From Clostridiales bacterium (GTDB taxonomy: Bacteria > Bacillota > Clostridia > Lachnospirales > Lachnospiraceae): DNA of 64,000 nucleotides. The DNA lies in the NCBI GenBank assembly GCA_020859995.1, contig JAJBVE010000057.1, positions 1 through 64,000 on the forward strand, written 5' to 3'. The notes under the pieces were generated by a model. That model ran no database searches. It had not been told where the DNA came from and saw only the letters and a list, made by a program, of their open reading frames with translations. Positions 1 through 64,000 of this stretch are shown here, in pieces. A program made the position numbers and the translations under genes. The first letter of the stretch is position 1; each line of letters begins with the position of its first letter.

Positions 1-180
1 TCTGCCTGATCGGCTCGGGAGCCTTCACCGTCTGCCTGATCGGCTCGGGAGCCTTCACCGTCTGCCTGATCGGCCCGGGAGTCTTCATCGTCTGCCTGTT
101 TGGCCCGGGGGCTTTTGCAGCCTGTCTGTGCGGCTCAGGAACATTTGCTGCCCGGCCAGACGATCCGGGAGATTCCAGCG
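1..180. repeat. 30-bp in-frame tandem repeat inside the fruK-like gene
   Basis: Unit tctgcctgatcggctcggga plus ten more bases. Units 1-30 and 31-60 are identical, 61-90 differs at three bases, and 91-120, 121-150 and 151-180 are increasingly diverged. The period is 30 bp, so each unit adds ten residues (minus strand, PIRQTVKAPE). The array continues past the left edge of the window, so the copy number is unknown. Confidence 0.95.
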
Positions 181-766
181 TCCGACTGATCAGATCAGAG
201 AATTCCTGTTCATTCGGCTTGATCAGATAGGGGGCGGCCGCAAGTCCCATTTTCAGCGGCTCCCCCTCCGCGTCGAGAAAAACCTTCGCTCCTTTATCGG
301 AGAGAACCGTCGTCCAGAGCGCATAGGTGTCAGCGGGGGCACCCTGCGGCAAACTCCCGGAGAGAACCGCGATATCGCCCGGTGTGATTCGATGAAGCAG
401 GCGCTGCAGCAGACCGTCCAGGAGCTGGTTTGAAACCCAAAAGCCAGGCTCATTGATATCCGTCGTGGTGTGCTCTGCCGGATCAATGATCTTCAGATTT
501 GTGCGTGTCTCGCCTTCCGTGAAGACAAAATCAGTCTCCAGTCCCATCCTGGTAAGAGCAGCCTGAACCGACCGCCCGGTATGGCCGCCGAGGATGCCCA
601 TGGCAACGCTTTGGCCCCCAAGATTCTGGATGACCTTGGAAACATTGATGCCCTTCCCGCCCGGATCAGTCCGCATCCGCGCGACACGGTTTACGGCGTC
701 TGTTTGAAAGGAAGGAATCCTGACCGTCTTGTCGAGCGCCGGGTTTAAGGTAATTGTGAAAATCAT
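1..766 (-). CDS. fruK: 1-phosphofructokinase-type sugar-phosphate kinase (PfkB family), 3' end cut by window edge
   Basis: The ORF track misses this gene; it reads from an ATG at 766 with GGAGA upstream and stays open to the window edge (255 codons). It begins MIFTITLNPALDKTV, typical of the FruK/LacC branch of the PfkB family, which phosphorylates fructose 1-phosphate or tagatose 6-phosphate. Further PfkB signatures follow: GGKGINVSKVIQNLG near residue 40, LSGSLPQGAPADTY near residue 150 and LIKPNEQEF near residue 200. Directly after the KPN motif the protein enters a 10-residue tandem repeat (PIRQTVKAPE-like) that is not part of the family. The catalytic GAGD motif would lie beyond the window, so whether the enzyme is intact cannot be seen. 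The choice between fructose 1-phosphate and tagatose 6-phosphate as substrate is uncertain. Confidence 0.85.
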   Translation of the reverse strand, partial: MIFTITLNPALDKTVRIPSFQTDAVNRVARMRTDPGGKGINVSKVIQNLGGQSVAMGILGGHTGRSVQAALTRMGLETDFVFTEGETRTNLKIIDPAEHTTTDINEPGFWVSNQLLDGLLQRLLHRITPGDIAVLSGSLPQGAPADTYALWTTVLSDKGAKVFLDAEGEPLKMGLAAAPYLIKPNEQEFSDLISRTLESPGSSGRAANVPEPHRQAAKAPGPNRQTMKTPGPIRQTVKAPEPIRQTVKAPEPIRQ

Positions 767-1249
767 GTTGTTCTCCATTTGAAAAATTGGGTATATAAGA
801 TAACGCCAACAAAGAAGGTAGTACAGGCTTTTTTAAAATGCAAGCACTTTTTTGGAAAAAGATGAAAAAATGTTTTTTGTGTGCGGATCAGTTTTGCCCG
901 TTACTTAAAAAAAGAAAGCTTCATGCCGCGAAGCGCGGCATTCAGGAACGCGGGTGTTCCTGGTGACGCGGAACGGCAAGAACGTATAAAAAAATGGGGG
1001 AAAGAGGTTAGGCAGCTTTTCCCGGCGGCTGTGGCCACAGAAGCTTATATAATTGACGATAATGTCTAAAAAACCCGGTACAATGTGGTTTATTATGACA
1101 CTGGACGAATGATAAAAAAAGAGTTAAAATGCACCATGGAATTTTTAGAAACCGTTCATTTTTCTGAAATGGCTGGTTTGCTTTGGCGTATTGCCTGGCC
1201 CTGGAGGCGGGACGACATGCTCAGTATGGCGAAAGGCAGGTTTTGACGA
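767..1249. other. Intergenic region between the fruK-like gene and the mrp operon
   Basis: No credible gene. It should hold the divergent promoters for the fruK-like gene and the antiporter operon, but neither could be placed firmly. Two adjacent hairpins are visible: ATGCCGCG-aag-CGCGGCAT (923-941) and AGGAAC-gcgggt-GTTCCT (944-961). The 62-codon ORF at 881-1069 has no ribosome binding site and overlaps these hairpins. Confidence 0.6.
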
Positions 1250-1783
1250 GTGTTTCTATTGTATTTTTTACTCTGGATTATTTATTTTGGCTCTGTAACG
1301 GTGGAGAGCGTACTGTTTGGTCTGGGGATTGCGGCGGTGATTTTTGCGTTTACCTGCGCTTTTCTGGATCAGGACAATTCTGCTCCGCGTGGAGCGTCTT
1401 CTGACGGGCATGGCAATCTGCCTCCGGTCAAAAAGGGATGGCGCTATTATATTCGGAAAGAACTTTCTATTTATAAACGCATTCCTGGTATGCTGCAATA
1501 CGTGTTTGTTCTGGTGTGGGAAATTGTGAAGGCAAATCTTGCGGTGATTCATATGATTTTGTCGGAGGAAGAGGAGCTGCAGCCGGTGATTGTGAACTTT
1601 CATTCGGATTTGCAGACGCCGACCGGACAGGCTTTTCTGGCGAATGCGATTACATTGACTCCGGGCACCATCACGGTATCATTGGAGAATGGGGATTATG
1701 TGGTCCACTGCCTGGATGAGGATCTGGCGGATGGCATGGAGACATCCATTTGCGCACAGCTGATTTCGGACCTGGAAAAATAA
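1250..1783 (+). CDS. mrpE: Mrp-type Na+/H+ antiporter subunit E
   Basis: First gene of the antiporter operon. The product (177 aa, GTG start) has hydrophobic N-terminal segments (LLYFLLWIIYFGSVTVESVLFGLGIAAVIF), a basic stretch YYIRKELSIYKRIPGMLQYVFVLVWEIVKANL, and a cytoplasmic C-terminus with the MnhE-type core: LQPVIVNFHSDLQTPTGQAFLANAITLTPGTITVSLENGDYVVHCLD. MrpE is a membrane subunit needed for assembly or full activity of the Mrp cation/proton antiporter. A hydrophilic insert (about residues 45-60, DQDNSAPRGASSDGHGN) sits between the first helices and the conserved part. The operon continues with mrpF about 110 bp downstream. Confidence 0.9.
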   Translation: MFLLYFLLWIIYFGSVTVESVLFGLGIAAVIFAFTCAFLDQDNSAPRGASSDGHGNLPPVKKGWRYYIRKELSIYKRIPGMLQYVFVLVWEIVKANLAVIHMILSEEEELQPVIVNFHSDLQTPTGQAFLANAITLTPGTITVSLENGDYVVHCLDEDLADGMETSICAQLISDLEK

Positions 1784-1895
1784 CTGGTTTTTGCGGACGG
1801 ATCTCAATTCCCGCAGATCAATCATCAGCGGGAAGCGTGATGGCGGAAAACGACTTTAAGATCTGGAGTTTTTGGAGAGGAGTGGCAGACGAAAT

Positions 1896-2234
1896 ATGGG
1901 AGAAGGAGTACCGGGCCTTTCACAGGCTTACACGTGGCTGTTTACGGCAGCATTGATTTTTCTGGCGGTTTTACTGATATTGTGCCTGATTCGGGCGATC
2001 ATCGGACCGCGGGTGGCGGACCGGCTTGTGGCTGTGAATATGATGGGGACGATAGTCATGGTTATTATCGCGATCCTGACCCTGATGCTGCAGGAAGGAT
2101 ATCTGGCTGATATCTGCCTGATTTACGCGATGATCAGTTTCCTGGCGGTCATTGTCCTTACAAAGGTATATATGGGTGTTTTTCTGGAGAGAAAAAACCA
2201 GGAAGGGGAGGACGAAAAACATGGCGGTAATTGA
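1896..2234 (+). CDS. mrpF: Mrp-type antiporter subunit F
   Basis: Small membrane protein with three predicted helices. It carries the MnhF signature CLIRAIIGPRVADRLVAVNMMGT, followed by VMVIIAILTLMLQEGYLADICLIYAMISFLAVIVLTKVYMG. The ORF track starts at a TTG (1872); the ATG at 1896 (MGEGVPGLSQAYTWLF, 112 aa) better matches the family's short N-terminus, although the purine-rich stretch GGAGAGGAGTGG lies somewhat far upstream. The last 14 bases overlap mrpG. In Mrp complexes, F is one of the small subunits and is essential for antiport. Confidence 0.88.
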   Translation: MGEGVPGLSQAYTWLFTAALIFLAVLLILCLIRAIIGPRVADRLVAVNMMGTIVMVIIAILTLMLQEGYLADICLIYAMISFLAVIVLTKVYMGVFLERKNQEGEDEKHGGN

Positions 2235-2718
2235 ATGGCTGCAGTTTCTGATCGGTGCGGTTTTCCTGATCCTCGGACTGGGTATTTTTACGGTGGAAAT
2301 GATCGGCGTCTATCGGTTCCACTATGTGCTGAACCGGATGCACGCGGCCGCAATGGGAGATACGCTCGGCATTGGCTTTTGCCTGGTCGGACTGATCATA
2401 ATGAATGGGGCGAATCTTACATCTCTGAAGTTGTTTCTGGTAGTTTGCTTCCTGTGGTTTTCCTCACCGACTTCCTCTCATCTGATCGCGCGCCTGGAGG
2501 TGACGACAGATCCGGAGCCTGAGAAACACTACCGAAAGGTGCCGCTGGATACGCTGGAAGAGGAGTTGAGCAAACGGGAAGAAGTCTCCGGCGCAGAGAA
2601 GTCAGATGAATTGTATGGCACAGAGGCAGAGTGTGTCCGGATGGACGGAGCAGTGACAGATGACGTAAAAACTCCGGCAAACGGCACACGGACAGACATT
2701 CAGGGAGCGGAGGCATAG
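2221..2718 (+). CDS. mrpG: Mrp-type antiporter subunit G with long hydrophilic tail
   Basis: Start ATG at 2221 (MAVIEWLQFLIGAVFLILGLGIFTVEMIGVYRF) behind GGGGAGGA and overlapping the mrpF stop. The ORF-track start at 2152 is too early. The first 100 residues match MnhG/PhaG: three helices plus the conserved FHYVLNRMHAAAMGDTLGIG and FSSPTSSHLIAR. MnhG proteins are usually about 110-130 aa. This one runs to 165 aa because of an acidic Glu/Asp/Thr-rich tail (about residues 110-165), the first of several such tails in the operon. Next gene begins 3 bases after the stop. Confidence 0.9.
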   Translation: MAVIEWLQFLIGAVFLILGLGIFTVEMIGVYRFHYVLNRMHAAAMGDTLGIGFCLVGLIIMNGANLTSLKLFLVVCFLWFSSPTSSHLIARLEVTTDPEPEKHYRKVPLDTLEEELSKREEVSGAEKSDELYGTEAECVRMDGAVTDDVKTPANGTRTDIQGAEA

Positions 2719-2721
2719 GTG

Positions 2722-3267
2722 ATGCAGGTTTTTACATGTATTTTATTGGGATTCCTCCTGGTCTGCGCGATTTCTGTCAGCCTGTCGAAGAATCTTCTGA
2801 ATTCGATTCTGATTTATATGTCTTACAGCCTGGTGATGTCGATCATCTGGATTGTACTGGAGTCGCCGGATCTGGCGATCACAGAGGCCGCGGTCGGCGC
2901 AGGCGTGACAAGTATTCTGTTTTTTGTGACCCTGAAAAAAATTCATGCGATTATGGATGAAAAGGGCGATCTGGACGGCACGTATGATGCTTCGGACGAA
3001 GAGGACAGTTCAGAAGGATCTGAAACAGCGGGAGAACTGAATACGCCGGAAAAAACGGATACGTCGAAAAAAACGGAAATTCTGAATGAAACGGAGCAGA
3101 AACAGCCGGAATCCGGGAATGATTCCGGAAAAAGACAGGAATTTTCGAGCAAAAGGCAGAAGAACAGGGAATGTACAAGGGCTGGGATGAGCAATTCGGA
3201 CAGATCCTGGAAGTCCGGGAGCCGAGCGGCAAAAGGAGGGAAAGCGGATGAGCAGGAAACGACCTGA
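2722..3267 (+). CDS. DUF4040 membrane subunit (MrpA C-terminal / MbhD-like) with charged tail
   Basis: The first 80 residues form three helices with the DUF4040 signature SYSLVMSIIWIVLESPDLAITEAAVGAGVTSILFFVTLKKIHAIM. In Bacillus Mrp this module lies near the C-terminus of MrpA; in archaeal Mbh complexes it is the separate subunit MbhD. Its position between mrpG and the MbhE/MrpB-like gene fits the Mbh order. Residues 80-181 are a low-complexity hydrophilic tail rich in Glu, Lys, Thr and Ser that is foreign to the family. A GTG at 2719 could also be the start; the ATG at 2722 has the better GGAGG spacing. The 3' end overlaps the next gene by 20 bp. Confidence 0.85.
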   Translation: MQVFTCILLGFLLVCAISVSLSKNLLNSILIYMSYSLVMSIIWIVLESPDLAITEAAVGAGVTSILFFVTLKKIHAIMDEKGDLDGTYDASDEEDSSEGSETAGELNTPEKTDTSKKTEILNETEQKQPESGNDSGKRQEFSSKRQKNRECTRAGMSNSDRSWKSGSRAAKGGKADEQETT

Positions 3268-4237
3268 ATCAGAATATCAGAAAACAATTTCCTTCCGACT
3301 GAAGCAGTGGCTGTCAGGGACAAAGGATCCATTCATTGGGACGCTGGAGATGAAGGCCAGGGAGCTTTCGGAAGGGGAAAAGGTCAGAATTGAAAAGGAA
3401 GAGCGGCTAAGGACGCGGGAATATCAGGAAGAGAAAAAGACCCGGGTTTCCCGCTGGGTGTATAACTCCCGGCGAAACAGGGATGTCCGTGTTTTCCGGG
3501 GAATTTACCGTGCCTGCGCGGCCTTGTTCTGTGTGTTCCTGCTGCTGATGCTGCTGACGGCGGTCTCGTGGCTGCCGACGGAAGGCCTGGAGGACCGTCC
3601 GGTGAACAATGAGGTCTCCGCGCGTTACATAGAGAGCGGCCTGCAGGAGACCGGCGCAGTCAATATTGTGACCGGCATGATCCTGGATTACCGTGCGTTT
3701 GATACGCTCGGCGAGTCGCATGTGCTCTTTGCCGCGACGATGACGGTGCTGATCCTGCTGCGGCTGGATCGTGACGAGGATAAAAAACGCCAGCAGGCCG
3801 ATGATCGCCTGTACGAGCCGAAAAATGACCTGATCCTGCAGACGGTGGCGAGAATTCTGGTGCCGCCGATCCTGATCTTTGGCATTTATATCATTCTCTG
3901 CGGTCATCTGGGACCGGGGGGCGGCTTTTCCGGAGGCGCTGTGATCGGCGCGGGACTGATTCTGTATGTGAACGCGTTTGGCTTTGCGAAAACGGAGCGT
4001 TTCTTCACGGCTAAGACTTATAAGGTTACCAGCTTTAGCGCTCTCGCCTGCTACTCTCTGTCGAAATGCTACTCCTTCTATACCGGGGCAAATGAAATTG
4101 AGAGTGTGATCCCGCTGGGGACGCCGGGCGCGATCTTAAGCAGCGGCCTGATTTTTGTGCTGAACATCTGTGTCGGTATCGTAGTGGCCGGCACGATGTA
4201 TACCTTTTATGCCATGTTCCGGAAGGGAGGCTACTGA
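3248..4237 (+). CDS. mrpB: MbhE-like plus MrpB-like fused antiporter subunit
   Basis: 329 aa. Residues 1-85 are a charged, probably cytoplasmic extension not typical of MrpB. A helix (RACAALFCVFLLLMLLTAVSWL) leads to an MbhE-like module with NIVTGMILDYRAFDTLGESHVLFAATMTVLILLRL. The C-terminal third is MnhB-like: LVPPILIFGIYIILCGHLGPGGGFSGGAVIGAGLILY, followed by further helices. In Mbh hydrogenases MbhE and MbhF (MrpB-like) are separate; here they appear as one chain. It likely forms part of the membrane arm joining the antiporter-like subunits. About 150 bp separate it from mrpC. Confidence 0.85.
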   Translation: MSRKRPESEYQKTISFRLKQWLSGTKDPFIGTLEMKARELSEGEKVRIEKEERLRTREYQEEKKTRVSRWVYNSRRNRDVRVFRGIYRACAALFCVFLLLMLLTAVSWLPTEGLEDRPVNNEVSARYIESGLQETGAVNIVTGMILDYRAFDTLGESHVLFAATMTVLILLRLDRDEDKKRQQADDRLYEPKNDLILQTVARILVPPILIFGIYIILCGHLGPGGGFSGGAVIGAGLILYVNAFGFAKTERFFTAKTYKVTSFSALACYSLSKCYSFYTGANEIESVIPLGTPGAILSSGLIFVLNICVGIVVAGTMYTFYAMFRKGGY

Positions 4238-4388
4238 CATTGTATGTTCTTTTAATGCCAGTTTCTGCTGTATTCCGGGTGTGTATCTGTTCCGGCGGCA
4301 TAAAGGCAGCCTCGGAGGTTCTGCCGTATCCGGGCGGAATGGCTCACATGGCGGACACTGTAGTGTTCCGGAAAGGAGGAGATGAGCG

Positions 4389-4766
4389 ATGAATTTAGCA
4401 AATCTGCTGGATAATTATGAGGAAGCGGTGGCGATGATTCTGTTTGTGATCGGCTTTTCGAATCTTCTTTTGCAGCCGAATCTGATCAAAAAAATCATCG
4501 GCATGAATATCATGGACACGGCTGTTTATCTGTTTCTCGCCCTGAAGGGCTATATTGAGGGGCATAAGGCGCCGATTGTCGTGGACGGCGTACAGAGCGT
4601 GGACGCGTATGTCAACCCGATTCCGAGCGGCCTGGTGCTGACCGGCATCGTGGTGTCTGTGTCGGTCTCCGCTTTGATGCTTTCCCTGACGATCCGTCTG
4701 TACCGCCGTTACCATACGCTGAATCTCGATGAGATCTCCACGCGTCTGAAGAAGGAGGATCTGTGA
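4389..4766 (+). CDS. mrpC: Mrp-type antiporter subunit C (NuoK-like)
   Basis: 125 aa, start ATG at 4389 behind AAAGGAGGAG. Three helices with the NuoK/MnhC pattern: ILFVIGFSNLLLQPNLIKKIIGMNIMDTAVYLFLALKGY and PIPSGLVLTGIVVSVSVSALMLSLTIRLYRRY. MnhC is homologous to NuoK of complex I and carries part of the proton path. A short variable loop (EGHKAPIVVDGVQSVDAYV) precedes the conserved NPIPSGLVLTGIVVS. Its stop codon TGA overlaps the mrpD start as ATGA/TGATG, indicating translational coupling. Confidence 0.93.
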   Translation: MNLANLLDNYEEAVAMILFVIGFSNLLLQPNLIKKIIGMNIMDTAVYLFLALKGYIEGHKAPIVVDGVQSVDAYVNPIPSGLVLTGIVVSVSVSALMLSLTIRLYRRYHTLNLDEISTRLKKEDL

Positions 4767-6271
4767 TGGAGTTCGTTCAGAATTTTCCTTTTATAACGAT
4801 TATTCTGGCATTGTTTTCCGGCCCGCTCTGCTCGGTGCTCAAAAGCAGGGCGGCCAAACGGGTGAATACTGCCGTGATCTGCCTGGTCCTGGCGATGTCG
4901 GTCGCGGTGCTTGTTTTTACTTTGCGGACGGGAGAGGCCTACATCTATCGGATGGGACATTTTTCCGCGCCGTGGGGAAATGAGATCCGTGTCGGTGTGC
5001 TGGAAGCGTTTATGGCGGTCTTTTTCAGCGTGATCATGCTGCTGTGTATGCTCGGCGGACGCCGGGAACTCACTGCGGAGGTCGAGGAGACGAAGCAGAA
5101 TCTGTACTATGTGATGGTGGGACTTCTGTTGTCCTCACTGCTGGCGCTAATTTATACAAATGACCTGTTTACTGCTTATGTATTTGTAGAAATTAACACG
5201 ATTTCCGCCTGCGGTCTGATCATGATCCGACAGAACGGGCGCTCAATTGAAGCCGCGACACGTTATATGATCATGAGTCTGCTGGGTTCGGGACTATTCC
5301 TGATGGGGATCTGTTATCTTTATGATCTGACCGGCCATCTGCTGATGAGCAACATCAAAGAGCAGGTAGCGCTGCTTGCGGCATCGGGAGAGTACCATAT
5401 TCCACTGTTGATTTCCATTACCCTGATGTCAGTCGGACTCGCGATTAAAAGCGCGCTGTTTCCGTTCCACGCCTGGGTGCCGGATGCCTATGGCTATTCG
5501 ACTTTGTCGTCTGCCGCGATCTTATCCTCCCTGGTTTCCAAAGGATATATTTTTCTGGTGGTCAAGATTTTCTACCGCGTGATCGGTTTTGATGTGATCC
5601 GGGAGAGCAAGGTTATCAATGTACTCTTTGTCTTTGGTGTCCTGGGTATGATCTTTGGCTCGGTCAACGCGATCCGGGAAAACAACATCCGCCGGATGAT
5701 TGCCTGGTCATCGGTCGCGCAGATCGGATATATTTACATGGGCTTCGGCCTGGGGACAACGGCGGGAATCACGGCCAGTCTGTTCCACATTCTGAGCCAT
5801 GCGGCGACGAAATCCATGCTGTTTGTCTCGGCATCCGGGCTTACAGACGTGTCGCATGGAGAAACAGACTTTTTCGGACTCACAGGATCCGGCTATCGAA
5901 ATCGTATCGCAGGAGTGGCGTTTACTGCCGGATCGCTTTCCATGGTCGGCATTCCGCTGTTTTCCGGCTTTATTTCCAAGGTATTGTTTGCTTCGGCGGC
6001 TTATGATACCTCGGGCAAGCTGATTCCGGCGATGATCGCGCTGGCTGTCAGTACGCTCCTGAACGCGATTTATTTTATGAAGACAGTGATCCGGATTTAT
6101 ACGCCGTCACACAGGGCCGGCATTAAAACAGATACGCGGGTGATTGCGATGAGAGAGCAGCCGCAGAAGGCGGTAGTGCTGATGCTGTTTATCGCGCTGA
6201 ATCTGATTCTGGGGCTTGGGTCGCAGCCGATTGTGAATATGCTTACGCAGGGCCTGGAAATGTTCGGTTAA
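4766..6271 (+). CDS. mrpD: Mrp-type antiporter subunit D (NuoM/N-like proton channel)
   Basis: 501 aa with about 14 predicted helices. Proton-conducting transporter family (PF00361-type). The transmembrane glutamate region is FVEINTISACGLIMIRQNGRS, and the conserved lysine lies in SVGLAIKSALFPFHAWVPDAYGYSTLSSAAILSSLVSKGY. A second lysine region is HILSHAATKSMLFVSASGLTD. These are the residues used for proton transfer in complex I antiporter-like subunits. The ORF track begins at GTG 4763; the ATG at 4766 overlaps the mrpC stop. It is the canonical MrpD of the operon; three further relatives follow. Confidence 0.92.
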   Translation: MEFVQNFPFITIILALFSGPLCSVLKSRAAKRVNTAVICLVLAMSVAVLVFTLRTGEAYIYRMGHFSAPWGNEIRVGVLEAFMAVFFSVIMLLCMLGGRRELTAEVEETKQNLYYVMVGLLLSSLLALIYTNDLFTAYVFVEINTISACGLIMIRQNGRSIEAATRYMIMSLLGSGLFLMGICYLYDLTGHLLMSNIKEQVALLAASGEYHIPLLISITLMSVGLAIKSALFPFHAWVPDAYGYSTLSSAAILSSLVSKGYIFLVVKIFYRVIGFDVIRESKVINVLFVFGVLGMIFGSVNAIRENNIRRMIAWSSVAQIGYIYMGFGLGTTAGITASLFHILSHAATKSMLFVSASGLTDVSHGETDFFGLTGSGYRNRIAGVAFTAGSLSMVGIPLFSGFISKVLFASAAYDTSGKLIPAMIALAVSTLLNAIYFMKTVIRIYTPSHRAGIKTDTRVIAMREQPQKAVVLMLFIALNLILGLGSQPIVNMLTQGLEMFG

Positions 6272-6304
6272 AGAAAAGGAACGGTTGTAGATGAGGAGGA
6301 AAAT

Positions 6305-7915
6305 ATGGGAATTTGGATTTTGCTGCCGATTTTTTTGCCAGTGATTGTCGGTATACTGCTTTTGCTTCCGCCGGGAGCCGGAGAATCTGCAAAGAAGAAT
6401 CAGGATCACCAGAGTGATTCGAGTCTTCAGGAATACCCTCCGGACGGCGGAAAGGAATCCTTGCGCACTCGGTTTGCCCGGCTGATCGGGACCCTCGATG
6501 AGAGTCCGGAGAGTCTTTCGAGGCTCCATAAGCTGACAGCCGCGGCGCTGATCGTGTCGGCTCTGGTGGCTCTGGCGGCGGCCTGGAGCGGGGATCGCAG
6601 CTTTACGTGGTTTGAACTGATGGAAGGGATCCCGGTTTATTTTCAGATTGACGACGTGGGACGTCTGTTTGTCACAGTGATCAGCCTTGTGTGGGTGCTG
6701 GTGTGTTTCTATTCGTTTGTTTACATGGGACATGAAGGAAACGAACGGCGGTTCTTCGGCTTTTATCTGATCGTATATGGAGTGCTGGTGGCGCTTTCTT
6801 TCTCGGGAAACCTGGTGACGATGTACCTGTGTTATGAGCTGATGACATTGACCTCGATGCCGATGGTGCTGCACTCGGGCAGTCACGAGTCGATTATGGC
6901 TGCGCTGAAATACTTGTTTTATTCCATGTGCGGCGCGTATCTGGGACTGTTTGCCATTTTCTTCTTATATAAGTATTGTGATTCCATCACTTTTACAGCC
7001 GGGGGCACTTTGAATCTGGCTCTGGCCGAAGGACATACGGGAATTCTCCTGGCCGCGATTATGGCGTCACTGATCGGCTTTGGCGCGAAGGCGGGTATGT
7101 TTCCGCTGCACGCATGGCTGCCCACTGCGCATCCGGTAGCACCGGCACCCGCGTCGGCAGTGCTCTCTGGTATTATTGCGAAAGCCGGTGTGCTGGCGAT
7201 CATCCGCGTGGTGTTTTACATCGTAGGCGCGGATTTTATCCGGGGGACCTGGGTGCAGACCGCGTGGATGACCCTTGCTCTGCTTACGGTGTTTATGGGT
7301 TCCATGCTTGCGTTCCGTGAGAAAGTATTCAAAAAACGTCTGGCGTACTCCACAGTCAGCCAGGTTTCGTATATTCTGTTCGGCCTTTCTACGCTTGCTC
7401 CGACGGCTATGGAAGGAGCTCTGCTGCATGTGGTGTTCCACGCGATTATCAAAAGTGTCCTGTTTTTGACGGCCGGTATTTTTATCTTCCGCGGCAATCT
7501 CTCCAGGGTGGATCAGCTTGAGGGAATCGGTAAAAAAATGCCGAAGACGCTCTGGTGCTTTACCTTTGCGTCGCTGGCTCTGGTCGGCATCCCGCCGATG
7601 AGCGGCTTTATCAGCAAATGGTATCTTGCGCAGGGCGCGCTTGAGGCGAATATCGGTGTCTTTGGTTGGGTCGGTCCGGCGGTGCTGCTGGTTTCTGCGC
7701 TGCTGACGGCGGGGTATCTGCTGTCGGTGGTGACGAATGGATTTTTCCCGAAAAAGAAGGAAGCGCAGGAAACGGATCCGCTCGATGGCATCACAGAGGC
7801 TCCGGCCGGGATGCTTATCCCGCTGGCGATCCTGGCAGCGCTGACAGTTCTGCTGGGCATATTCCCGAATCCGCTGATTCGTTTTGTGAGCAAAATCGCG
7901 GCGGCTGTTTTATGA
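6305..7915 (+). CDS. Antiporter-like NuoL/M/N-family subunit 2
   Basis: 536 aa, many helices. The antiporter-like core is clear: CYELMTLTSMPMVLHSGSHES (helix 5 glutamate), IGFGAKAGMFPLHAWLPTAHPVAPAPASAVLSGIIAKAGV (helix 7 lysine) and HVVFHAIIKSVLFLTAGIFIF. Similarity in layout to the other three paralogs suggests a second proton-translocating module rather than a duplicate of mrpD. Residues about 24-65 form a hydrophilic insertion (SAKKNQDHQSDSSLQEYPPDGGKES) splitting the first hydrophobic segment from the rest. Good RBS GAGGAGG, 33 bp after mrpD, so same transcript. Confidence 0.88.
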   Translation: MGIWILLPIFLPVIVGILLLLPPGAGESAKKNQDHQSDSSLQEYPPDGGKESLRTRFARLIGTLDESPESLSRLHKLTAAALIVSALVALAAAWSGDRSFTWFELMEGIPVYFQIDDVGRLFVTVISLVWVLVCFYSFVYMGHEGNERRFFGFYLIVYGVLVALSFSGNLVTMYLCYELMTLTSMPMVLHSGSHESIMAALKYLFYSMCGAYLGLFAIFFLYKYCDSITFTAGGTLNLALAEGHTGILLAAIMASLIGFGAKAGMFPLHAWLPTAHPVAPAPASAVLSGIIAKAGVLAIIRVVFYIVGADFIRGTWVQTAWMTLALLTVFMGSMLAFREKVFKKRLAYSTVSQVSYILFGLSTLAPTAMEGALLHVVFHAIIKSVLFLTAGIFIFRGNLSRVDQLEGIGKKMPKTLWCFTFASLALVGIPPMSGFISKWYLAQGALEANIGVFGWVGPAVLLVSALLTAGYLLSVVTNGFFPKKKEAQETDPLDGITEAPAGMLIPLAILAALTVLLGIFPNPLIRFVSKIAAAVL

Positions 7916-8069
7916 TTAAAAAACGATTGCCTGCATTCTGGTTTTATCGTTTGCTGGCCGATATGCACTTAAGAGCTGAGAATGACGGGGATGTCATTGA
8001 TAAAAAGCTGCATAATCGGGCTTTGAGGAGGATTCTGTGAGCTCGCTCACATTTTAGAAGGAGGGATAG

Positions 8070-9683
8070 ATGGAAATGAGTCCCATATTTCTGCCTGTCG
8101 CCGTACTGTTTCCGATTCTCGGCGGCGCGCTGATACCGGTGCTTCCGTTTAAAAACAGGCGGCAGATGATGATATATACGGAGAGCATTGTGCTTTTGAA
8201 TTCCGTGCTGGCGCTGGCTATTCTGCTGAATCGCCCCCAGGATGAATTCGTATTATTCCGCTTCACGAGCAACCTGACGCTGAGCTTTAAGCTGGATGGG
8301 CTCGGGACGGTATTCGCGGGGCTGATCTCTGCTCTGTGGCCGCTTGCGACGCTGTATGCGTTTGAATATATGAAGCATGAGGAACATGAAAAGTTTTTCT
8401 TTATGTTTTACACCATTACTTTTGGCATCACCATGGGAATTGCTCTGGCGGAGGACCTGGTGACGATGTATTGCTTCTATGAGATGCTGACGCTCGTGAC
8501 GGTGCCGCTGGTTTTGCATACTCTGAAGCGGGAAGCCATCCTGGCAGGGCGCACGTATCTGTATTATTCGCTTGGCGGCGCCGCGTTTGCATTTATCGGC
8601 GTGATTTTCATCCTGGTCTATGGCACGACTCCGAACTTTGTGGCCGGAGGGGTTCTGGATCTGGAAAAAATCGGAAGCCGCACCAATTTGCTGCTGCTGA
8701 TTTATGTATTCTGCTTTTTCGGATTCAGTGTGAAAGCGGCAATGTTTCCGTTTTCCGGCTGGCTGCCGAAGGCGGGTGTCGCGCCGACGCCGGTCACGGC
8801 TCTTCTGCATGCGGTGGCGGTCGTCAAGGCCGGAGCGTTTGCGACCATGCGCATTACCTACTATAGCTTCGGCACCGAATTTCTGCGCGGCACCTGGGCG
8901 CAGACGGCGGTGATGATCCCGGTGATTTTTACGATTGTATACGGCTGCAGCCGCGCCTTGAAGGAGACGCACCTGAAACGCCGCCTGGCCTGGTCTACCG
9001 TGAGCAATCTGTCCTATATTCTCTTTGGTGTCACACTGATGACGCCGCTTGGCCTGACTGCGGCGCTGACGCATATGGTATGCCACGCGGTGATCAAGAT
9101 CTGCGCGTTTTTCTGCGCCGGCGCGGTGATCGTGCAGAGCGGAAACGAATATGTCTACCAGTTGGACGGTCTTGGCAAAAAAATGCCCAGGGTATTTGCG
9201 GTTTTCACGATCTCCGGTATGGCGCTGATGGGCGTACCGGGACTGGCGGGATTCAGCAGCAAGTGGAACCTGGTAAAGGCAGCGCTTGACAGTACGCATC
9301 CCCTTGCGGTGGTCGGCATAGTAGCTCTGCTGATTTCCGCGCTGCTGACCGCGATCTACATGCTCACCATCAGCGTCCGCGCATTTTGCAGCCCCGCCCA
9401 ACGCGAAGCGTCTTTAAATGGGCGGGGCGACCTGCCGTCGAGCGAAGCGAGGGGGTGCAACCTTAGCAGCCCCGCCCTCGCCGGGAGGCATCCCACACTA
9501 CGTGCGGGATATTCTCCACGCGAAGCGTCTTTAAATGAGCGGAGCGACCGGGACGACGTCCGCGACCCTGGCTGGATGATGATGCTGCCGCTGGCAGTTT
9601 TCGTGGTGGCGATGTTCGCGATCGGTTTGCATCCGCAGCCGCTGGTGAATGCGTTTACGCAGATTGCGTCTGTAATGAAGTAA
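8070..9683 (+). CDS. Antiporter-like NuoL/M/N-family subunit 3, with repeat-derived insertion
   Basis: 537 aa, RBS AAGGAGGG. Core motifs: CFYEMLTLVTVPLVLHTLKRE, FGFSVKAAMFPFSGWLPKAGVAPTPVTALLHAVAVVKAGA and HMVCHAVIKICAFFCAGAVIV. These mark it as an ion-translocating antiporter-like subunit. Residues about 440-497 are aberrant: a Cys/Pro/Gly/Ser/Arg-rich segment (SPAQREASLNGRGDLPSSEARGCN and onward) encoded by hairpin repeats, after which the family's last helix (MMMLPLAVFVVAMFAIGLHPQPLVNAFTQIA) resumes in frame. The gene is thus probably functional despite the insertion, which falls in the loop before the last helix. Confidence 0.87.
   Translation: MEMSPIFLPVAVLFPILGGALIPVLPFKNRRQMMIYTESIVLLNSVLALAILLNRPQDEFVLFRFTSNLTLSFKLDGLGTVFAGLISALWPLATLYAFEYMKHEEHEKFFFMFYTITFGITMGIALAEDLVTMYCFYEMLTLVTVPLVLHTLKREAILAGRTYLYYSLGGAAFAFIGVIFILVYGTTPNFVAGGVLDLEKIGSRTNLLLLIYVFCFFGFSVKAAMFPFSGWLPKAGVAPTPVTALLHAVAVVKAGAFATMRITYYSFGTEFLRGTWAQTAVMIPVIFTIVYGCSRALKETHLKRRLAWSTVSNLSYILFGVTLMTPLGLTAALTHMVCHAVIKICAFFCAGAVIVQSGNEYVYQLDGLGKKMPRVFAVFTISGMALMGVPGLAGFSSKWNLVKAALDSTHPLAVVGIVALLISALLTAIYMLTISVRAFCSPAQREASLNGRGDLPSSEARGCNLSSPALAGRHPTLRAGYSPREASLNERSDRDDVRDPGWMMMLPLAVFVVAMFAIGLHPQPLVNAFTQIASVMK
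9388..9560. repeat. Hairpin repeat pair inserted in frame in an antiporter gene
   Basis: A 32-bp direct repeat acgcgaagcgtctttaaatg(g/a)gcgg(g/a)gcgacc occurs at 9401-9432 and 9518-9549 with two mismatches. The first copy is enclosed by the perfect stem GCCCCGCCC (9391-9399) / GGGCGGGGC (9420-9428); in the second, CTCC (9514-9517) can pair with GGAG (9541-9544). GCAGCCCCGCCC recurs at 9388 and 9466. Another hairpin, ATCCCaCAC-tac-GTGcGGGAT, lies between. Length and phase keep the reading frame open. Confidence 0.85.
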
Positions 9684-9702
9684 GGAAAGGGGGATGGAAA
9701 AA

Positions 9703-11967
9703 ATGTCAAATATGATGCTGGCTGTACTGGTGTTTTATCCGTTCCTCGGAGGAATTGCGGCGTGGGCGCTGCGCGGATGGCTTTCAAAAGGAAAGGACGG
9801 ATTCTCTTTTTTGAAGCTTACCGGCAGTGCGCTGGTTGCGGATTTTGTGGCAGTGACGGAATTTTTGCTGATGCTGGCTCTTTTTATCGGGCAGGTTTCG
9901 AAGGCGGAGAGTGGGTCTGGAACACTGTTGTCTCTGGCCATCCCGGAGATCTGCGGCTTTGGTCTGCACTTTACACTGGACGGGTTTCGCCTGCTCTATG
10001 GAATGATTGCCGCTCTGATGTGGATGATGACGGCGCTGCTGTGTCCGGAATATTTTTCCGGTCATTCGCATTCATCCAGAAGATCAGCTGAAAAAACGCA
10101 GGCAGGATCGAAGGCGGCAGGGGAAACGACGTCGGAAGCAGTGCCAATCAAAGGCTCAGCAGAAGAGTCTGAGCCGTCCCCGGATCGGTTTTATGTGTTC
10201 TTTTTGCTGACTCTCGGCGCAACGATGGGCGTGTTTCTGTCTGAGGATCTGTATACGACCTTTATTTTCTTTGAGATGATGTCCTTCACCTCTTATGTCT
10301 GGGTGGCGCACGAGGAAAACAACGCGGCGCTGCGCGCGGCGGACACCTATCTGGCCGTGGCAGTGACCGGCGGCCTTGTGATGCTGATGGGCATCTTCGG
10401 TGTCTGGCACGAGCTGGGGACGCTGACCATCTCGGAGCTTCCTGCCGCGGCCGCTGCCTATGGAAATAAGCCTCTGCTATATGCACTGGGAGGCTGCATG
10501 CTTTTTGGATTCGGAGCCAAGGCTGGCGCGTTTCCGCTGCATATCTGGCTGCCAAAGGCGCATCCGGTGGCTCCGGCTCCGGCATCCGCGCTGCTTTCCG
10601 GTATTCTGACTAAGACCGGTATCTTTGGCGTGTTGGCTGTTACCAGCGGTTTGTTTTTACACGATAAGCAATGGGGAACGCTGATCCTGGCAATTGGCGC
10701 GGCCACGATGTTTGGCGGAGCGCTGCTTGCGGTATTTTCTATCAATCTGAAACGCACCCTTGCCTGCTCGTCTATGTCGCAGATCGGGTTTATCCTGATT
10801 GGCGTCGGCATGCAGTGCATGCTCGGTGAGGAAAACGCGTTGGCTGTGCATGGAACACTGCTTCACATGATGAATCATTCCATGATCAAGCTGGTGCTGT
10901 TTATGGCTGCCGGTGTGATTTATATGAACGCGCATGCTCTCGATCTGAACGTGATCCGCGGCTATGGAAGGAAAAAGCCTTTGCTGAAGGTCATTTTCCT
11001 GGTTGGCGCGCTGGCCATCGGCGACATTCCGTGTTTTGGCGGATACATCAGCAAGACCCTGCTGCATGAGAGCATTCTGGAGTACGGCGGCGGATGGATT
11101 TTCCGGGCACTCGAATATCTGTTCCTGCTCTCCGGCGGTATGACCGTAGCGTATATGACCAAGCTGTTTATGGCGATCTTTGCAGAAAAGAATGCGGACG
11201 GCGGCCTGCAGAAGAAGTACGACGATCAGAAAAACTACATGAATCCGGCAAGCACCTTTGCCCTTTCCGGCAGCGCCCTGATTTTGCTGATCTGGGGCCT
11301 GTTCCCGCATACCATCATGGATAAGGCCGCCCGGATCGGCCAGGCTTTTATGGGTCTGGAAGAATTCGGCGAGACGGTCAGCTATTTCAGCTGGAAAAAC
11401 CTCTCCGGCGGACTGATCTCTATCGGCATCGGCGTAGTCGTGTATTTGTTTGTGATCCGGAAGCTGCTGATGAAGAAAAAAGAATATATCAACGCCTGGC
11501 CGTCCTGGCTGGATCTGGAGGAAAAGATCTACCGGCCGCTCCTTTTAAAGGTGCTGCCTTCCATATGCGGGGCGATCTGTCATGTGCTGGACGTGATGAC
11601 CGATACTCTGGCTGCCATCCTGATTCCGGTGGGACATGTGCTGGCGCGCATTCTGGACAGCCTGACGGATCTTTCCGTAGTCGGACTGCGCAAAACGATC
11701 TACAAGGATTCGCCCAAGCCTCATGAACGCGCCTGGGGCAATGTCCTGACTGTAGCGATCGGTAACGTGCTGAACGCAGTGCAGGCACTGGCAAACCGGA
11801 CCTGGAGACGCAAAAATCCCGGCACAGTCGATTACCGGCGCGAGATGGCGCTTCGCTATGACGTCTGGAGAGAGAGCAGCACCGTCATCAGCCGGAGTCT
11901 CTCCTACGGGCTGCTGCTCGTGATCATCGGATTTACGCTGACGCTGGTGTATATCCTGTGGTGGTAA
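9703..11967 (+). CDS. Antiporter-like NuoL-type subunit 4 with C-terminal extension
   Basis: 754 aa; ATG at 9703 is about 9 bases after AAGGAAAGGGGG and preferred over 9694. Core motifs: FFEMMSFTSYVWVAHEENN, FGFGAKAGAFPLHIWLPKAHPVAPAPASALLSGILTKTG and HMMNHSMIKLVLFMAAGVIYM. Residues about 122-161 are a hydrophilic insert (SRRSAEKTQAGSKAAGETTSEAVP). After the antiporter core it continues for over 200 residues with an amphipathic or helical region and a final helix (SYGLLLVIIGFTLTLVYILWW), resembling the long lateral extension of NuoL or MbhH-type subunits that braces the membrane arm. Last gene of the operon; a strong terminator follows. Confidence 0.87.
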   Translation: MSNMMLAVLVFYPFLGGIAAWALRGWLSKGKDGFSFLKLTGSALVADFVAVTEFLLMLALFIGQVSKAESGSGTLLSLAIPEICGFGLHFTLDGFRLLYGMIAALMWMMTALLCPEYFSGHSHSSRRSAEKTQAGSKAAGETTSEAVPIKGSAEESEPSPDRFYVFFLLTLGATMGVFLSEDLYTTFIFFEMMSFTSYVWVAHEENNAALRAADTYLAVAVTGGLVMLMGIFGVWHELGTLTISELPAAAAAYGNKPLLYALGGCMLFGFGAKAGAFPLHIWLPKAHPVAPAPASALLSGILTKTGIFGVLAVTSGLFLHDKQWGTLILAIGAATMFGGALLAVFSINLKRTLACSSMSQIGFILIGVGMQCMLGEENALAVHGTLLHMMNHSMIKLVLFMAAGVIYMNAHALDLNVIRGYGRKKPLLKVIFLVGALAIGDIPCFGGYISKTLLHESILEYGGGWIFRALEYLFLLSGGMTVAYMTKLFMAIFAEKNADGGLQKKYDDQKNYMNPASTFALSGSALILLIWGLFPHTIMDKAARIGQAFMGLEEFGETVSYFSWKNLSGGLISIGIGVVVYLFVIRKLLMKKKEYINAWPSWLDLEEKIYRPLLLKVLPSICGAICHVLDVMTDTLAAILIPVGHVLARILDSLTDLSVVGLRKTIYKDSPKPHERAWGNVLTVAIGNVLNAVQALANRTWRRKNPGTVDYRREMALRYDVWRESSTVISRSLSYGLLLVIIGFTLTLVYILWW

Positions 11968-12007
11968 AATCAATATAGGGGTAGTTTCTCTGATACAAAA
12001 ATATAAA

Positions 12008-12050
12008 GACACAAAAACAGCCTTTATCTGAATAGGGCTGTTTTTGTGTC
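12008..12050. terminator. Bidirectional terminator between the antiporter operon and the GGDEF gene
   Basis: Perfect 15-bp stem GACACAAAAACAGCC / GGCTGTTTTTGTGTC around a loop of about 13 bases. The A-rich and T-rich arms allow termination from both strands, matching the convergent genes on each side. Confidence 0.9.
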
Positions 12051-12082
12051 TTATGCACACGGCCGGGCAAGTCGGAAATTAT

Positions 12083-14524
12083 TTACTGCTCATTCTTTCC
12101 CGGTTTCATTTTTTTCCGTTGCTTTTTCGCCTCATACAGCTTCTGGTCTGCCAGCATCAGGGCTTCTTTCAGAGTGATGGTATCATCCGGCCGGATAGGA
12201 CAGACTCCGGCGGAGACGCTCAGAAGATAGGGCTTGCTGCTGGTCTGGTTATACTGGTCGAATTGGCTGTACAGGGCAGAGATGATTTCCTGAGCATCTT
12301 TGGCGCTCATCTCCAGAAGACAGGTAAATTCATCTCCCCCGATGCGCCCCGCGATCCCGCGTCCGCGCACCAGCTCCTGCAGAATTTTTCCAATCTGCCG
12401 CAGAGAACTGTCGCCTTCTCTGTGTCCGAACTGATCGTTGATCAGTTTCAGGTTGTCCATGTCGATGTAGAGGAGTACCTGGTGACGCCCGGCTTTTTGC
12501 AGGGCTGTTATCTGCTCCTCTGCCTGTGCGTAGAAGCCGCGGACATTCAGGAGACCGGTGAGCGGGTCGGATTTGGAAATCACATCCAGCTCAATGTTGT
12601 GGTCCTTAAGCGTTTCCAGGTTGGCCTCCAGCTGAGCCTGGATTTTTTCGTTGGCCTGCAAAAGCAGGATCATTTTGATCGCGGAGCCAAGCTGATTGAC
12701 CAGAAACTCGCCGTTGACAAATAGTGCCCGCGTCATGTCGCAGATCAGGACGCCATATACCATTTTTCCGGAAAACAGCGGCAGAAGGACCTGTGGGTGC
12801 CCTCCCGGCTTATTCGGTTTCACGTATCGGTACATTTCTTCCAGGGTCTGCGGCTGCCGCAACAGCGGAATAGCGCGGGTGTCCCCATTTATGCGCTCTG
12901 TTTTCAGTACGAGTCCATCGGATGCCGCAAATGGCTCCTGGAAGGCATGTTCCATCGGGGCCGGGAGCAGGTAGAGCCAGGCGTTTTCGATCTGAAGCCA
13001 GTCCAGATTGCGCAGTGCATAGCAGTAGCTCTCGTCTGTCCCCTGCTCAAACTGCAGGATATTCTGCACGAAAAGCTTCATATCATAATTGGCCTGCTGC
13101 TCCTTTTTCATGACTGCGGCCGAGTGCCGGTTCATGGCCAGAATAATCCTCTGGTAAATCATGGAAAATACATTTCGCAGATGCAGGCGTGCTTCCGCGT
13201 CGGCTTGCAATTCGTAAAGGGCATGATAGAAATCATCGAATAAGGTCATCAGCCCGTCAATGTCTGTAATATTCACTACATCTTCATTCAGAAATTCATC
13301 CAGGATGGACGCGATTTCGTCTGTGTTTTGGCGGGCGGACGGTTCTGGCTCTACCTCAAAGAAACGCCCTGCGGCCTCATTCCCCGGCGCGAAATGTTCT
13401 GTGAGCGTACGAAACAGACGCATGTATGATTCTCTTACTTTGGCTCGCCGTACATGTTCCTCAGCGTGATAATTGCGATAAAAGATATCATGGAAGCTGA
13501 CAGGCAGGCCATCCAGAATCTGTCCGAGACTTTTGACTCCTCTGTCCGTGTGCACAAAGGAATCCCGCAGGACAAAATGCGTGGGGATAACGATATTAGC
13601 GGCAGTCTTGCGGGACTGAGTGTGCACGGATGATGCCGAATTCTCGCGGAAACCGTCCGCCAACGCTGCATTTTCGTGAAAATGGGAACTGCCATCAGCT
13701 GTGCCCGCATAATACAGATCCAGCACAGACCTTAGCGCGGCCTCTCCGAGCTGGTTCGGATCCGCCCGCACGGATGAGAGAGCAGGCGTGGCTTTGGCTG
13801 CGGCGGCACAGTCGTCGAAGCCCAGTATGGAGATGTCCTTCCCGGGGATTTTGCCGCATGCGTACAGCTCCTGGTACAGGCCGAGCGCAGTGTCGTCATT
13901 GACGCAGAAGATAGCGTCAAGATCCGGGTTTACCTCCAGAAAGGCGCGGTAGACCTCGTGACTGTTCTGGGAAAGATCGCCTTCCGTGTAGCGGCGATCC
14001 GGGAAATCAATCTGATTTTCTTCAAGTACTTTCCGGAAAATCGCAAGCCTCTCCATGGCATCCGTATTATTGGCGTGCCCGCCGATCATGCCGATGCGCG
14101 TACATTTGCAGACCTTGATCAGGTATTCCAGTCCTTCGCGGATACCGGTTTCATTATCGTAAATGACATTCGTATAATCATCGAACCGGGAGGCGATCAG
14201 TACGCTGGGAATACCGTCGAATTGCTGCAGAAGCTGACGAATCCGCTCCGGCGTGGAAAAACAGCCGATGCAGTCCGCCGCAATAATCAGGGCGTCCAGA
14301 CAGCCTTTTTTTACATAGGAAAAAACAGTGCTGTACTGATATTCGTACATCAGTTCATGATTGTCCGTGAGATCTCGATCAATGTACTTGCCTGGAAAAA
14401 ACAGTGTATGAACACCCTGCACACGTGCTTCAGCCATGATGCCGTTGCAGATGTGTATGGTAAAATCATCGAGAATTCCACTGACAAGAACGCCGATGGT
14501 CGGATTTTCTTTCCTGCCGGTCAT
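12083..14524 (-). CDS. LacI-type ligand-binding domain fused to a diguanylate cyclase (GGDEF)
   Basis: 813 aa. Residues 1-270 resemble the periplasmic-binding-like effector domain of LacI regulators (PTIGVLVSGILDDFTIHICNGIMAEA, GLEYLIKVCKCTRIGMIGGHANNTDAMERL, DAIFCVNDDTALGLYQEL, ISILGFDD). There is no N-terminal helix-turn-helix, signal peptide or membrane helix. An insert with Ala/Ser/His (about 270-311) follows, then a helical middle region, and a C-terminal GGDEF domain (DPLTGLLNVRGFYAQ, YIDMDNLKLIND, GRIGGDEFTCLL). The position of the inhibitory RxxD site reads RGRG, so product inhibition may be lost. It probably makes c-di-GMP in response to a cytosolic ligand. ATG 14524 is preferred over 14563 because AGGGGGC precedes it. 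Confidence 0.88.
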   Translation of the reverse strand: MTGRKENPTIGVLVSGILDDFTIHICNGIMAEARVQGVHTLFFPGKYIDRDLTDNHELMYEYQYSTVFSYVKKGCLDALIIAADCIGCFSTPERIRQLLQQFDGIPSVLIASRFDDYTNVIYDNETGIREGLEYLIKVCKCTRIGMIGGHANNTDAMERLAIFRKVLEENQIDFPDRRYTEGDLSQNSHEVYRAFLEVNPDLDAIFCVNDDTALGLYQELYACGKIPGKDISILGFDDCAAAAKATPALSSVRADPNQLGEAALRSVLDLYYAGTADGSSHFHENAALADGFRENSASSVHTQSRKTAANIVIPTHFVLRDSFVHTDRGVKSLGQILDGLPVSFHDIFYRNYHAEEHVRRAKVRESYMRLFRTLTEHFAPGNEAAGRFFEVEPEPSARQNTDEIASILDEFLNEDVVNITDIDGLMTLFDDFYHALYELQADAEARLHLRNVFSMIYQRIILAMNRHSAAVMKKEQQANYDMKLFVQNILQFEQGTDESYCYALRNLDWLQIENAWLYLLPAPMEHAFQEPFAASDGLVLKTERINGDTRAIPLLRQPQTLEEMYRYVKPNKPGGHPQVLLPLFSGKMVYGVLICDMTRALFVNGEFLVNQLGSAIKMILLLQANEKIQAQLEANLETLKDHNIELDVISKSDPLTGLLNVRGFYAQAEEQITALQKAGRHQVLLYIDMDNLKLINDQFGHREGDSSLRQIGKILQELVRGRGIAGRIGGDEFTCLLEMSAKDAQEIISALYSQFDQYNQTSSKPYLLSVSAGVCPIRPDDTITLKEALMLADQKLYEAKKQRKKMKPGKNEQ

Positions 14525-14728
14525 ACCTTTGCCCCCTGCTGTAAAATCATACTTGCGAAACATGTTTTAGCGCGGTCTGACAGACAGTGCCAGGCTTACC
14601 GCGAGTATTCAACGAAGTATGCGTAAAACGAAAAGTAATGTTACAGATATTCTATCACAGAATCAGATAAAGGTATAGAAAGATTTTTTATAAAAGCGAT
14701 TTTCTTTTCACAAAATTACGACTGCCTC

Positions 14729-14757
14729 TTGCAAAGTCGGCGAGGGAACGGTATGAT
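14729..14757 (+). promoter_or_regulatory. Putative SigA promoter of tatD
   Basis: TTGCAA (14729-14734), 17-bp spacer, TATGAT (14752-14757). It overlaps the ORF-track start of tatD, which supports the downstream ATG at 14792. Confidence 0.6.
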
Positions 14758-14791
14758 GAGAAAATTAGAATATCAGAGGGGGATTTCTGAG

Positions 14792-15574
14792 ATGATTTTT
14801 GATACGCATGCGCATTATGATGACGAAGCCTTTGACGAAGACCGGGAGGAACTGCTCTCACAGATGGCGGGGGCTAAAGTTGGCGCGATTGTAAATATGG
14901 GTGCTTCCCTGGCGGGAGTAGAGAGGAGCCAGCAGCTTGCCGCACGGTATCCTTTTATCTATGCGGGCGTGGGCGTGCATCCGGATGAGGTCGGCTCTCT
15001 GGATGAGGAAAAGCTGCGCGGGCTGTACGAGCTTTGCCGCAGTCCTAAGACGGTGACGGTCGGCGAGATCGGACTGGATTATTACTGGGACCGGGAAAAT
15101 CACGATACTCAGAAACAGTGGTTTGTGCGCCAGCTGCAGATGGCGAAGGACGTGGATCTTCCAGTCAACATTCACAGCCGGGACGCGGCGCAGGATACTT
15201 TTGATATTATGAAGACTGAGCACGCCGGGACAACGGGCGGCATTATCCATTGCTTTTCCGCGTCCGCGCAGATGGCGCGGGAATACGTAAAGCTGGGCTA
15301 CTACATCGGCGTCGGCGGCGTAGTTACGTTTAAAAACGCGCGCGTGATGAAGGAGGTCGTTGCCGAGGTGCCGATGGACCACATTGTAATCGAGACCGAC
15401 TGTCCCTATCTGGCGCCCGCGCCGCACCGGGGAAAACGGAATTCCTCTCTGTATCTTCCGCTGGTGATTGAAGCGATTGCCGGGATCAAAGGACTTTCCC
15501 CGCAGGAAGTGGAGAAGATCACCTGGGAGAATGCGCGGAGAGTATACCGCTTTTCTGGAAACATTCCTCTTTGA
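14792..15574 (+). CDS. tatD: TatD family metal-dependent hydrolase (DNase)
   Basis: 260 aa from the ATG at 14792 (RBS AGAGGGGGA). TatD signatures in order: FDTHAHYDDEAF, YAGVGVHPDEV, VGEIGLDYYWD, NIHSRDA, IIHCFSAS and IETDCPYLAP. These supply the two-metal site of this TIM-barrel family, whose members are 3'-5' nucleases involved in DNA repair or RNA and peptide turnover. Typical length. It sits upstream of rsmA, an arrangement known in many Firmicutes. The ORF-track start 14729 lies within the predicted promoter. Confidence 0.95.
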   Translation: MIFDTHAHYDDEAFDEDREELLSQMAGAKVGAIVNMGASLAGVERSQQLAARYPFIYAGVGVHPDEVGSLDEEKLRGLYELCRSPKTVTVGEIGLDYYWDRENHDTQKQWFVRQLQMAKDVDLPVNIHSRDAAQDTFDIMKTEHAGTTGGIIHCFSASAQMAREYVKLGYYIGVGGVVTFKNARVMKEVVAEVPMDHIVIETDCPYLAPAPHRGKRNSSLYLPLVIEAIAGIKGLSPQEVEKITWENARRVYRFSGNIPL

Positions 15575-15620
15575 ACTTTGCGGCGCGTGAGGAAGACATT
15601 AGCAGCGGTTCCGGTATGTT

Positions 15621-15709
15621 GGAAAGTAGTTAGTGAAGAAGCGCATGCAGGAAGGTAGTTAGTGAAGAAGCGTATGCAGGAAAGTAGTAAGAGACAAGCC
15701 GCATGCCGG
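15621..15709. repeat. 29-bp tandem repeat between tatD and rsmA
   Basis: Unit ggaaagtagttagtgaagaa+gcgcatgca occurs at 15621-15649, 15650-15678 (two changes) and, in a decayed form, from 15679 to about 15709. No stop-free coding reading across it is supported. Confidence 0.85.
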
Positions 15710-15821
15710 ATTTTTAATCTGAAAAACTGGCATGCCAGAGCGTAGTCAGACTGACATATCTATCAGAAAACAGAAAAGAGGCTCAGGAAAGCCCGCAGAC
15801 ACAGCCCACAGAGGAGAGAAC

Positions 15822-16679
15822 ATGGAAAAGCTTGCGAACCCGCAAAAGACAATCGAAGTCATTCAGAAAAATAATTTTCATTTTCAGAAGCGATATGGTC
15901 AGAATTTTCTGATCGATGCGCATGTGCTGGAGAAAATCGTCGCGGCGGCCCAGATCACACTGGACGATTTTGTCCTGGAGGTCGGCCCCGGCATCGGGAC
16001 GCTGACCCAGTATCTGGCGGAGGCGGCGCGCGAGGTGGTAGCAGTGGAGATCGACCGGGATCTGATACCGATCCTGGAGGAAACGTTGAGCGATTACAAG
16101 AATGTGACGGTGCTCAACCAGGACATTCTGAAGGTGGATGTCACCGCGCTCGCGCAGGAAAAAAACGGCGGCCGCCCGATTAAGGTCATCGGAAACCTTC
16201 CATATTATATTACGACGCCGATTGTTATGGGACTGCTGGAAAGCCGGGTGCCGCTGGAGAGCATTACGGTGATGGTGCAAAAAGAGGTGGCACTGCGGAT
16301 GCAGGCTTCCCCTGGCACGAAGGATTACGGGGCGCTCTCCCTCGCCGTTCAGTATTACGCGGAACCCTATCTGGCCGCGAATGTGCCGCCGAATTGCTTC
16401 ATCCCCCGCCCCGGAGTCGGCAGCGCAGTCATCCGTCTGACTTGCCTCGAAAATCCGGCGGTCGCGGTAAAGGATGAAAAATTATTGTTTTCGATCATAC
16501 ACGCCTCTTTCGGTCAGCGCAGGAAGACCCTTGTGAACGGCCTGAGAAACGCGCCGGGGCTGGATTTTACGAAGGAACAGATCGAGGAGGCCTTAAGAAG
16601 GACGGGGTTAAGTGAGACCGTGCGGGGAGAGACCCTGACGCTTGCGCAGTTTGCGCAGCTGGCGGATGAGCTGCAATGA
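15822..16679 (+). CDS. rsmA: 16S rRNA dimethyladenosine transferase (KsgA/RsmA)
   Basis: 285 aa from ATG 15822 (RBS GAGGAGAGA). It begins MEKLANPQKTIEVIQKNNFHFQKRYGQNFLIDAHVLEKIV, then the SAM-binding VLEVGPGIGTLTQYLAE, VEIDRDLIPIL and the catalytic-site motif VIGNLPYYITTPIVM. These are diagnostic for the enzyme that dimethylates two adjacent adenines near the 3' end of 16S rRNA during small-subunit maturation. C-terminal domain is complete (FIPRPGVGSAVIRL, FGQRRKTLVNGL). The ORF-track start 15732 adds 30 residues without family support. Confidence 0.97.
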   Translation: MEKLANPQKTIEVIQKNNFHFQKRYGQNFLIDAHVLEKIVAAAQITLDDFVLEVGPGIGTLTQYLAEAAREVVAVEIDRDLIPILEETLSDYKNVTVLNQDILKVDVTALAQEKNGGRPIKVIGNLPYYITTPIVMGLLESRVPLESITVMVQKEVALRMQASPGTKDYGALSLAVQYYAEPYLAANVPPNCFIPRPGVGSAVIRLTCLENPAVAVKDEKLLFSIIHASFGQRRKTLVNGLRNAPGLDFTKEQIEEALRRTGLSETVRGETLTLAQFAQLADELQ

Positions 16680-16680
16680 T

Positions 16681-16779
16681 ATGAGATTGTAAAAACAGTA
16701 TAAATATTGGTAAACTGTGTGCATAATTACGATCCCCTGCAGATGAATCTGGTTTGAGAGAATTTTACAATCTGCTTGA
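16681..16779 (+). pseudogene. Degenerate 5' copy of the LpdD-like gene upstream of the AAA gene
   Basis: This stretch aligns with 18486-18581, the start of the LpdD-like gene. Shared blocks are gtgtgc..a.ttacgatcc.ctg and attttacaatctgc, with the same order and spacing, and the start ATG aligns too. An immediate stop and base changes make it non-coding. It brackets the AAA/PD-(D/E)XK gene together with the intact copy. Confidence 0.65.
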
Positions 16780-16868
16780 GTTTTATTTTTTGATACTGTA
16801 TGATGGGTTTGTTGTTTGAAGCCGTTCTCTGTGAGACAGGGATTGCGAAATGAGAGGATGTGTGACAG

Positions 16869-18458
16869 ATGGGCAGAGTTTTTAATGTAACCGGAGCCTG
16901 TAGCCCGGCCAGGCATTATATGGTAGATTTTGAACCAAGACTGGTACAGATAAAAAGTATGATTGCCGCTGGCGATTATTTTTCTATTAATCGGGCGAGA
17001 CAGTATGGAAAAACGACGACATTGCGTGCTCTGGCCGAGTATTTGAAGGATGAGTATGTAGTGATCAGCCTTGATTTTCAAAAAATGACAACGAAAGATT
17101 TTTCAAGCGAATCTAATTTTGTGAGGGGATTGGCCCGTGAAATAAATAAAGTTCTGAAGCGATTAAGCGCAGTACCGGATGAACCGGCCGATAGGCTGAG
17201 ACAGATGAGCCTGGACAGGGAAGACACCTTTGGCTTGACAGAGATTTTTGACTGCTTCAGTGATTGGTGCGGACTGTCCGACAAACCGATCGTTCTTTTG
17301 ATAGATGAGGTGGATACAGCGTCAAATAATCAGGTGTTTCTGGATTTTCTGGCATTGCTGAGAGCTTACTATCTGGACAGAGACGTAACGCCGACTTTTC
17401 AATCAGTGATACTGGCGGGACTTTATGATGTTCGCAATGTCAAAAGAAAAATACGCCCTGATGAAGAACACAAACAGAATAGTCCATGGAACATAGCTGC
17501 TGATTTCAATATAGAAATGGGCTTCTCTTCGGCGGAGATTGCTGGAATGCTTGGTGAATACGAAGCGGATTATCATACGGGCATGAATATTGGGAAAATG
17601 GCAGATTCGATTTATGCTTATACTTCGGGGTATCCCTATCTGGTTTCCCGTCTTTGCAAGTTTATGGATGAAAAGATCGCGGGCTCTGAGAACTATCCGG
17701 ATAAAAGCAGTGCATGGACGAATGGGGGATTTCAGGAAGCGGTAAAGCTGATTCTCAACGAAACAAACACGCTATATCAGTCCCTGATTGGAAAGGTAAG
17801 AGAGTATCCGGCACTGAAATCGGTTCTGTATGATTTGCTTTTTACCGGAAAACAGTCACAGTATAATGGTCTGAATGAATTTATAGAAATCGCGGCCATG
17901 TTTGGGTTTGTAAAAAATTCGGACGGATTTGTGGAAATTTCAAACCGGATTTTTGAAACGGTATTGTATAACTGGTTTATCTCTGAGGAAAGTATTAATA
18001 ATCAATTTTACAAGATCGGTGCTCAGGAGAAGAATAAGTTTATCACGGGCGGACATCTGAATGTACGGCTGGTACTGGAACGGTTTGTCATGAGCTTTCA
18101 TGATCTTTATGCAGAGCAGGATGATGAGTTTCTGGAAGATGTTGGACGACGATATTTTCTGCTGTATCTGAAGCCGATCATAAATGGGACAGGAAATTAT
18201 TATGTGGAAGCCAGGACCAGAAATCAGAAACGTACAGACTTGATTATCGATTATCGGGGAGAGCAATTTGTAATCGAGCTTAAAATCTGGCATGGAAATG
18301 CCTACAATCAGCGTGGAGAGAGCCAGCTTATGGAATATCTGGATTATTTTCATTTGAAAAAAGGGTATATGCTCAGTTTTAATTTTAATCAGAAAAAACA
18401 GATTGGTATAAAAGATATTTCTCTGGGCGAAAAAGTGTTGGTTGAGGCGGTTGTCTGA
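16869..18458 (+). CDS. AAA-like ATPase with C-terminal PD-(D/E)XK nuclease-like domain
   Basis: 529 aa. N-terminal FNVTGACSPARHYMVDFEPRLVQIKSMIAAGDYFSINRARQYGKTTTLRAL contains a compact P-loop (QYGKTTT), followed by VVISLDFQ and a Walker B LLIDEVDTAS. The C-terminus has the PD-(D/E)XK-type pattern TDLIIDYRGEQFVIELKIWHG and a following QLMEYLDYFHLKKGYMLSF. This architecture is widespread in gut anaerobes and its biological role is unknown; roles in defence or mobile elements are only suggested. The gene is clearly more AT-rich than its neighbours and is flanked by a degenerate duplication of the next gene, both signs of past insertion. Confidence 0.85.
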   Translation: MGRVFNVTGACSPARHYMVDFEPRLVQIKSMIAAGDYFSINRARQYGKTTTLRALAEYLKDEYVVISLDFQKMTTKDFSSESNFVRGLAREINKVLKRLSAVPDEPADRLRQMSLDREDTFGLTEIFDCFSDWCGLSDKPIVLLIDEVDTASNNQVFLDFLALLRAYYLDRDVTPTFQSVILAGLYDVRNVKRKIRPDEEHKQNSPWNIAADFNIEMGFSSAEIAGMLGEYEADYHTGMNIGKMADSIYAYTSGYPYLVSRLCKFMDEKIAGSENYPDKSSAWTNGGFQEAVKLILNETNTLYQSLIGKVREYPALKSVLYDLLFTGKQSQYNGLNEFIEIAAMFGFVKNSDGFVEISNRIFETVLYNWFISEESINNQFYKIGAQEKNKFITGGHLNVRLVLERFVMSFHDLYAEQDDEFLEDVGRRYFLLYLKPIINGTGNYYVEARTRNQKRTDLIIDYRGEQFVIELKIWHGNAYNQRGESQLMEYLDYFHLKKGYMLSFNFNQKKQIGIKDISLGEKVLVEAVV

Positions 18459-18485
18459 ATGTAAGGGAAATACGGAGTAAAACGA

Positions 18486-18875
18486 ATGGATTCGATAAAA
18501 TACAGATATCGGAAAAGCGTGTGCGGAGTTACGATCCTCTGTGAGGTGATTCCGATGGGAAAAGATTTTACAATCTGCGTATGGGATGACAGGGGCGGCC
18601 ATGTCGGGAGCGCAGTCATGTCAGTTGCCCGTCCGAGCCTTACCGGACATGGCACCAGCACGACGACCTCTGTGCTGAATCGTCCGGGTCACAAGGATGA
18701 GGAGGTGGCCCGACATCTGGCGGAGACGGTGGCGGCGTGCATGGACTGCGCGGTGGTCTGCACCTGCGGCATTCATCTGGACGGCATCACACCGGAGCAG
18801 ATCCGGGATATTCTAAAGGCGTGCAGGGAACTGGAGGAAGAGATTGTGGAGGATTTGCAAAAAGACCACATGTGA
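18486..18875 (+). CDS. LpdD-like (prenylated-flavin chaperone family) protein
   Basis: 129 aa. The core DFTICVWDDRGGHVGSAVMSVARPSL, TTTSVLNRPGHKDEEVARHLAETVAACMDCAVVCTCGIHLDGITPEQIRDIL matches my recollection of the LpdD-like family, small proteins linked to UbiD-type decarboxylases that use prenylated FMN. No ubiD or ubiX homolog is present nearby, so a decarboxylase link is not supported here and the role remains open. The start at 18486 retains an N-terminal strand (YRYRKSVCGVTILCEVIPMG) that the family usually has; the ATG at 18555 is the alternative. Confidence 0.65.
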   Translation: MDSIKYRYRKSVCGVTILCEVIPMGKDFTICVWDDRGGHVGSAVMSVARPSLTGHGTSTTTSVLNRPGHKDEEVARHLAETVAACMDCAVVCTCGIHLDGITPEQIRDILKACRELEEEIVEDLQKDHM

Positions 18876-18985
18876 GGAAACAAAGGCTGGCTCAGGTAAC
18901 ATTACGCAGGAACCGGGAACGGCACTTTTTGCCAGCTAAAAGGGCAGGAGTGATTTTTGACAGGATACATGACGATTTATGCGGG

Positions 18986-19022
18986 GCAGCAAAAATTCAG
19001 AAAAGGATTTTGCTGCTCTTTT
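18986..19022 (+). terminator. Rho-independent terminator after the LpdD-like gene
   Basis: Stem GCAGCAAAA / TTTTGCTGC around an A-rich loop, followed by TCTTTTAAA. Confidence 0.8.
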
Positions 19023-19096
19023 AAATTCCCGGACAGGATCACACCTTCGCAAAAATATACGGCACAATGTTAATTTTTTATTTATTCAGAATATGC

Positions 19097-19125
19097 TTGC
19101 GAACAGCACCAAAAATTGGTAGAAT
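19097..19125 (+). promoter_or_regulatory. Putative SigA promoter of the atp operon
   Basis: TTGCGA (19097-19102), 17-bp spacer, TAGAAT (19120-19125), 86 bp ahead of the first atp gene and after the terminator. Confidence 0.55.
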
Positions 19126-19210
19126 AAAAAAGATTTCGGGTTCGTGTATGCGCAGGCAATAAAATGACTTTTCGGTTATATCCAAAAAGGATGGACGCAG
19201 GGCGGATGAT

Positions 19211-19477
19211 ATGAAAAAATACAATGATTTCTTAAAAAATATTACGCTTCTCGGACAGTTTAGCTTTTCTCTGATCACGCCTTTGTTGCTTTGCCTGGGG
19301 GTCAGCTGGTGGCTGACGGCACGAGTGGGGCTGGGAGCGTGGATTTATATACCAGGGTTCTTTTTTGGCCTGGGCGGCAGCGGGACTTTTGCGTACAAGT
19401 TTTACCTGTCTGTGATAAAAAAGGATGAAACGGACAAAACTGGTAAAGGGAAAGTGTCATTTAATAAACACTCGTGA
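19211..19477 (+). CDS. atpZ: AtpZ/AtpI-family small membrane protein
   Basis: 88 aa with two predicted helices: LGQFSFSLITPLLLCLGVSWWL and IYIPGFFFGLGGSGTFAYKFYLSVI. This pattern and the position at the head of the ATP synthase operon fit AtpZ (PF09527-type), a small protein implicated in Mg2+ or Ca2+ handling or in c-ring assembly. It lies 24 bp ahead of atpI, so both are probably co-transcribed. Confidence 0.8.
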   Translation: MKKYNDFLKNITLLGQFSFSLITPLLLCLGVSWWLTARVGLGAWIYIPGFFFGLGGSGTFAYKFYLSVIKKDETDKTGKGKVSFNKHS

Positions 19478-19501
19478 AGATTTTACAGGAGGCGGACAGA
19501 T

Positions 19502-19921
19502 ATGGGCAAATTCATCGGCGAGGTTCAGCCGGCTGTAAAAAAAGAAACGCGCCGTGTGGCGATTATGACAGCCGCCGGGATTGTGATCATGTGGATATCA
19601 TTTGCGGTACTTCATGCAGCAATGCCGGATTCCGTTCCGTTTGACTATACGGTGATTTTAGGCGGATTGGCGGGCGGACTGATTGCCGTCCTTAATTTCT
19701 TTCTGATGGGTCTGATGGTTCAGAGCGCGGCTTCGGCCGCCGATGAGGATGCGGCCAGGACGAAAGTCCGCGCAAGCTACTCGCAGAGGCTGCTTCTGCA
19801 GATGCTTTGGGTGATTGCGGCGATTGTCGCCCCCTGCTTTCAGTTTGTGGCAGGGATCGTACCTCTGTTTCTCCCCAGTTTTGGTATTAAGCTGACTGGG
19901 ATTTTCAAAAAATCACAGTGA
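19502..19921 (+). CDS. atpI: ATP synthase subunit I (AtpI-like)
   Basis: 139 aa with four predicted helices, RBS AGGAGG. The sequence (IMTAAGIVIMWISFAVLHA, VILGGLAGGLIAVLNFFLMGLMVQSA, LLLQMLWVIAAIVAPCFQFVAGIVPLFLPSFGIKLTGIF) has the weakly conserved AtpI layout. AtpI proteins help insert or assemble the c-ring and are not part of the finished enzyme. Assignment rests on topology and location before atpB. Confidence 0.8.
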   Translation: MGKFIGEVQPAVKKETRRVAIMTAAGIVIMWISFAVLHAAMPDSVPFDYTVILGGLAGGLIAVLNFFLMGLMVQSAASAADEDAARTKVRASYSQRLLLQMLWVIAAIVAPCFQFVAGIVPLFLPSFGIKLTGIFKKSQ

Positions 19922-20051
19922 ACGCGGCTGAGTCACGGATTTTCATATCTTATATGTAAAGGAACAGCCGGGATTGCTTCATCGGAGATTTTAGATGAAA
20001 CTGTTCGGAGCTGTCGAATGAATTTCAGCCGGTAAGGAGGTGGAGAGCGTT

Positions 20052-20810
20052 ATGGAAGTTGATATTTCAGGAGCCAGAGTCTTTTTTACCATCCACACGA
20101 ATATTCCCGTTCTGGGAGATCTGCAGATCAGTGAGACGCTTGTGGTGAGCTGGCTGGTCATGATCCTGATCACGGGATTATGTATCTGGCTGACCCATGA
20201 CCTGAAGGTGGAGAATATTTCGAAACGACAGGCGGTTGCGGAGATGCTCGTGGAGACGGCGAACAAATTCGTGATTGGCAATATGGGTGAGGCCTTCCGC
20301 TACCTGATCCCATTTGTGGCAGCACTGTTTTCGACCAGTCTGGTATCCAATCTGATCAGCCTGGTAGGGCTTCGGAGCCCGACAGCCGATCTTTCTACGG
20401 AAGCTGCCTGGGCGGTGGTCGTATTTGTTATGATCACCTGGCAGAAGATCAAGACGGGCGGCATAGGCGGGTATTTCAAAGGATTTACGCAGCCGATTGC
20501 GATACTGACTCCTTTCAATATCCTGTCGGAGATCGCGACTCCGATCAGTATGGCCTGCCGTCATTTCGGCAATATTCTGTCGGGCATCGTGATCAATTCG
20601 CTGATTTACGCGGCCCTGGCGGTGGCGAGCAGCGCACTGCTCGGACTGATTCCGGGTCTGGTGGGCGATATACTGGCTCAGATCCCGATACTGGATGTCG
20701 GAATACCGGCCATTCTTTCTGTTTACTTTGACTGGTTTACCGGCGTCATGCAGGCTTATATTTTCTGCATGTTGACAACCCTTTACATCGCGAATGCGGC
20801 GGAGGGCTAA
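20052..20810 (+). CDS. atpB: F0F1 ATP synthase subunit a
   Basis: 252 aa from ATG 20052 (RBS AAGGAGG). Helical protein with the conserved stator-arginine region ILSEIATPISMACRHFGNILSGIVIN, in which the arginine faces the c-ring, and a C-terminal helix FDWFTGVMQAYIFCMLTTLYIANA. Subunit a provides the two half-channels for the coupling ion. The N-terminal part (ITGLCIWLTHDLKVENISKRQAVAEMLVE) matches clostridial homologs. A 231-bp spacer separates it from atpE, which is long for this operon. Confidence 0.95.
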   Translation: MEVDISGARVFFTIHTNIPVLGDLQISETLVVSWLVMILITGLCIWLTHDLKVENISKRQAVAEMLVETANKFVIGNMGEAFRYLIPFVAALFSTSLVSNLISLVGLRSPTADLSTEAAWAVVVFVMITWQKIKTGGIGGYFKGFTQPIAILTPFNILSEIATPISMACRHFGNILSGIVINSLIYAALAVASSALLGLIPGLVGDILAQIPILDVGIPAILSVYFDWFTGVMQAYIFCMLTTLYIANAAEG

Positions 20811-21323
<513 letters not shown>

Positions 21324-21363
21324 AAATCGTAAATAAAGCCAGTGAGAACAGGAGGTATCTGAC

Positions 21364-21867
21364 ATGGAAGTACAGAATTTAGTCAGCCTCATACCGTGGA
21401 CTTTCGTAGCGCAGATTTGCAACCTTTTTATCCAGATGTATCTGATCAAACGTTTTCTGTTTAAGCCGATCAACGCGATCCTTGAGAAGCGCAAAGCGGC
21501 TGCGGACGCCGAAATCCAGGAAGCCACAAAGGCAAAGGAAGAGGCGCTGGCCATGAAGGCGGATTACGAACAGAACATGCTGGAAGCGAAGACAAAGGCG
21601 AATGACATCCTGACCACCGCGCAGAAGACCGCGACCGTGCAGAGTGAAGAAATTCTCCGTGAGGCTTCGCAGCAGGCTGCTTCGATTAAGGCGAAAGCGG
21701 AAAGTGATATCGCCCAGGAGAAGCGGAAAGCGGTCAATGAGATCAAGGATGAGATCGGAAGCATGGCTGTGGAGATCGCCGGCAAGGTGATTGAGCGTGA
21801 GATCAGTGAGGATGACCACGCGAAGCTGATTGATGAATTTATAGCGAATGTAGGTGAGAGCGCATGA
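21364..21867 (+). CDS. atpF: F0F1 ATP synthase subunit b
   Basis: 167 aa, RBS GGAGG. An N-terminal membrane segment (FVAQICNLFIQMYLIKRFLFKPINAIL) is followed by a long charged helix rich in Ala, Lys and Glu (about residues 38-140), the peripheral-stalk coiled coil. The C-terminus AVEIAGKVIEREISEDDHAKLIDEFI is the delta-binding end. Its stop overlaps the atpH start (ATGA). Confidence 0.95.
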   Translation: MEVQNLVSLIPWTFVAQICNLFIQMYLIKRFLFKPINAILEKRKAAADAEIQEATKAKEEALAMKADYEQNMLEAKTKANDILTTAQKTATVQSEEILREASQQAASIKAKAESDIAQEKRKAVNEIKDEIGSMAVEIAGKVIEREISEDDHAKLIDEFIANVGESA

Positions 21868-22403
21868 CACAGACTGCCAGAGTATATGGCGGCAGCCTGT
21901 ATGAGCTTGCCGCCGAGGAGACGCTTACCGATACGATCCGTGAGCAGATGATGGCGGTGCTGGATCTGTTCCGGGAGAATCCGGATTATCTGGCGCTGCT
22001 CTGCGAGCCTTCGGTTGCGAAGGATGAGCGTATTGGTCTGATTGAGACTGCGTTTGGAGAGCAGGCCGAGCGGTATCTGGTAAGCTTTTTGAAGCTGCTG
22101 TGTGAAAAAGGGATCCTGCGGGAATACGCAGGGTGCTGTGAGGAGTTTGCACGGCGGTACAATGTGGACCATAACATTGCCGAGGCTGTGGTTACCAGCG
22201 CGGTGGCGCTCACCGACACACAGGCGGCGGCTTTGAAGGAAAAGCTGGAAAAGCAGAGTGGAAAGACGATTGTGCTGACACAGAAGATCGACCCGTCTGT
22301 CGTAGCGGGGCTGCGGGTCGAGATCGAGGGGAAACAGCTCGACGGTACCGTCCAGGGCCGCGTCCATGGCATTTCCAGAAGGTTAGCTGATGTTGTGATG
22401 TGA
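21864..22403 (+). CDS. atpH: F0F1 ATP synthase subunit delta
   Basis: 179 aa, overlapping atpF by 4 bp. N-terminal helical domain (ARVYGGSLYELAAEE) and C-terminal portion with the OSCP/delta signature IDPSVVAGLRVEIEGKQLDGTVQGRVHGISRRL. It links the peripheral stalk to the top of the alpha3beta3 head. Normal length. Confidence 0.95.
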   Translation: MTQTARVYGGSLYELAAEETLTDTIREQMMAVLDLFRENPDYLALLCEPSVAKDERIGLIETAFGEQAERYLVSFLKLLCEKGILREYAGCCEEFARRYNVDHNIAEAVVTSAVALTDTQAAALKEKLEKQSGKTIVLTQKIDPSVVAGLRVEIEGKQLDGTVQGRVHGISRRLADVVM

Positions 22404-22616
22404 TCATACAGAAGTTCAAAGCTCAGGAGGGAACGTCTGCGTTCCAGTTCGGGATATTTGAGCCCGTGTATTAAAAGTAAAATATAATACATGTATGATC
22501 AGTGAAGTCTACGGATGCACACGGACGCATGAGGAATGGCTGCTTCGCAGCCTTGCGTCCGGCGCAAAGTAAAACGACTTACGTCGTTTACTATAATAAT
22601 AAGGATGGATAAGACC
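22404..22616. repeat. Spacer with hairpin cluster between atpH and atpA
   Basis: Three adjacent stems lie just before atpA: GGCTGC-ttc-GCAGCC, TTGCG-tccgg-CGCAA and AAACGAC-ttac-GTCGTTT (about 22538-22590). The ORF track reads through these as an atpA extension, but they are more consistent with leader structure. Confidence 0.65.
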
Positions 22617-24146
22617 ATGCAATTAAAACCTGAAGAAATTACAAAGGTCATCCGCAGCCAGATCAAATATTACGAGAACGCGATCCATCAGGACGAGACA
22701 GGCACCGTTTTGCTGGTGGGCGACGGGATTGCCCGGGCCAGCGGTCTCGCAAAATGTATGGCCGGAGAATTGCTGGAGTTTGAGGACGGCAGCTTCGGCA
22801 TGGCGCAGAACCTCGAGGAGAACAGTGTCTCGATTGTTCTGTTTGGTTCCGGCGAGAAGATCCAGGAGGGACAGACCGTAAAACGTACCGGCAAGGTGGT
22901 ATCTGTGCCGGTAGGAGAGGCGATGATCGGACGGGTCGTCAACGCACTTGGGCAGCCGATCGATGGCGCAGGCCCGATCACGGCCAAAGAGTACCGCGCG
23001 ATTGAAAATCAGGCTCCCGGCATCTGTGACCGTCAGCCGGTATCAGAGCCGCTGCAGACCGGTATCAAGGCGATTGACTCCATGATTCCGATCGGGCGCG
23101 GTCAGCGTGAGCTGATCATCGGCGACCGTCAGACCGGTAAGACGACGATCGCGACGGATACGATTATCAACCAGAAGGGGAAAGATGTCATCTGTATTTA
23201 TGTGGCAATTGGCCAGAAGCGTTCGACCGTAGCCTCATTGGCGGAGAATCTTTCCAGAAACGGAGCGATGGATTACACCATTATTGTGGCGGCGACCGCA
23301 TCTGAGGCCAGCCCGCTGCAGTACATTGCACCCTATTCGGGATGTGCGATGGGTGAATATTTTATGCAGCAGGGGAAACACGTGCTGATCATTTATGATG
23401 ACTTGAGCAAGCATGCGGTGGCATACCGTGCACTCTCTCTGCTGATCCGCAGACCGCCCGGCCGTGAGGCATATCCTGGCGACGTGTTCTATCTGCATTC
23501 CAGACTGCTGGAGCGTGCGGCAAAGATGGACGACGCCCATGGCGGCGGTTCTCTGACTGCGCTGCCGATTATTGAGACGCAGGCGGGCGATGTTTCCGCT
23601 TACATTCCGACAAATGTGATTTCCATCACTGACGGGCAGATTTTCCTGGAGACAGAGCTGTTCCATTCCGGCGTTATGCCGGCGGTGAACCCGGGTATTT
23701 CGGTCTCCCGAGTCGGCGGCAATGCGCAGATCAAGGCCATGAAAAAGGTAGCCGGTACGCTGAAGCTGATTTATTCTCAGTACCGTGAGCTGCAGAGCTT
23801 TGCGCAGTTCGGCTCCGACCTGGACGCAGATACCAAGTCCCGTCTGGATCAGGGCGCGCGTATTGTGGAGATCCTCAAACAAAACCAGAATTCTCCGATT
23901 CCTGTAGAAAAGCAGGTGGCGATCATTTACGCAGTGACAAAAGGATACCTGACGAAGGTCGAGACCGGAGATGTCCGCGCATATGAGGCCGGTCTGTATC
24001 CGTTCCTGGATGGAAACGCGCAGGGAGCTGCAGCCATGCAGGCGATTCGTGAGACGGGCAAGATGGAGCCGGATATGGAAGAAAACCTGAAGCAGGCACT
24101 GCAGGATTATACGGATCAGTTCCTTGCCACAAAACCAGGGAAATAA
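22617..24146 (+). CDS. atpA: F0F1 ATP synthase subunit alpha
   Basis: 509 aa from ATG 22617 ([20 protein letters not shown]), the usual alpha start, with AAGGA 11 bases upstream. The ORF-track start 22536 adds residues encoded by hairpins. P-loop [13 protein letters not shown], the nucleotide-site segment [26 protein letters not shown] and the signature [14 protein letters not shown] are all present. Noncatalytic nucleotide-binding subunit of the F1 head. Length is standard. Confidence 0.97.
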
Positions 24147-24168
24147 CAGATAGAGAGGGAGGAAAAGA

Positions 24169-25119
24169 ATGGCTGCAAACATGAAAGCGGTAAAGCTGCG
24201 GATCAAAAGTGTTGAAAGCACGATGCAGATTACCAAAGCAATGGAGCTTGTGGCATCCTCCAAGCTGCGCAGGGCAAAGGAACGTTCCGATCAGTGCCGT
24301 CCTTATTTTCGGGAGCTTCATCAGACGCTCGTCGATATTGCGGAGGGAAATACGGATTTTTCTTCCGTGTACGCGAAGCCTTCTGCCAATGAGAGGTGCT
24401 GTTATGTCGTGATTGCGGGAGACAGAGGACTTGCGGGCGGATACAATTCCAATATTTTTAAGAAGCTGGAAGCAGCTGCACAGTCGGCAGACAGTACAGA
24501 GACGACCGCTCCTGAGAGCAATTATGTGGTGCTTCCGATCGGAAAAAAGGCGGTAGAATATTTTCAGCGCAGGCACGTGGAAATTCTGACAGAGGATTTC
24601 GTGACAGTTGCAGATATTTCCGTGGCGGACTGTTTTGAGATTGCCCGGCTTTTGTGCCGGCAGTACCGGGAAGGCCGGTTCGGACATATAGAGCTTTGCT
24701 ATACGGAGTTTGTGTCCATGCTGTCGCAGCGTCCTGAGATTTATCCGATGCTCCCGCTTACGGATCTGGAAAGACCGATGGAAACCGGCGCGGACGCAGA
24801 GCCAAAGGATGGAGCCAGCCAGGGGATGGATTCTGTCGGAGAGCGAAAGAAATCTGTCCGTGATTTGATTTTATATGAGCCGGACAGCTCAGAGGTTTTT
24901 GACGCGATTGTTCCGGAGTATCTGGGCGGATTTATCTACGGAGGAGTCTGTGATGCGCTCGCCAGTGAGCTGGCGGCGCGGCGGAACGCGATGGAAGCGG
25001 CGACGAGCAACGCGGAAGAAATGATCGAGAAGCTGAATCTGAGCTACAACCGTGCGCGTCAGAGCAGCATCACAACGGAGATTACCGAGATTGTCGCGGG
25101 CGCGGAGGGCGTCGGATGA
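24169..25119 (+). CDS. atpG: F0F1 ATP synthase subunit gamma with extra linkers
   Basis: 316 aa versus about 285-290 for most bacterial gammas. The ends are conserved: AVKLRIKSVESTMQITKAMELVASSKLRRA at the N-terminus and SELAARRNAMEAATSNAEEMIEKLNLSYNRARQSSITTEITEIVAGA at the C-terminus, forming the rotating coiled coil. The excess lies in the peripheral globular domain: a Ser/Thr/Ala stretch near residue 105 (QSADSTETTAPES) and residues 204-229 (ETGADAEPKDGASQGMDSVGERKK). Neither touches the rotor core, so function is probably kept. Confidence 0.95.
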   Translation: MAANMKAVKLRIKSVESTMQITKAMELVASSKLRRAKERSDQCRPYFRELHQTLVDIAEGNTDFSSVYAKPSANERCCYVVIAGDRGLAGGYNSNIFKKLEAAAQSADSTETTAPESNYVVLPIGKKAVEYFQRRHVEILTEDFVTVADISVADCFEIARLLCRQYREGRFGHIELCYTEFVSMLSQRPEIYPMLPLTDLERPMETGADAEPKDGASQGMDSVGERKKSVRDLILYEPDSSEVFDAIVPEYLGGFIYGGVCDALASELAARRNAMEAATSNAEEMIEKLNLSYNRARQSSITTEITEIVAGAEGVG

Positions 25120-25192
25120 CAGCTAGAGCGTAAATCCAATTGCACAGTCTGTGCCCGTGCTTTGCTTCACGGATTTGTACAGATGTGGGATT

Positions 25193-26758
<1,566 letters not shown>

Positions 26759-26900
26759 GATACTGTATCCGGGCCGCCAATCCAGGATATTATAGCGAAG
26801 TGTGGAATATGGCCGTGTCCGTATATGACTTTTGCGGAACGCGGGAATTGTACTGGATAAACAGCGGCACAGTATGTGAAGGAAAGGAGACAGACGTCTT

Positions 26901-27302
26901 ATGAGTAGTTTTCCCTTAAGAATCGGAACGCCGGACGGCCTGCTCTTTGAGGGTAATGCCGAGCGCATCGTGTGCAGGACGATCACCGGTGACCTGGCGA
27001 TCCTCGCGGGTCACTGCAACTACTGTACGGCGATCGGCATGGGCGAAGCGCACGTCGTATTAGAGGACGGTACCACGCGGTATGCTGCCTGCATCGGCGG
27101 GATGCTCTCCGTCATGAATGGTACCTGCCGTGTCCTCGCTACCACCTGGGAGTGGAAGGAAGACATCGACAAGAACCGCGCCGAGGCCGCGAAAAAACGT
27201 GCCGAGGAGCGTCTCGCAAGGCAGGGTCTGACCGATCAGGAATATGCCAACGCTACTGCGAAGCTGCAACGGGCGCTGGTGAGACTGAGTGTGAAGCAAT
27301 AG
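26901..27302 (+). CDS. atpC: F0F1 ATP synthase subunit epsilon
   Basis: 133 aa. N-terminal beta-sandwich (FPLRIGTPDGLLFEGNAERIVCRTITGDLAILAGHCNYCTAIGMGEAHVVLEDG) and C-terminal helical hairpin (KNRAEAAKKRAEERLARQGLTDQEYANATAKLQRALVRL). It contacts gamma and the c-ring and can inhibit ATP hydrolysis. A 142-bp spacer with no recognisable feature separates it from atpD. Last gene of the operon. Confidence 0.95.
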   Translation: MSSFPLRIGTPDGLLFEGNAERIVCRTITGDLAILAGHCNYCTAIGMGEAHVVLEDGTTRYAACIGGMLSVMNGTCRVLATTWEWKEDIDKNRAEAAKKRAEERLARQGLTDQEYANATAKLQRALVRLSVKQ

Positions 27303-27326
27303 ATATTAGCGAATAAAAGAATAAGA

Positions 27327-27355
27327 GTAACTGTGAACGTATTGAACAGTTATGA
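27327..27355. repeat. Dispersed palindrome family D, copy 1
   Basis: GTAACTGTgaacgtattgAACAGTTATGA: arms AACTGT/ACAGTT. Related to 27532-27547 (inverted), 43719-43745 (degenerate) and 48008-48036. Confidence 0.7.
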
Positions 27356-27376
27356 ACAAGAAATGAAGAACAAAAG

Positions 27377-27417
27377 AATCGGATATGGGATATTTTAGTC
27401 CCCTATCCGATTTTTTT
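27377..27417 (+). terminator. Terminator of the atp operon
   Basis: Stem AATCGGATATGGGA / TCCCCTATCCGATT (one mismatch) followed by seven Ts. Confidence 0.92.
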
Positions 27418-27427
27418 GAAATAGCAT

Positions 27428-27567
27428 TTGCAAATTTGGTAACTCTGGAGTATATTACTCGTAAGTATACAATTTTACAGAGAGACCGACGGGAAGATCA
27501 CAGCAAGTATTACAGGAAATGACAGAATGATTCGTAACTGTTCAGTGGCTTCCCGGTTACGAGTAAT
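27428..27567 (+). promoter_or_regulatory. Promoter and inverted repeat before the AAA/DUF234 gene
   Basis: TTGCAA (27428-27433), 17 bp, TATATT (27451-27456) is a plausible promoter. A perfect 11-bp inverted repeat, ATTACTCGTAA (27454-27464) and TTACGAGTAAT (27557-27567), begins on the -10 box and ends just before the ribosome binding site. TCGTAACTGTTCAGTG (27532-27547) is the exact reverse complement of part of the repeat at 48008-48036. Confidence 0.55.
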
Positions 27568-27591
27568 CTTGCTTTGCGGAGGGATATAGAT

Positions 27592-28986
27592 ATGATCGGC
27601 AGAGAAAACGAATTAGAACAGCTGGAGCGGCTCTATGAGAGTGACCATTTTGAATTTCTGGTAATGTATGGGAGACGCCGGGTAGGGAAAACGACGATCC
27701 TTCAGGAATTTGCCGCCAGGCATGAGGTCCTTTTTTATTCCGCGCAGGAAAAAAATGACAGTCTGAATCTGCAGGACTTTTCCAGGGCCATTCAGAGATA
27801 TTTCGACGGACAGATTCTTTCTCCTTTTCGGTCATGGGAAGACGCTTTTTCCTACATTTCCAGAAGGGCGTCCGGGAGAAAAACGATTCTGGTGGTTGAT
27901 GAATTTCCATTTATGGCCGGGCCGAATCCTTCTATTAAAAGTATGCTCCAGCACGAGATTGATCATCACTGGAAGGATTTGAATTTGCTGCTTATTCTAT
28001 GCGGCTCCAGCGTAAGCTTTATGGTAAATGAAACCATGGGATACGAAAGCCCTCTTTATGGAAGGACGACGGCTGCGCTGGAGGTTCTGCCTTTTGATTA
28101 CCTGGATGCAGCCCTCTTTTTTCCGAAATACTCGCATGAGGAGCAGCTGATCGCTTATGGCATACTGGGAGGAATTCCGCGATATCTGAACGCGTTTTCG
28201 CCGGAATGTTCCATACAGGAAAATCTGGAAAGGGAGGTCGTGCGAAACGGCGCGTTTTTATATGATGAGCCGATGATGCTGCTGCGGATGGAGCTGCGCG
28301 AACCGGGAGTATACAACAGTATTCTGGAAGTAGTCGCCGGAGGGTGTAATAAGGTGACTGAGATTGCGGACGCGATTCATGAGGACAAGAGCAAGTGCAG
28401 TAAATATATTTCTACACTGCTCGCAATCCGGCTTTTAGAAAAACGGGTGCCGTGCGGAGAGCCGGAAGGGAGCAAAAAAACAATTTATGCTTTGGCGGAT
28501 CCGTTTTATCGATTCTGGTATCACTATATTTTTTCAAATAAGAGTTATTATGAGTTGCTGGGAACGGCTGACGCAGCGGCTGAAATTATGGAAGAACTTC
28601 CGGATTTTATGGGATTGGCGTTTGAGGAGATCTGCAGGCAGTATCTGCTCCGTCAGGCCAGAGAAAGGAAGCTTCCTTTTGTCCCGGCTTTTATCGGGAA
28701 ATGGTGGGGAAATAATCCTGCCATCAGAGCGCAGGATGATGTGGATATTCTGGCTCTGAATAAGAAAAAGACGGAGGGAATTTTCTGCGAATGCAAGTTT
28801 ACCAGCCGTCCCATGCCTATGGAAGAATATGAGGATTTGCTGACGGCGGCAAAGGCGTTCCCGGAGAGCATGAAAAAACATTTTCTGTTTATCAGCAAAA
28901 GTGGGTATACGCTTCCTGTACAGGAGAGGGCAGCCAGGGAAGGAACAAGGCTGCTGACTTTGGAGAATTTATTTGCGGGCGAGTAG
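27592..28986 (+). CDS. AAA ATPase with DUF234-type C-terminal domain
   Basis: 464 aa from ATG 27592 (RBS CGGAGGGA). It starts MIGRENELEQLERLYESDHFEFLVMYGRRRVGKTTILQEF, the ATPase_2 (PF01637-type) P-loop pattern, with Walker B TILVVDEFPFMAG and the sensor-like LLILCGSSVSFM. A winged-helix-like region (GGCNKVTEIADAIHEDKSKCSKYISTLLAIRLLEKRVP) precedes a nuclease-like C-terminus with VDILALNKKKTEGIFCECKF. Such ATPases are common in archaea and anaerobes; their cellular function is unknown. Single-gene unit with its own promoter. Confidence 0.87.
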   Translation: MIGRENELEQLERLYESDHFEFLVMYGRRRVGKTTILQEFAARHEVLFYSAQEKNDSLNLQDFSRAIQRYFDGQILSPFRSWEDAFSYISRRASGRKTILVVDEFPFMAGPNPSIKSMLQHEIDHHWKDLNLLLILCGSSVSFMVNETMGYESPLYGRTTAALEVLPFDYLDAALFFPKYSHEEQLIAYGILGGIPRYLNAFSPECSIQENLEREVVRNGAFLYDEPMMLLRMELREPGVYNSILEVVAGGCNKVTEIADAIHEDKSKCSKYISTLLAIRLLEKRVPCGEPEGSKKTIYALADPFYRFWYHYIFSNKSYYELLGTADAAAEIMEELPDFMGLAFEEICRQYLLRQARERKLPFVPAFIGKWWGNNPAIRAQDDVDILALNKKKTEGIFCECKFTSRPMPMEEYEDLLTAAKAFPESMKKHFLFISKSGYTLPVQERAAREGTRLLTLENLFAGE

Positions 28987-29092
28987 AGTATTTTGGCTGC
29001 ATGTCATACCCACGCTGTGCACTCCGCTGCGGAGCGCAGAGAGAATGAGTAACGCATATTTGGGGGCATTCGAGCGGGACTTTTTGCACGGC

Positions 29093-29121
29093 TTGCAAGA
29101 ATATGGCAATTGTGTTATCTT
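29093..29121 (+). promoter_or_regulatory. Putative SigA promoter of the S41 protease operon
   Basis: TTGCAA (29093-29098), 17 bp, TATCTT (29116-29121). It overlaps the early ORF-track start and supports translation from 29157. Confidence 0.5.
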
Positions 29122-29156
29122 ATCAAAAGAAAAAGGCGTTAAAGGGGAATTGTATT

Positions 29157-30749
29157 ATGGGTTATTGTCCAGAGGAGGAGAACAGGGAGAAGGAAGAAGA
29201 TTTACCGGGCGGTCTGAGCAGAGAGAACGATAGGACAGATGGTGAAAAAGACAGTTCTGACCTGGTAAAGGAACTGCCGGATTCTGAAGGAGTAGAAACA
29301 GAAACCTTCAGTGACTCCGGGCCGGATCGGGATTCTTATCCGGCTATGGAGCAGGAGTATGAAACCGCCGAGGATCAGCAGCTCATCGCCGCTCTCGAAA
29401 AGCGCGCCGGCAGACGTTTCCTCAACGGCATGATGCTCGGCTTTGTGCTGGGAATTGCGGTAGTGGTTGCGGCGGCGTACGCGCCGGGCGTGATCCGAAA
29501 GCTGACTGGGAAGGGCAACCCGGGAGCGGAGGTGCTGACGCAAAGCAGCACCATTTCGAAGCTCTCCGAGGTGCAGGAGCTGATCGAGGCATATTATCTG
29601 AATGAGGTGGACGGTGAGTATCTGGAGTCGTACCTGTTTAAAGGAATCGCTGCAGGGCTGGATGACGCATATGCAAATTATTATACGGCCGAAGAACTGT
29701 CGTCCGTGATGGATTCAACGAATGGCGAGTACTATGGGATCGGCGCGACGATCGGCACAGATACGGAGACCGGTGAGTTTTATGTCGGCGAAGTATACGA
29801 AGGCGGCCCGGCAGAAGAAGGCGGCCTGCAGCCGGATGATCTGGTGCGGGCGGTGGACGGCGAGGCAGCCTCTGAGATGACTTTGAATGAACTGGTGACA
29901 CTGATTAAGTCGAAGGAGACTTTTACGATGATCGTGTACCGGCCTTCCGAGGAGACGGAGCTGGAGCTGACGATTACCTGCGCGGATGTGATACCGACTT
30001 ATGTGACCTATGAGATGTTAGAGGATGGGATCGCTTATCTGAAGCTGACGGAGTTTACCGCGAGCGCGGTGGAACAGTTCCGGGACGCTGTGGCGGATCT
30101 GAACAGCCAGGGCATGGAGAATCTGATCGTGGATCTGCGTGACAATCCGGGCGGTCTGCTCTCGGCGGTCTGCGATATTCTGGATGAGATTTTGCCGGAA
30201 GACGCCCTCATGGTCTATACGGAAGATAAAAATGGGAACCGGGAGGAATACACGGCAGATGATGAGCAGAGTGTGACCTGCCAGGTGGCGGTGCTGGTAA
30301 ATGGAGGCAGCGCGAGCGCTTCGGAGATTTTCGCGGGCGCGATCCAGGATTATGGGATTGGACCGGTCATCGGCACACAGACCTACGGAAAGGGCGTCGT
30401 ACAGAAGACCTATTCGCTCTCAGACGGCTCCGCGTTTAAGATGACAGTGGAAAATTATTATACGCCGAACGGTCAGGAAATTGACGGAAACGGGATCACG
30501 CCGGATATCATTGTGGATGAAGATGATAAGGAAAACAAGGCTGCGGAAGATGAACCTGCGGAGAGTGATGATGACTCTGCAGAAAACGATGATGTATTTG
30601 TGGAGAGTGACGGCGATTCTGCAGATGAGGACGCATCGCCTTTGAGTGATGATGGCGATATAGGGGACGTTGATGAAGAAATTGCGGATGACACAGAAAC
30701 AGACGCCGTACTTTTGCGGGCACTGGAGGAGTTGAGAAACAATGGATAA
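29157..30749 (+). CDS. S41-family C-terminal processing peptidase (CtpA-like)
   Basis: 530 aa from ATG 29157 (AAAGGGG upstream). A charged cytoplasmic head of about 85 residues leads to one membrane helix (GMMLGFVLGIAVVVAAAYAPG), then a PDZ domain (YYGIGATIGTDTETGEFYVGEVYEGGPAEEGGLQPDDLVRAVDG) and the protease domain: LIVDLRDNPGGLL, catalytic serine in VNGGSASASEIFAG and catalytic lysine in GTQTYGKGVVQK. It should face the outside and cleave protein C-termini. Residues 457-515 are a highly acidic Asp/Glu/Ser tail not typical of the family. It overlaps the next gene by 8 bp. Confidence 0.92.
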   Translation: MGYCPEEENREKEEDLPGGLSRENDRTDGEKDSSDLVKELPDSEGVETETFSDSGPDRDSYPAMEQEYETAEDQQLIAALEKRAGRRFLNGMMLGFVLGIAVVVAAAYAPGVIRKLTGKGNPGAEVLTQSSTISKLSEVQELIEAYYLNEVDGEYLESYLFKGIAAGLDDAYANYYTAEELSSVMDSTNGEYYGIGATIGTDTETGEFYVGEVYEGGPAEEGGLQPDDLVRAVDGEAASEMTLNELVTLIKSKETFTMIVYRPSEETELELTITCADVIPTYVTYEMLEDGIAYLKLTEFTASAVEQFRDAVADLNSQGMENLIVDLRDNPGGLLSAVCDILDEILPEDALMVYTEDKNGNREEYTADDEQSVTCQVAVLVNGGSASASEIFAGAIQDYGIGPVIGTQTYGKGVVQKTYSLSDGSAFKMTVENYYTPNGQEIDGNGITPDIIVDEDDKENKAAEDEPAESDDDSAENDDVFVESDGDSADEDASPLSDDGDIGDVDEEIADDTETDAVLLRALEELRNNG

Positions 30750-31680
30750 CAGAATCATTTTTCGCGAAATGCTGACAGAGCTGAAGACGGCAGCGGACGA
30801 AAGAGACGGCATCCTGACTCATGAGGAGATTCGTGAGGTTCTGAAAAGCATGCCGCTGGAAGAGGAGCATTTTCAATTAATTTATGAGTACCTTGAAGGA
30901 CAGAATATCCGTGTGGTAGAATCCAGGGAGGAACTGTCAAAGGCGGGAGATGGCATACGCCTGACTGGGTCAGGTGGAACGATGGGTGCTGCAGAGCACT
31001 CCGATCAGCCGGATGGGACAAACGGCGCAGAGAATTCCGGTCAGCCACATGGCGTGATGGGCGCTGCAGAGGGTTCTGGTCAACCAGATGGAGCAATGGG
31101 TGCCGACGGTCAGCCGGATGATTCGGAAATTTCCATCCAGACTGATGACGAAACGGGGCCTGACGGCCGACAGAGCCTGTCCTTTTATCTGGAAGAACTG
31201 GAAAAGCTTGCCCCTGTGGACGACGCGGAAGAGATGCGTCTGATCGACCGCGCGAGAGCTGGAGACGGCGAGGCGAGAGAACGCCTGATCGGGATTTACC
31301 TGCCGCTGATCTGTTCGATGGCGGAAGAATACGGCGAAGAAACGATGCCTGGAGAGGATCTGATTCAGGAAGGAAATCTCGGACTGCTGCTGGCTGTGGA
31401 TTCACTGGGGGAGTTTGACAGTGCGGCGGCCTGCCGTGCCTGGATGATTAACATGGCGCGCAAGGCGATGGAGGATGCCGTAAAAAGCAGTCAGGACGGA
31501 CAAAAGATGGATGACGGACTGCTTAGCAGGATCAACCATCTGAATGAGGCGGTGCACAATCTGGAGCGCGACCTTGGTCACAAGGTGTCCGCAGAAGAGG
31601 TGTCCGCGTATCTGGAGATGCCGCTGGCGGAGATCGAAGATCTGCTGCGGGTGGCGGGAGACCAGATTGACGCGAGATAG
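30742..31680 (+). CDS. Sigma-70-like protein lacking region 4
   Basis: 312 aa; start overlaps the protease stop (ATGGATAA). Residues 22-60 resemble sigma region 1.1 (GILTHEEIREVLKSMPLEEEHFQLIYEYLEGQNI). Residues 71-143 are a Gly/Gln/Pro/Asp linker with tandem SGQPDGAMGAA-like repeats. Then come a region 1.2/2-like part (SLSFYLEELEKLAPVDDAEEMRLIDRARAGDGEARERLIGIYLPLI, GEDLIQEGNLGLLLAVD) and a region 3-like helix set (LNEAVHNLERDLGHKVSAEEVSAYLEMPLAEI). Region 4, which reads the -35 box, is absent, and the aromatic residues of region 2.3 that melt DNA are mostly replaced. It may be a regulator or degenerate sigma rather than a normal promoter-specificity factor. Confidence 0.78.
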   Translation: MDNRIIFREMLTELKTAADERDGILTHEEIREVLKSMPLEEEHFQLIYEYLEGQNIRVVESREELSKAGDGIRLTGSGGTMGAAEHSDQPDGTNGAENSGQPHGVMGAAEGSGQPDGAMGADGQPDDSEISIQTDDETGPDGRQSLSFYLEELEKLAPVDDAEEMRLIDRARAGDGEARERLIGIYLPLICSMAEEYGEETMPGEDLIQEGNLGLLLAVDSLGEFDSAAACRAWMINMARKAMEDAVKSSQDGQKMDDGLLSRINHLNEAVHNLERDLGHKVSAEEVSAYLEMPLAEIEDLLRVAGDQIDAR

Positions 31681-31701
31681 GATTTATCGGAGGAGGAGAA
31701 C

Positions 31702-33141
31702 ATGAAAAAGACAAAAATTATCTGTACCATGGGACCGGCGTCAGACGACCGGGAGATTTTAAAAGAACTGGCGCTTAGCGGCATGGATATCGCGCGGTTC
31801 AATTTTTCTCATGGTACCCACGAGGAGCAGAAGGTGCGGTTTGACCGCCTCAAAAGTGTGCGCGCGGAGATCAAAAAGCCCATTGCGATTCTTTTGGATA
31901 CCAAGGGTCCGGAGATCCGCACTGGTCTGCTGAAAAACGGCGGTCCGGTGACGCTTTGCGCCGGGGAGGAGTTTACGCTGACTTCCGAGGTGATTGAGGG
32001 AGATGAGACGAGAGTCAGTCAGACTTATCTGCAGCTGCCGCAGGATGTAAAGCCGGGCGACCGGATCCTGATTGACGATGGCCTGATCGGTCTTAAAGTG
32101 AAGGAAATCCAGGGGACGGAGATTGTCTGTACCATTGAAAATGGCGGCAGCCTCGGCCAGAGAAAGGGCGTGAATGTTCCGAATGTAAAGGTCAATCTCC
32201 CGGGTATTACCGAGAAGGATCGTGAAGACATCCTGTTCGGCATAGAAGAAGGAATTGATTTCATCGCAGCCTCCTTTGTGCGCGATGCGGAAGCAATCAA
32301 AGAAATTAAGTCGATTTTGAAAGAGCACGGCGCGGAGCATGTCAGCGTGATCGCGAAGATCGAGAACGCCGAGGGTATTCAGAATATCGATAAAATCATC
32401 CAGGCTTCGGACGGCATCATGGTGGCCCGCGGCGATATGGGCGTGGAAATTCCCGCTTATGAGGTGCCGCATGTGCAGCGGACGATTGTGGAGAAATGCA
32501 ATAGAAAATACAAGCCAGTCATTATTGCGACACAGATGCTGGATTCGATGATCCGCAACCCGCGCCCGACCCGTGCGGAGGTGACGGACGTGGCAAACGC
32601 AATCCGTGAGGGCGCGGATGCAATCATGCTTTCCGGAGAGACTGCGGCAGGTAAATATCCGCTGGAAGCACTGAAAATGATGAGCCAGATCGCGGAGACA
32701 ACCGAAGGGTATAATCAGGATGAGTTCCGCAGCAAAGAGTTCCATGGACTACGTGGAGACGCCAATGTATCGAGTGCGGTCGGACTGGCCGCGATCCAGA
32801 CGGCAGTCAATGTTCAGGCGGACTGCATCGTGATACCGACGATGTCCGGTCAGACGGCCCGGCTGATGTCCAATTTCCGTGCGCCGATTCCGATCTATGC
32901 GATCTCGCCGAACGACTGGGCGCTGCGGAAAATGCAGATTTACTGGGGCGTGACGCCTCTGCAGGGCTATGCGGAGGATACGACTGAGCATATCATTTCC
33001 CATGCAATGTATATTGTAAAGAGAGATGGATATGTGAAGCCCGGGGACATGGTCGCACTTACGGCGGGAGATCCGGCGACCAATGTTGTAAAAGGCAAGG
33101 GCGCGATGACGAATATGATGCATGTCATCCAGGCCCGGTAA
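31702..33141 (+). CDS. pyk: Pyruvate kinase
   Basis: 479 aa, RBS GGAGGAGG. Signatures: KTKIICTMGPAS, MDIARFNFSHGTHEEQ, LLDTKGPEIRTG, active-site VIAKIENAEGIQNIDKII with the catalytic lysine, DGIMVARGDMGVEIP and IATQMLDSMIRNPRPTRAEVTDVANAI. It converts phosphoenolpyruvate and ADP to pyruvate and ATP. The C-terminal domain ends after the allosteric domain (GDPATNVVKGKGAMTNMMHV), so it is the standard form without the extra PEP-utiliser domain found in some Firmicutes. Confidence 0.97.
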   Translation: MKKTKIICTMGPASDDREILKELALSGMDIARFNFSHGTHEEQKVRFDRLKSVRAEIKKPIAILLDTKGPEIRTGLLKNGGPVTLCAGEEFTLTSEVIEGDETRVSQTYLQLPQDVKPGDRILIDDGLIGLKVKEIQGTEIVCTIENGGSLGQRKGVNVPNVKVNLPGITEKDREDILFGIEEGIDFIAASFVRDAEAIKEIKSILKEHGAEHVSVIAKIENAEGIQNIDKIIQASDGIMVARGDMGVEIPAYEVPHVQRTIVEKCNRKYKPVIIATQMLDSMIRNPRPTRAEVTDVANAIREGADAIMLSGETAAGKYPLEALKMMSQIAETTEGYNQDEFRSKEFHGLRGDANVSSAVGLAAIQTAVNVQADCIVIPTMSGQTARLMSNFRAPIPIYAISPNDWALRKMQIYWGVTPLQGYAEDTTEHIISHAMYIVKRDGYVKPGDMVALTAGDPATNVVKGKGAMTNMMHVIQAR

Positions 33142-33344
33142 ACGGCCAGACAGAAGAAAGCGTCTGTAAACAGCTTATGCGCGGCAGACTTAAAAATTGC
33201 TGCCCCGCTAAACTTTAGAAAAACCTTAATATTTTATTGGCATTCTTTTAACAGCTTTCTGCTAACATAAAACTAACTGTTCTGTTCCCGGACGGTATCG
33301 GAATTTTTCGGGCGGGTACAGAAATTGAGGAAGAGAGGGCGGTT

Positions 33345-34046
33345 ATGTACAACATTCTGGTATGTGACGACGAGAAAGAGATCGTGGACGCGATTGAGAT
33401 TTATCTGACCCAGGAAGGATTCCGCGTGATTAAGGCCTATGACGGCGAGCAGGCGCTTGCCATTCTGAGACAGCAGGAGATTCACCTGCTGCTCCTCGAC
33501 CTGATGATGCCGAAGATGGATGGTATCCATGCGATCATGAAGATTCGCGAGGAGTACAGCATCCCGATTATCATCCTCTCAGCCAAAACGCAGGATACGG
33601 ACAAGGTCCTCGGACTGAATCTGGGGGCAGACGACTACATCGCGAAGCCGTTTAACCCTCTGGAGCTGATCGCACGGGTAAAGTCACAGATCCGGCGCTA
33701 TACGAATTTCGGGGCTGCCTCTGAGGCGGTGGCTTCCGAGCATGTTTATTCCACCGGCACTCTGGTGATTAACGATGACCGCAAGGAAGTCACGGTGGAC
33801 GGCGAGATGGTGAAGCTGACCAGGATTGAGTACAACATTTTGCTGTTTCTGGTGAAAAACAAGGGCAAGGTCTTTTCCATTGATCAGATCTACGAAGAGA
33901 TCTGGAAGGAAGAAGCGTTTGGCGCGGACAATACAGTTACTGTGCACATCCGTCATATTCGGGAGAAGATTGAGATTGATCCGAAGAACCCGAAGTACCT
34001 CAAGGTGATCTGGGGGATTGGCTACAAAGTGGAGAATATCCAGTGA
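33345..34046 (+). CDS. OmpR/PhoB-family response regulator
   Basis: 233 aa. Receiver domain with the acidic pocket VCDDEKE, phospho-acceptor LLLDLMMPKMDG, and the lysine in DDYIAKPFNPLELIARVKS. The C-terminal winged helix (KEVTVDGEMVKLTRIEYNILLFLVKNKGKVFSIDQIYEEIWKEEAFGADNTVTVHIRHIREKIEIDPKNPKYLKVIWGIGYKVE) is of VanR/PhoB type. It overlaps the kinase gene by 4 bp, so the two are a cognate pair. The 200-bp upstream region is AT-rich, with no promoter I could place with confidence. Confidence 0.95.
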   Translation: MYNILVCDDEKEIVDAIEIYLTQEGFRVIKAYDGEQALAILRQQEIHLLLLDLMMPKMDGIHAIMKIREEYSIPIIILSAKTQDTDKVLGLNLGADDYIAKPFNPLELIARVKSQIRRYTNFGAASEAVASEHVYSTGTLVINDDRKEVTVDGEMVKLTRIEYNILLFLVKNKGKVFSIDQIYEEIWKEEAFGADNTVTVHIRHIREKIEIDPKNPKYLKVIWGIGYKVENIQ

Positions 34047-36514
34047 AAAAACTGATTTACAAAAAGCCGGTCCGGGTGCTTCTGATTCTTCTCGGGGCAG
34101 CCGCGGCTGGCTTCCTTTTTTACTGCCTGGCGACCATCAGCTTCTGGATGGAGGATTCGTTCAGCCTGAGTGAGTTTTCCAGAAGCTATGAACAGTCGGA
34201 TCTGTTTTTCCGCCAGGTGGATTCTGTGCTTTCTAATAAAATAAAAGGTCAGGATAACGCGCGTCTTCTCGAGACGGACGGAGAATTGGATCTGGAAAAA
34301 CAGATCGATATCCAGTCCTATGACACAGTGGGCAATGCGGTCCAGGACATGAATACCACCTACCTTTTGGGAAATCTGCTGGATTTTTATGAAAATGGAG
34401 GATGGCAGGCGCTTCATGACGCGATTGCCGCTGCGGCAGATGATGACACGCGGGATGCGGGAGAGATCCTTGACGAGCAGTCCGATACGCTGGAGACCAT
34501 CACGCCGGTGACCGGGATTACGCTTGCGGAATGTTCGCGCTGGTATTCAGATCCGGCTGGGTATGTCGAGGAGATGTATACTCTGCTGGATGAAGCCTGC
34601 GCGGATATCTACGCGCACTATGTGGAATACACCACCGCACAGGATGAGAGCTGGTCGGCAGAGGCACCGTCCAACCTGCTTTATTATATAGAGAACACGT
34701 CTAACGGTGAGGTTTATACAAATATCGGCGCGGATTCTTATGAAGAGGCAGTTGCTATGGCGGAAAAAGAAGAAGCGTTTACCAGTCTTTATGAAGGTGA
34801 GCGCAGCTTTAACATCATGGTAACAAATCCGGAAAGGGTGTTGAATACCGAGGCGTCAGAATGGTTTTTGCAGGAGCGTTTTGTCGGTACAAATGAAAAG
34901 GTTTATCTGGCAGTGGACACCTCCTATCCGGTGAGTGATGAGCTGCAGACCTGGTCTGACTATTACGCGCAGCGGGAAACTATTGTCTGGAGAGCGTGTG
35001 CCGGCGCCGGCTTTTGTCTTGTGATTTTATTGTTTTGCTTTGCATGTTCAGGTCTGGCGGCGGGCAGAAAAGAGGGAGACACCGGACCTCGGCTTTTGCG
35101 GATTGATTCCATTCCGACCGAGCTGGCTGCGGGAATTTATCTGATTGCTCTGATTATCTTTATGTTGATCGTGGCCGAATGGCAGCGCGTGGTTCAGGTA
35201 CTGCCAGGGGAAGAAAAGCTGAAAGCAGCCTTTGTGGCGGCCATCGCTTATCTGGTGTTTTTGTCGGCAGTACTGGCATTTATCCGGCGCTTCCGGGCAA
35301 AGACACTCTGGTCCAATTCCGTCACGCGTACGCTGCTCGTGACCTGGAGGCAGGTGAATTCTTCGCGGGCCGCGTCCGGTCAGCTGATTGTGTTTTATAT
35401 TGGCTTTTTTGTCCTGAATTTTGTGTTCCTGCTGCTGTTCGGACGCAGCGGACTGGTGCTGGTGGTTTTGCTGGACATCGCCGTGCTGTTGTATCTGATG
35501 CGTGATATGGCAGGAAAACAGAGCATTTATGAGGGCATTCACCAGATATCCCAGGGCGATTTGAAATACCGGATTGACAGCGAGGCTTTGCAGGGAGATT
35601 CCCGGAAAATGGCGGAAGCGGTCAATGAGATGGGAGAGAGTCTCTGCGGCGCGCTGGAAGCCATTGTGAAAAATGAAAGGCTGAAAGCGGAACTGATTAC
35701 AAATGTTTCGCACGATCTGAAGACTCCGCTTACCTCGATTGTGAATTATGTCGATCTGCTGAAAAAGGAAACGCTCCTGACAGAGCGGGCGCGGGGTTAT
35801 ATTGAGGTGCTTGACCAGAAGTCCCAGCGGCTGAAACAGCTGACGGAGGATCTGGTGGAAGCAAGTAAAATCAGCTCCGGCAATATTGAGCTGGAGATCG
35901 TACGGCTGCAGGTGCAGAGTATGCTGATGCAGGCCTGCGGGGAGTTTGAGGAACGCCTGGAAGAACATGGCCTGACGATTGCGTGGCAGCTGGAAAAAAA
36001 GCCGCTCTTTATCATGACGGACGGACGGCAGCTCTGGCGTATCCTGGAAAATCTGCTGGGAAATGTCTGTAAATACGCGAAAGAAGATACCGAGGTGAAG
36101 GTGATTTTAAAGCGGGAAGGCGCAGCAGATGATCCTGGACCGGAACACTCCGGAAGTGCAGCAGATGGCTCTCGGCAGGATTTATTCCGGAGCAAAGCAG
36201 CGAGTGTTCATGACTGGAACCGCTCCGGAAGAGCTGCGTCCGTCCGGGGATCTTTCGTGATGGAGCAGGAAATTATGATTGAGATCCAGAATGTATCCCG
36301 CGATCCAATTAACGTGGAGGTGGACGAGCTGACCGGGCGTTTTGTCCGGGGGGATTTAAGCCGCAGCACGGAAGGCAGCGGACTGGGACTTTCCATCGCG
36401 CAGAACCTGACGGAGCTGCTGGACGGCCGTTTTGAGCTTTCCCTGGAAGGCGGAGTTTTTGCCGCACGTATGTATTTTTCGGAGGCTCCTGATTCGGAGC
36501 AGCCACAGAACTGA
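34043..36514 (+). CDS. Membrane sensor histidine kinase
   Basis: 823 aa, GTG start overlapping the regulator (GTGA). One helix (LLILLGAAAAGFLFYCLATISF) precedes an extracellular region of about 280 residues, then a block of four or more helices (about residues 315-500). A HAMP-like segment (ISQGDLKYRIDSEALQGDSRKMAEAVNEMGESL) leads to the H box ELITNVSHDLKTPLTSIVNYVDLL, N box ILENLLGNVCKYA and G box STEGSGLGLSIAQNL. A roughly 50-residue Ala/Ser/Gly/Arg-rich insert (about 692-742) separates the N box strands from the G box, an uncommon place for an insertion in the ATP-binding fold. The extracellular ligand is unknown. Confidence 0.92.
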   Translation: MKKLIYKKPVRVLLILLGAAAAGFLFYCLATISFWMEDSFSLSEFSRSYEQSDLFFRQVDSVLSNKIKGQDNARLLETDGELDLEKQIDIQSYDTVGNAVQDMNTTYLLGNLLDFYENGGWQALHDAIAAAADDDTRDAGEILDEQSDTLETITPVTGITLAECSRWYSDPAGYVEEMYTLLDEACADIYAHYVEYTTAQDESWSAEAPSNLLYYIENTSNGEVYTNIGADSYEEAVAMAEKEEAFTSLYEGERSFNIMVTNPERVLNTEASEWFLQERFVGTNEKVYLAVDTSYPVSDELQTWSDYYAQRETIVWRACAGAGFCLVILLFCFACSGLAAGRKEGDTGPRLLRIDSIPTELAAGIYLIALIIFMLIVAEWQRVVQVLPGEEKLKAAFVAAIAYLVFLSAVLAFIRRFRAKTLWSNSVTRTLLVTWRQVNSSRAASGQLIVFYIGFFVLNFVFLLLFGRSGLVLVVLLDIAVLLYLMRDMAGKQSIYEGIHQISQGDLKYRIDSEALQGDSRKMAEAVNEMGESLCGALEAIVKNERLKAELITNVSHDLKTPLTSIVNYVDLLKKETLLTERARGYIEVLDQKSQRLKQLTEDLVEASKISSGNIELEIVRLQVQSMLMQACGEFEERLEEHGLTIAWQLEKKPLFIMTDGRQLWRILENLLGNVCKYAKEDTEVKVILKREGAADDPGPEHSGSAADGSRQDLFRSKAASVHDWNRSGRAASVRGSFVMEQEIMIEIQNVSRDPINVEVDELTGRFVRGDLSRSTEGSGLGLSIAQNLTELLDGRFELSLEGGVFAARMYFSEAPDSEQPQN

Positions 36515-36594
36515 TGCCGGAATTTCTGACCGTTCGCGGCTCATAAGTGCCTCAGATGATGTATAAAATTTCTGTGAAATTAAAAGGCTATCCG

Positions 36595-36623
36595 TTGACA
36601 TTCCCTGGAATTAGGCGTAAAGT
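36595..36623 (+). promoter_or_regulatory. Putative promoter of the zinc-ribbon/DUF5685/J-domain genes
   Basis: TTGACA (36595-36600), 17 bp, TAAAGT (36618-36623). Perfect -35, weaker -10. Confidence 0.5.
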
Positions 36624-36746
36624 TTCTACAATATTATGGTACAAGGGACAAAAGGTCGGAAATAGAACCACTGTATTTCACTGCCAGACTTTTTGCTGCC
36701 CGAATCACAGTATATGATTACAAAGAAATGAGAGGCGCATTATTTT

Positions 36747-37154
36747 ATGAAAAGGAAACTATCGGATTTTTTCTCAAACTTTATGTCCGGAAGGTATGGC
36801 ACAGACGATCTGTCTAAATTTTCACTGGCTGTCTGCCTGGTACTGCTGATCATTAATATTTTTACGAGCCAGCCGATTGTTTATATTCTGGCGCTTGCCC
36901 TGCTGGTCTGGAGCTATTTCCGGATGTTTTCGAGAAATTATGTGCAGCGCAGCGCGGAGAATGAAAAATATATGAATTTTGTCCAGAGCATTCGGGGGCG
37001 CTTTGGCAAAGCAGAACGGCGTGCAAAGCAGTCGAAGGATTACCATATTTATAAGTGTCCTTCCTGCGGACAGAAGATCCGCATTCCGCGTGGAAAAGGG
37101 AAAATCTGCATCACCTGCCCGAAATGCCGCAAGGAATTTCAGAAGAGAAGCTAA
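36747..37154 (+). CDS. Membrane protein with C-terminal zinc ribbon
   Basis: 135 aa. Two closely spaced helices (FSLAVCLVLLIINIFTSQPIVYILALALLVWSYFRMF) are followed by a basic stretch and a four-cysteine zinc ribbon (YKCPSCGQKIRIPRGKGKICITCPKCRKEF). No catalytic motif. The ribbon would face the cytoplasm and could bind nucleic acid or protein. It lies 6 bp ahead of the DUF5685 gene, so the two are probably co-expressed. Function unknown. Confidence 0.8.
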   Translation: MKRKLSDFFSNFMSGRYGTDDLSKFSLAVCLVLLIINIFTSQPIVYILALALLVWSYFRMFSRNYVQRSAENEKYMNFVQSIRGRFGKAERRAKQSKDYHIYKCPSCGQKIRIPRGKGKICITCPKCRKEFQKRS

Positions 37155-37160
37155 AAAAGG

Positions 37161-38141
37161 ATGTTTGGTTATATTTATATTAATGAGCAGGAGCTGAAGC
37201 TGAGAGAGTACACGACCTACCGCAGCTTCTACTGCGGGTTATGCCAGGAGCTGCACCATCGCTACGGCAGGAGGGCGCAGATGGTGTTGAACTACGACAC
37301 GACCTTTCTCGCAATCCTGCTGACCGGCCTTTATGAGCCGGAGACCCTGTTTGAAGAGAAACGATGTCTGCCTCATCCGGTACACAGGCACGCGATGGCT
37401 CAGAATGACGCAGTCAGCTATGCGGCGGATATGTGCGTACTGCTGGCTTATCAGAAGGCTAGGGATGACTGGGAGGATGAGCATAAATTGTCCGGGAAGA
37501 CCCTTTCGGCATTGCTGAAATCTTCCTATAAAAAAATTGCGGACAGTTATCCGAGGCAGTCAAAGGCAGTTGAGGAGAATATTCATCTGCTGCACGAGGT
37601 GGAAAAAGCGTGGAGTGATCAGCAAAAGGGAGTCGGCTGCGTGTCTGACCGCGCTGCGGATCTGGACTATGTGGCGGGACTGACGGGAAATTTTCTGGCG
37701 GAGCTGTTTGTCTGGAAAGAAGATATCTGGCAGGACGATCTGAGGCAGATTGGCTTTTATCTGGGAAAATTTATTTATCTGATGGATGCCCTGGAAGACA
37801 TCGGTAAAGACTATAAAAAAGGGAATTATAATCTGTTTTCGGTCCTTTTGACATCCGGGGATATTTCTGGAAATGGTGAATCCGGCAGTGCCGCCTCCGG
37901 CAATACGGCTCCGGATTCGGGTACGAATCTGACGGAGGCCATCTGGCAGGAGCCTGCGAAGACAGAAATTCAGAAAGTCCTGACCGGCATGATGACGGAG
38001 GCTTCGCGCGCGTTTGAGCGTCTGCCGGTTCTGGAATACGTGCCGATTATCCGCAATATCCTGTATTCCGGTGTCTGGTGCAAGTACTCGGCACTGCAGG
38101 AGAAAGCCGGGAGGCAAAAGGGCGGCGGCCATGATTCATGA
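37161..38141 (+). CDS. DUF5685 family protein
   Basis: 326 aa, largely alpha-helical. It begins MFGYIYINEQELKLREYTTYRSFYCGLCQELHHRYGRRAQMVLNYDTTFLAILL, the conserved DUF5685 N-terminus with a CGLC motif, and later FLAELFVWKEDIWQDDLRQIGFYLGKFIYLMDALEDIGKDYKKGNYNLFS. The repeated Asp-containing helices recall isoprenoid-synthase-like folds, but that is only an impression. Residues 231-258 are a Ser/Gly/Asn insertion (SGDISGNGESGSAASGNTAPDSG). The biochemical role is not known. A J-domain gene follows about 50 bp downstream. Confidence 0.8.
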   Translation: MFGYIYINEQELKLREYTTYRSFYCGLCQELHHRYGRRAQMVLNYDTTFLAILLTGLYEPETLFEEKRCLPHPVHRHAMAQNDAVSYAADMCVLLAYQKARDDWEDEHKLSGKTLSALLKSSYKKIADSYPRQSKAVEENIHLLHEVEKAWSDQQKGVGCVSDRAADLDYVAGLTGNFLAELFVWKEDIWQDDLRQIGFYLGKFIYLMDALEDIGKDYKKGNYNLFSVLLTSGDISGNGESGSAASGNTAPDSGTNLTEAIWQEPAKTEIQKVLTGMMTEASRAFERLPVLEYVPIIRNILYSGVWCKYSALQEKAGRQKGGGHDS

Positions 38142-38189
38142 CAGGATATACGGCGGTTTCGAAAGAGAAATACGGCGTTGGAGGAGAAT

Positions 38190-38957
38190 ATGAAAGATCC
38201 ATATGAGATTTTGGGTGTATCGAGGGGGGCTTCCGAAGAAGAAATTAAAAAAGCTTATCGGAGACTGAGCCGGCAATATCATCCGGACGCGAATATTAAC
38301 AACCCGAATAAAGCACAGGCCGAGGAGAAATTCAAGGAAGTGCAGCAGGCCTATCAGCAGATTATGTATGATAAAGAGCATGGTGAGGGCAGCTATGAGG
38401 CGAAGCAGAGCGGCGGCAGGTCATCGTCCTCTTCGTCGTCCTCCTCTTCGTCCGGCAGCTATGGCAGAGGAGGCTATGGCGGATTTGGCGGATTTGGAGG
38501 GTTCGGCGGTTACGGCAATTATAACGGCGGCTCATCCGGCAGTTCTGGTTCTTCTTCCTCAGCGAATGAAGATCCGCATCTGAGAGCGGCGGAAAATTAC
38601 ATCCGCAGCAATCATTACGATGAGGCGATCAATGTCCTGAATGGGATTTCCAACCGCACTGCCCGCTGGTATTACCTGAGCGCTCTGGCAAATTCCGGCC
38701 GCGGCAATAATGTTCTGGCTCTTGACCACGCGCAGAAGGCCGTGCAGATGGAGCCAAACAATCTGCAGTACCGGCAGCTTCTCTCTGAGATGGAGGGCGG
38801 CGGACGCTGGTATCAGTCGATGGGCGAGGAGTATGGGAGTCCGATGTCTCACGCCGGCAATTATTGTACGAGACTGTGCATGGCCTGGCTGGTCTGCAGC
38901 TGCTGCTGCGGAGGAGGCGGCGGTATGCGCATGGGAGTTCCGATCATGTGCTGTTAA
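38190..38957 (+). CDS. J-domain protein with Ser/Gly linker, TPR and Cys-rich tail
   Basis: 255 aa from ATG 38190 (GGAGGAG upstream; the TTG at 38178 is too early). Residues 1-65 are a J domain ([36 protein letters not shown]) with the HPD motif needed to stimulate DnaK ATPase. A low-complexity Ser then Gly/Phe/Tyr/Ser linker (about 70-125, including a run of 11 serines) precedes TPR-like helices ([21 protein letters not shown] and [18 protein letters not shown]). The tail ends in [18 protein letters not shown]. It is a DnaK co-chaperone type but not DnaJ itself. Confidence 0.85.
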
Positions 38958-38976
38958 AGTTCTTCACATTTGGAAA

Positions 38977-39021
38977 AGAAAAACGCCCGGCGGTACGTCT
39001 TTGATGACGCTTTGCCGGGCG
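38977..39021 (-). terminator. Terminator of mscL on the minus strand
   Basis: Stem CGCCCGGC (38984-38991) / GCCGGGCG (39014-39021). Read on the minus strand it is followed by TTTTTCTTTTCC; on the plus strand only a weak T run follows, so it also could end the J-domain transcript less well. Confidence 0.75.
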
Positions 39022-39138
39022 AGTTTGTAAAAATCGGGATCTTTACTTGAGAGTCTTTCAATCAGTGTCTTTCGATCAGAGTCCATCAATCAGTATTTTT
39101 AAAATGGAACGTATAAAACCTGAGCCGGCATCAGCAGC

Positions 39139-39575
39139 TTACAGTGCCGATGTACAGTTCGGGCATTTGGTAGCATCTTTATGTACTTCTGATTTGCAGT
39201 ACGGACAGATCTTGGTCGTGACTTCGGGCTCGGGAGCAGGCTTGTGGAGCTTGTTGATGCCTTTGATTACGAAGAAGATCACCAGCGCGGTCAGTAAAAC
39301 TCTACGATCATCTGGATGAAATTGCCATAAGCGATGACGGAGGCACCTGCTTCCTGAGCGGCAGCCAGTGTGGAATAGCTGTTTCCATCGAGTGGAATCA
39401 TCAGATCAGTGAAATTGATACGCCCGGTTACCAGGGTGACCAACGGCATCACGATGTCATTGACCAGGGAATTGACAATGTTGCTGAATGCCGCGCCTAT
39501 GATTACGCCGACGGCCATGTCGATGACATTGCCGCGCATAATGAAGGCTTTGAATTCGTCTACCATTTTGCTCAT
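39139..39575 (-). pseudogene. mscL: mscL with frameshift: large-conductance mechanosensitive channel plus C-terminal zinc ribbon
   Basis: The ATG at 39575 starts MSKMVDEFKAFIMRGNVIDMAVGVIIGAAFSNIVNSLVNDIVMPLVTLVTG, classic MscL with its first helix. The frame stops after GNFIQMIVEFY (39291). One base later the missing part resumes: LTALVIFFVIKGINKLHKPAPEPEVTTKICPYCKSEVHKDATKCPNCTSAL, i.e. the second helix, the KGINKL signature and a four-cysteine zinc ribbon ending at 39139. Adding one A to the AAAA run at 39296-39299 restores a full ORF (VEFLLTALV). As read, the product lacks helix 2 and could not form a channel. A base-calling error is a real alternative to a mutation. Confidence 0.88.
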
Positions 39576-39618
39576 TTCTTTTTTCCTCCTGTGATATGAT
39601 TGTAAAAAAGTTACAGGA

Positions 39619-39655
39619 ATTATAACATAGCTCAGGTAAAAAACTATGGTATACT
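39619..39655. promoter_or_regulatory. Divergent extended -10 promoters of mscL and the SbcD-like gene
   Basis: Minus strand: TGTTATAAT (TATAAT complement at 39619-39624). Plus strand: TGGTATACT (39647-39655). Both have the TGn extension and no good -35 box. Confidence 0.5.
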
Positions 39656-39735
39656 ATAAAAAAATTTAAAGAAATTTCATGCACCAATGTTTTAGCTGTG
39701 CGTGCATTTGTAAAAAGATCAAGGGGGAGTATCGT

Positions 39736-40791
39736 ATGCGTTTTATGCATCTTGCGGATGTGCATCTGGGAGCGGCGCCGGATCACGGTTATGTCTGGTC
39801 AAAGGATCGGGGGCGGGAGCTGTGGGAAACCTTTCGCCAGTGTATTGCCGACGCGAAGGAAAAGAAAGTGGATTTACTGCTGATCGCGGGAGATCTGTTT
39901 CATCGTCAGCCGGAACCACGGGAACTGAAGGAAGTTAATTATCTGTTTTCTACTCTGGATAATACGGTCGTGGTACTGATGGCAGGCAATCATGACTGCC
40001 TGACGCCCGGATCACCGTACCGCGATTATCCATGGAATGAGAACGTGGTTTGCATGTTTGCGAAGGAATGCGAGCGTGTGCGGCTTCCGGATCTGAAAAC
40101 GGAGATTTATGGATTCAGTTACTATGAGCAGGAGCTTCCAATGCCGCTTTATGACAATATTGTAGTGGAAAAAAACGATTATTTTAAGATTCTCCTTGCG
40201 CATGGAGGCGATGCGCGGCATATTCCGATCAGCCGTGAGAAGCTTTCTGCGGCGGGATTTGACTACATAGCGCTCGGGCATATCCACAAACCCCAGGTAT
40301 TTATCCGGAATCTTGCCATGTACGCGGGAGCCCTGGAGCCAATTGACCGCGAGGATGTCGGACCGCATGGCTACCTGATCGGGGAAGTGCAGCGCAAAAA
40401 GGTGAAGCTTATCTTTGTTGAGAAAGCCCGGAGGCAGTATCGCAAGGAGGAGGTAGCCGTGACTGAGGAGGATACGACATTTTCTGTGCGCGAAAAGATT
40501 GCCGCCATGATACATGAAAAGGGCAGTCAGGATACCTATCAGATCGTCCTTACCGGGCTTCGCCATCCGGGATTTCGTCCGGATATCGGGGAATATTTAA
40601 AATGCGGGCGGATTCTGGAAATCGAAGACCGCACAGCTCCGGCATTTCACTTAGAAGAGCTGAGGCAGAGATATCGGGGAGGCCTGATCGGCAACTACAT
40701 AGAAAGCTTCGGGGACGGACCGGAGAGCCTGGTGGAGCAGAAAGCACTCATGCTCGGCCTGGAAGCGCTGCTATATCCGGAAAATTGCTGA
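39736..40791 (+). CDS. SbcD/YhaO-like DNA repair exonuclease (metallophosphoesterase)
   Basis: 351 aa from ATG 39736 (AAGGGGGA upstream). Calcineurin-like metal-binding motifs in order: MHLADVHLGA, LLIAGDLFHRQ, LMAGNHDCL, LLAHGGDARHI and LGHIHKPQVF. The C-terminal part resembles the capping region of SbcD/Mre11 or YhaO nucleases. With the ATPase encoded about 270 bp downstream it likely forms an SbcCD-like or YhaO-YhaN-like pair that processes DNA ends or hairpins. Length is close to that of other short SbcD relatives. Confidence 0.88.
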   Translation: MRFMHLADVHLGAAPDHGYVWSKDRGRELWETFRQCIADAKEKKVDLLLIAGDLFHRQPEPRELKEVNYLFSTLDNTVVVLMAGNHDCLTPGSPYRDYPWNENVVCMFAKECERVRLPDLKTEIYGFSYYEQELPMPLYDNIVVEKNDYFKILLAHGGDARHIPISREKLSAAGFDYIALGHIHKPQVFIRNLAMYAGALEPIDREDVGPHGYLIGEVQRKKVKLIFVEKARRQYRKEEVAVTEEDTTFSVREKIAAMIHEKGSQDTYQIVLTGLRHPGFRPDIGEYLKCGRILEIEDRTAPAFHLEELRQRYRGGLIGNYIESFGDGPESLVEQKALMLGLEALLYPENC

Positions 40792-41063
40792 GAAGAAGGG
40801 AAAATTGCTGCGCTGCAGATATGCTGCATTTTTGAACCCGCTGTCGCTCTGGTCGTTGCTAAACGTCTGCCACTGACAAACAGCAACGGTCGGTTCTTGA
40901 CGCGTGTCACTGGCACGCAGGATTGTTAAGTGCCGATCGAAGCACAGATCCGTCGGAATAGCCGACACCCTATGACATAGCTTGCACGGATATTTGGAGG
41001 CTCTGACCGGAACGAAGCGCAGAAGCCGTGAGCGCGGCGGCAGATACGAGGGGGAGGGGAAGT
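40792..41063. other. Spacer between the nuclease and ATPase genes
   Basis: Non-coding as far as I can see. It contains gaccggaacgaagcg (41008-41022), similar to sequence in the glgC leader (gaccggagcgaagcgg, 61413-61428). No promoter or terminator was recognised. Confidence 0.4.
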
Positions 41064-42545
41064 ATGGAGATACAGGAACTGATTTTAAAGAAATATGGAA
41101 AATTTTCGGATCATCATATTACATTTCGTCCCGGAATCAATATCATTTACGGAGGGAACGAGACGGGGAAGACGACGATCCATTCATTTATAAAGGCAAT
41201 GCTTTTTGGCCTGAACCGCGCCCGCGGCCGGGCCGCGAAGATGGATGAATATCAGATCCGGCAGCCCTGGGATTCACCGGGCGCATTCTTGGGGAGCATG
41301 CGTGTGGTGGAAAATGGAGAAGTCTACCGGATTGACCGCTGCTTTGACAGGAGCGCGAAGCCCTTAAGTCTCGTCTGCGAGACGAGAATTCTGGAATCAG
41401 AGCATCCGCAGGAGGATCTGGACATCCTGCTTGGAGGGATCAGTGAGGCTGCATTCGTGAACTCAGTGTTTATTTCGCAGGCAAGATGTGAGACTGACGA
41501 GGCACTTGCTGAGGAACTGCGCCGGCGCATGGTCAACAGCGATCATTCCATGGATGGCGGGATTGATGTTTCCCGGGCATTGCAGATTCTGCGCAAAAAG
41601 AAGCGGCAGTGCGAACAGCAGAAAAAGAAAGAAGAGGCTGCTCTGGAGGAAAAAATTTCTCAAAAGCAGGGCCGGGCAGACGCTCTGCGGACGGAAATGG
41701 AGCAGCTGCGCGCCCAGGCGGCCTGTTATCAGAAGGGAAATGCGGACCAGGCCGAAGAATTCGCAGCCTCCGAAAAGGAAGAAGCCGGCATTTCTCCGGT
41801 GATGCGCGCAGCGCTTACTGCCATGCTTTTTATTGCCGGGGCGCTGACGATGACCGGGATCTTTTTCGCGTCACAGGAGGCCCTGCGGATTTTTCTGGGC
41901 GTGTTTACCGTCATTTTCTGGGTGATGGCGCTGGGGGTTCATGCACTTTTTCGTCCGCACGGCAAAGAAAAGATGCCGGCAGATGATGCCGGGGAGAACT
42001 TGGTAAAATGCCCGCCTGGGCTGATAAAGGAGCTTCAGAAACGGGAAGAGGAATACAAGAACCTGCAGGATGATCTGGAGGTTCTCTACCAACAGCATGT
42101 CCGCGCCGGCGGCGCCGACACAGAAATAGCGGCTCTTACATTGGCAATCGACCGCATCTGTGAGATATCGGATGGTATTTTCCGGACAAACGGAGGACGC
42201 ATCAACGAGATTGCCTCAGGCATTCTCGAAGAGATTACGATGGGAAGGTATAACCGCATCGTGCTGGACGACACGGCAGAGGTCCGGATCCACACGCCCG
42301 AGCGGGTGCTGGGCTTAAACCAGGTCAGCGGCGGTACCCTGCAGCAGATTTATTTCGCGCTGCGCATGGCGGCTGGTGAAGTGTTTATGGATAAAACCAC
42401 ACTGCCGGTCATTCTGGATGAAACCTTTGCCATGTACGACGACCGCCGCCTCGAAGCTACCTTGCGCTGGCTGAAAAACAGCGGCCGCCAGGTCATCCTT
42501 TTTACCTGCCAGAACAGGGAACGCGAGATTCTCAAGAAGCTGTGA
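41064..42545 (+). CDS. YhaN/SbcC-like ATPase, short form with two membrane helices
   Basis: 493 aa from ATG 41064 (GGGGAGGGG upstream). SMC/Rad50-type N-terminus MEIQELILKKYGKFSDHHITFRPGINIIYGGNETGKTTIHSFIKAMLFG (P-loop GGNETGKTT) and C-terminal signature LNQVSGGTLQQIYFALRMAAGEVF, Walker B LPVILDETFAMYDDRRLEATLRWL. Between them is only a short coiled coil (about 170-235) and a hairpin of two membrane helices (about 247-268 and 273-296), where YhaN proteins usually have several hundred residues of coiled coil. The head domains would thus be tied to the membrane. It is the predicted partner of the SbcD-like protein. Confidence 0.85.
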   Translation: MEIQELILKKYGKFSDHHITFRPGINIIYGGNETGKTTIHSFIKAMLFGLNRARGRAAKMDEYQIRQPWDSPGAFLGSMRVVENGEVYRIDRCFDRSAKPLSLVCETRILESEHPQEDLDILLGGISEAAFVNSVFISQARCETDEALAEELRRRMVNSDHSMDGGIDVSRALQILRKKKRQCEQQKKKEEAALEEKISQKQGRADALRTEMEQLRAQAACYQKGNADQAEEFAASEKEEAGISPVMRAALTAMLFIAGALTMTGIFFASQEALRIFLGVFTVIFWVMALGVHALFRPHGKEKMPADDAGENLVKCPPGLIKELQKREEEYKNLQDDLEVLYQQHVRAGGADTEIAALTLAIDRICEISDGIFRTNGGRINEIASGILEEITMGRYNRIVLDDTAEVRIHTPERVLGLNQVSGGTLQQIYFALRMAAGEVFMDKTTLPVILDETFAMYDDRRLEATLRWLKNSGRQVILFTCQNREREILKKL

Positions 42546-42602
42546 GTGGCAGACTGGTTTAACAACACGCTTTCTGAACAAAAGGGATGCCCCCGGATTG
42601 TG

Positions 42603-42728
42603 AAAACGCCGCCGGCTCTAAGCTGAAGCCAGACCGTCAGGTGCAAGCTGAGTTTAGAACCGTTGCGGCGTTTTGTAAGCGGGCATGTGACCGAGAACGT
42701 TCTTTTGTTCAAAAACGCTCTCGGTCAC
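42603..42728. terminator. Convergent-gene terminator region
   Basis: Two inverted repeats: AAAACGCCGC (42603-42612) / GCGGCGTTTT (42665-42674), and GTGACCGAGAACGTTCTTTT / AAAAACGCTCTCGGTCAC (42687-42728). The second overlaps the stop codon of the AraC-type gene. They probably end both converging transcripts. Confidence 0.6.
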
Positions 42729-43672
42729 TCATCATAAATCTTCCGGTTGCACAAAGCCCGGTATTCGGACGGCGTGCAGCCTTTTTTCTTTTTAAAGGTC
42801 CGGTTAAAGGTGGACAGGCTGGAAAAGCCGGACTGCAGCGCGACCTCAGTGATGGTCAGGTCCGGGGAGAACAGCAGGTTTTCCGCGGCGCGGATGCGCA
42901 GGATACACAGATAGTCGTAGAAATTGTACCCGGAGCACTGCTTAAACAGCCGGGAAAAATGGTATTTGGAAAATCCCGCGACCGAAGCGACCGTTTCCAG
43001 AGTGAGATCATCACTGTAATGCTGGTCCATATAATCAAAAACCGTGTTCAGCTTTTCGTACAGGCGGTTTTGCTTCTGGGCGGGTTTTAAAGCTGTGCTG
43101 TCAGATTCGTCCTGCTGCATCCGGTATTCGCCATAGTTGGCAAAGAAGTGCAGCAGACCGGCGTAGCAGTTCAGCTCGCGCAGATGCCCGCCGCAGAAGT
43201 ATTCCCGGATCATGTACAAGAGCAGGGAGATCTCTTCTTCATGGATGGAAGGACAATTGTCCGCCGTGATCAGCACTTCGTGAGAAAAAAAGGCTGTAAA
43301 ATACGCATATCCCCTGAGACCGGACAGGGCTTCCATGTCGAAAATATAAATCAGCCTCAGACCGGAGGGCGGAGCGATCAGATGATGAAGTGCCCCCCCT
43401 GGGATCAGCAGAATGTCTCCGGGATTCAGCACGTACTTTACCTGTCCGACCACCACCGTGTAAGTGTTTTCAAGCGGCATGATCATTTCCGCGGCCTGAT
43501 GCCAGTGCATCGGGTAGGATTCCGTCTGGCTGTTGATAAAAAAACGCAGGGTAGTATCCGGATGATAATTCACCTTTTCCTGGTCACTGTCTATTTTCCG
43601 GTGATAACCGTAAGAATCCTGCATCCCGATTTTCAGAAGCTCAGGATCCAGAGTCAGCGATGAATTTAGCAT
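42725..43672 (-). CDS. AraC-family transcriptional regulator (cupin plus HTH)
   Basis: 315 aa. N-terminal cupin-like sensor (SYPMHWHQAAEMIMPLENTYTVVVGQVKYVLNPGDILLIPGGALHHLI) and C-terminal double helix-turn-helix of AraC type (YSDDLTLETVASVAGFSKYHFSRLFKQCSGYNFYDYLCILRIRAAENLLFSPDLTITEVALQSGFSSLSTFNRTFKKKKGCTPSEYR). Such regulators commonly sense sugars or their degradation products. It is divergent from the sugar ABC transporter, which it probably controls. Confidence 0.93.
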   Translation of the reverse strand: MLNSSLTLDPELLKIGMQDSYGYHRKIDSDQEKVNYHPDTTLRFFINSQTESYPMHWHQAAEMIMPLENTYTVVVGQVKYVLNPGDILLIPGGALHHLIAPPSGLRLIYIFDMEALSGLRGYAYFTAFFSHEVLITADNCPSIHEEEISLLLYMIREYFCGGHLRELNCYAGLLHFFANYGEYRMQQDESDSTALKPAQKQNRLYEKLNTVFDYMDQHYSDDLTLETVASVAGFSKYHFSRLFKQCSGYNFYDYLCILRIRAAENLLFSPDLTITEVALQSGFSSLSTFNRTFKKKKGCTPSEYRALCNRKIYDE

Positions 43673-44200
43673 ATGTCAGTTGACACTTCCTTTCCGAAGT
43701 CTGTATCTGAAATTTACCTGTAACAGTGAAGGTACTGTCAGTTCCAATTGTCTTTCTGGTTTGATAAGCAAAAATTGCGCAAAAAATACTGCCTAAATCC
43801 GGGGGAAAATGAGCACGTGCCATCCGATATACCTGTCAAAAGACTTCCATTTGCAAATATGGAAGCGGAATCCTGCATCCTGAAATGAAGCAAACATTCC
43901 CCGACGGCTGCAAAGAACAGGCAGGCCGGACAGGGGGAACCCCACCCTTTCCCTGCCCTTGCGTAGGACTTCTTTAAACTGCCGAAAGTATAGCATAAGG
44001 CAAAAAAAATAGCAATAACTGAGTGGCGAATTTCGCTGGAAAAAGAAGAAAAAAGCCGGTTTGGGAAAAGTTGACGGAGAAAAAAATAAAAAAGCAATAA
44101 CTGGCGTCATAATGCGCAAAAACTGGTAAGCAACGAAAAAGTTTTTGTGCAATAATGTTACCATATTTGGTCGTAATATTAAGAGAAGGGAGAAAGAAAA
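43673..44200. promoter_or_regulatory. Divergent control region of the sugar-uptake locus
   Basis: No gene is supported in these 528 bp. It holds a degenerate copy of palindrome family D (43719-43745, tgtaacagtgaaggtactgt) and an inverted repeat GCGCAAAAACT (44114-44124) / AGTTTTTGTGC (44140-44150) just before the permease gene, a possible operator or leader hairpin. Clear -35/-10 boxes could not be assigned. Confidence 0.5.
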
Positions 44201-45163
44201 ATGGCCGAGACAACGAAAACAAAGAGCAGCAGTGCCGTTTCCGCAAATACGCCTCCGAAACAGACTTTGGGCAGGCATATACGCAAGTACTGGCAGTGGT
44301 ACTCGATGATGCTGATACCGATTGTGTATTACATCATTTTCCGCTATGTGCCGATGGCGGGCAATATCATCGCGTTCCGCCGTTACCGCGCAGGCAGCAG
44401 CATTTTTGGAGATGAATGGAGCGGACTGAAGTATTTCAGGCAGTTCGTCCGGGATTCTAATTTCTGGAGAGCGTTTCGGAACACTCTGCTTTTGAACTTT
44501 GAGTATCTGATCATCAGCTTTCCGATCACTATCGTTTTCGCACTGCTTCTGAATGAAGTAAAGAATACGAGATTTAAGAAAGTCGTGCAGACGATCTCCT
44601 ATCTGCCGCACTTTATTTCCATGGTTATCGTAGCCGGCATGGTGCGTGAGATCCTCTCTATCAGCGGCCCGATTAACAGCCTCATTACATCCCTTGGCGG
44701 CCAGGCGATTACCTTTATCAGTCTGCCGCAGTGGTTCCCGACGATCTTTGTGGTGACCGGTGTATGGCAGGGACTTGGATGGAATACGATCCTCTATCTG
44801 GCGGCCATGGCCGGCATCAGTCCGGATATGTACGAGGCGGCGGAGCTGGATGGAGCGAGTAAGTTCCAGCAGTGCATTTATGTGACACTGCCATCGATCC
44901 TCCCGACGATTTCAACGTTGCTGATTCTGAACATCGGGCAGCTGTGCGGCTCCGGCGCGTTTGAGAAGGTTTTCCTTCTGTATCAGCCTACCACTTATGA
45001 GACTGCCGATATTATCGCTACATATGTATATCGTATGGGTCTCGGATCTGGTAACTACAGCTACGCAACAGCAGTCGGCCTGTTCCAGGGCCTGATTAAC
45101 CTGACACTCCTGACTGTGGCTAACAAGGTGTCCAAGAAGGTTGCCGGCACCGGCCTGTACTAA
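44201..45163 (+). CDS. Carbohydrate ABC transporter permease, LplB type
   Basis: 320 aa, six predicted helices, RBS AAGGGAGA. The permease coupling motif is EAAELDGASKFQQCIYVTLPSILPT, which contacts the ATPase. N-terminal text (YWQWYSMMLIPIVYYIIFRYVPMAGNIIAFRRYRAGSSIFGDEWSGLKYFRQFV) is typical of the LplB/polysaccharide-type subfamily of CUT1 importers. Such systems take up oligosaccharides and usually rely on a shared ATPase (MsmX-like) encoded elsewhere; none is present here. Confidence 0.94.
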   Translation: MAETTKTKSSSAVSANTPPKQTLGRHIRKYWQWYSMMLIPIVYYIIFRYVPMAGNIIAFRRYRAGSSIFGDEWSGLKYFRQFVRDSNFWRAFRNTLLLNFEYLIISFPITIVFALLLNEVKNTRFKKVVQTISYLPHFISMVIVAGMVREILSISGPINSLITSLGGQAITFISLPQWFPTIFVVTGVWQGLGWNTILYLAAMAGISPDMYEAAELDGASKFQQCIYVTLPSILPTISTLLILNIGQLCGSGAFEKVFLLYQPTTYETADIIATYVYRMGLGSGNYSYATAVGLFQGLINLTLLTVANKVSKKVAGTGLY

Positions 45164-45179
45164 GGAAGGGGGAAGTACG

Positions 45180-46070
45180 ATGGCGAAAAAACACAGTGGT
45201 ACCGCGATTAAGGTTTCACGGGGGTACCGTATATTTACTGTATGCAACACGATTCTCATGATACTGATTTGCGTGGTTATGCTTTATCCGTTTTTATACC
45301 TGATTGCGCAGTCGTTCTCTTCCTATGACGCGATTGTCGCCGGTAAGGTAGGGCTTCTTCCGGTAGATTTCAGCGTGAGCACGTATATTTATGTAATCAC
45401 GAACGGAGTATTTATTCCGGACTACATCAATACGATTGTTTACTCTGTCACCGGTACGGCGCTGGCGCTGTTTTTCTCGGCTCTGCTGGCGTACCCGCTC
45501 TCCAAGTCCGAGCTGTGGGGCAATAAGATTATCGCTCCGCTGATTATCTTCACGATGTATTTTGGCGGCGGCATGATCCCGAACTACCTGCTGATGATCA
45601 ACCTGGGACTGCAGGATACCGTAGCGGCATTCCTTCTTCCGTCTTTGATCTCTACTTATTACGTGATCCTGATGCGCTCTTTCTTTGAGACAGTTCCGAG
45701 AGAGCTCGAAGAGGCTGGTGAGATGGATGGACTGAATAAATACGGTGTGTTCTTCCGGATTGCGCTTCCGCTCTCCAAGCCGATCATCGCGACCATGGTA
45801 CTGTTTTACTTGGTTATGTACTGGAACGACTGGTTCAACGCGTTCCTGTATCTGGATACGCAGAGCAAATGGCCTGTGGCTTATTACCTGAGAAACCTGA
45901 TTTCCACGGCCGGTTCTTCAACTTCACAGGATGCAGGCGAGACGATCGCGATTGCGGCGAACATCAAATCCTGCGCGATGGTGCTGACGGCAGCGCCGAT
46001 CATCTGCGTATATCCGTTCATCCAGAAGTATTTCGTGCAGGGCATGATGCTCGGCGGCGTAAAGGGCTGA
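45180..46070 (+). CDS. Carbohydrate ABC transporter permease, YtcP type
   Basis: 296 aa from ATG 45180 (RBS AAGGAAGGGGG); the track start 45141 lies inside the upstream gene. Six helices with the coupling loop LEEAGEMDGLNKYGVFFRIALPLSKPIIATM. It ends with the YtcP-type C-terminus CVYPFIQKYFVQGMMLGGVKG. Second membrane subunit of the importer, 16 bp after the first. Confidence 0.94.
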   Translation: MAKKHSGTAIKVSRGYRIFTVCNTILMILICVVMLYPFLYLIAQSFSSYDAIVAGKVGLLPVDFSVSTYIYVITNGVFIPDYINTIVYSVTGTALALFFSALLAYPLSKSELWGNKIIAPLIIFTMYFGGGMIPNYLLMINLGLQDTVAAFLLPSLISTYYVILMRSFFETVPRELEEAGEMDGLNKYGVFFRIALPLSKPIIATMVLFYLVMYWNDWFNAFLYLDTQSKWPVAYYLRNLISTAGSSTSQDAGETIAIAANIKSCAMVLTAAPIICVYPFIQKYFVQGMMLGGVKG

Positions 46071-46121
46071 TGGAAAGATAACCGATCGTTTGCCCTGTAT
46101 GATGGTCTGCGGATGATGAAA

Positions 46122-46159
46122 ATCCGCCTCCGTTCTGTCGGTGCCTCCGGCAGGCGGAT
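46122..46159 (+). promoter_or_regulatory. Intercistronic hairpin before the binding-protein gene
   Basis: ATCCGCCT (46122-46129) / AGGCGGAT (46152-46159) with an inner GCCT/AGGC stem, in the 198-bp gap between permease and binding protein. No T run, so it is more likely an mRNA-stabilising hairpin that raises binding-protein levels than a terminator. Confidence 0.5.
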
Positions 46160-46268
46160 GCGGCTGCAGATAGCGGGCTTATGATAGACATAACTTGTAG
46201 CCGCCGATACGGCCGGAATCGGGCTGATACGGCTCGGTGGTTACCACAAATTTTAAGGAGGTTTTTTC

Positions 46269-47984
46269 ATGAGGAAGAAAAGAGTAATGAGCATCCTGCT
46301 TGCTGCGACGATGGTAGCCTCTCTGGCGACATCCTTCACCGCTTCTGCAAGCGAAGACACAGACAACGGCGACGGCAGCTATTACAACTCCGAGCTGGGA
46401 TACACCTATGGCTCCACATTCTGGTCAGATGAGCCGGTGACCTACACCATGTTCTTCAATGACAATGATGCGTATCCGATCAAGGACAGCTGGTACGAAG
46501 AGGGCGGTATTTTTGATACCATCACCAAGATGACCAATGTAACTCTGGATATCACGGTTGTAAACAATGCAAGCTATTCAGACAAGGTAACACTGGCCAT
46601 CTCCGGCGGCACAGCTCCGTATATTATCCCGAAGATGTACAGCGAGACCGCATATGTGACCGGCGGCGGCATCGTAGCAGTATCGGATTATGTGGACTAT
46701 ATGCCGAACTACTCCGGCATGATCGAGGATTATGATCTGCAGAGTGAGGTAGATACACTCCTGCAGGAGGACGGCAGCTATTACCGTCTGCCGGGTCTGA
46801 AGGAGACTGCTCTTCAGGACTACTCTCTGCTGATCCGTTCTGATATCTTTGAGGCAGCTGGCTATGATGTGACCACCCTTGAGGATGACTGGACCTGGGA
46901 TGAGTTTACAGATATTCTGGTTGATGTAAAGGCTTATATGGTAGAGCAGGGCATGATCAGCGAGTCTGATTACATCTGGTCTGACCGCTGGTGCGGTGCT
47001 ACCTCCGGATACGGCCAGGGCGGCTGCCTGCTGAATCTGATCGCGGCTACCTACGGCATCCACAGCGGATGGTCCATTACATCCAATTCCGCAGGTCTGT
47101 ACTTTGACTGGGACAACGATGAGTTCGTGCTCAGCGCTACGAGCGATGCTTACAAAGAGTACATGAGCGTAGTACAGCGTCTGGTAAGCGAGGGCATCCT
47201 TGATCCGGAGACCTGGAGCCAGGAAGATGATACTGCTGACGGCAAGTTCTATCGCGGCGAGACTGCAATCATTTCCACAAACCGTTCTTCTTATACATCA
47301 CAGATCGATGGTCTGACCTCTCAGCTCGGCGAGGGCAACTTCTCCGTATATGAGGTCGTGATCCCGGTTGGCACAAACAACTATCAGGCAGAGAATTCCC
47401 GCCTGGAGTGCGGCGTCTGCATTTCTTCGACTGCTCTGGACGAGCTGGGCGAGGATGAGTTCATCAAGATGATGCGTTTCGTTGACTGGCTGTGGTATTC
47501 CGAAGCTGGTCTGACCATGACCAAGTGGGGCGTTGAGGGTGAGACCTACACCGTTGAGGATGGCGTTTACTCTCTGACAGATGATTACTACTGCGGCGGC
47601 CTGTCTATCGCTCAGACCTCTGACGATCAGACCGATATGCGTCTTGAGTATGGCTATGCATGCGGCAACTTTATGTACAGCGGCAGCCTGGAGCTTCTGA
47701 CCAGCAACTTCTCGACCGAGCTGCAGGATTACTACAACAGAATGGCAGAGTACAGAGAGCTGAGTGAGATTGACCCGTCCATCGCGATGAGCGAGGATGA
47801 CGCGGAGATGGCGAACCTGTGGGCAACACCTCTGCAGGATACCATCAACACCTGGACACTGAAGTTCGCTATGGGCCAGGCAGACGTAGAAGCTGACTGG
47901 GATACCTACGTGGCAGAAGTGGAAGCACAGAACGCGTCCAGCCTTGTGAACCTGTACAATGATTACTATCAGGCAAGCAAGTAA
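46269..47984 (+). CDS. Extracellular sugar-binding protein of the ABC transporter, without lipobox
   Basis: 571 aa, RBS AAGGAGG. Sec signal peptide MRKKRVMSILLAATMVASLATSFTASAS followed by an acidic mature start (EDTDNGDGSYY). There is no cysteine in or near the signal peptide, so it is not a normal lipoprotein. The mature part resembles large LipO-type binding proteins paired with LplB/YtcP permeases (VTYTMFFNDNDAYPIKDSWYEEGGIFDTITKMTNVTLDITVV, YDVTTLEDDWTWDEFTDILVDVKAYM). It should capture an oligosaccharide. Codon choice looks biased and regular, as in highly expressed genes. A strong terminator follows. Confidence 0.9.
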   Translation: MRKKRVMSILLAATMVASLATSFTASASEDTDNGDGSYYNSELGYTYGSTFWSDEPVTYTMFFNDNDAYPIKDSWYEEGGIFDTITKMTNVTLDITVVNNASYSDKVTLAISGGTAPYIIPKMYSETAYVTGGGIVAVSDYVDYMPNYSGMIEDYDLQSEVDTLLQEDGSYYRLPGLKETALQDYSLLIRSDIFEAAGYDVTTLEDDWTWDEFTDILVDVKAYMVEQGMISESDYIWSDRWCGATSGYGQGGCLLNLIAATYGIHSGWSITSNSAGLYFDWDNDEFVLSATSDAYKEYMSVVQRLVSEGILDPETWSQEDDTADGKFYRGETAIISTNRSSYTSQIDGLTSQLGEGNFSVYEVVIPVGTNNYQAENSRLECGVCISSTALDELGEDEFIKMMRFVDWLWYSEAGLTMTKWGVEGETYTVEDGVYSLTDDYYCGGLSIAQTSDDQTDMRLEYGYACGNFMYSGSLELLTSNFSTELQDYYNRMAEYRELSEIDPSIAMSEDDAEMANLWATPLQDTINTWTLKFAMGQADVEADWDTYVAEVEAQNASSLVNLYNDYYQASK

Positions 47985-48007
47985 TTAAGGTCATAACTGA
48001 CGGATTT

Positions 48008-48036
48008 GTAACTGTGAAGGCACTGAACAGTTACGA
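48008..48036. repeat. Dispersed palindrome family D, best copy
   Basis: GTAACTGTgaaggcactgaACAGTTACGA: an 8-bp perfect stem GTAACTGT / ACAGTTAC. Other copies at 27327-27355, 27532-27547 (half, inverted) and 43719-43745 (degenerate). Confidence 0.75.
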
Positions 48037-48079
48037 TGGATTTGTAAAATTGATTCTGCGATACTGTGGGATCATGGGT

Positions 48080-48112
48080 GGGGGATCGACCGCAGGGTCG
48101 GTCCCCTTTTTT
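48080..48112 (+). terminator. Terminator after the binding-protein gene
   Basis: GGGGATCGACC / GGTCGGTCCCC (one G-T pair) followed by six Ts. Confidence 0.92.
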
Positions 48113-48180
48113 GCACAGAGCCGGGCAAGGAGTACCAAACAAAGCTTGTTTGAAATAAGCCTTGCAGGGTGTTTTGGGGC

Positions 48181-48209
48181 TTGAGAGAATACAGTCGGTG
48201 CGATATACT
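48181..48209 (+). promoter_or_regulatory. Putative promoter of the esterase/GH115 genes
   Basis: TTGAGA (48181-48186), 17 bp, TATACT (48204-48209), 38 bp before the esterase start. It separates this unit from the transporter transcript. Confidence 0.6.
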
Positions 48210-48246
48210 CCTATGGAAAAAAATTCTCGGGGAGGAAGAGGAAGGT

Positions 48247-50577
48247 ATGGATACAGAGAAAGATTTCAGCATTCCCAAACTGCTTGGACCTGGATGCGTC
48301 TTGCAGCGCGGAGAAAAAACGAGAGTCTGGGGCTGGGCGCCTCCGGGGGCGTCTGTGGAGATCGTATTGCTGAAGCAGAAAGAGAAGACCGTAGTGGCTC
48401 GCTGTGCCGCGACGGCGGACGCCGATGGAACATTTACTTCTTATTTTGAAGGACTGAAGGCCGGCGGGCCGTATATTCTTGTATTTTGGTGCAGGGAGGA
48501 GGGTGCTGAAATACAAGAAACGCCCCTTTCCGCTGACGGGGATACCAGTGCTTCTCAATCGGAACGGGGGATTCCTTTTGTAAAAGCAGAGGTTCCGGAT
48601 GTCTGGGTGGGCGATGTGTTTGTCTGTGCCGGGCAGTCCAACATGGAGCTGCCGATGAGCCGGGTAAGGGAGAAATATCCGGAGGAATTTTTAAATGGCG
48701 GCTGTGACCGCGTACATGTGTACAAGGTGCAGGAGGCATATAATTTTAAAAGGGAAGCTTCTGAACATGCACATGCAAACTGGAATCTGCCCTTTGCGGA
48801 GACATCTGCTTTTTCTTACTTTCTCGGAAAGGAACTTTCACAGAGGGAGGGAGTGCCCATCGGGATTTTGAATCTGAGCCTTGGCGGCACGCCGATTCAG
48901 GCCTGGATGAGCGAGGATGCCCTGGAAGCCTGGCCGGATTATCAGAGAGAAAGGGTCGTGTTGTCAGACGACGAATACTGCCGTACTCTGACAGCACAGA
49001 AGGCGGAAGAAGAAGCTGCATGGCAGAAGGCGCTTTGCGAAAAGGAAAGAGAGGCCTGGCCGCCGCGGGGCACTTCTCTCTGGCAGCCGATCCGGCTTCC
49101 CGGCTCTCTTGCGGAAGCCGGTCTGGTGAATTTCTGCGGAAGCGTGATGCTGAGGAAGAAATTTTCTGTTTCGGATGATCAGGCCGGAAAAAAAGCTTTG
49201 CTGCGGCTGGGCACTCTGGCGGACGCAGACCGGGCTTATATCAATGGCGTTTTGGTGGGCGAGACAGGATACCGTTATCCTCCGAGACGATATACAGTGC
49301 CGGAAGGAGTGCTGCAGACCGGGGAAAATGAGCTTCTGATCCATCTGGTATGCAGAAATGGCGACGGGCGCATGACAAAAGGAAAAACGGTGGAGCTGGC
49401 CTGGGAGGATGTCTGTGATGACAACTGGCCTCTTAAGCACTGCCAACCGGGAAGCGAAGCTTCCGCTGCGGCGCAGCCTGCCGTCGGACAAAGGGAAGGG
49501 CTGTTTTCCTGCGAGAAAATTTCGGCTCCCATTCCTCTGGAGGGAGAATGGGAATATCTGGTACTGGCCAAGGTGGCTCCGGCGCCGGAGCAGGTGTTTT
49601 TGAACCGGGGAGCAACCGGCCTGTTTCGTGAAATGGTGGCTCCCGCTCTGGCGTACACGGTGAAAGGCGTCGTCTGGTATCAGGGCGAATCGAATGATGG
49701 CAGGCCAGAGGAGTATGCGAAGCTGCTGCCTGCGATGATTTCCAACTGGCGAAGACGGTGGATGCAGGAGAGCCTGCCTTTTGTGATTGTGCAGCTGCCG
49801 AATTGCGGCATTGATATCGCAATGGAGACGGCAGACGGAGAACTGCCGTGGCCGATGATCCGCGAGGCGCAGCGGCGGGCCGGCGATCTTCCTGATGTGG
49901 CGGTGACTGTGAATCTGGATATCGGGGAAGACAATGACCTGCATCCTCTCAACAAAAAAGAAGCTGCACGGCGGGCGGCACTGGCACTGCGGAAAATCGT
50001 GTACCACGAGGATGTGATATGCTCCGGTCCGGAGCTGTACGGATGGGAAAAGCATACGGATGGACTGATGCTGCGTTTTGACCGTCCAGTAATATTCCGG
50101 AACATTCAAAATCCCGGAAGCGCGGAGGATGTTTTAGCAAATTCTGCTGCCGATACTCAAGTCAGGGAATTTTCTGCCGCGGACATTTCAGTGCGGGAAA
50201 ACTCTGCTGCGGATACCCTGGTTCAGGATATTTCTGCCGGGAAGGAATCCGCTGAGAAAACCCGCATTCCGGATGGATTGTTTGAGCTTTACTGCGAGGA
50301 TGCCGGATGGCTTCCGGCAAAAGCAGAACTGCACTGCGGGGAGATCCGTCTGCAGCCGGTTTTTCCGGCGGATGCCGGTTCTTCTGTGAAGAAATCTGCC
50401 GGGCGCGGGGAGAAACTGTGCGGGGAAGTATTGCCGGGCAAAGCAGTAAGAGCAGAATCTATACTTGCCGTCCGTTACGCGTGGAGCAACGCGCCGGGCA
50501 GCCGGCTGCTTTATGGAGAAGAAGGACTTTGTGTGACGCCGTTTTGCGAGCGGCTGCGCTGCACGGAGACAACGTAA
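48247..50577 (+). CDS. SASA/SGNH-type carbohydrate acetylesterase (sialate O-acetylesterase-like)
   Basis: 776 aa from ATG 48247. No signal peptide, so cytoplasmic. SGNH-hydrolase blocks: WVGDVFVCAGQSNMELPM with the nucleophilic serine (about residue 130), LNLSLGGTPIQAWMS, VVWYQGESN (about 475) and the catalytic D-x-H of NDLHPLNKKEAARRAAL (about 563). A jelly-roll-like domain (VMLRKKFSVSDDQAGKKALLRLG) lies between. Next to a GH115 enzyme the likely substrate is acetylated xylan fragments rather than sialic acid. Residues 627-668 are a repeated insert (SAADTQVREFSAADISVRENSAADTLVQD); shorter inserts occur near 100-120 and 400-420. Confidence 0.85.
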   Translation: MDTEKDFSIPKLLGPGCVLQRGEKTRVWGWAPPGASVEIVLLKQKEKTVVARCAATADADGTFTSYFEGLKAGGPYILVFWCREEGAEIQETPLSADGDTSASQSERGIPFVKAEVPDVWVGDVFVCAGQSNMELPMSRVREKYPEEFLNGGCDRVHVYKVQEAYNFKREASEHAHANWNLPFAETSAFSYFLGKELSQREGVPIGILNLSLGGTPIQAWMSEDALEAWPDYQRERVVLSDDEYCRTLTAQKAEEEAAWQKALCEKEREAWPPRGTSLWQPIRLPGSLAEAGLVNFCGSVMLRKKFSVSDDQAGKKALLRLGTLADADRAYINGVLVGETGYRYPPRRYTVPEGVLQTGENELLIHLVCRNGDGRMTKGKTVELAWEDVCDDNWPLKHCQPGSEASAAAQPAVGQREGLFSCEKISAPIPLEGEWEYLVLAKVAPAPEQVFLNRGATGLFREMVAPALAYTVKGVVWYQGESNDGRPEEYAKLLPAMISNWRRRWMQESLPFVIVQLPNCGIDIAMETADGELPWPMIREAQRRAGDLPDVAVTVNLDIGEDNDLHPLNKKEAARRAALALRKIVYHEDVICSGPELYGWEKHTDGLMLRFDRPVIFRNIQNPGSAEDVLANSAADTQVREFSAADISVRENSAADTLVQDISAGKESAEKTRIPDGLFELYCEDAGWLPAKAELHCGEIRLQPVFPADAGSSVKKSAGRGEKLCGEVLPGKAVRAESILAVRYAWSNAPGSRLLYGEEGLCVTPFCERLRCTETT

Positions 50578-50727
50578 AACAGAGCATTGTATTTGAATAT
50601 GCAAAAATGTGACCCGAAGAAATTTGCGGCACTTGCTTCAGGAAATTTTGAGGGCGAGCGAGCAACAAAGCTGCGTGAGTGAATGTAACAGGTAAATGGA
50701 TACGTAAAGGAGGCTGTGCGAAAATCA

Positions 50728-53700
50728 ATGGCAAAACTGAGACTGAATGACTACATCAACGTGATCCTGGATCCGGCGGCTGCGCAGGGAATCCGCAGAA
50801 TCGGTGCGAAGGTCGCGACGGATGTAGAAGCGACAACGGGGGCAAAAAGCCAGGTGATTTTACCGGATACAGTTCCTGGGCTGCCGCAGGCGATCCTCGT
50901 CGCGGAGCTGGGACATGACGCATTGGCAGAGACACTGATGGAGAGACTGCCGGAGCTTGAGAAGCTGAAGGGAAGATGGGAGAGCTACGGCTTTTTCCTG
51001 ATTGAAAAGCCTCTTCCGAATGTGGAAGAGGGGCTTGTGATTGTGGGCAGCGACCGGATCGGCACGATCTACGGCATGTTCCATTTGTCGGAGCTGCTGG
51101 GAGTGACTGCCTGGGGATTCTGGGGCGATGCCGCGCCGCCGGCCGCCAGAGGCGTGATTCTGACCGATTCGGAACTGAATGAGGGCGGAACCTCCGCACA
51201 AAGGAAGAATTCAGGGACGGGTCACGGCTTTGCAAAAGCAGATATTACCGGGACCGGGCAGGGACTTGAAGAAAAATCTGCTTCCAGGTACGAGCAGAGT
51301 CTGACAGATGGAAGAGACGCTTTATCCGGCAAAGAAGTGCGTGATACGGCATCAGGCATGGACTCTTTCGCGCATACCTATCCGAGAGATGTTTACTCCT
51401 GGGGAGAAAAACGGCAGCGCCCGATCCTGCCGACGGAGACAATTTATGTGAAAAACGGGATCTCAAAGGAGCCGTCGGTCCGTTACCGGGGATTTTTTAT
51501 CAATGATGAATGGCCCTGCTTCGGAAACTGGACATTTTCCCATTATCAGGGATTTACCGCCGAGATGTACGACAAGGTATTTGAGTATCTGCTGCGTATG
51601 AAGGGAAATTATCTGTGGCCTGCGATGTGGTCTTCCTCCTTTTTGCTGGATGGGCCGGGACTGGCGTCGATGGAACTGGCGACAGAGTATGGCATCTACA
51701 TCGGGATGTCGCACCACGAGCCCTGCATGCGCTCCGGCGCTGAGTTTTCTATTTTTAAAGGGGAGCATTCTCCTTACGGAAATGACTGGAGCTATGTGAC
51801 CAACAAGGAAGGGTTGCTGAAATTCTGGGAGGACGGTCTGGCGCGTGTCCGGGGACAGAATGTGTTTCCGACCATCGGTATGCGAGGAGAGAACGACAGC
51901 AAGATGCTGGGCGATGATTCCACCATTGAAGAAAATGTCCGTCTGCTGAAGGAGATTATTACCGAGCAAAGAAAGCTGATCGCGAAGCATATCAATCCTG
52001 ACCTGAAAAAGGTACCGCAGCTGCTGGCGATTTACAAAGAGGTCGAGGACTACTTTTTCGGAAACGAAGAGGCATCCGGGCTGAGCGATTTTGAAGAGCT
52101 CGATGATGTGACACTGATGTTTTGCGAGGACAATTTCAATAACATGCGCGCCCTTCCGCAGGAGATGGCGCAATACGCTTTTGACCCGTCAAAGGACCGT
52201 GATCGTTTGCCTGCGCATCCGGGCGGCTACGGTATGTACTATCATGTGGACTACCACGGCTCGCCGATTTCCTATGAGTGGGTGAATTCCACGCCGATTA
52301 CAAAGATCTGGGAGCAGATGACCGAGGCCTGGGAGTACGGCATCCGCGAGGTATGGATTCTGAATGTCGGCGATGTCAAGTTCAACGAGTATCCTCTGGG
52401 ATATTTTCTTTCGCTGGCATATGATTTTGACACCTATGGACTGGACGGGCTGGATAATACGCTTGCTTATACGGAAGAATGGATACGCTCTTTATTTGGG
52501 AAACTGGTTGACGAGGAGAAGGTTTCTGAGATAACGTGGGTATTGAAAGAGTCCGTTGATCTGCACAGCCTGCGCAGGGCGGAGGCGCTGAACGATACTA
52601 TTTATCATCCGGTGCATTATGGCGAGGCGAAGCAGATGCTGCAGCGTGCCGAGTCTCTGGAAAAGAGAAATGAGGAGCTGTACGCTTCGCTGAAAGGGTC
52701 TCTTGGCGCGGACGGCTATTACAGTATGATCTATTTCCCGGCGGCTGGGATCGCGAATCTGCTGAAAATGCATCTCGCGTCAGGGCTGAACCATCTGTAC
52801 AGCGCACAGGGAAAAGCGGTGGCAAATCAGTATGGAGAGATGCTGGAGGCATGCATTTTGCGTGATCGGGCTCTTGCGAAGGAGCTGGCGGCTTTCCGGG
52901 ACGGAAAGTGGAGCGGTATGGAGCGCGAGGAGCATATCGGTTTTGTGAACTGGAATGATGAGGATTATCGCTATCCTGTCAGACATATGCTAACCCTCCC
53001 GGATCATCCGCGGCTGGTGGTTTCCCGTGCGGATCGTACAAAGACTTTTACCAACCAGTATTTTCCAGTGCCGCTTACCATCCGGGATTTTGAAAATGCC
53101 GGGACGGATCAGGTGACACTGCAGGTGGCAAACGGAGGCTGCGGGACGGTGGACTGGCAAATCGTGGGAGAGAGCGAGTGTTTTGAAATCACGCCGTCCT
53201 GTGGCAGCACAGCTTTGCAGACAGAAGTGACAGTCCGCGTGTTAAGAGAGCGCATTCCGGCGCATGAGACCGTCGAGTTCCGCTGCCAGGTCAGAGCCGG
53301 GAGAGAGTGTGTACCGCTGCTTATTACAGCGCGAAATCCGGAGCTGGACGGGATTCCAAAGGGGGCATTTCTGGTCCAGGAGGGTATCTGCGTCTGGGAT
53401 GCTGCGGAATTTGTGGACAGCACTCCGGGTATGGCGGAGGAAGAAATGTGCACAGGGAAAAATGCGTGCGGGATACCAGACGGAGAAAAGCATGTGTCTG
53501 AAGCAGCCGCCGCGTTTCAGATGCTGCGGGATTATGGCAAATATGGCTCTGGGATGAAGGTTTTCCCGACGACGGCCGTCTTTGACGAGAACGACTGGAA
53601 GCAGGGCCTGGCGCCGAGCCTGTCGTATGAAATCTGGACGCCGGAAGCAGGCGCGTATCGCCTGTCGCTGCACACCTCGCCTGCCAACCCGCTGGTTTAC

Positions 53701-53988
53701 GGAGGAATGCTCCGGTATGGCATCTCTGTGAACGGAGAGGCTCCCCGGATGGTGGCAGTCACATCGGATGGCTACCGCGGAGGCGACCCGGGATGTGCTG
53801 TCTGGTGCGAGGCTGTGCTGAACCAGGAACATGTAGCAGAGGTTCCGGTGAGTCTGCGCGAGGGGCTCAACCGCATTACGGTTTATGCGGGAGATGCCGG
53901 TATCGTCCTGGAGAGGCTGACGCTGGAACAGGATGGTACCAGGATCCTTAAGTCCTATCTGGGAGCCCCGGTGAGCTATCGGGTGTGA
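50728..53988 (+). CDS. GH115 family xylan alpha-1,2-glucuronidase
   Basis: 1086 aa; ATG 50728 chosen because AAAGGAGG is too close to the GTG at 50716. No signal peptide. GH115 core motifs: VRYRGFFINDEWPCFGNWTFSHYQGFTAEMYDKVFEYLLRMKGNYLWPAMWSSSF, YIGMSHHEPCMRSGAEFSIF, IGMRGENDSKM and FCEDNFNNMRALP. GH115 enzymes remove (4-O-methyl-)glucuronic acid from internal or terminal xylose of xylan fragments. Residues 151-224 are a hydrophilic insert (NEGGTSAQRKNSGTGHGFAKADITG and onward) between the N-terminal domain and the barrel. The C-terminal beta-rich domains are present. Confidence 0.93.
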   Translation: MAKLRLNDYINVILDPAAAQGIRRIGAKVATDVEATTGAKSQVILPDTVPGLPQAILVAELGHDALAETLMERLPELEKLKGRWESYGFFLIEKPLPNVEEGLVIVGSDRIGTIYGMFHLSELLGVTAWGFWGDAAPPAARGVILTDSELNEGGTSAQRKNSGTGHGFAKADITGTGQGLEEKSASRYEQSLTDGRDALSGKEVRDTASGMDSFAHTYPRDVYSWGEKRQRPILPTETIYVKNGISKEPSVRYRGFFINDEWPCFGNWTFSHYQGFTAEMYDKVFEYLLRMKGNYLWPAMWSSSFLLDGPGLASMELATEYGIYIGMSHHEPCMRSGAEFSIFKGEHSPYGNDWSYVTNKEGLLKFWEDGLARVRGQNVFPTIGMRGENDSKMLGDDSTIEENVRLLKEIITEQRKLIAKHINPDLKKVPQLLAIYKEVEDYFFGNEEASGLSDFEELDDVTLMFCEDNFNNMRALPQEMAQYAFDPSKDRDRLPAHPGGYGMYYHVDYHGSPISYEWVNSTPITKIWEQMTEAWEYGIREVWILNVGDVKFNEYPLGYFLSLAYDFDTYGLDGLDNTLAYTEEWIRSLFGKLVDEEKVSEITWVLKESVDLHSLRRAEALNDTIYHPVHYGEAKQMLQRAESLEKRNEELYASLKGSLGADGYYSMIYFPAAGIANLLKMHLASGLNHLYSAQGKAVANQYGEMLEACILRDRALAKELAAFRDGKWSGMEREEHIGFVNWNDEDYRYPVRHMLTLPDHPRLVVSRADRTKTFTNQYFPVPLTIRDFENAGTDQVTLQVANGGCGTVDWQIVGESECFEITPSCGSTALQTEVTVRVLRERIPAHETVEFRCQVRAGRECVPLLITARNPELDGIPKGAFLVQEGICVWDAAEFVDSTPGMAEEEMCTGKNACGIPDGEKHVSEAAAAFQMLRDYGKYGSGMKVFPTTAVFDENDWKQGLAPSLSYEIWTPEAGAYRLSLHTSPANPLVYGGMLRYGISVNGEAPRMVAVTSDGYRGGDPGCAVWCEAVLNQEHVAEVPVSLREGLNRITVYAGDAGIVLERLTLEQDGTRILKSYLGAPVSYRV

Positions 53989-54008
53989 CGGACAGAAACG
54001 AGAGTGAA

Positions 54009-54235
54009 CCTGCATCAAAACGCGATGCAGGACATGGAGGGAGAGCCGCGCCATTAGAAATCGCGCCTGAGCGCGATGGGCACGGCCTGCGTCCTGCATC
54101 AAAACCCGATGCAGGATATGGAGTGGAGAGCCGCGCATGCAAAATCGCCTGATGGCGATGGCGCGGCCTACATCCTGCATCAAAACCCGATGCAGGATAT
54201 GTAGTGGAGAGCCGCGCATGCAGCAAAATTCCGCT
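54009..54235. repeat. Hairpin repeat family A, about 2.7 tandem units before the dehydrogenase
   Basis: The hairpin CCTGCATC-aaaac(g/c)c-GATGCAGG occurs at 54009, 54093 and 54173. Between copies lies GAGAGCCGCGC ... GCGCGGCCT(G)CGTC with an inner hairpin: ATCGCGC/GCGCGAT in one unit and ATCGCC-tgat-GGCGAT in the next, i.e. paired changes. The same layout is seen at 25193-25344. Confidence 0.88.
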
Positions 54236-54278
54236 TGTGCATGATGCCAGGCGGGGAATAAATAAAGGAGGAATTACA

Positions 54279-55325
54279 ATGAATGGGACGATGAAAACTG
54301 CAGTTATGACAGACCTGCGCAAGGTCGAGATTCAGAGAAGGCCGATCCCGGTGCCGATGGAGGACGAGGTTCTGGTAAAGATCGAGTATGTGGGAATTTG
54401 TGGTTCTGACCTTCACTACTATGAAGCCGGGAGAATCGGCGACTTTGTCGTAGAGACACCCTTTGTGCTTGGCCATGAGGCCGGAGGCACGGTCGTGGAG
54501 GTCGGCGAAAATGTGAAGAATCTGAAGGTTGGGGACCGGGTAGCTTTGGAGCCGGGCAAGACCTGCGGTCACTGCGAATTCTGCAAGCAGGGCAAATACA
54601 ACCTGTGCAAGGATGTTATTTTCTTTGCGACGCCGCCGGTGGACGGTGTGTTCCAGGAATATGTGGCTCACGAGGCCGGGCTGTGCTTTAAGCTGCCGGA
54701 AAATGTGAGCACAATGGAGGGCGCGCTGATTGAACCGTTGGCTGTGGGCATGCACGCGGCGTGCCAGGGCGACGCGCATCTGGGCCAGACCTGTGTAGTG
54801 ACCGGGGCCGGGTGCATCGGTCTGGTGTCCATGCTTTCGTTGAAAGCCAGAGGCGTTTCAAAGGTGATCGTCGTGGACGTGATGGATAAGCGCCTGGAAA
54901 AAGCGAAGGAACTGGGCGCGGACGAGGTGATCAACGGCGCAAAGGAGGATACGGTCGCGCGGATTCTGGAGATTACGGGCGGCGCGGGCTTTGACCTGGG
55001 TATCGAGACGGCCGGCTCTCAGATTACGGCACAGCAGCAGATCCGTGCTGCTAAAAAGGGCGCGACGATCGTGTTTGTAGGCTACAGCCCGTCCGGCGAT
55101 ATGACGCTCCCGATCGGCATGGCTCTGGATAAGGAGCTGACCTTCAAGACGGTTTTCCGCTATCGGAATATCTATCCGATGGCGATTGACGCAGTGTCGA
55201 CCGGCAAGATTCACATCAAAGATATAGTGACTAATTATTTTGAACTGGACGACATTCAGAATGCGCTGGATTCCTGCGTAGACAATAAGGCGGAGATTGT
55301 GAAAGGGGTAATCAGAGTAAGCTGA
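54279..55325 (+). CDS. Zinc-dependent polyol dehydrogenase (xylitol/sorbitol dehydrogenase-like)
   Basis: 348 aa from ATG 54279 (RBS AAAGGAGG); the track start 54204 lies in the repeat. Medium-chain dehydrogenase motifs: [32 protein letters not shown], structural-zinc cysteines [18 protein letters not shown], and the Rossmann loop [42 protein letters not shown]-type NAD-binding text follows. The [11 protein letters not shown] and YNLC context fits xylitol/L-iditol dehydrogenases that oxidise polyols to ketoses. In this locus it may act on xylitol or a related sugar; the substrate is not fixed by sequence alone. Confidence 0.9.
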
Positions 55326-55347
55326 GAGCGTGCTGCCTGATGCCACC

Positions 55348-55443
55348 TATCAGGGTCATAAGGGATCCACCAGCAAGCTGGTCCCCCTTATGACATATCA
55401 GGGTCATAAGGGATCCACCAGCAAGCTGGTCCCCCTTATGACA
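55348..55443. repeat. 48-bp perfect tandem duplicate of a long palindrome (repeat family B)
   Basis: Units 55348-55395 and 55396-55443 are identical. Each folds as GTCATAAGGG-atcc-ACCAGC-aa-GCTGGT-cc-CCCTTATGAC: a 10-bp outer and a 6-bp inner stem. The core (AAGGGGgACCAGCttGCTGGTGGATcCCTT in reverse) recurs in the glgC leader. Confidence 0.92.
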
Positions 55444-55841
55444 TTGATTGCGAACAATTTTTCCACACCCGGGAGACGGGCTTTTTGCTGGTTTTTCCCG
55501 GGTTTTCCACATTATCCACATAGTTATTCACATTTTCCACCGGGAAAACTCAGCCTTTTTTGGTGGACAAGTAGATTTACATAATATTTCGACAGATTTC
55601 GCGGAAATTCGACTGAAATATGCGGATGGGGAATTATTGTCAACCAGTTATCCACATTATCCACATTGTTCACAGGAAAATAACGAGATATTGGAAACAA
55701 AGGATGTGGAAAAGTTACTGTTCTCTTTTTGGAAAAAGTGTGTTATGATGGAGCCCAGATTGGATTTCGTTACAGATATGGGATATATTTTATCCGGCGC
55801 CGTAATGGATGCCGGACATGTATAGAAAAGGATGGCCAGCA
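55444..55841. other. Non-coding region ahead of dnaD
   Basis: About 400 bp without a supported gene. It contains the DnaA-box cluster, an AT-rich core (55555-55645) and a probable promoter (TTCTCT, 17 bp, TATGAT at 55744-55749). The ORFs listed here lack ribosome binding sites and similarity to anything known to me. Confidence 0.7.
55459..55713. promoter_or_regulatory. Cluster of eight DnaA-box-like 9-mers
   Basis: Plus strand: TTTTCCACA (55459-55467), TTTTCCACA (55503-55511), TTATCCACA (55512-55520), TTATTCACA (55524-55532), TTATCCACA (55648-55656), TTATCCACA (55657-55665), TTGTTCACA (55666-55674). Minus strand: TGTGGAAAA (55705-55713). Three are exact matches to the consensus TTATCCACA, and boxes abut head to tail at a 9-bp pitch. 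An AT-rich stretch lies between the two groups. This could be a DnaA-controlled promoter region, a DnaA titration site or an origin-like element. Confidence 0.8.
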
Positions 55842-57080
55842 ATGAAGATATACTCGGACGCGCCGGAAGGCTCTACGGTGGTACAAAATTCATTTATTGA
55901 TCAGTATATGCCCCATGCGAATGGGGAATTTGTCAAGGTATATCTGTATTTGCTGCGCTGCGCAGACAGCGGACGGGAGCTCTCCCTCGCTTCTATTGCC
56001 GATGTTTTTGAGCATACGGAGAAGGATGTCCGGCGGGCACTTACCTACTGGGAGCGGCAGCGGCTTTTGCGGATCGGGACCGGACCGGACGGCGCTCTGG
56101 TGTCTGTGACATTTACGGATCCCGGCTGTTATTCTACACCTGCAGCCCCGGAAGGGCAGGAGGAAGGTGCGGCAGGTCTCTACAGTGACGGGATTTCTTC
56201 TTACGAGGAGCAGCCGTTCCGGGACGCACGGGCCTGTGAAGAGAAAAAGTCTGCTCCAGACGGAGCAGGGGCGGCGCTTTCCGGAACGGCGCCTATTGCT
56301 GGCCCTGATACATCGGGAAGCCGCCCAAATGGTGCTTTCGGGAAAGAAATCTCAGATGAAAAGCGGGAAGATTCCGACAGGACGAAAGATCCAGACGGAC
56401 CGCAGGAAGAGATGCCTTTGCCGGGGGCACTTTCTGAGAAGGCACAGAGCGATTTAAAAGAGCTGTTTTTTGTGGCGGAGCAGTATCTGGGCAGGCCTCT
56501 TTCCGCCACAGAGCAGAATGATTTTGTCTATTATTATCATACACTCGGGTTTTCCGCAGACCTGATTGAGTACCTGCTGGAATACTGTATCACGAAGGAT
56601 GTGACCAGCCGCCATTATATGCGGAAGGTGGCGCAGGGCTGGGCCAGATCCGGGATTAAGACCGTACAGGACGCTAAGAAAGAGTCCGGCCGGTACAACA
56701 AAGATTATTATACCATTATGAAGGCCTTCGGGATTAAAAACCGTGCGCCCGCCCCGTCTGAGCAGGAGACGATGGCGCGCTGGCTTCATGAATACGGATT
56801 TTCCATGGAGCTTATCCTGGAAGCCTGCCGCCGCACGATTGATCAGCTCCATGAGCCGAACTTCCAGTACGCGGACAAGATTCTGACGCAGTGGCTTGGC
56901 GCGGGCGTCCAGTCTATGAAGGATGTCGGGGAGGCAGACCGGAAATGGGAGCAGGAGCAGGCCGCTAAGAAGTCTTCCCAGAGCCGTGCCCGCACCGGCC
57001 AGCCCAACCGGTTTAATAATTTCACCCAGAGAAGCTATAATTATGACAAGCTGGAAAGGCGGTTGTTTGGGCAGTCTTAG
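55842..57080 (+). CDS. DnaD-domain primosome protein
   Basis: 412 aa from ATG 55842 (AAAGGA upstream). N-terminal winged-helix part (NSFIDQYMPHANGEFVKVYLYLLRCADSGRELSLASIADVFEHTEKDVRRALTYWERQRLLRIG) as in DnaD, then a long hydrophilic linker (about 100-200). Two DnaB_2/DnaD-type C-terminal repeats follow: LGRPLSATEQNDFVYYYHTLGFSADLIEYLLEYCITKDVTSRHYMRKVAQGWARSGIKTVQDA and RAPAPSEQETMARWLHEYGFSMELILEACRRTIDQLHEPNFQYADKILTQWLGAGVQSMKD. These proteins remodel DNA and help load the replicative helicase. It is followed by the DnaC-like loader. Confidence 0.9.
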   Translation: MKIYSDAPEGSTVVQNSFIDQYMPHANGEFVKVYLYLLRCADSGRELSLASIADVFEHTEKDVRRALTYWERQRLLRIGTGPDGALVSVTFTDPGCYSTPAAPEGQEEGAAGLYSDGISSYEEQPFRDARACEEKKSAPDGAGAALSGTAPIAGPDTSGSRPNGAFGKEISDEKREDSDRTKDPDGPQEEMPLPGALSEKAQSDLKELFFVAEQYLGRPLSATEQNDFVYYYHTLGFSADLIEYLLEYCITKDVTSRHYMRKVAQGWARSGIKTVQDAKKESGRYNKDYYTIMKAFGIKNRAPAPSEQETMARWLHEYGFSMELILEACRRTIDQLHEPNFQYADKILTQWLGAGVQSMKDVGEADRKWEQEQAAKKSSQSRARTGQPNRFNNFTQRSYNYDKLERRLFGQS

Positions 57081-57181
57081 TAAGACAGTCAGGATATTAG
57101 ATCGAACGTTTTTAGGGCCGCAGTCGTCTGCGGAAGGATTTTGGGATGATCTGAAGCATATCGTTTGGGACGGGGGCAGTT

Positions 57182-58225
57182 ATGGCATTGACAAATGCAC
57201 AGTATGATGAGATTATGCGGGAATATCAGCGCCGCCAGAATCAGGTGCGGGAGGCACTTTCGGCCAGGGAGAGGGAGGTTTATGATCGCATCCCCGAGCT
57301 GGCCAGGCTGGATGAGAGGATTGCCTCTGAGAGTACGGCGTACGCACGCGCACTGCTGGCGGAGGATGGCACAGCGGAAGACTCACCGGCTTCCCGGAGC
57401 GGCGGCGGTGAAAGCGGTATCTCTGCCTTAAAGACACGCATTGAAGAGATCAGTGCTGAAAAAGAACGCCTGTTAAAAAGGGCTGGTTTCCCGAAGGGCT
57501 ACCTGGAGCCGGAGTATTTCTGCGCGGATTGCCAGGACACCGGCTATATCGGCCAGGAGAAATGTCATTGCTTCCGCCAGGCGATCATTGACCTGCTGTA
57601 TGCACAGTCCAATCTGCGCAGGAGTATGCAGGGGGAGACCTTCAATGCATTTTCTCTGGATTATTATCCGGAAACTATGACGGATCCCGTCACCGGACTT
57701 ACGGCTGCCGAGATGGCCAGACGGGCGCTGCAGGAGTGCAGGCGCTTTGTGAGAGACTTTGACCAGGAGCCGGACAATCTGTTTCTGTCAGGAGATACGG
57801 GACTGGGCAAGACCTTTTTATCGCACTGCGTCGCAAACGCGCTTCTTGAGAGCACGCATTCTGTGGTTTATTTTTCCGCGTTCCGGCTGTTTGAACTGTT
57901 GGCGGACGCGTCCTTTGGGCGGGTTGATGCGAATGAGGCGGGGGAGATGGACCGGTATATTTATGACTGCGATCTGCTGATTATCGACGACCTGGGGACA
58001 GAACTGACCAATTCCTTTGTCGCCTCAGAATTGTTCCTGGTACTGAACGAGCGGATCCTGCGCCGGAAAAGTACACTGATATCGACCAATCTTTCTCTGG
58101 CGTCGATCGCAGATCTTTATTCAGAACGTGTGCTTTCCAGGATCACGAGCAATTACCGGATGCTGCGCCTGATCGGCGATGATATCCGTATACAGAAGCG
58201 CATTCGGGCATCCGGAGCTGATTAA
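57182..58225 (+). CDS. DnaC/DnaI-like helicase loader ATPase
   Basis: 347 aa. N-terminal coiled region, a zinc-knuckle-like CADCQDTGYIGQEKCHC, and a AAA+ domain with Walker A LSGDTGLGKTFLSHCVANAL, Walker B CDLLIIDDLGTELTNSF and the arginine-containing motif SERVLSRITSNYRMLRL. This is the family that loads DnaB-type helicases onto DNA. Residues about 60-86 are a Gly/Ser/Glu linker (AEDGTAEDSPASRSGGGESG). Pairing with the DnaD-domain gene upstream marks a primosome operon. Confidence 0.92.
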   Translation: MALTNAQYDEIMREYQRRQNQVREALSAREREVYDRIPELARLDERIASESTAYARALLAEDGTAEDSPASRSGGGESGISALKTRIEEISAEKERLLKRAGFPKGYLEPEYFCADCQDTGYIGQEKCHCFRQAIIDLLYAQSNLRRSMQGETFNAFSLDYYPETMTDPVTGLTAAEMARRALQECRRFVRDFDQEPDNLFLSGDTGLGKTFLSHCVANALLESTHSVVYFSAFRLFELLADASFGRVDANEAGEMDRYIYDCDLLIIDDLGTELTNSFVASELFLVLNERILRRKSTLISTNLSLASIADLYSERVLSRITSNYRMLRLIGDDIRIQKRIRASGAD

Positions 58226-58286
58226 ATGATTTGATTTATCTGGCTGATAAAATGAAATGATACGACGTATTTTGGGAGGAAAAAAG

Positions 58287-59468
58287 ATGGAGTTTCAAAC
58301 GGGTTATGAGAGGAATCTGGATTCGATTCCGGTCGGTGATCTGGGAATTATCGCGCTTTCAAGCTGCGAGGAGATGGGACGTAAGATCGATGCCCACATT
58401 GTAAACTGGCGTTCGGAGCGTGTGCATGAGCATCAGGGAAGTCCCCTGCTGGCCGGATATGACCGGCCGTCTTATCTGGTGAGCACTGAGGTGCCGCGTT
58501 TCGGCTCCGGCGAGGGTAAGGGACAGATCAATGATTCTGTGCGGGGCAAGGACATTTACATCCTGGTGGATGTATGCAATTACAGTGTGACATACTCTTT
58601 GAACGGCTATACAAACTGCATGTCTCCGGATGATCATTTTCAGGATCTGAAGCGTATCATCGCAGCGATCGGGGGAAAGGCGCGCAGAGTCAATGTCATT
58701 ATGCCGTTTCTCTATGAGAGCCGCCAGTTTACCCGCGCGGGCAGAGAATCTCTGGACTGCGCGATTGCCCTTCAGGAGCTTGTCAAGATGGGGGTTGAAA
58801 ATATTATCACGTTCGACGCGCATGATCCGAGAGTGCAGAACGCAATCCCCCTTCACGGATTTGAAAATATACTTCCGGTTTATCAGTTTATCAAAGGCCT
58901 GTTCCGCGCGGCCGGCGATCTTCAGATTGACCCGGAGCATCTGATGGTCATCAGTCCGGACGAAGGCGCTGCCGGGAGAGCCATCTATATGGCTAACCTG
59001 CTCGGGGTAGATATGGGGATGTTCTATAAGAGACGTGATTATGCCCGCACGGTAAATGGCAAGCATCCGGTGGTGGCGCACGAATTTCTCGGCAGAGATT
59101 TAAGCGGAAAGGACGTGGTCCTGATCGATGATATGATTGTCAGCGGCAACAGCATGCTGGCCGCGGCCGGGCAGCTGAAAAAAAGGCACGCGGGACGCGT
59201 GCTGATCTGCGCGACCTTTGGTCTGTTTACAAAGAGTCTGGAAAAGTTTGACCGGGCTTATGAGGAAGGATTGTTTGACGCGCTGGTGACCACCAATCTG
59301 GTGTACCAGCCGCCGGAACTTCTGGCAAAGCCGTACTATACAGGCTGCGATCTGAGTAAATATCTTGCATTGCTGATCGATACGCTGAACCATGACAGCT
59401 CGGTCAGCAGCCTTCTGACACCGACCGGCAGGATTCATAAGTTCCTGGCGGCGCACAAACCGCAGTAA
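58287..59468 (+). CDS. prs: Ribose-phosphate pyrophosphokinase (divergent PRPP synthetase)
   Basis: 393 aa from ATG 58287 (GGGAGGA upstream). PRPP-synthetase motifs are recognisable but divergent: IIALSSCEEMGRKIDAHIV, RGKDIYILVDVCN, MPFLYESRQFTRAGRESLDCAIALQEL, ITFDAHDPRVQNAIPLHGFENILP, VISPDEGAAGRA and the PRPP-binding loop VVLIDDMIVSGNSMLAAAGQLK. It is longer than classical Prs (about 315 aa). It supplies PRPP for nucleotides, histidine and tryptophan. Its place directly after the primosome genes is compatible with a shared transcript. Confidence 0.9.
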   Translation: MEFQTGYERNLDSIPVGDLGIIALSSCEEMGRKIDAHIVNWRSERVHEHQGSPLLAGYDRPSYLVSTEVPRFGSGEGKGQINDSVRGKDIYILVDVCNYSVTYSLNGYTNCMSPDDHFQDLKRIIAAIGGKARRVNVIMPFLYESRQFTRAGRESLDCAIALQELVKMGVENIITFDAHDPRVQNAIPLHGFENILPVYQFIKGLFRAAGDLQIDPEHLMVISPDEGAAGRAIYMANLLGVDMGMFYKRRDYARTVNGKHPVVAHEFLGRDLSGKDVVLIDDMIVSGNSMLAAAGQLKKRHAGRVLICATFGLFTKSLEKFDRAYEEGLFDALVTTNLVYQPPELLAKPYYTGCDLSKYLALLIDTLNHDSSVSSLLTPTGRIHKFLAAHKPQ

Positions 59469-59475
59469 AATGAAT

Positions 59476-59506
59476 CGGACAGGGGAACGTCTTTTTTCCC
59501 TGTCCG
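59476..59506 (+). terminator. Hairpin after prs
   Basis: Perfect stem CGGACAGGG / CCCTGTCCG; Ts are in the loop rather than after it, so terminator strength is uncertain. Confidence 0.6.
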
Positions 59507-59561
59507 CTGTGCCAGGCGCGGGCAGCTTTAACTGTTAATTTCCTCTCGCAGCCCTGCGCAT

Positions 59562-59599
59562 AAAAAGAAAAGGAGGCCGGCATGTACGTGCGCGGCCTC
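59562..59599 (-). terminator. Terminator of murC
   Basis: On the minus strand GAGGCCG / CGGCCTC is followed by CTTTTCTTTTT, just beyond the murC stop. Confidence 0.85.
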
Positions 59600-59604
59600 A
59601 GATT

Positions 59605-60999
59605 TTACTTACCAAGCAGCCTTTCACCGATTTTAAACACATCTCCGGCGCCCATGGTGATCAGCAGATCCCCGGGAGCGCAATTTTCAAGCAGAAACGT
59701 CTCAATTTCATCAAAGGTTGGAAAATACCAGGCATCGGTCCCTTTCTCTGCGATCTTCTGCCCAAGCAGCTCTGAACTGACCCCCAGGTTATCAGTCTCT
59801 CTGGCTGCATAAATATCAGCCAGCACCACCTTGTCAGCCAGGGTGAGCGCGTCCGCGAATTCATCGAGCAGCGCCTTTGTGCGGGAATAGGTGTGGGGCT
59901 GGAAGACACACCAGATCCGCTTCGCCGGATATTTTTTTGCTGCCTGCAGCGTGGCCCGGATTTCGGTTGGATGGTGCGCGTAATCATCGATAATGGTGAC
60001 ACCGCCGACAACACCTTTTTTCTGGAAACGTCGGTCTGTGCCATAGAAGCTGGAAAGCCCCTCCGCGATCGTCTCCCCGGAAACACCGAGTAGGTCCGTG
60101 CAGGCAATGGCAGCCGCCGCGTTATCGACATTGTGTGCGCCGGGGACATTCAGAGAGAAATGCCCGAGAAGCCGGTCTTCCTTTTCTGCACGATCTGACG
60201 CGTACAGGTCAAAGCTCGCGCATCCGAGCTCGTCCCAGGTGATATGCTCTGCATGATAATCTCCGCACCCGGCGCCGAAGGTCACAACACGGCAGGGGAG
60301 TCCCTCGGAAAAGGTTTTCAGATCCGGAATCTGCGCATGAATGAGCAGGGTCCCTCCCACAGGGATTTTCTCCGCAAACAGGCGGAAGGAATGGCGGATA
60401 TCATCCAGATCATGGAAGAAATCCAGATGATCCGCGTCTATATTTAAGATCACGCCGATCATTGGCTGCAGATGCAGAAAACTGTTTGTATATTCGCAGG
60501 CCTCCGTCAGAAAATAATCCGAACCGCCTATGCGGATATTCCCGCCGATCGAGGGCAGGATGCCGCCGACAGAAATAGTCGGATCCAGCTTCTGGGCCAT
60601 CATAATATGGGCGATCATAGAGGTCGTGGTGGTTTTGCCGTGCGTACCGGCTACGGCAGCCGAGATCGGGTAATTTTTCATCAGCTGGCCGAGCAGCTCT
60701 GCGCGGGACATCATGGGAATCCCGGCAGCTTCTGCGGCCGCGTATTCCGGGTTGTCCGGGTGGATGGCTGCCGTGTAGACGACCAGATCAATATCGTCCG
60801 TCACATTCGCTGCACTCTGAGGGACAGAAATCCTGGCTCCCAGCTCGCCAAGATGCGCGGTCAGCTCACTTTTTTTTGAATCCGAGCCGCTGACGGTAAA
60901 GCCCCGGTCTAAAAGAATTGCCGCCAGACCACTCATACTGATGCCGCCAATGCCAATAAAATGAATATGGGCAGGGCGGCTAAAATCTATCTGATACAT
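59605..60999 (-). CDS. murC: UDP-N-acetylmuramate-L-alanine ligase
   Basis: 464 aa. Mur-ligase motifs: HFIGIGGISMSGLAAILLDRGFTVSGSDSKKS (UDP-binding), P-loop AAVAGTHGKTTTTSMIAHIM, VGGILPSIGGNIRIG, LTEACEYTNSFLHLQP, VPGAHNVDNAAAAIA and IIDDYAHHPTEIRATLQAAK. It adds L-alanine to UDP-MurNAc in peptidoglycan precursor synthesis in the cytoplasm. Complete and of normal length; start ATG 60999 with GGAGAAAT upstream. Confidence 0.97.
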   Translation of the reverse strand: MYQIDFSRPAHIHFIGIGGISMSGLAAILLDRGFTVSGSDSKKSELTAHLGELGARISVPQSAANVTDDIDLVVYTAAIHPDNPEYAAAEAAGIPMMSRAELLGQLMKNYPISAAVAGTHGKTTTTSMIAHIMMAQKLDPTISVGGILPSIGGNIRIGGSDYFLTEACEYTNSFLHLQPMIGVILNIDADHLDFFHDLDDIRHSFRLFAEKIPVGGTLLIHAQIPDLKTFSEGLPCRVVTFGAGCGDYHAEHITWDELGCASFDLYASDRAEKEDRLLGHFSLNVPGAHNVDNAAAAIACTDLLGVSGETIAEGLSSFYGTDRRFQKKGVVGGVTIIDDYAHHPTEIRATLQAAKKYPAKRIWCVFQPHTYSRTKALLDEFADALTLADKVVLADIYAARETDNLGVSSELLGQKIAEKGTDAWYFPTFDEIETFLLENCAPGDLLITMGAGDVFKIGERLLGK

Positions 61000-61337
61000 G
61001 CTCCAAATTTCTCCTTTGACTGTTCCTGATTGAAAGGTCCCGATTTTCAGTGAAAATCAAGTCCTTCTATGATTATACTCATATTTTTCAGATTGTCCAT
61101 GAAAAAATACCCCGGCGCCTGACGCTATAGTCGGAACGTCTGCTCTGCATCGGTTTTGCCTTCCTTTCGCTTCCACAGGCATGCTGTCAACCATCCGGCA
61201 GGAATTGTGTACAAAAGAAAACAAGAATTTTCGCCAAAATGGCAAATATCTTTTTCGAGAATAAACAGCTATATTCAATTAGCCTGTTATTTGAGATAAA
61301 AAACAGAGAAAAAATATAAAAATAATTGTAAAAAATG

Positions 61338-61366
61338 TTCACTATTTGAAAAAGGTGTGGTATAAT
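61338..61366 (+). promoter_or_regulatory. SigA-type promoter of glgCD
   Basis: TTCACT (61338-61343), 17 bp, perfect TATAAT (61361-61366). The transcript would start near 61373 and carry a leader of about 175 nt. Confidence 0.75.
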
Positions 61367-61377
61367 CTGCCACAAGG

Positions 61378-61523
61378 GGCGCTGGACGTCCAGTGGACGT
61401 CCGCTTAGCGCCGACCGGAGCGAAGCGGAGAACCGGCTTGCCGGTGGATACCTTGTGGCTCCTGCCGCAAGGGGTACCAGCGAAGCTGGTGGATGCCTTA
61501 GGGCTCCTGCCACAAGGGACTAA
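61378..61523 (+). repeat. Hairpin-rich glgC leader with 45-nt repeat (repeat family B)
   Basis: Contains GCGCT..AGCGC enclosing palindromic GGACGTCC copies. Two diverged units follow: ACCGG-ctt-gCCGGTGGATaCCTTGTGGCTCCTGCCGCAAGG and ACCAGC-gaa-GCTGGTGGATgCCTTAGGGCTCCTGCCACAAGG. The stems differ by paired changes (ACCGG/CCGGT versus ACCAGC/GCTGGT). The core matches the palindromes at 55348-55443. Confidence 0.8.
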
Positions 61524-61550
61524 CCTATTTTGACTTGCAGAGGTGATAAC

Positions 61551-62834
61551 GTGATTAAGAAAGAAATGATAGCGATGCTGCTGGCGGGCGGACAGGGCAG
61601 CCGGCTGGGTGTGCTGACCTCGAAGGTAGCCAAGCCGGCAGTCGCGTTTGGCGGGAAATACCGGATTATCGATTTCCCCCTCAGCAATTGCATTAATTCC
61701 GGTGTGGATACGGTAGGGGTGCTTACACAGTACCAGCCCCTCCGGCTGAATACACATATCGGCATCGGCATCCCGTGGGATCTTGACAGAAACGAGGGCG
61801 GAGTGACGGTGCTCCCTCCTTACGAAAAGGTGGAAAAGACCCAGTGGTATACCGGTACCGCAAATGCCATTTATCAGAACCTTACCTATATGGAGTCGTT
61901 CCATCCGGATTACGTGCTGATTCTGTCGGGCGACCATATTTATAAAATGGATTATGAGGTGATGCTCAATTTTCACAAGGCGCACGGCGCGGATGTCAGC
62001 ATTGCCGTGATGCCTGTACCGGAATCAGAGGCGAGCCGTTTTGGTATCGTAGTGACGAACGAGGATGGCCGGATCCTGGAGTTTCAGGAAAAACCGGAGC
62101 ATCCCAAGAGCAACCTCGCGTCCATGGGCATTTATATTTTCACCTGGAAAGCTCTGAAGGATGCGCTTTTAGCCCTTTCGGAACAGAGCGGGTGTGACTT
62201 TGGAAAGCATGTGATTCCGTACTGTCATGAAAAGGGCGAGACCCTTGTGGCATATGAGTTCAACGGCTACTGGAAGGATGTGGGCACTCTCGGATCGTAC
62301 TGGGAGGCCAATATGGAGCTGATCGACATTATCCCGGAATTCAATCTCTACGAGGAATTCTGGAAGATTTATACGAAAAACGACATCCTGCCGCCACAGT
62401 ACGCTTCCGCGGATTCTGTGATTGAGCGCTGCCTGGTCGGAGACGGCTCCGAGATCTACGGAAAGGTCTATAATTCGATTATCGGCTGCGGCGTAGTCAT
62501 CGAAGAAGGAGCCGAGGTGCGGGACTCGATCATTATGCAGAACACCGTCATAGGCGCGGGATCGAACCTTTATAAGGCGGTTGTCGCGGAAAATGTGACG
62601 GTTGGCGAGCGGGTGAAGATGGGTGTCGGCGAGGAAGTGCCGAACCGGAAAAAGCCTTCTGTGTACGCGTACGGTCTGACGGTGGTCGGTGAAGATTCGG
62701 TGATTCCTCCGGATGTCAGCATTGGCAAGAATACAGCCATCACAGGTTATACCATTTGGGAAGATTATCCGGGAGGGTGGCTGGCCTCCGGAGAGACGCT
62801 GGAATCCCAGAGAAAGGCAGGTGATGCGCTATGA
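61551..62834 (+). CDS. glgC: Glucose-1-phosphate adenylyltransferase, catalytic subunit
   Basis: 427 aa from GTG 61551 (AGAGGTGAT upstream), giving the usual (M)[50 protein letters not shown]. Other motifs: [33 protein letters not shown] and [24 protein letters not shown]-terminal left-handed beta-helix ([34 protein letters not shown]) completes the protein. It makes ADP-glucose for glycogen. It overlaps glgD by 4 bp. Confidence 0.96.
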
Positions 62835-63946
62835 GGGCGGTAGGAATGATTCTGGCCGGCGGCAACAGCTACCGGATGAAGGAGCTTTCCAATCGGCGCG
62901 CGGTCGCAGCCATGCCGATAGCCGGGAGCTTCCGTGCGATTGACTTTTCCTTGAGCAGCATGTCCAATTCGGGCATCCAGAAGGTGGCGGTGCTGACGCA
63001 GTTCAATTCCAGGTCGCTGGATCAGCACTTAAGTTCTTCGAAGTGGTGGGACTTCGGCAGAAAACAGGGAGGATTGTTTATCTTTCCGCCCATGCTGACT
63101 ACAGACAACAGCCACTGGTACCGGGGAACGGCCGACGCGATCCACCAGAATCTGGATTTCTTAAAAGACTGCCATGAGCCTTATGTGGTGATCGCCTCGG
63201 GCGACGGCATCTACAAGCTTGATTACGCGAAGGTACTGGAATACCATATCGCGAAAAAGGCAGATATCACGGTCATATGCAAGGAATTTCCGCCCGGGGA
63301 GGACGTTACCAGATTTGGACTTGTCCAGATGAATGAGGACCACAGAATCGTCCAGTTTGACGAAAAGCCGGTGACGGCCGTATCCAATATGGTTTCCTGC
63401 GGAATCTATGTGATCCGCCGCAGAATGCTGATTGAGCTGATCGAGCAGGCGATCTACGAAGGCAGACATGATTTTGTGAGAGACATTCTGATCCGCTATA
63501 AGGACGTCAAGCGGATTTATGGGTATGTGATGGACGGCTATTGGAGCAACATCGCTTCCGTGGATTCCTATTACCGGACGAATATGGATTTCCTGAAAAA
63601 AGATGTGCGGGATTATTTTTTCAGGGAGCATCCGGATGTGCACTCTAAGGTAGACGACAATCCTCCGGCTAAATACAACCCTGGCAGTCATGTGAGAAAC
63701 AGCCTGATTGCCAACGGCTGTATCCTCAATGGCACAGTGGAAAATTCCGTTATTTTCAAGAAGGTGTTTGTCGGAAACAACTGCGTGATCAAAAACTCGG
63801 TGGTGTTAAATGACGTTTATCTGGGGGATAATGTTTACCTGGAAAACTGCATCGTAGAGAGCCGGGGGACGATCCGGGCGGATTCCCGGATCGTGGGAGA
63901 GGACGGCGTGAGGATTGTGATTGCATCAGAAGAGAGATATACGTGA
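62831..63946 (+). CDS. glgD: GlgD, non-catalytic partner of ADP-glucose pyrophosphorylase
   Basis: 371 aa. GlgC paralog with altered N-terminal loop ([56 protein letters not shown]) and [79 protein letters not shown]. In Firmicutes GlgD joins GlgC in a mixed tetramer and raises its activity. Start ATG overlaps the glgC stop (ATGA). Nothing else is recognised in the last 54 bases of the window. Confidence 0.94.
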
Positions 63947-64000
63947 AAATCTCTTCGCATAGATATGGAAATACTTATTTTTAATTATTCCGGTTGATCC

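Follow-up and report, generated by a model that had tools for sequence, protein, structure and literature searches.

A conserved DnaA-box array at the promoter of the helicase-loader genes dnaD-dnaC in Lachnospiraceae: comparative evidence for probable control by DnaA

In Bacillus subtilis, the initiator protein DnaA has been linked to transcription of dnaB, a gene of the helicase-loader operon. The same bacterium carries six clusters of DnaA boxes outside oriC, the removal of which leads to early initiation of replication (PMC13220808, PMC5295017). Escherichia coli DnaA prefers gaps of 2–3 bp between paired boxes, and the double boxes at nrdA, mioC, and purH, which function at promoters, are arranged head to tail and accommodate a DnaA dimer (PMC11317965). 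In Caulobacter crescentus, DnaA controls the genes for the helicase DnaB and for DnaQ, which have boxes upstream and are transcribed in a DnaA-dependent manner (PMC8203912). Clostridia possess a bipartite oriC, with one part upstream of dnaA and the other between dnaA and dnaN (PMC7561715).

The locus described here lies in a 64-kb stretch of DNA (the window) from a 4.4-Mb draft genome of a Lachnospiraceae bacterium, and consists of an array of DnaA boxes ahead of dnaD and dnaC. Like the extra-oriC clusters and DnaA regulon of B. subtilis, it is built from TTATCCACA-type boxes outside oriC, some B. subtilis clusters also being located at promoters. The array differs from the B. subtilis clusters in that it adjoins dnaD-dnaC rather than dnaB-dnaI, has another box layout, extends with one box into the coding gene upstream, and is restricted to Lachnospiraceae among the genomes compared. 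A 12-bp pitch (3-bp gap), as in the E. coli double boxes, occurs in the Lachnospiraceae array too, whereas the two boxes of its leading pair are directly adjacent (gap 0, pitch 9) and 5–10 boxes per array are common, in many genera as two phased groups. The array resembles the C. crescentus regulon in having boxes upstream of replication genes, but the target there is the helicase and here its loader, and the lineages are unrelated. With the clostridial bipartite oriC it shares two box clusters and the same box sequence, but it lacks both dnaA and a GC-skew switch and is tied to a promoter instead. A replication gene controlled by DnaA is thus of an already known kind as such. On comparison with the literature, the dnaD-dnaC target, the abutting layout, the site embedded in murC, and the restriction to one family appear to be new; searches of mainly freely accessible papers (Lachnospiraceae with DnaA boxes; murC with dnaD and DnaA boxes) returned no earlier description.

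A motif scan of the window revealed seven DnaA boxes with no more than one mismatch to TTATCCACA, at 55459(+), 55503(+), 55512(+, exact), 55524(+), 55648(+, exact), 55657(+, exact), and 55705(−), together with three boxes with two mismatches, at 55533(+), 55562(−), and 55666(+), all within the 255 bp from 55459 to 55713. The most upstream box, TTTTCCACA (55459–55467, +), is followed by a distal group on the same strand (55503–55541) that consists of TTTTCCACA, TTATCCACA, and, after 3 bp, TTATTCACA and TTTTCCACC, with pitches of 9, 12, and 9 bp; relatives show the same pattern of a pair followed by a box at +12. The proximal group (55648–55674, +) comprises TTATCCACA, TTATCCACA, and TTGTTCACA at pitches of 9 and 9 bp. 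The cluster with its abutting boxes, as well as an inverted box downstream, had been noted in an initial sequence-only reading and is borne out by the scan. The two groups described in that reading around an AT-rich core were also present, but the core itself proved to be only mildly AT-rich (60–63% AT, compared with 48% for the window).

The cluster is real and far above chance. All three exact copies of TTATCCACA in the window fall within it, and the second-densest 252-bp stretch of the window contains two boxes. The maximum never exceeded three boxes in 60 first-order Markov-shuffled windows, and seven boxes were never reached when the 300 bp around the cluster were shuffled 20,000 times (mean, 0.13; maximum, 3). 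The draft genome as a whole contains 63 exact boxes, compared with 13 matches to a control pattern, and three exact boxes occur within approximately 240 bp at only three sites: the dnaA-dnaN region (contig C149), the array upstream of dnaD (contig C71), and a site on contig C20.

The inverted box TTGTCCACC (55562–55570, −; two mismatches) is spaced 59 bp downstream from the first box of the distal pair; the corresponding spacing is 58–60 bp in several relatives. This inverted box is followed after a gap of 5 bp (approximately 14 bp start to start) by the motif TTTACATAA (55576–55584, +), which is conserved in the array core across genera; an inverted double box and then TTTACATAA form the conserved arrangement, and TTTACATAA was found in 42 of 86 regions, with 0.2 expected. 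A partner protein may bind at this motif. The second inverted box, TTTTCCACA (55705–55713, −), is present in close relatives too. The core also contains TTCGACA (55588–55594), which resembles half of a Spo0A box and occurs in 18 of 86 array-core regions (0.7 expected); the enrichment of TTCGACA and of TTGTCAAC in the core appears to derive mostly from close relatives of this genome and was not used as evidence.

The genes downstream of the array were identified from profile matches as dnaD, which encodes a DnaD/DnaB_2-domain replication initiation protein (55842–57080, +; Pfam DnaB_2, TIGR01446), a dnaC-like gene for an AAA+ helicase loader (57182–58225, +; NF005304), and a prs-like phosphoribosylpyrophosphate synthetase gene (58257–59468, +), which is likely to share one operon with dnaD-dnaC. 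The first two assignments agree with those made from the sequence alone. A riboswitch or leader RNA was rejected as an explanation of the conserved upstream region, given that no Rfam match was obtained among 11 loci and that the boxes are located upstream of the promoter.

Neither dnaA nor dnaN is present in the 64-kb window. Both genes, in the usual origin gene order, were found on contig C149, with box arrays before dnaA and between dnaA and dnaN, in line with the initial statement that the cluster is not in the classical oriC neighbourhood. GC skew does not change sign across the cluster, either in the window or in the finished genome of a relative, G160. In G160, the skew does change sign close to dnaA, although it is locally irregular immediately before. 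The distance between dnaA and the loader gene varied among finished or near-finished genomes and was, for example, 233 kb (G160), 238 kb (G026), 279 kb (G156), 288 kb (G036), or approximately 0.67 Mb (G117). Given the location of dnaA-dnaN, the constant skew, and this variable distance, the array is not oriC. The same observations bear on the proposal, made in the sequence-only reading, that it is an origin-like or auxiliary start site at which the primosome is loaded in place. Two box groups flanking a mildly AT-rich core would suit such a site, but with an oriC at dnaA-dnaN, a skew of one sign across the cluster, and a widely varying distance to dnaA, we consider it very improbable.

To assess conservation, we collected dnaD upstream regions from 97 Lachnospiraceae genomes, nearly all of different genera, of which 77 corresponded to the best loader matches and 20 to lower-scoring matches. 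Of the 97 genera, 91 had at least three boxes in the 600 bp preceding dnaD (73/77 and 18/20, respectively), a count inflated by relatedness. Conservation of the boxes before dnaD-dnaC in relatives, on which the sequence-only reading had made its interpretation depend, was thus apparent. The exact abutting pair TTATCCACATTATCCACA was detected in 115 of 200 Lachnospiraceae genomes, with the control yielding zero. In contrast, no array was found in the 39 placeable genomes of an outgroup of 40 from other families of the class (L197, in which dnaD was not recognisable, being left out), although dnaD and dnaC stay together in these genomes; one of them had a single exact box. This comparison indicates that the array is characteristic of the family and does not accompany dnaD in general. 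It can be dispensed with in some lineages, given that six genera lacked it (L044, L095, L133, L137, L211, and L216), a number that depends on the one-mismatch threshold, and that arrays were weak in the MAG relatives L236 and L242. Some genera carry only one box group, so that a loop between two groups is not universal.

In most genera, murC is located directly upstream and ends right at the array. The conserved Leu-Leu-Ile-Thr of MurC is encoded there as xTG-TTG-ATA-Axx, which on the opposite strand reads TTATCAACA, one base removed from a DnaA box and apparently the closest approach to such a box that the peptide allows. The codons xTG-TTG-ATA were used in 48 of 60 murC genes, even though TTG and ATA are rare elsewhere in the visible murC sequences, accounting for 89 of 1,042 Leu codons (8.5%) and 99 of 801 Ile codons (12%), respectively. 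In an enlarged set, the box was present in 104 of 112 murC copies adjoining the array and in none of 21 separated copies. The latter include that of this genome, in which murC is convergent (59605–60999, −) and carries the codons CTG CTG ATC ACC, without a box. The adjacency of murC and the array changed at least nine times on the DnaD tree. In L041, of the same genus, murC ends further upstream, but the box persists in intergenic DNA at an unchanged 62 bp. Among the sequence data, nothing speaks more strongly for selection on DNA binding than the box embedded in murC. Another apparent conserved box, 266 bp further upstream, was rejected as a candidate because it is explained by murC coding (conserved Tyr-Pro-His codons), with no selection for DnaA. 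Members of one family share ancestry, and the array might in principle reflect chance or descent without function; however, a synonymous-site pattern in murC would not be expected on this basis to vanish once murC is separated, nor would the spacing between boxes and promoter be fixed although leader length varies, and we regard this explanation as extremely improbable.

Comparison of the upstream regions, with the promoter being picked without reference to the boxes, yielded a common element of the form TTYTC, 17 bp, TGCTATAAT, with an extended −10 in 89 of 98 regions. In the window, the predicted dnaD promoter (55721–55749, +) consists of a −35 element TTCTCT (55721–55726), a 17-bp spacer, and the extended −10 element TGTTATGAT (hexamer at 55744–55749). 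A consensus sigma-70 scan of the window did not report this promoter because of the poor −35 element; it emerged from the comparison only. Among 148 predicted promoters of both layouts, the positions of forward boxes peaked sharply at 61, 75, and 84 bp upstream of the −10 element in the one-group layout and 76–78, 86–88, and 96–97 bp upstream in the two-group layout, with the proximal boxes of this genome starting 96, 87, and 78 bp upstream. The distance from the −10 element to the start codon is loose, with a 5–95% range of 33–130 bp.

Where two groups are present, the first distal box lies between 163 and 267 bp from the −10 element, and these distances cluster in steps of approximately 11.1 bp, with the period having been scanned over 9.5–12.5 bp. 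The phasing resultant R was 0.63 (n = 64), a strength attained by none of 2,000 jittered sets but to be read with care given that the jitter null leaves relatedness in, and it was 0.60 in a set with one genome per genus (n = 41). Steps of about one helical turn suggest a requirement for both groups to be on one face of the DNA, as would be the case in a looped or wrapped complex.

These constraints are relevant to titration, a role that the sequence-only reading had also put forward, in which the cluster would mainly sequester DnaA and delay initiation in the manner of the six B. subtilis clusters. Like datA, DARS, and those clusters, the array is a box cluster outside oriC; its boxes appear to be of the high-affinity type, it is located 233–238 kb from dnaA in two finished genomes (G160 and G026), and deletion of the six clusters results in early initiation in B. 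subtilis (PMC13220808, PMC5295017). A sink for DnaA, however, needs neither a fixed promoter distance nor helical phasing, nor would it have to stay linked to dnaD once murC has moved away, and the array holds only 3 of the 63 exact boxes of the genome. Titration is therefore at most a side effect, and we consider it unlikely as the main role. The fixed promoter geometry argues that the neighbouring gene matters.

As in the DnaA regulon, several boxes lie near a predicted promoter and are conserved at a fixed position relative to it. DnaA is also the natural candidate for the protein that binds them, given that the same 9-mer fills oriC of this genome and that its DnaA aligns through domain IV with a structurally solved DnaA. 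We therefore consider it probable, on comparative grounds, that the array forms part of a DnaA-controlled promoter for dnaD-dnaC-prs. According to this model, DnaA would occupy two clusters of boxes arranged head to tail. The proximal cluster is approximately 60–100 bp upstream of the −10 element of an extended −10 promoter whose −35 is weak; the distal cluster lies farther upstream by an integral number of helical turns and in most genera reaches into the end of murC. The DnaA bound at both clusters would join in a single nucleoprotein complex, in which the DNA between the groups would probably be looped or wrapped. This complex would regulate transcription of dnaD-dnaC-prs, thereby coupling the supply of helicase loader to the initiator. 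A response of primosome synthesis to DnaA had been among the original proposals; it is now strongly supported by the comparative evidence of conservation, fixed promoter distance, phasing, and synonymous selection in murC. The initial interpretation held in part; it had not included the promoter, the connection with murC, or the restriction to one family.

DnaA occupancy, looping, the sign of regulation, and its physiological purpose are inferred. Phased operators are typical of looping repressors, and DnaA represses dnaA in several bacteria. DnaA might thus repress dnaD-dnaC as negative feedback, with the phased groups forming a repression loop, a reading that differs from activation in sign only and that we regard as possible but rather doubtful. 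It would be consistent with the inverted box 39 bp before the −10 element and near the −35 element in this genome, and DnaA is known in both activator and repressor roles (PMC8203912). In almost all genera, however, the boxes are farther upstream than the polymerase footprint reaches, and the combination of a weak conserved −35 element (TTYTC) with an extended −10 fits an activated promoter. The location of all forward boxes upstream of the footprint, together with the poor −35 element, makes activation somewhat likelier than simple occlusion, although a position upstream of the promoter is by itself no proof of activation.

If the model of a DnaA-controlled promoter holds, DnaA would very probably control the supply of its own helicase loaders across Lachnospiraceae. 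Replication timing in gut Firmicutes beyond the Bacillus model has been little studied; the array offers a specific, conserved, and probable control element, for which the boxes, their spacing, and natural variants (one-group, two-group, and murC-separated) are defined exactly. It also appears to be a clear-cut example of a regulatory site maintained by selection within an essential coding gene by means of synonymous codons and lost once the gene moves away. We tentatively envisage a family-specific initiator-to-loader circuit, in which an array, including the site in the murC frame, became established early in Lachnospiraceae between murC and dnaD-dnaC-prs, such that loader supply, and possibly also the assembly of the primosome at the array itself, would be set by the state of DnaA; together with a conserved four-box array that is often near hpf, it would constitute a DnaA network of two sites across the family, for which no counterpart is known.

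This second conserved array has the form TTATCCACA, approximately 30 bp, TTATACAC, 4 bp, TTATCCACATTATCCACA, and is located at G000:C20:11911-11982 (L039, 9912-9983) and in the relatives L070–L088. Its strict form was found in 41 of 200 Lachnospiraceae genomes, compared with 0 for the control. It often lies between a gene for a secreted protein and hpf/secA, and is 39–66 kb from dnaA in G026, G070, and G117. In L080–L082, it is situated between two convergent genes, a setting that suggests that it may be a stand-alone DnaA site.

Two other features were observed upstream of the dnaD array in the window. Two tandem 48-nt palindromic repeats (55345–55440), able to form a strong hairpin (z = −7.9) and with five diverged copies elsewhere in the genome, occupy the junction at which relatives have murC and are probably outside the array system. 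The region at 53950–54220, before an alcohol-dehydrogenase-like gene, contains several near-repeated stretches that are visible as repeated peptides in antisense frames.
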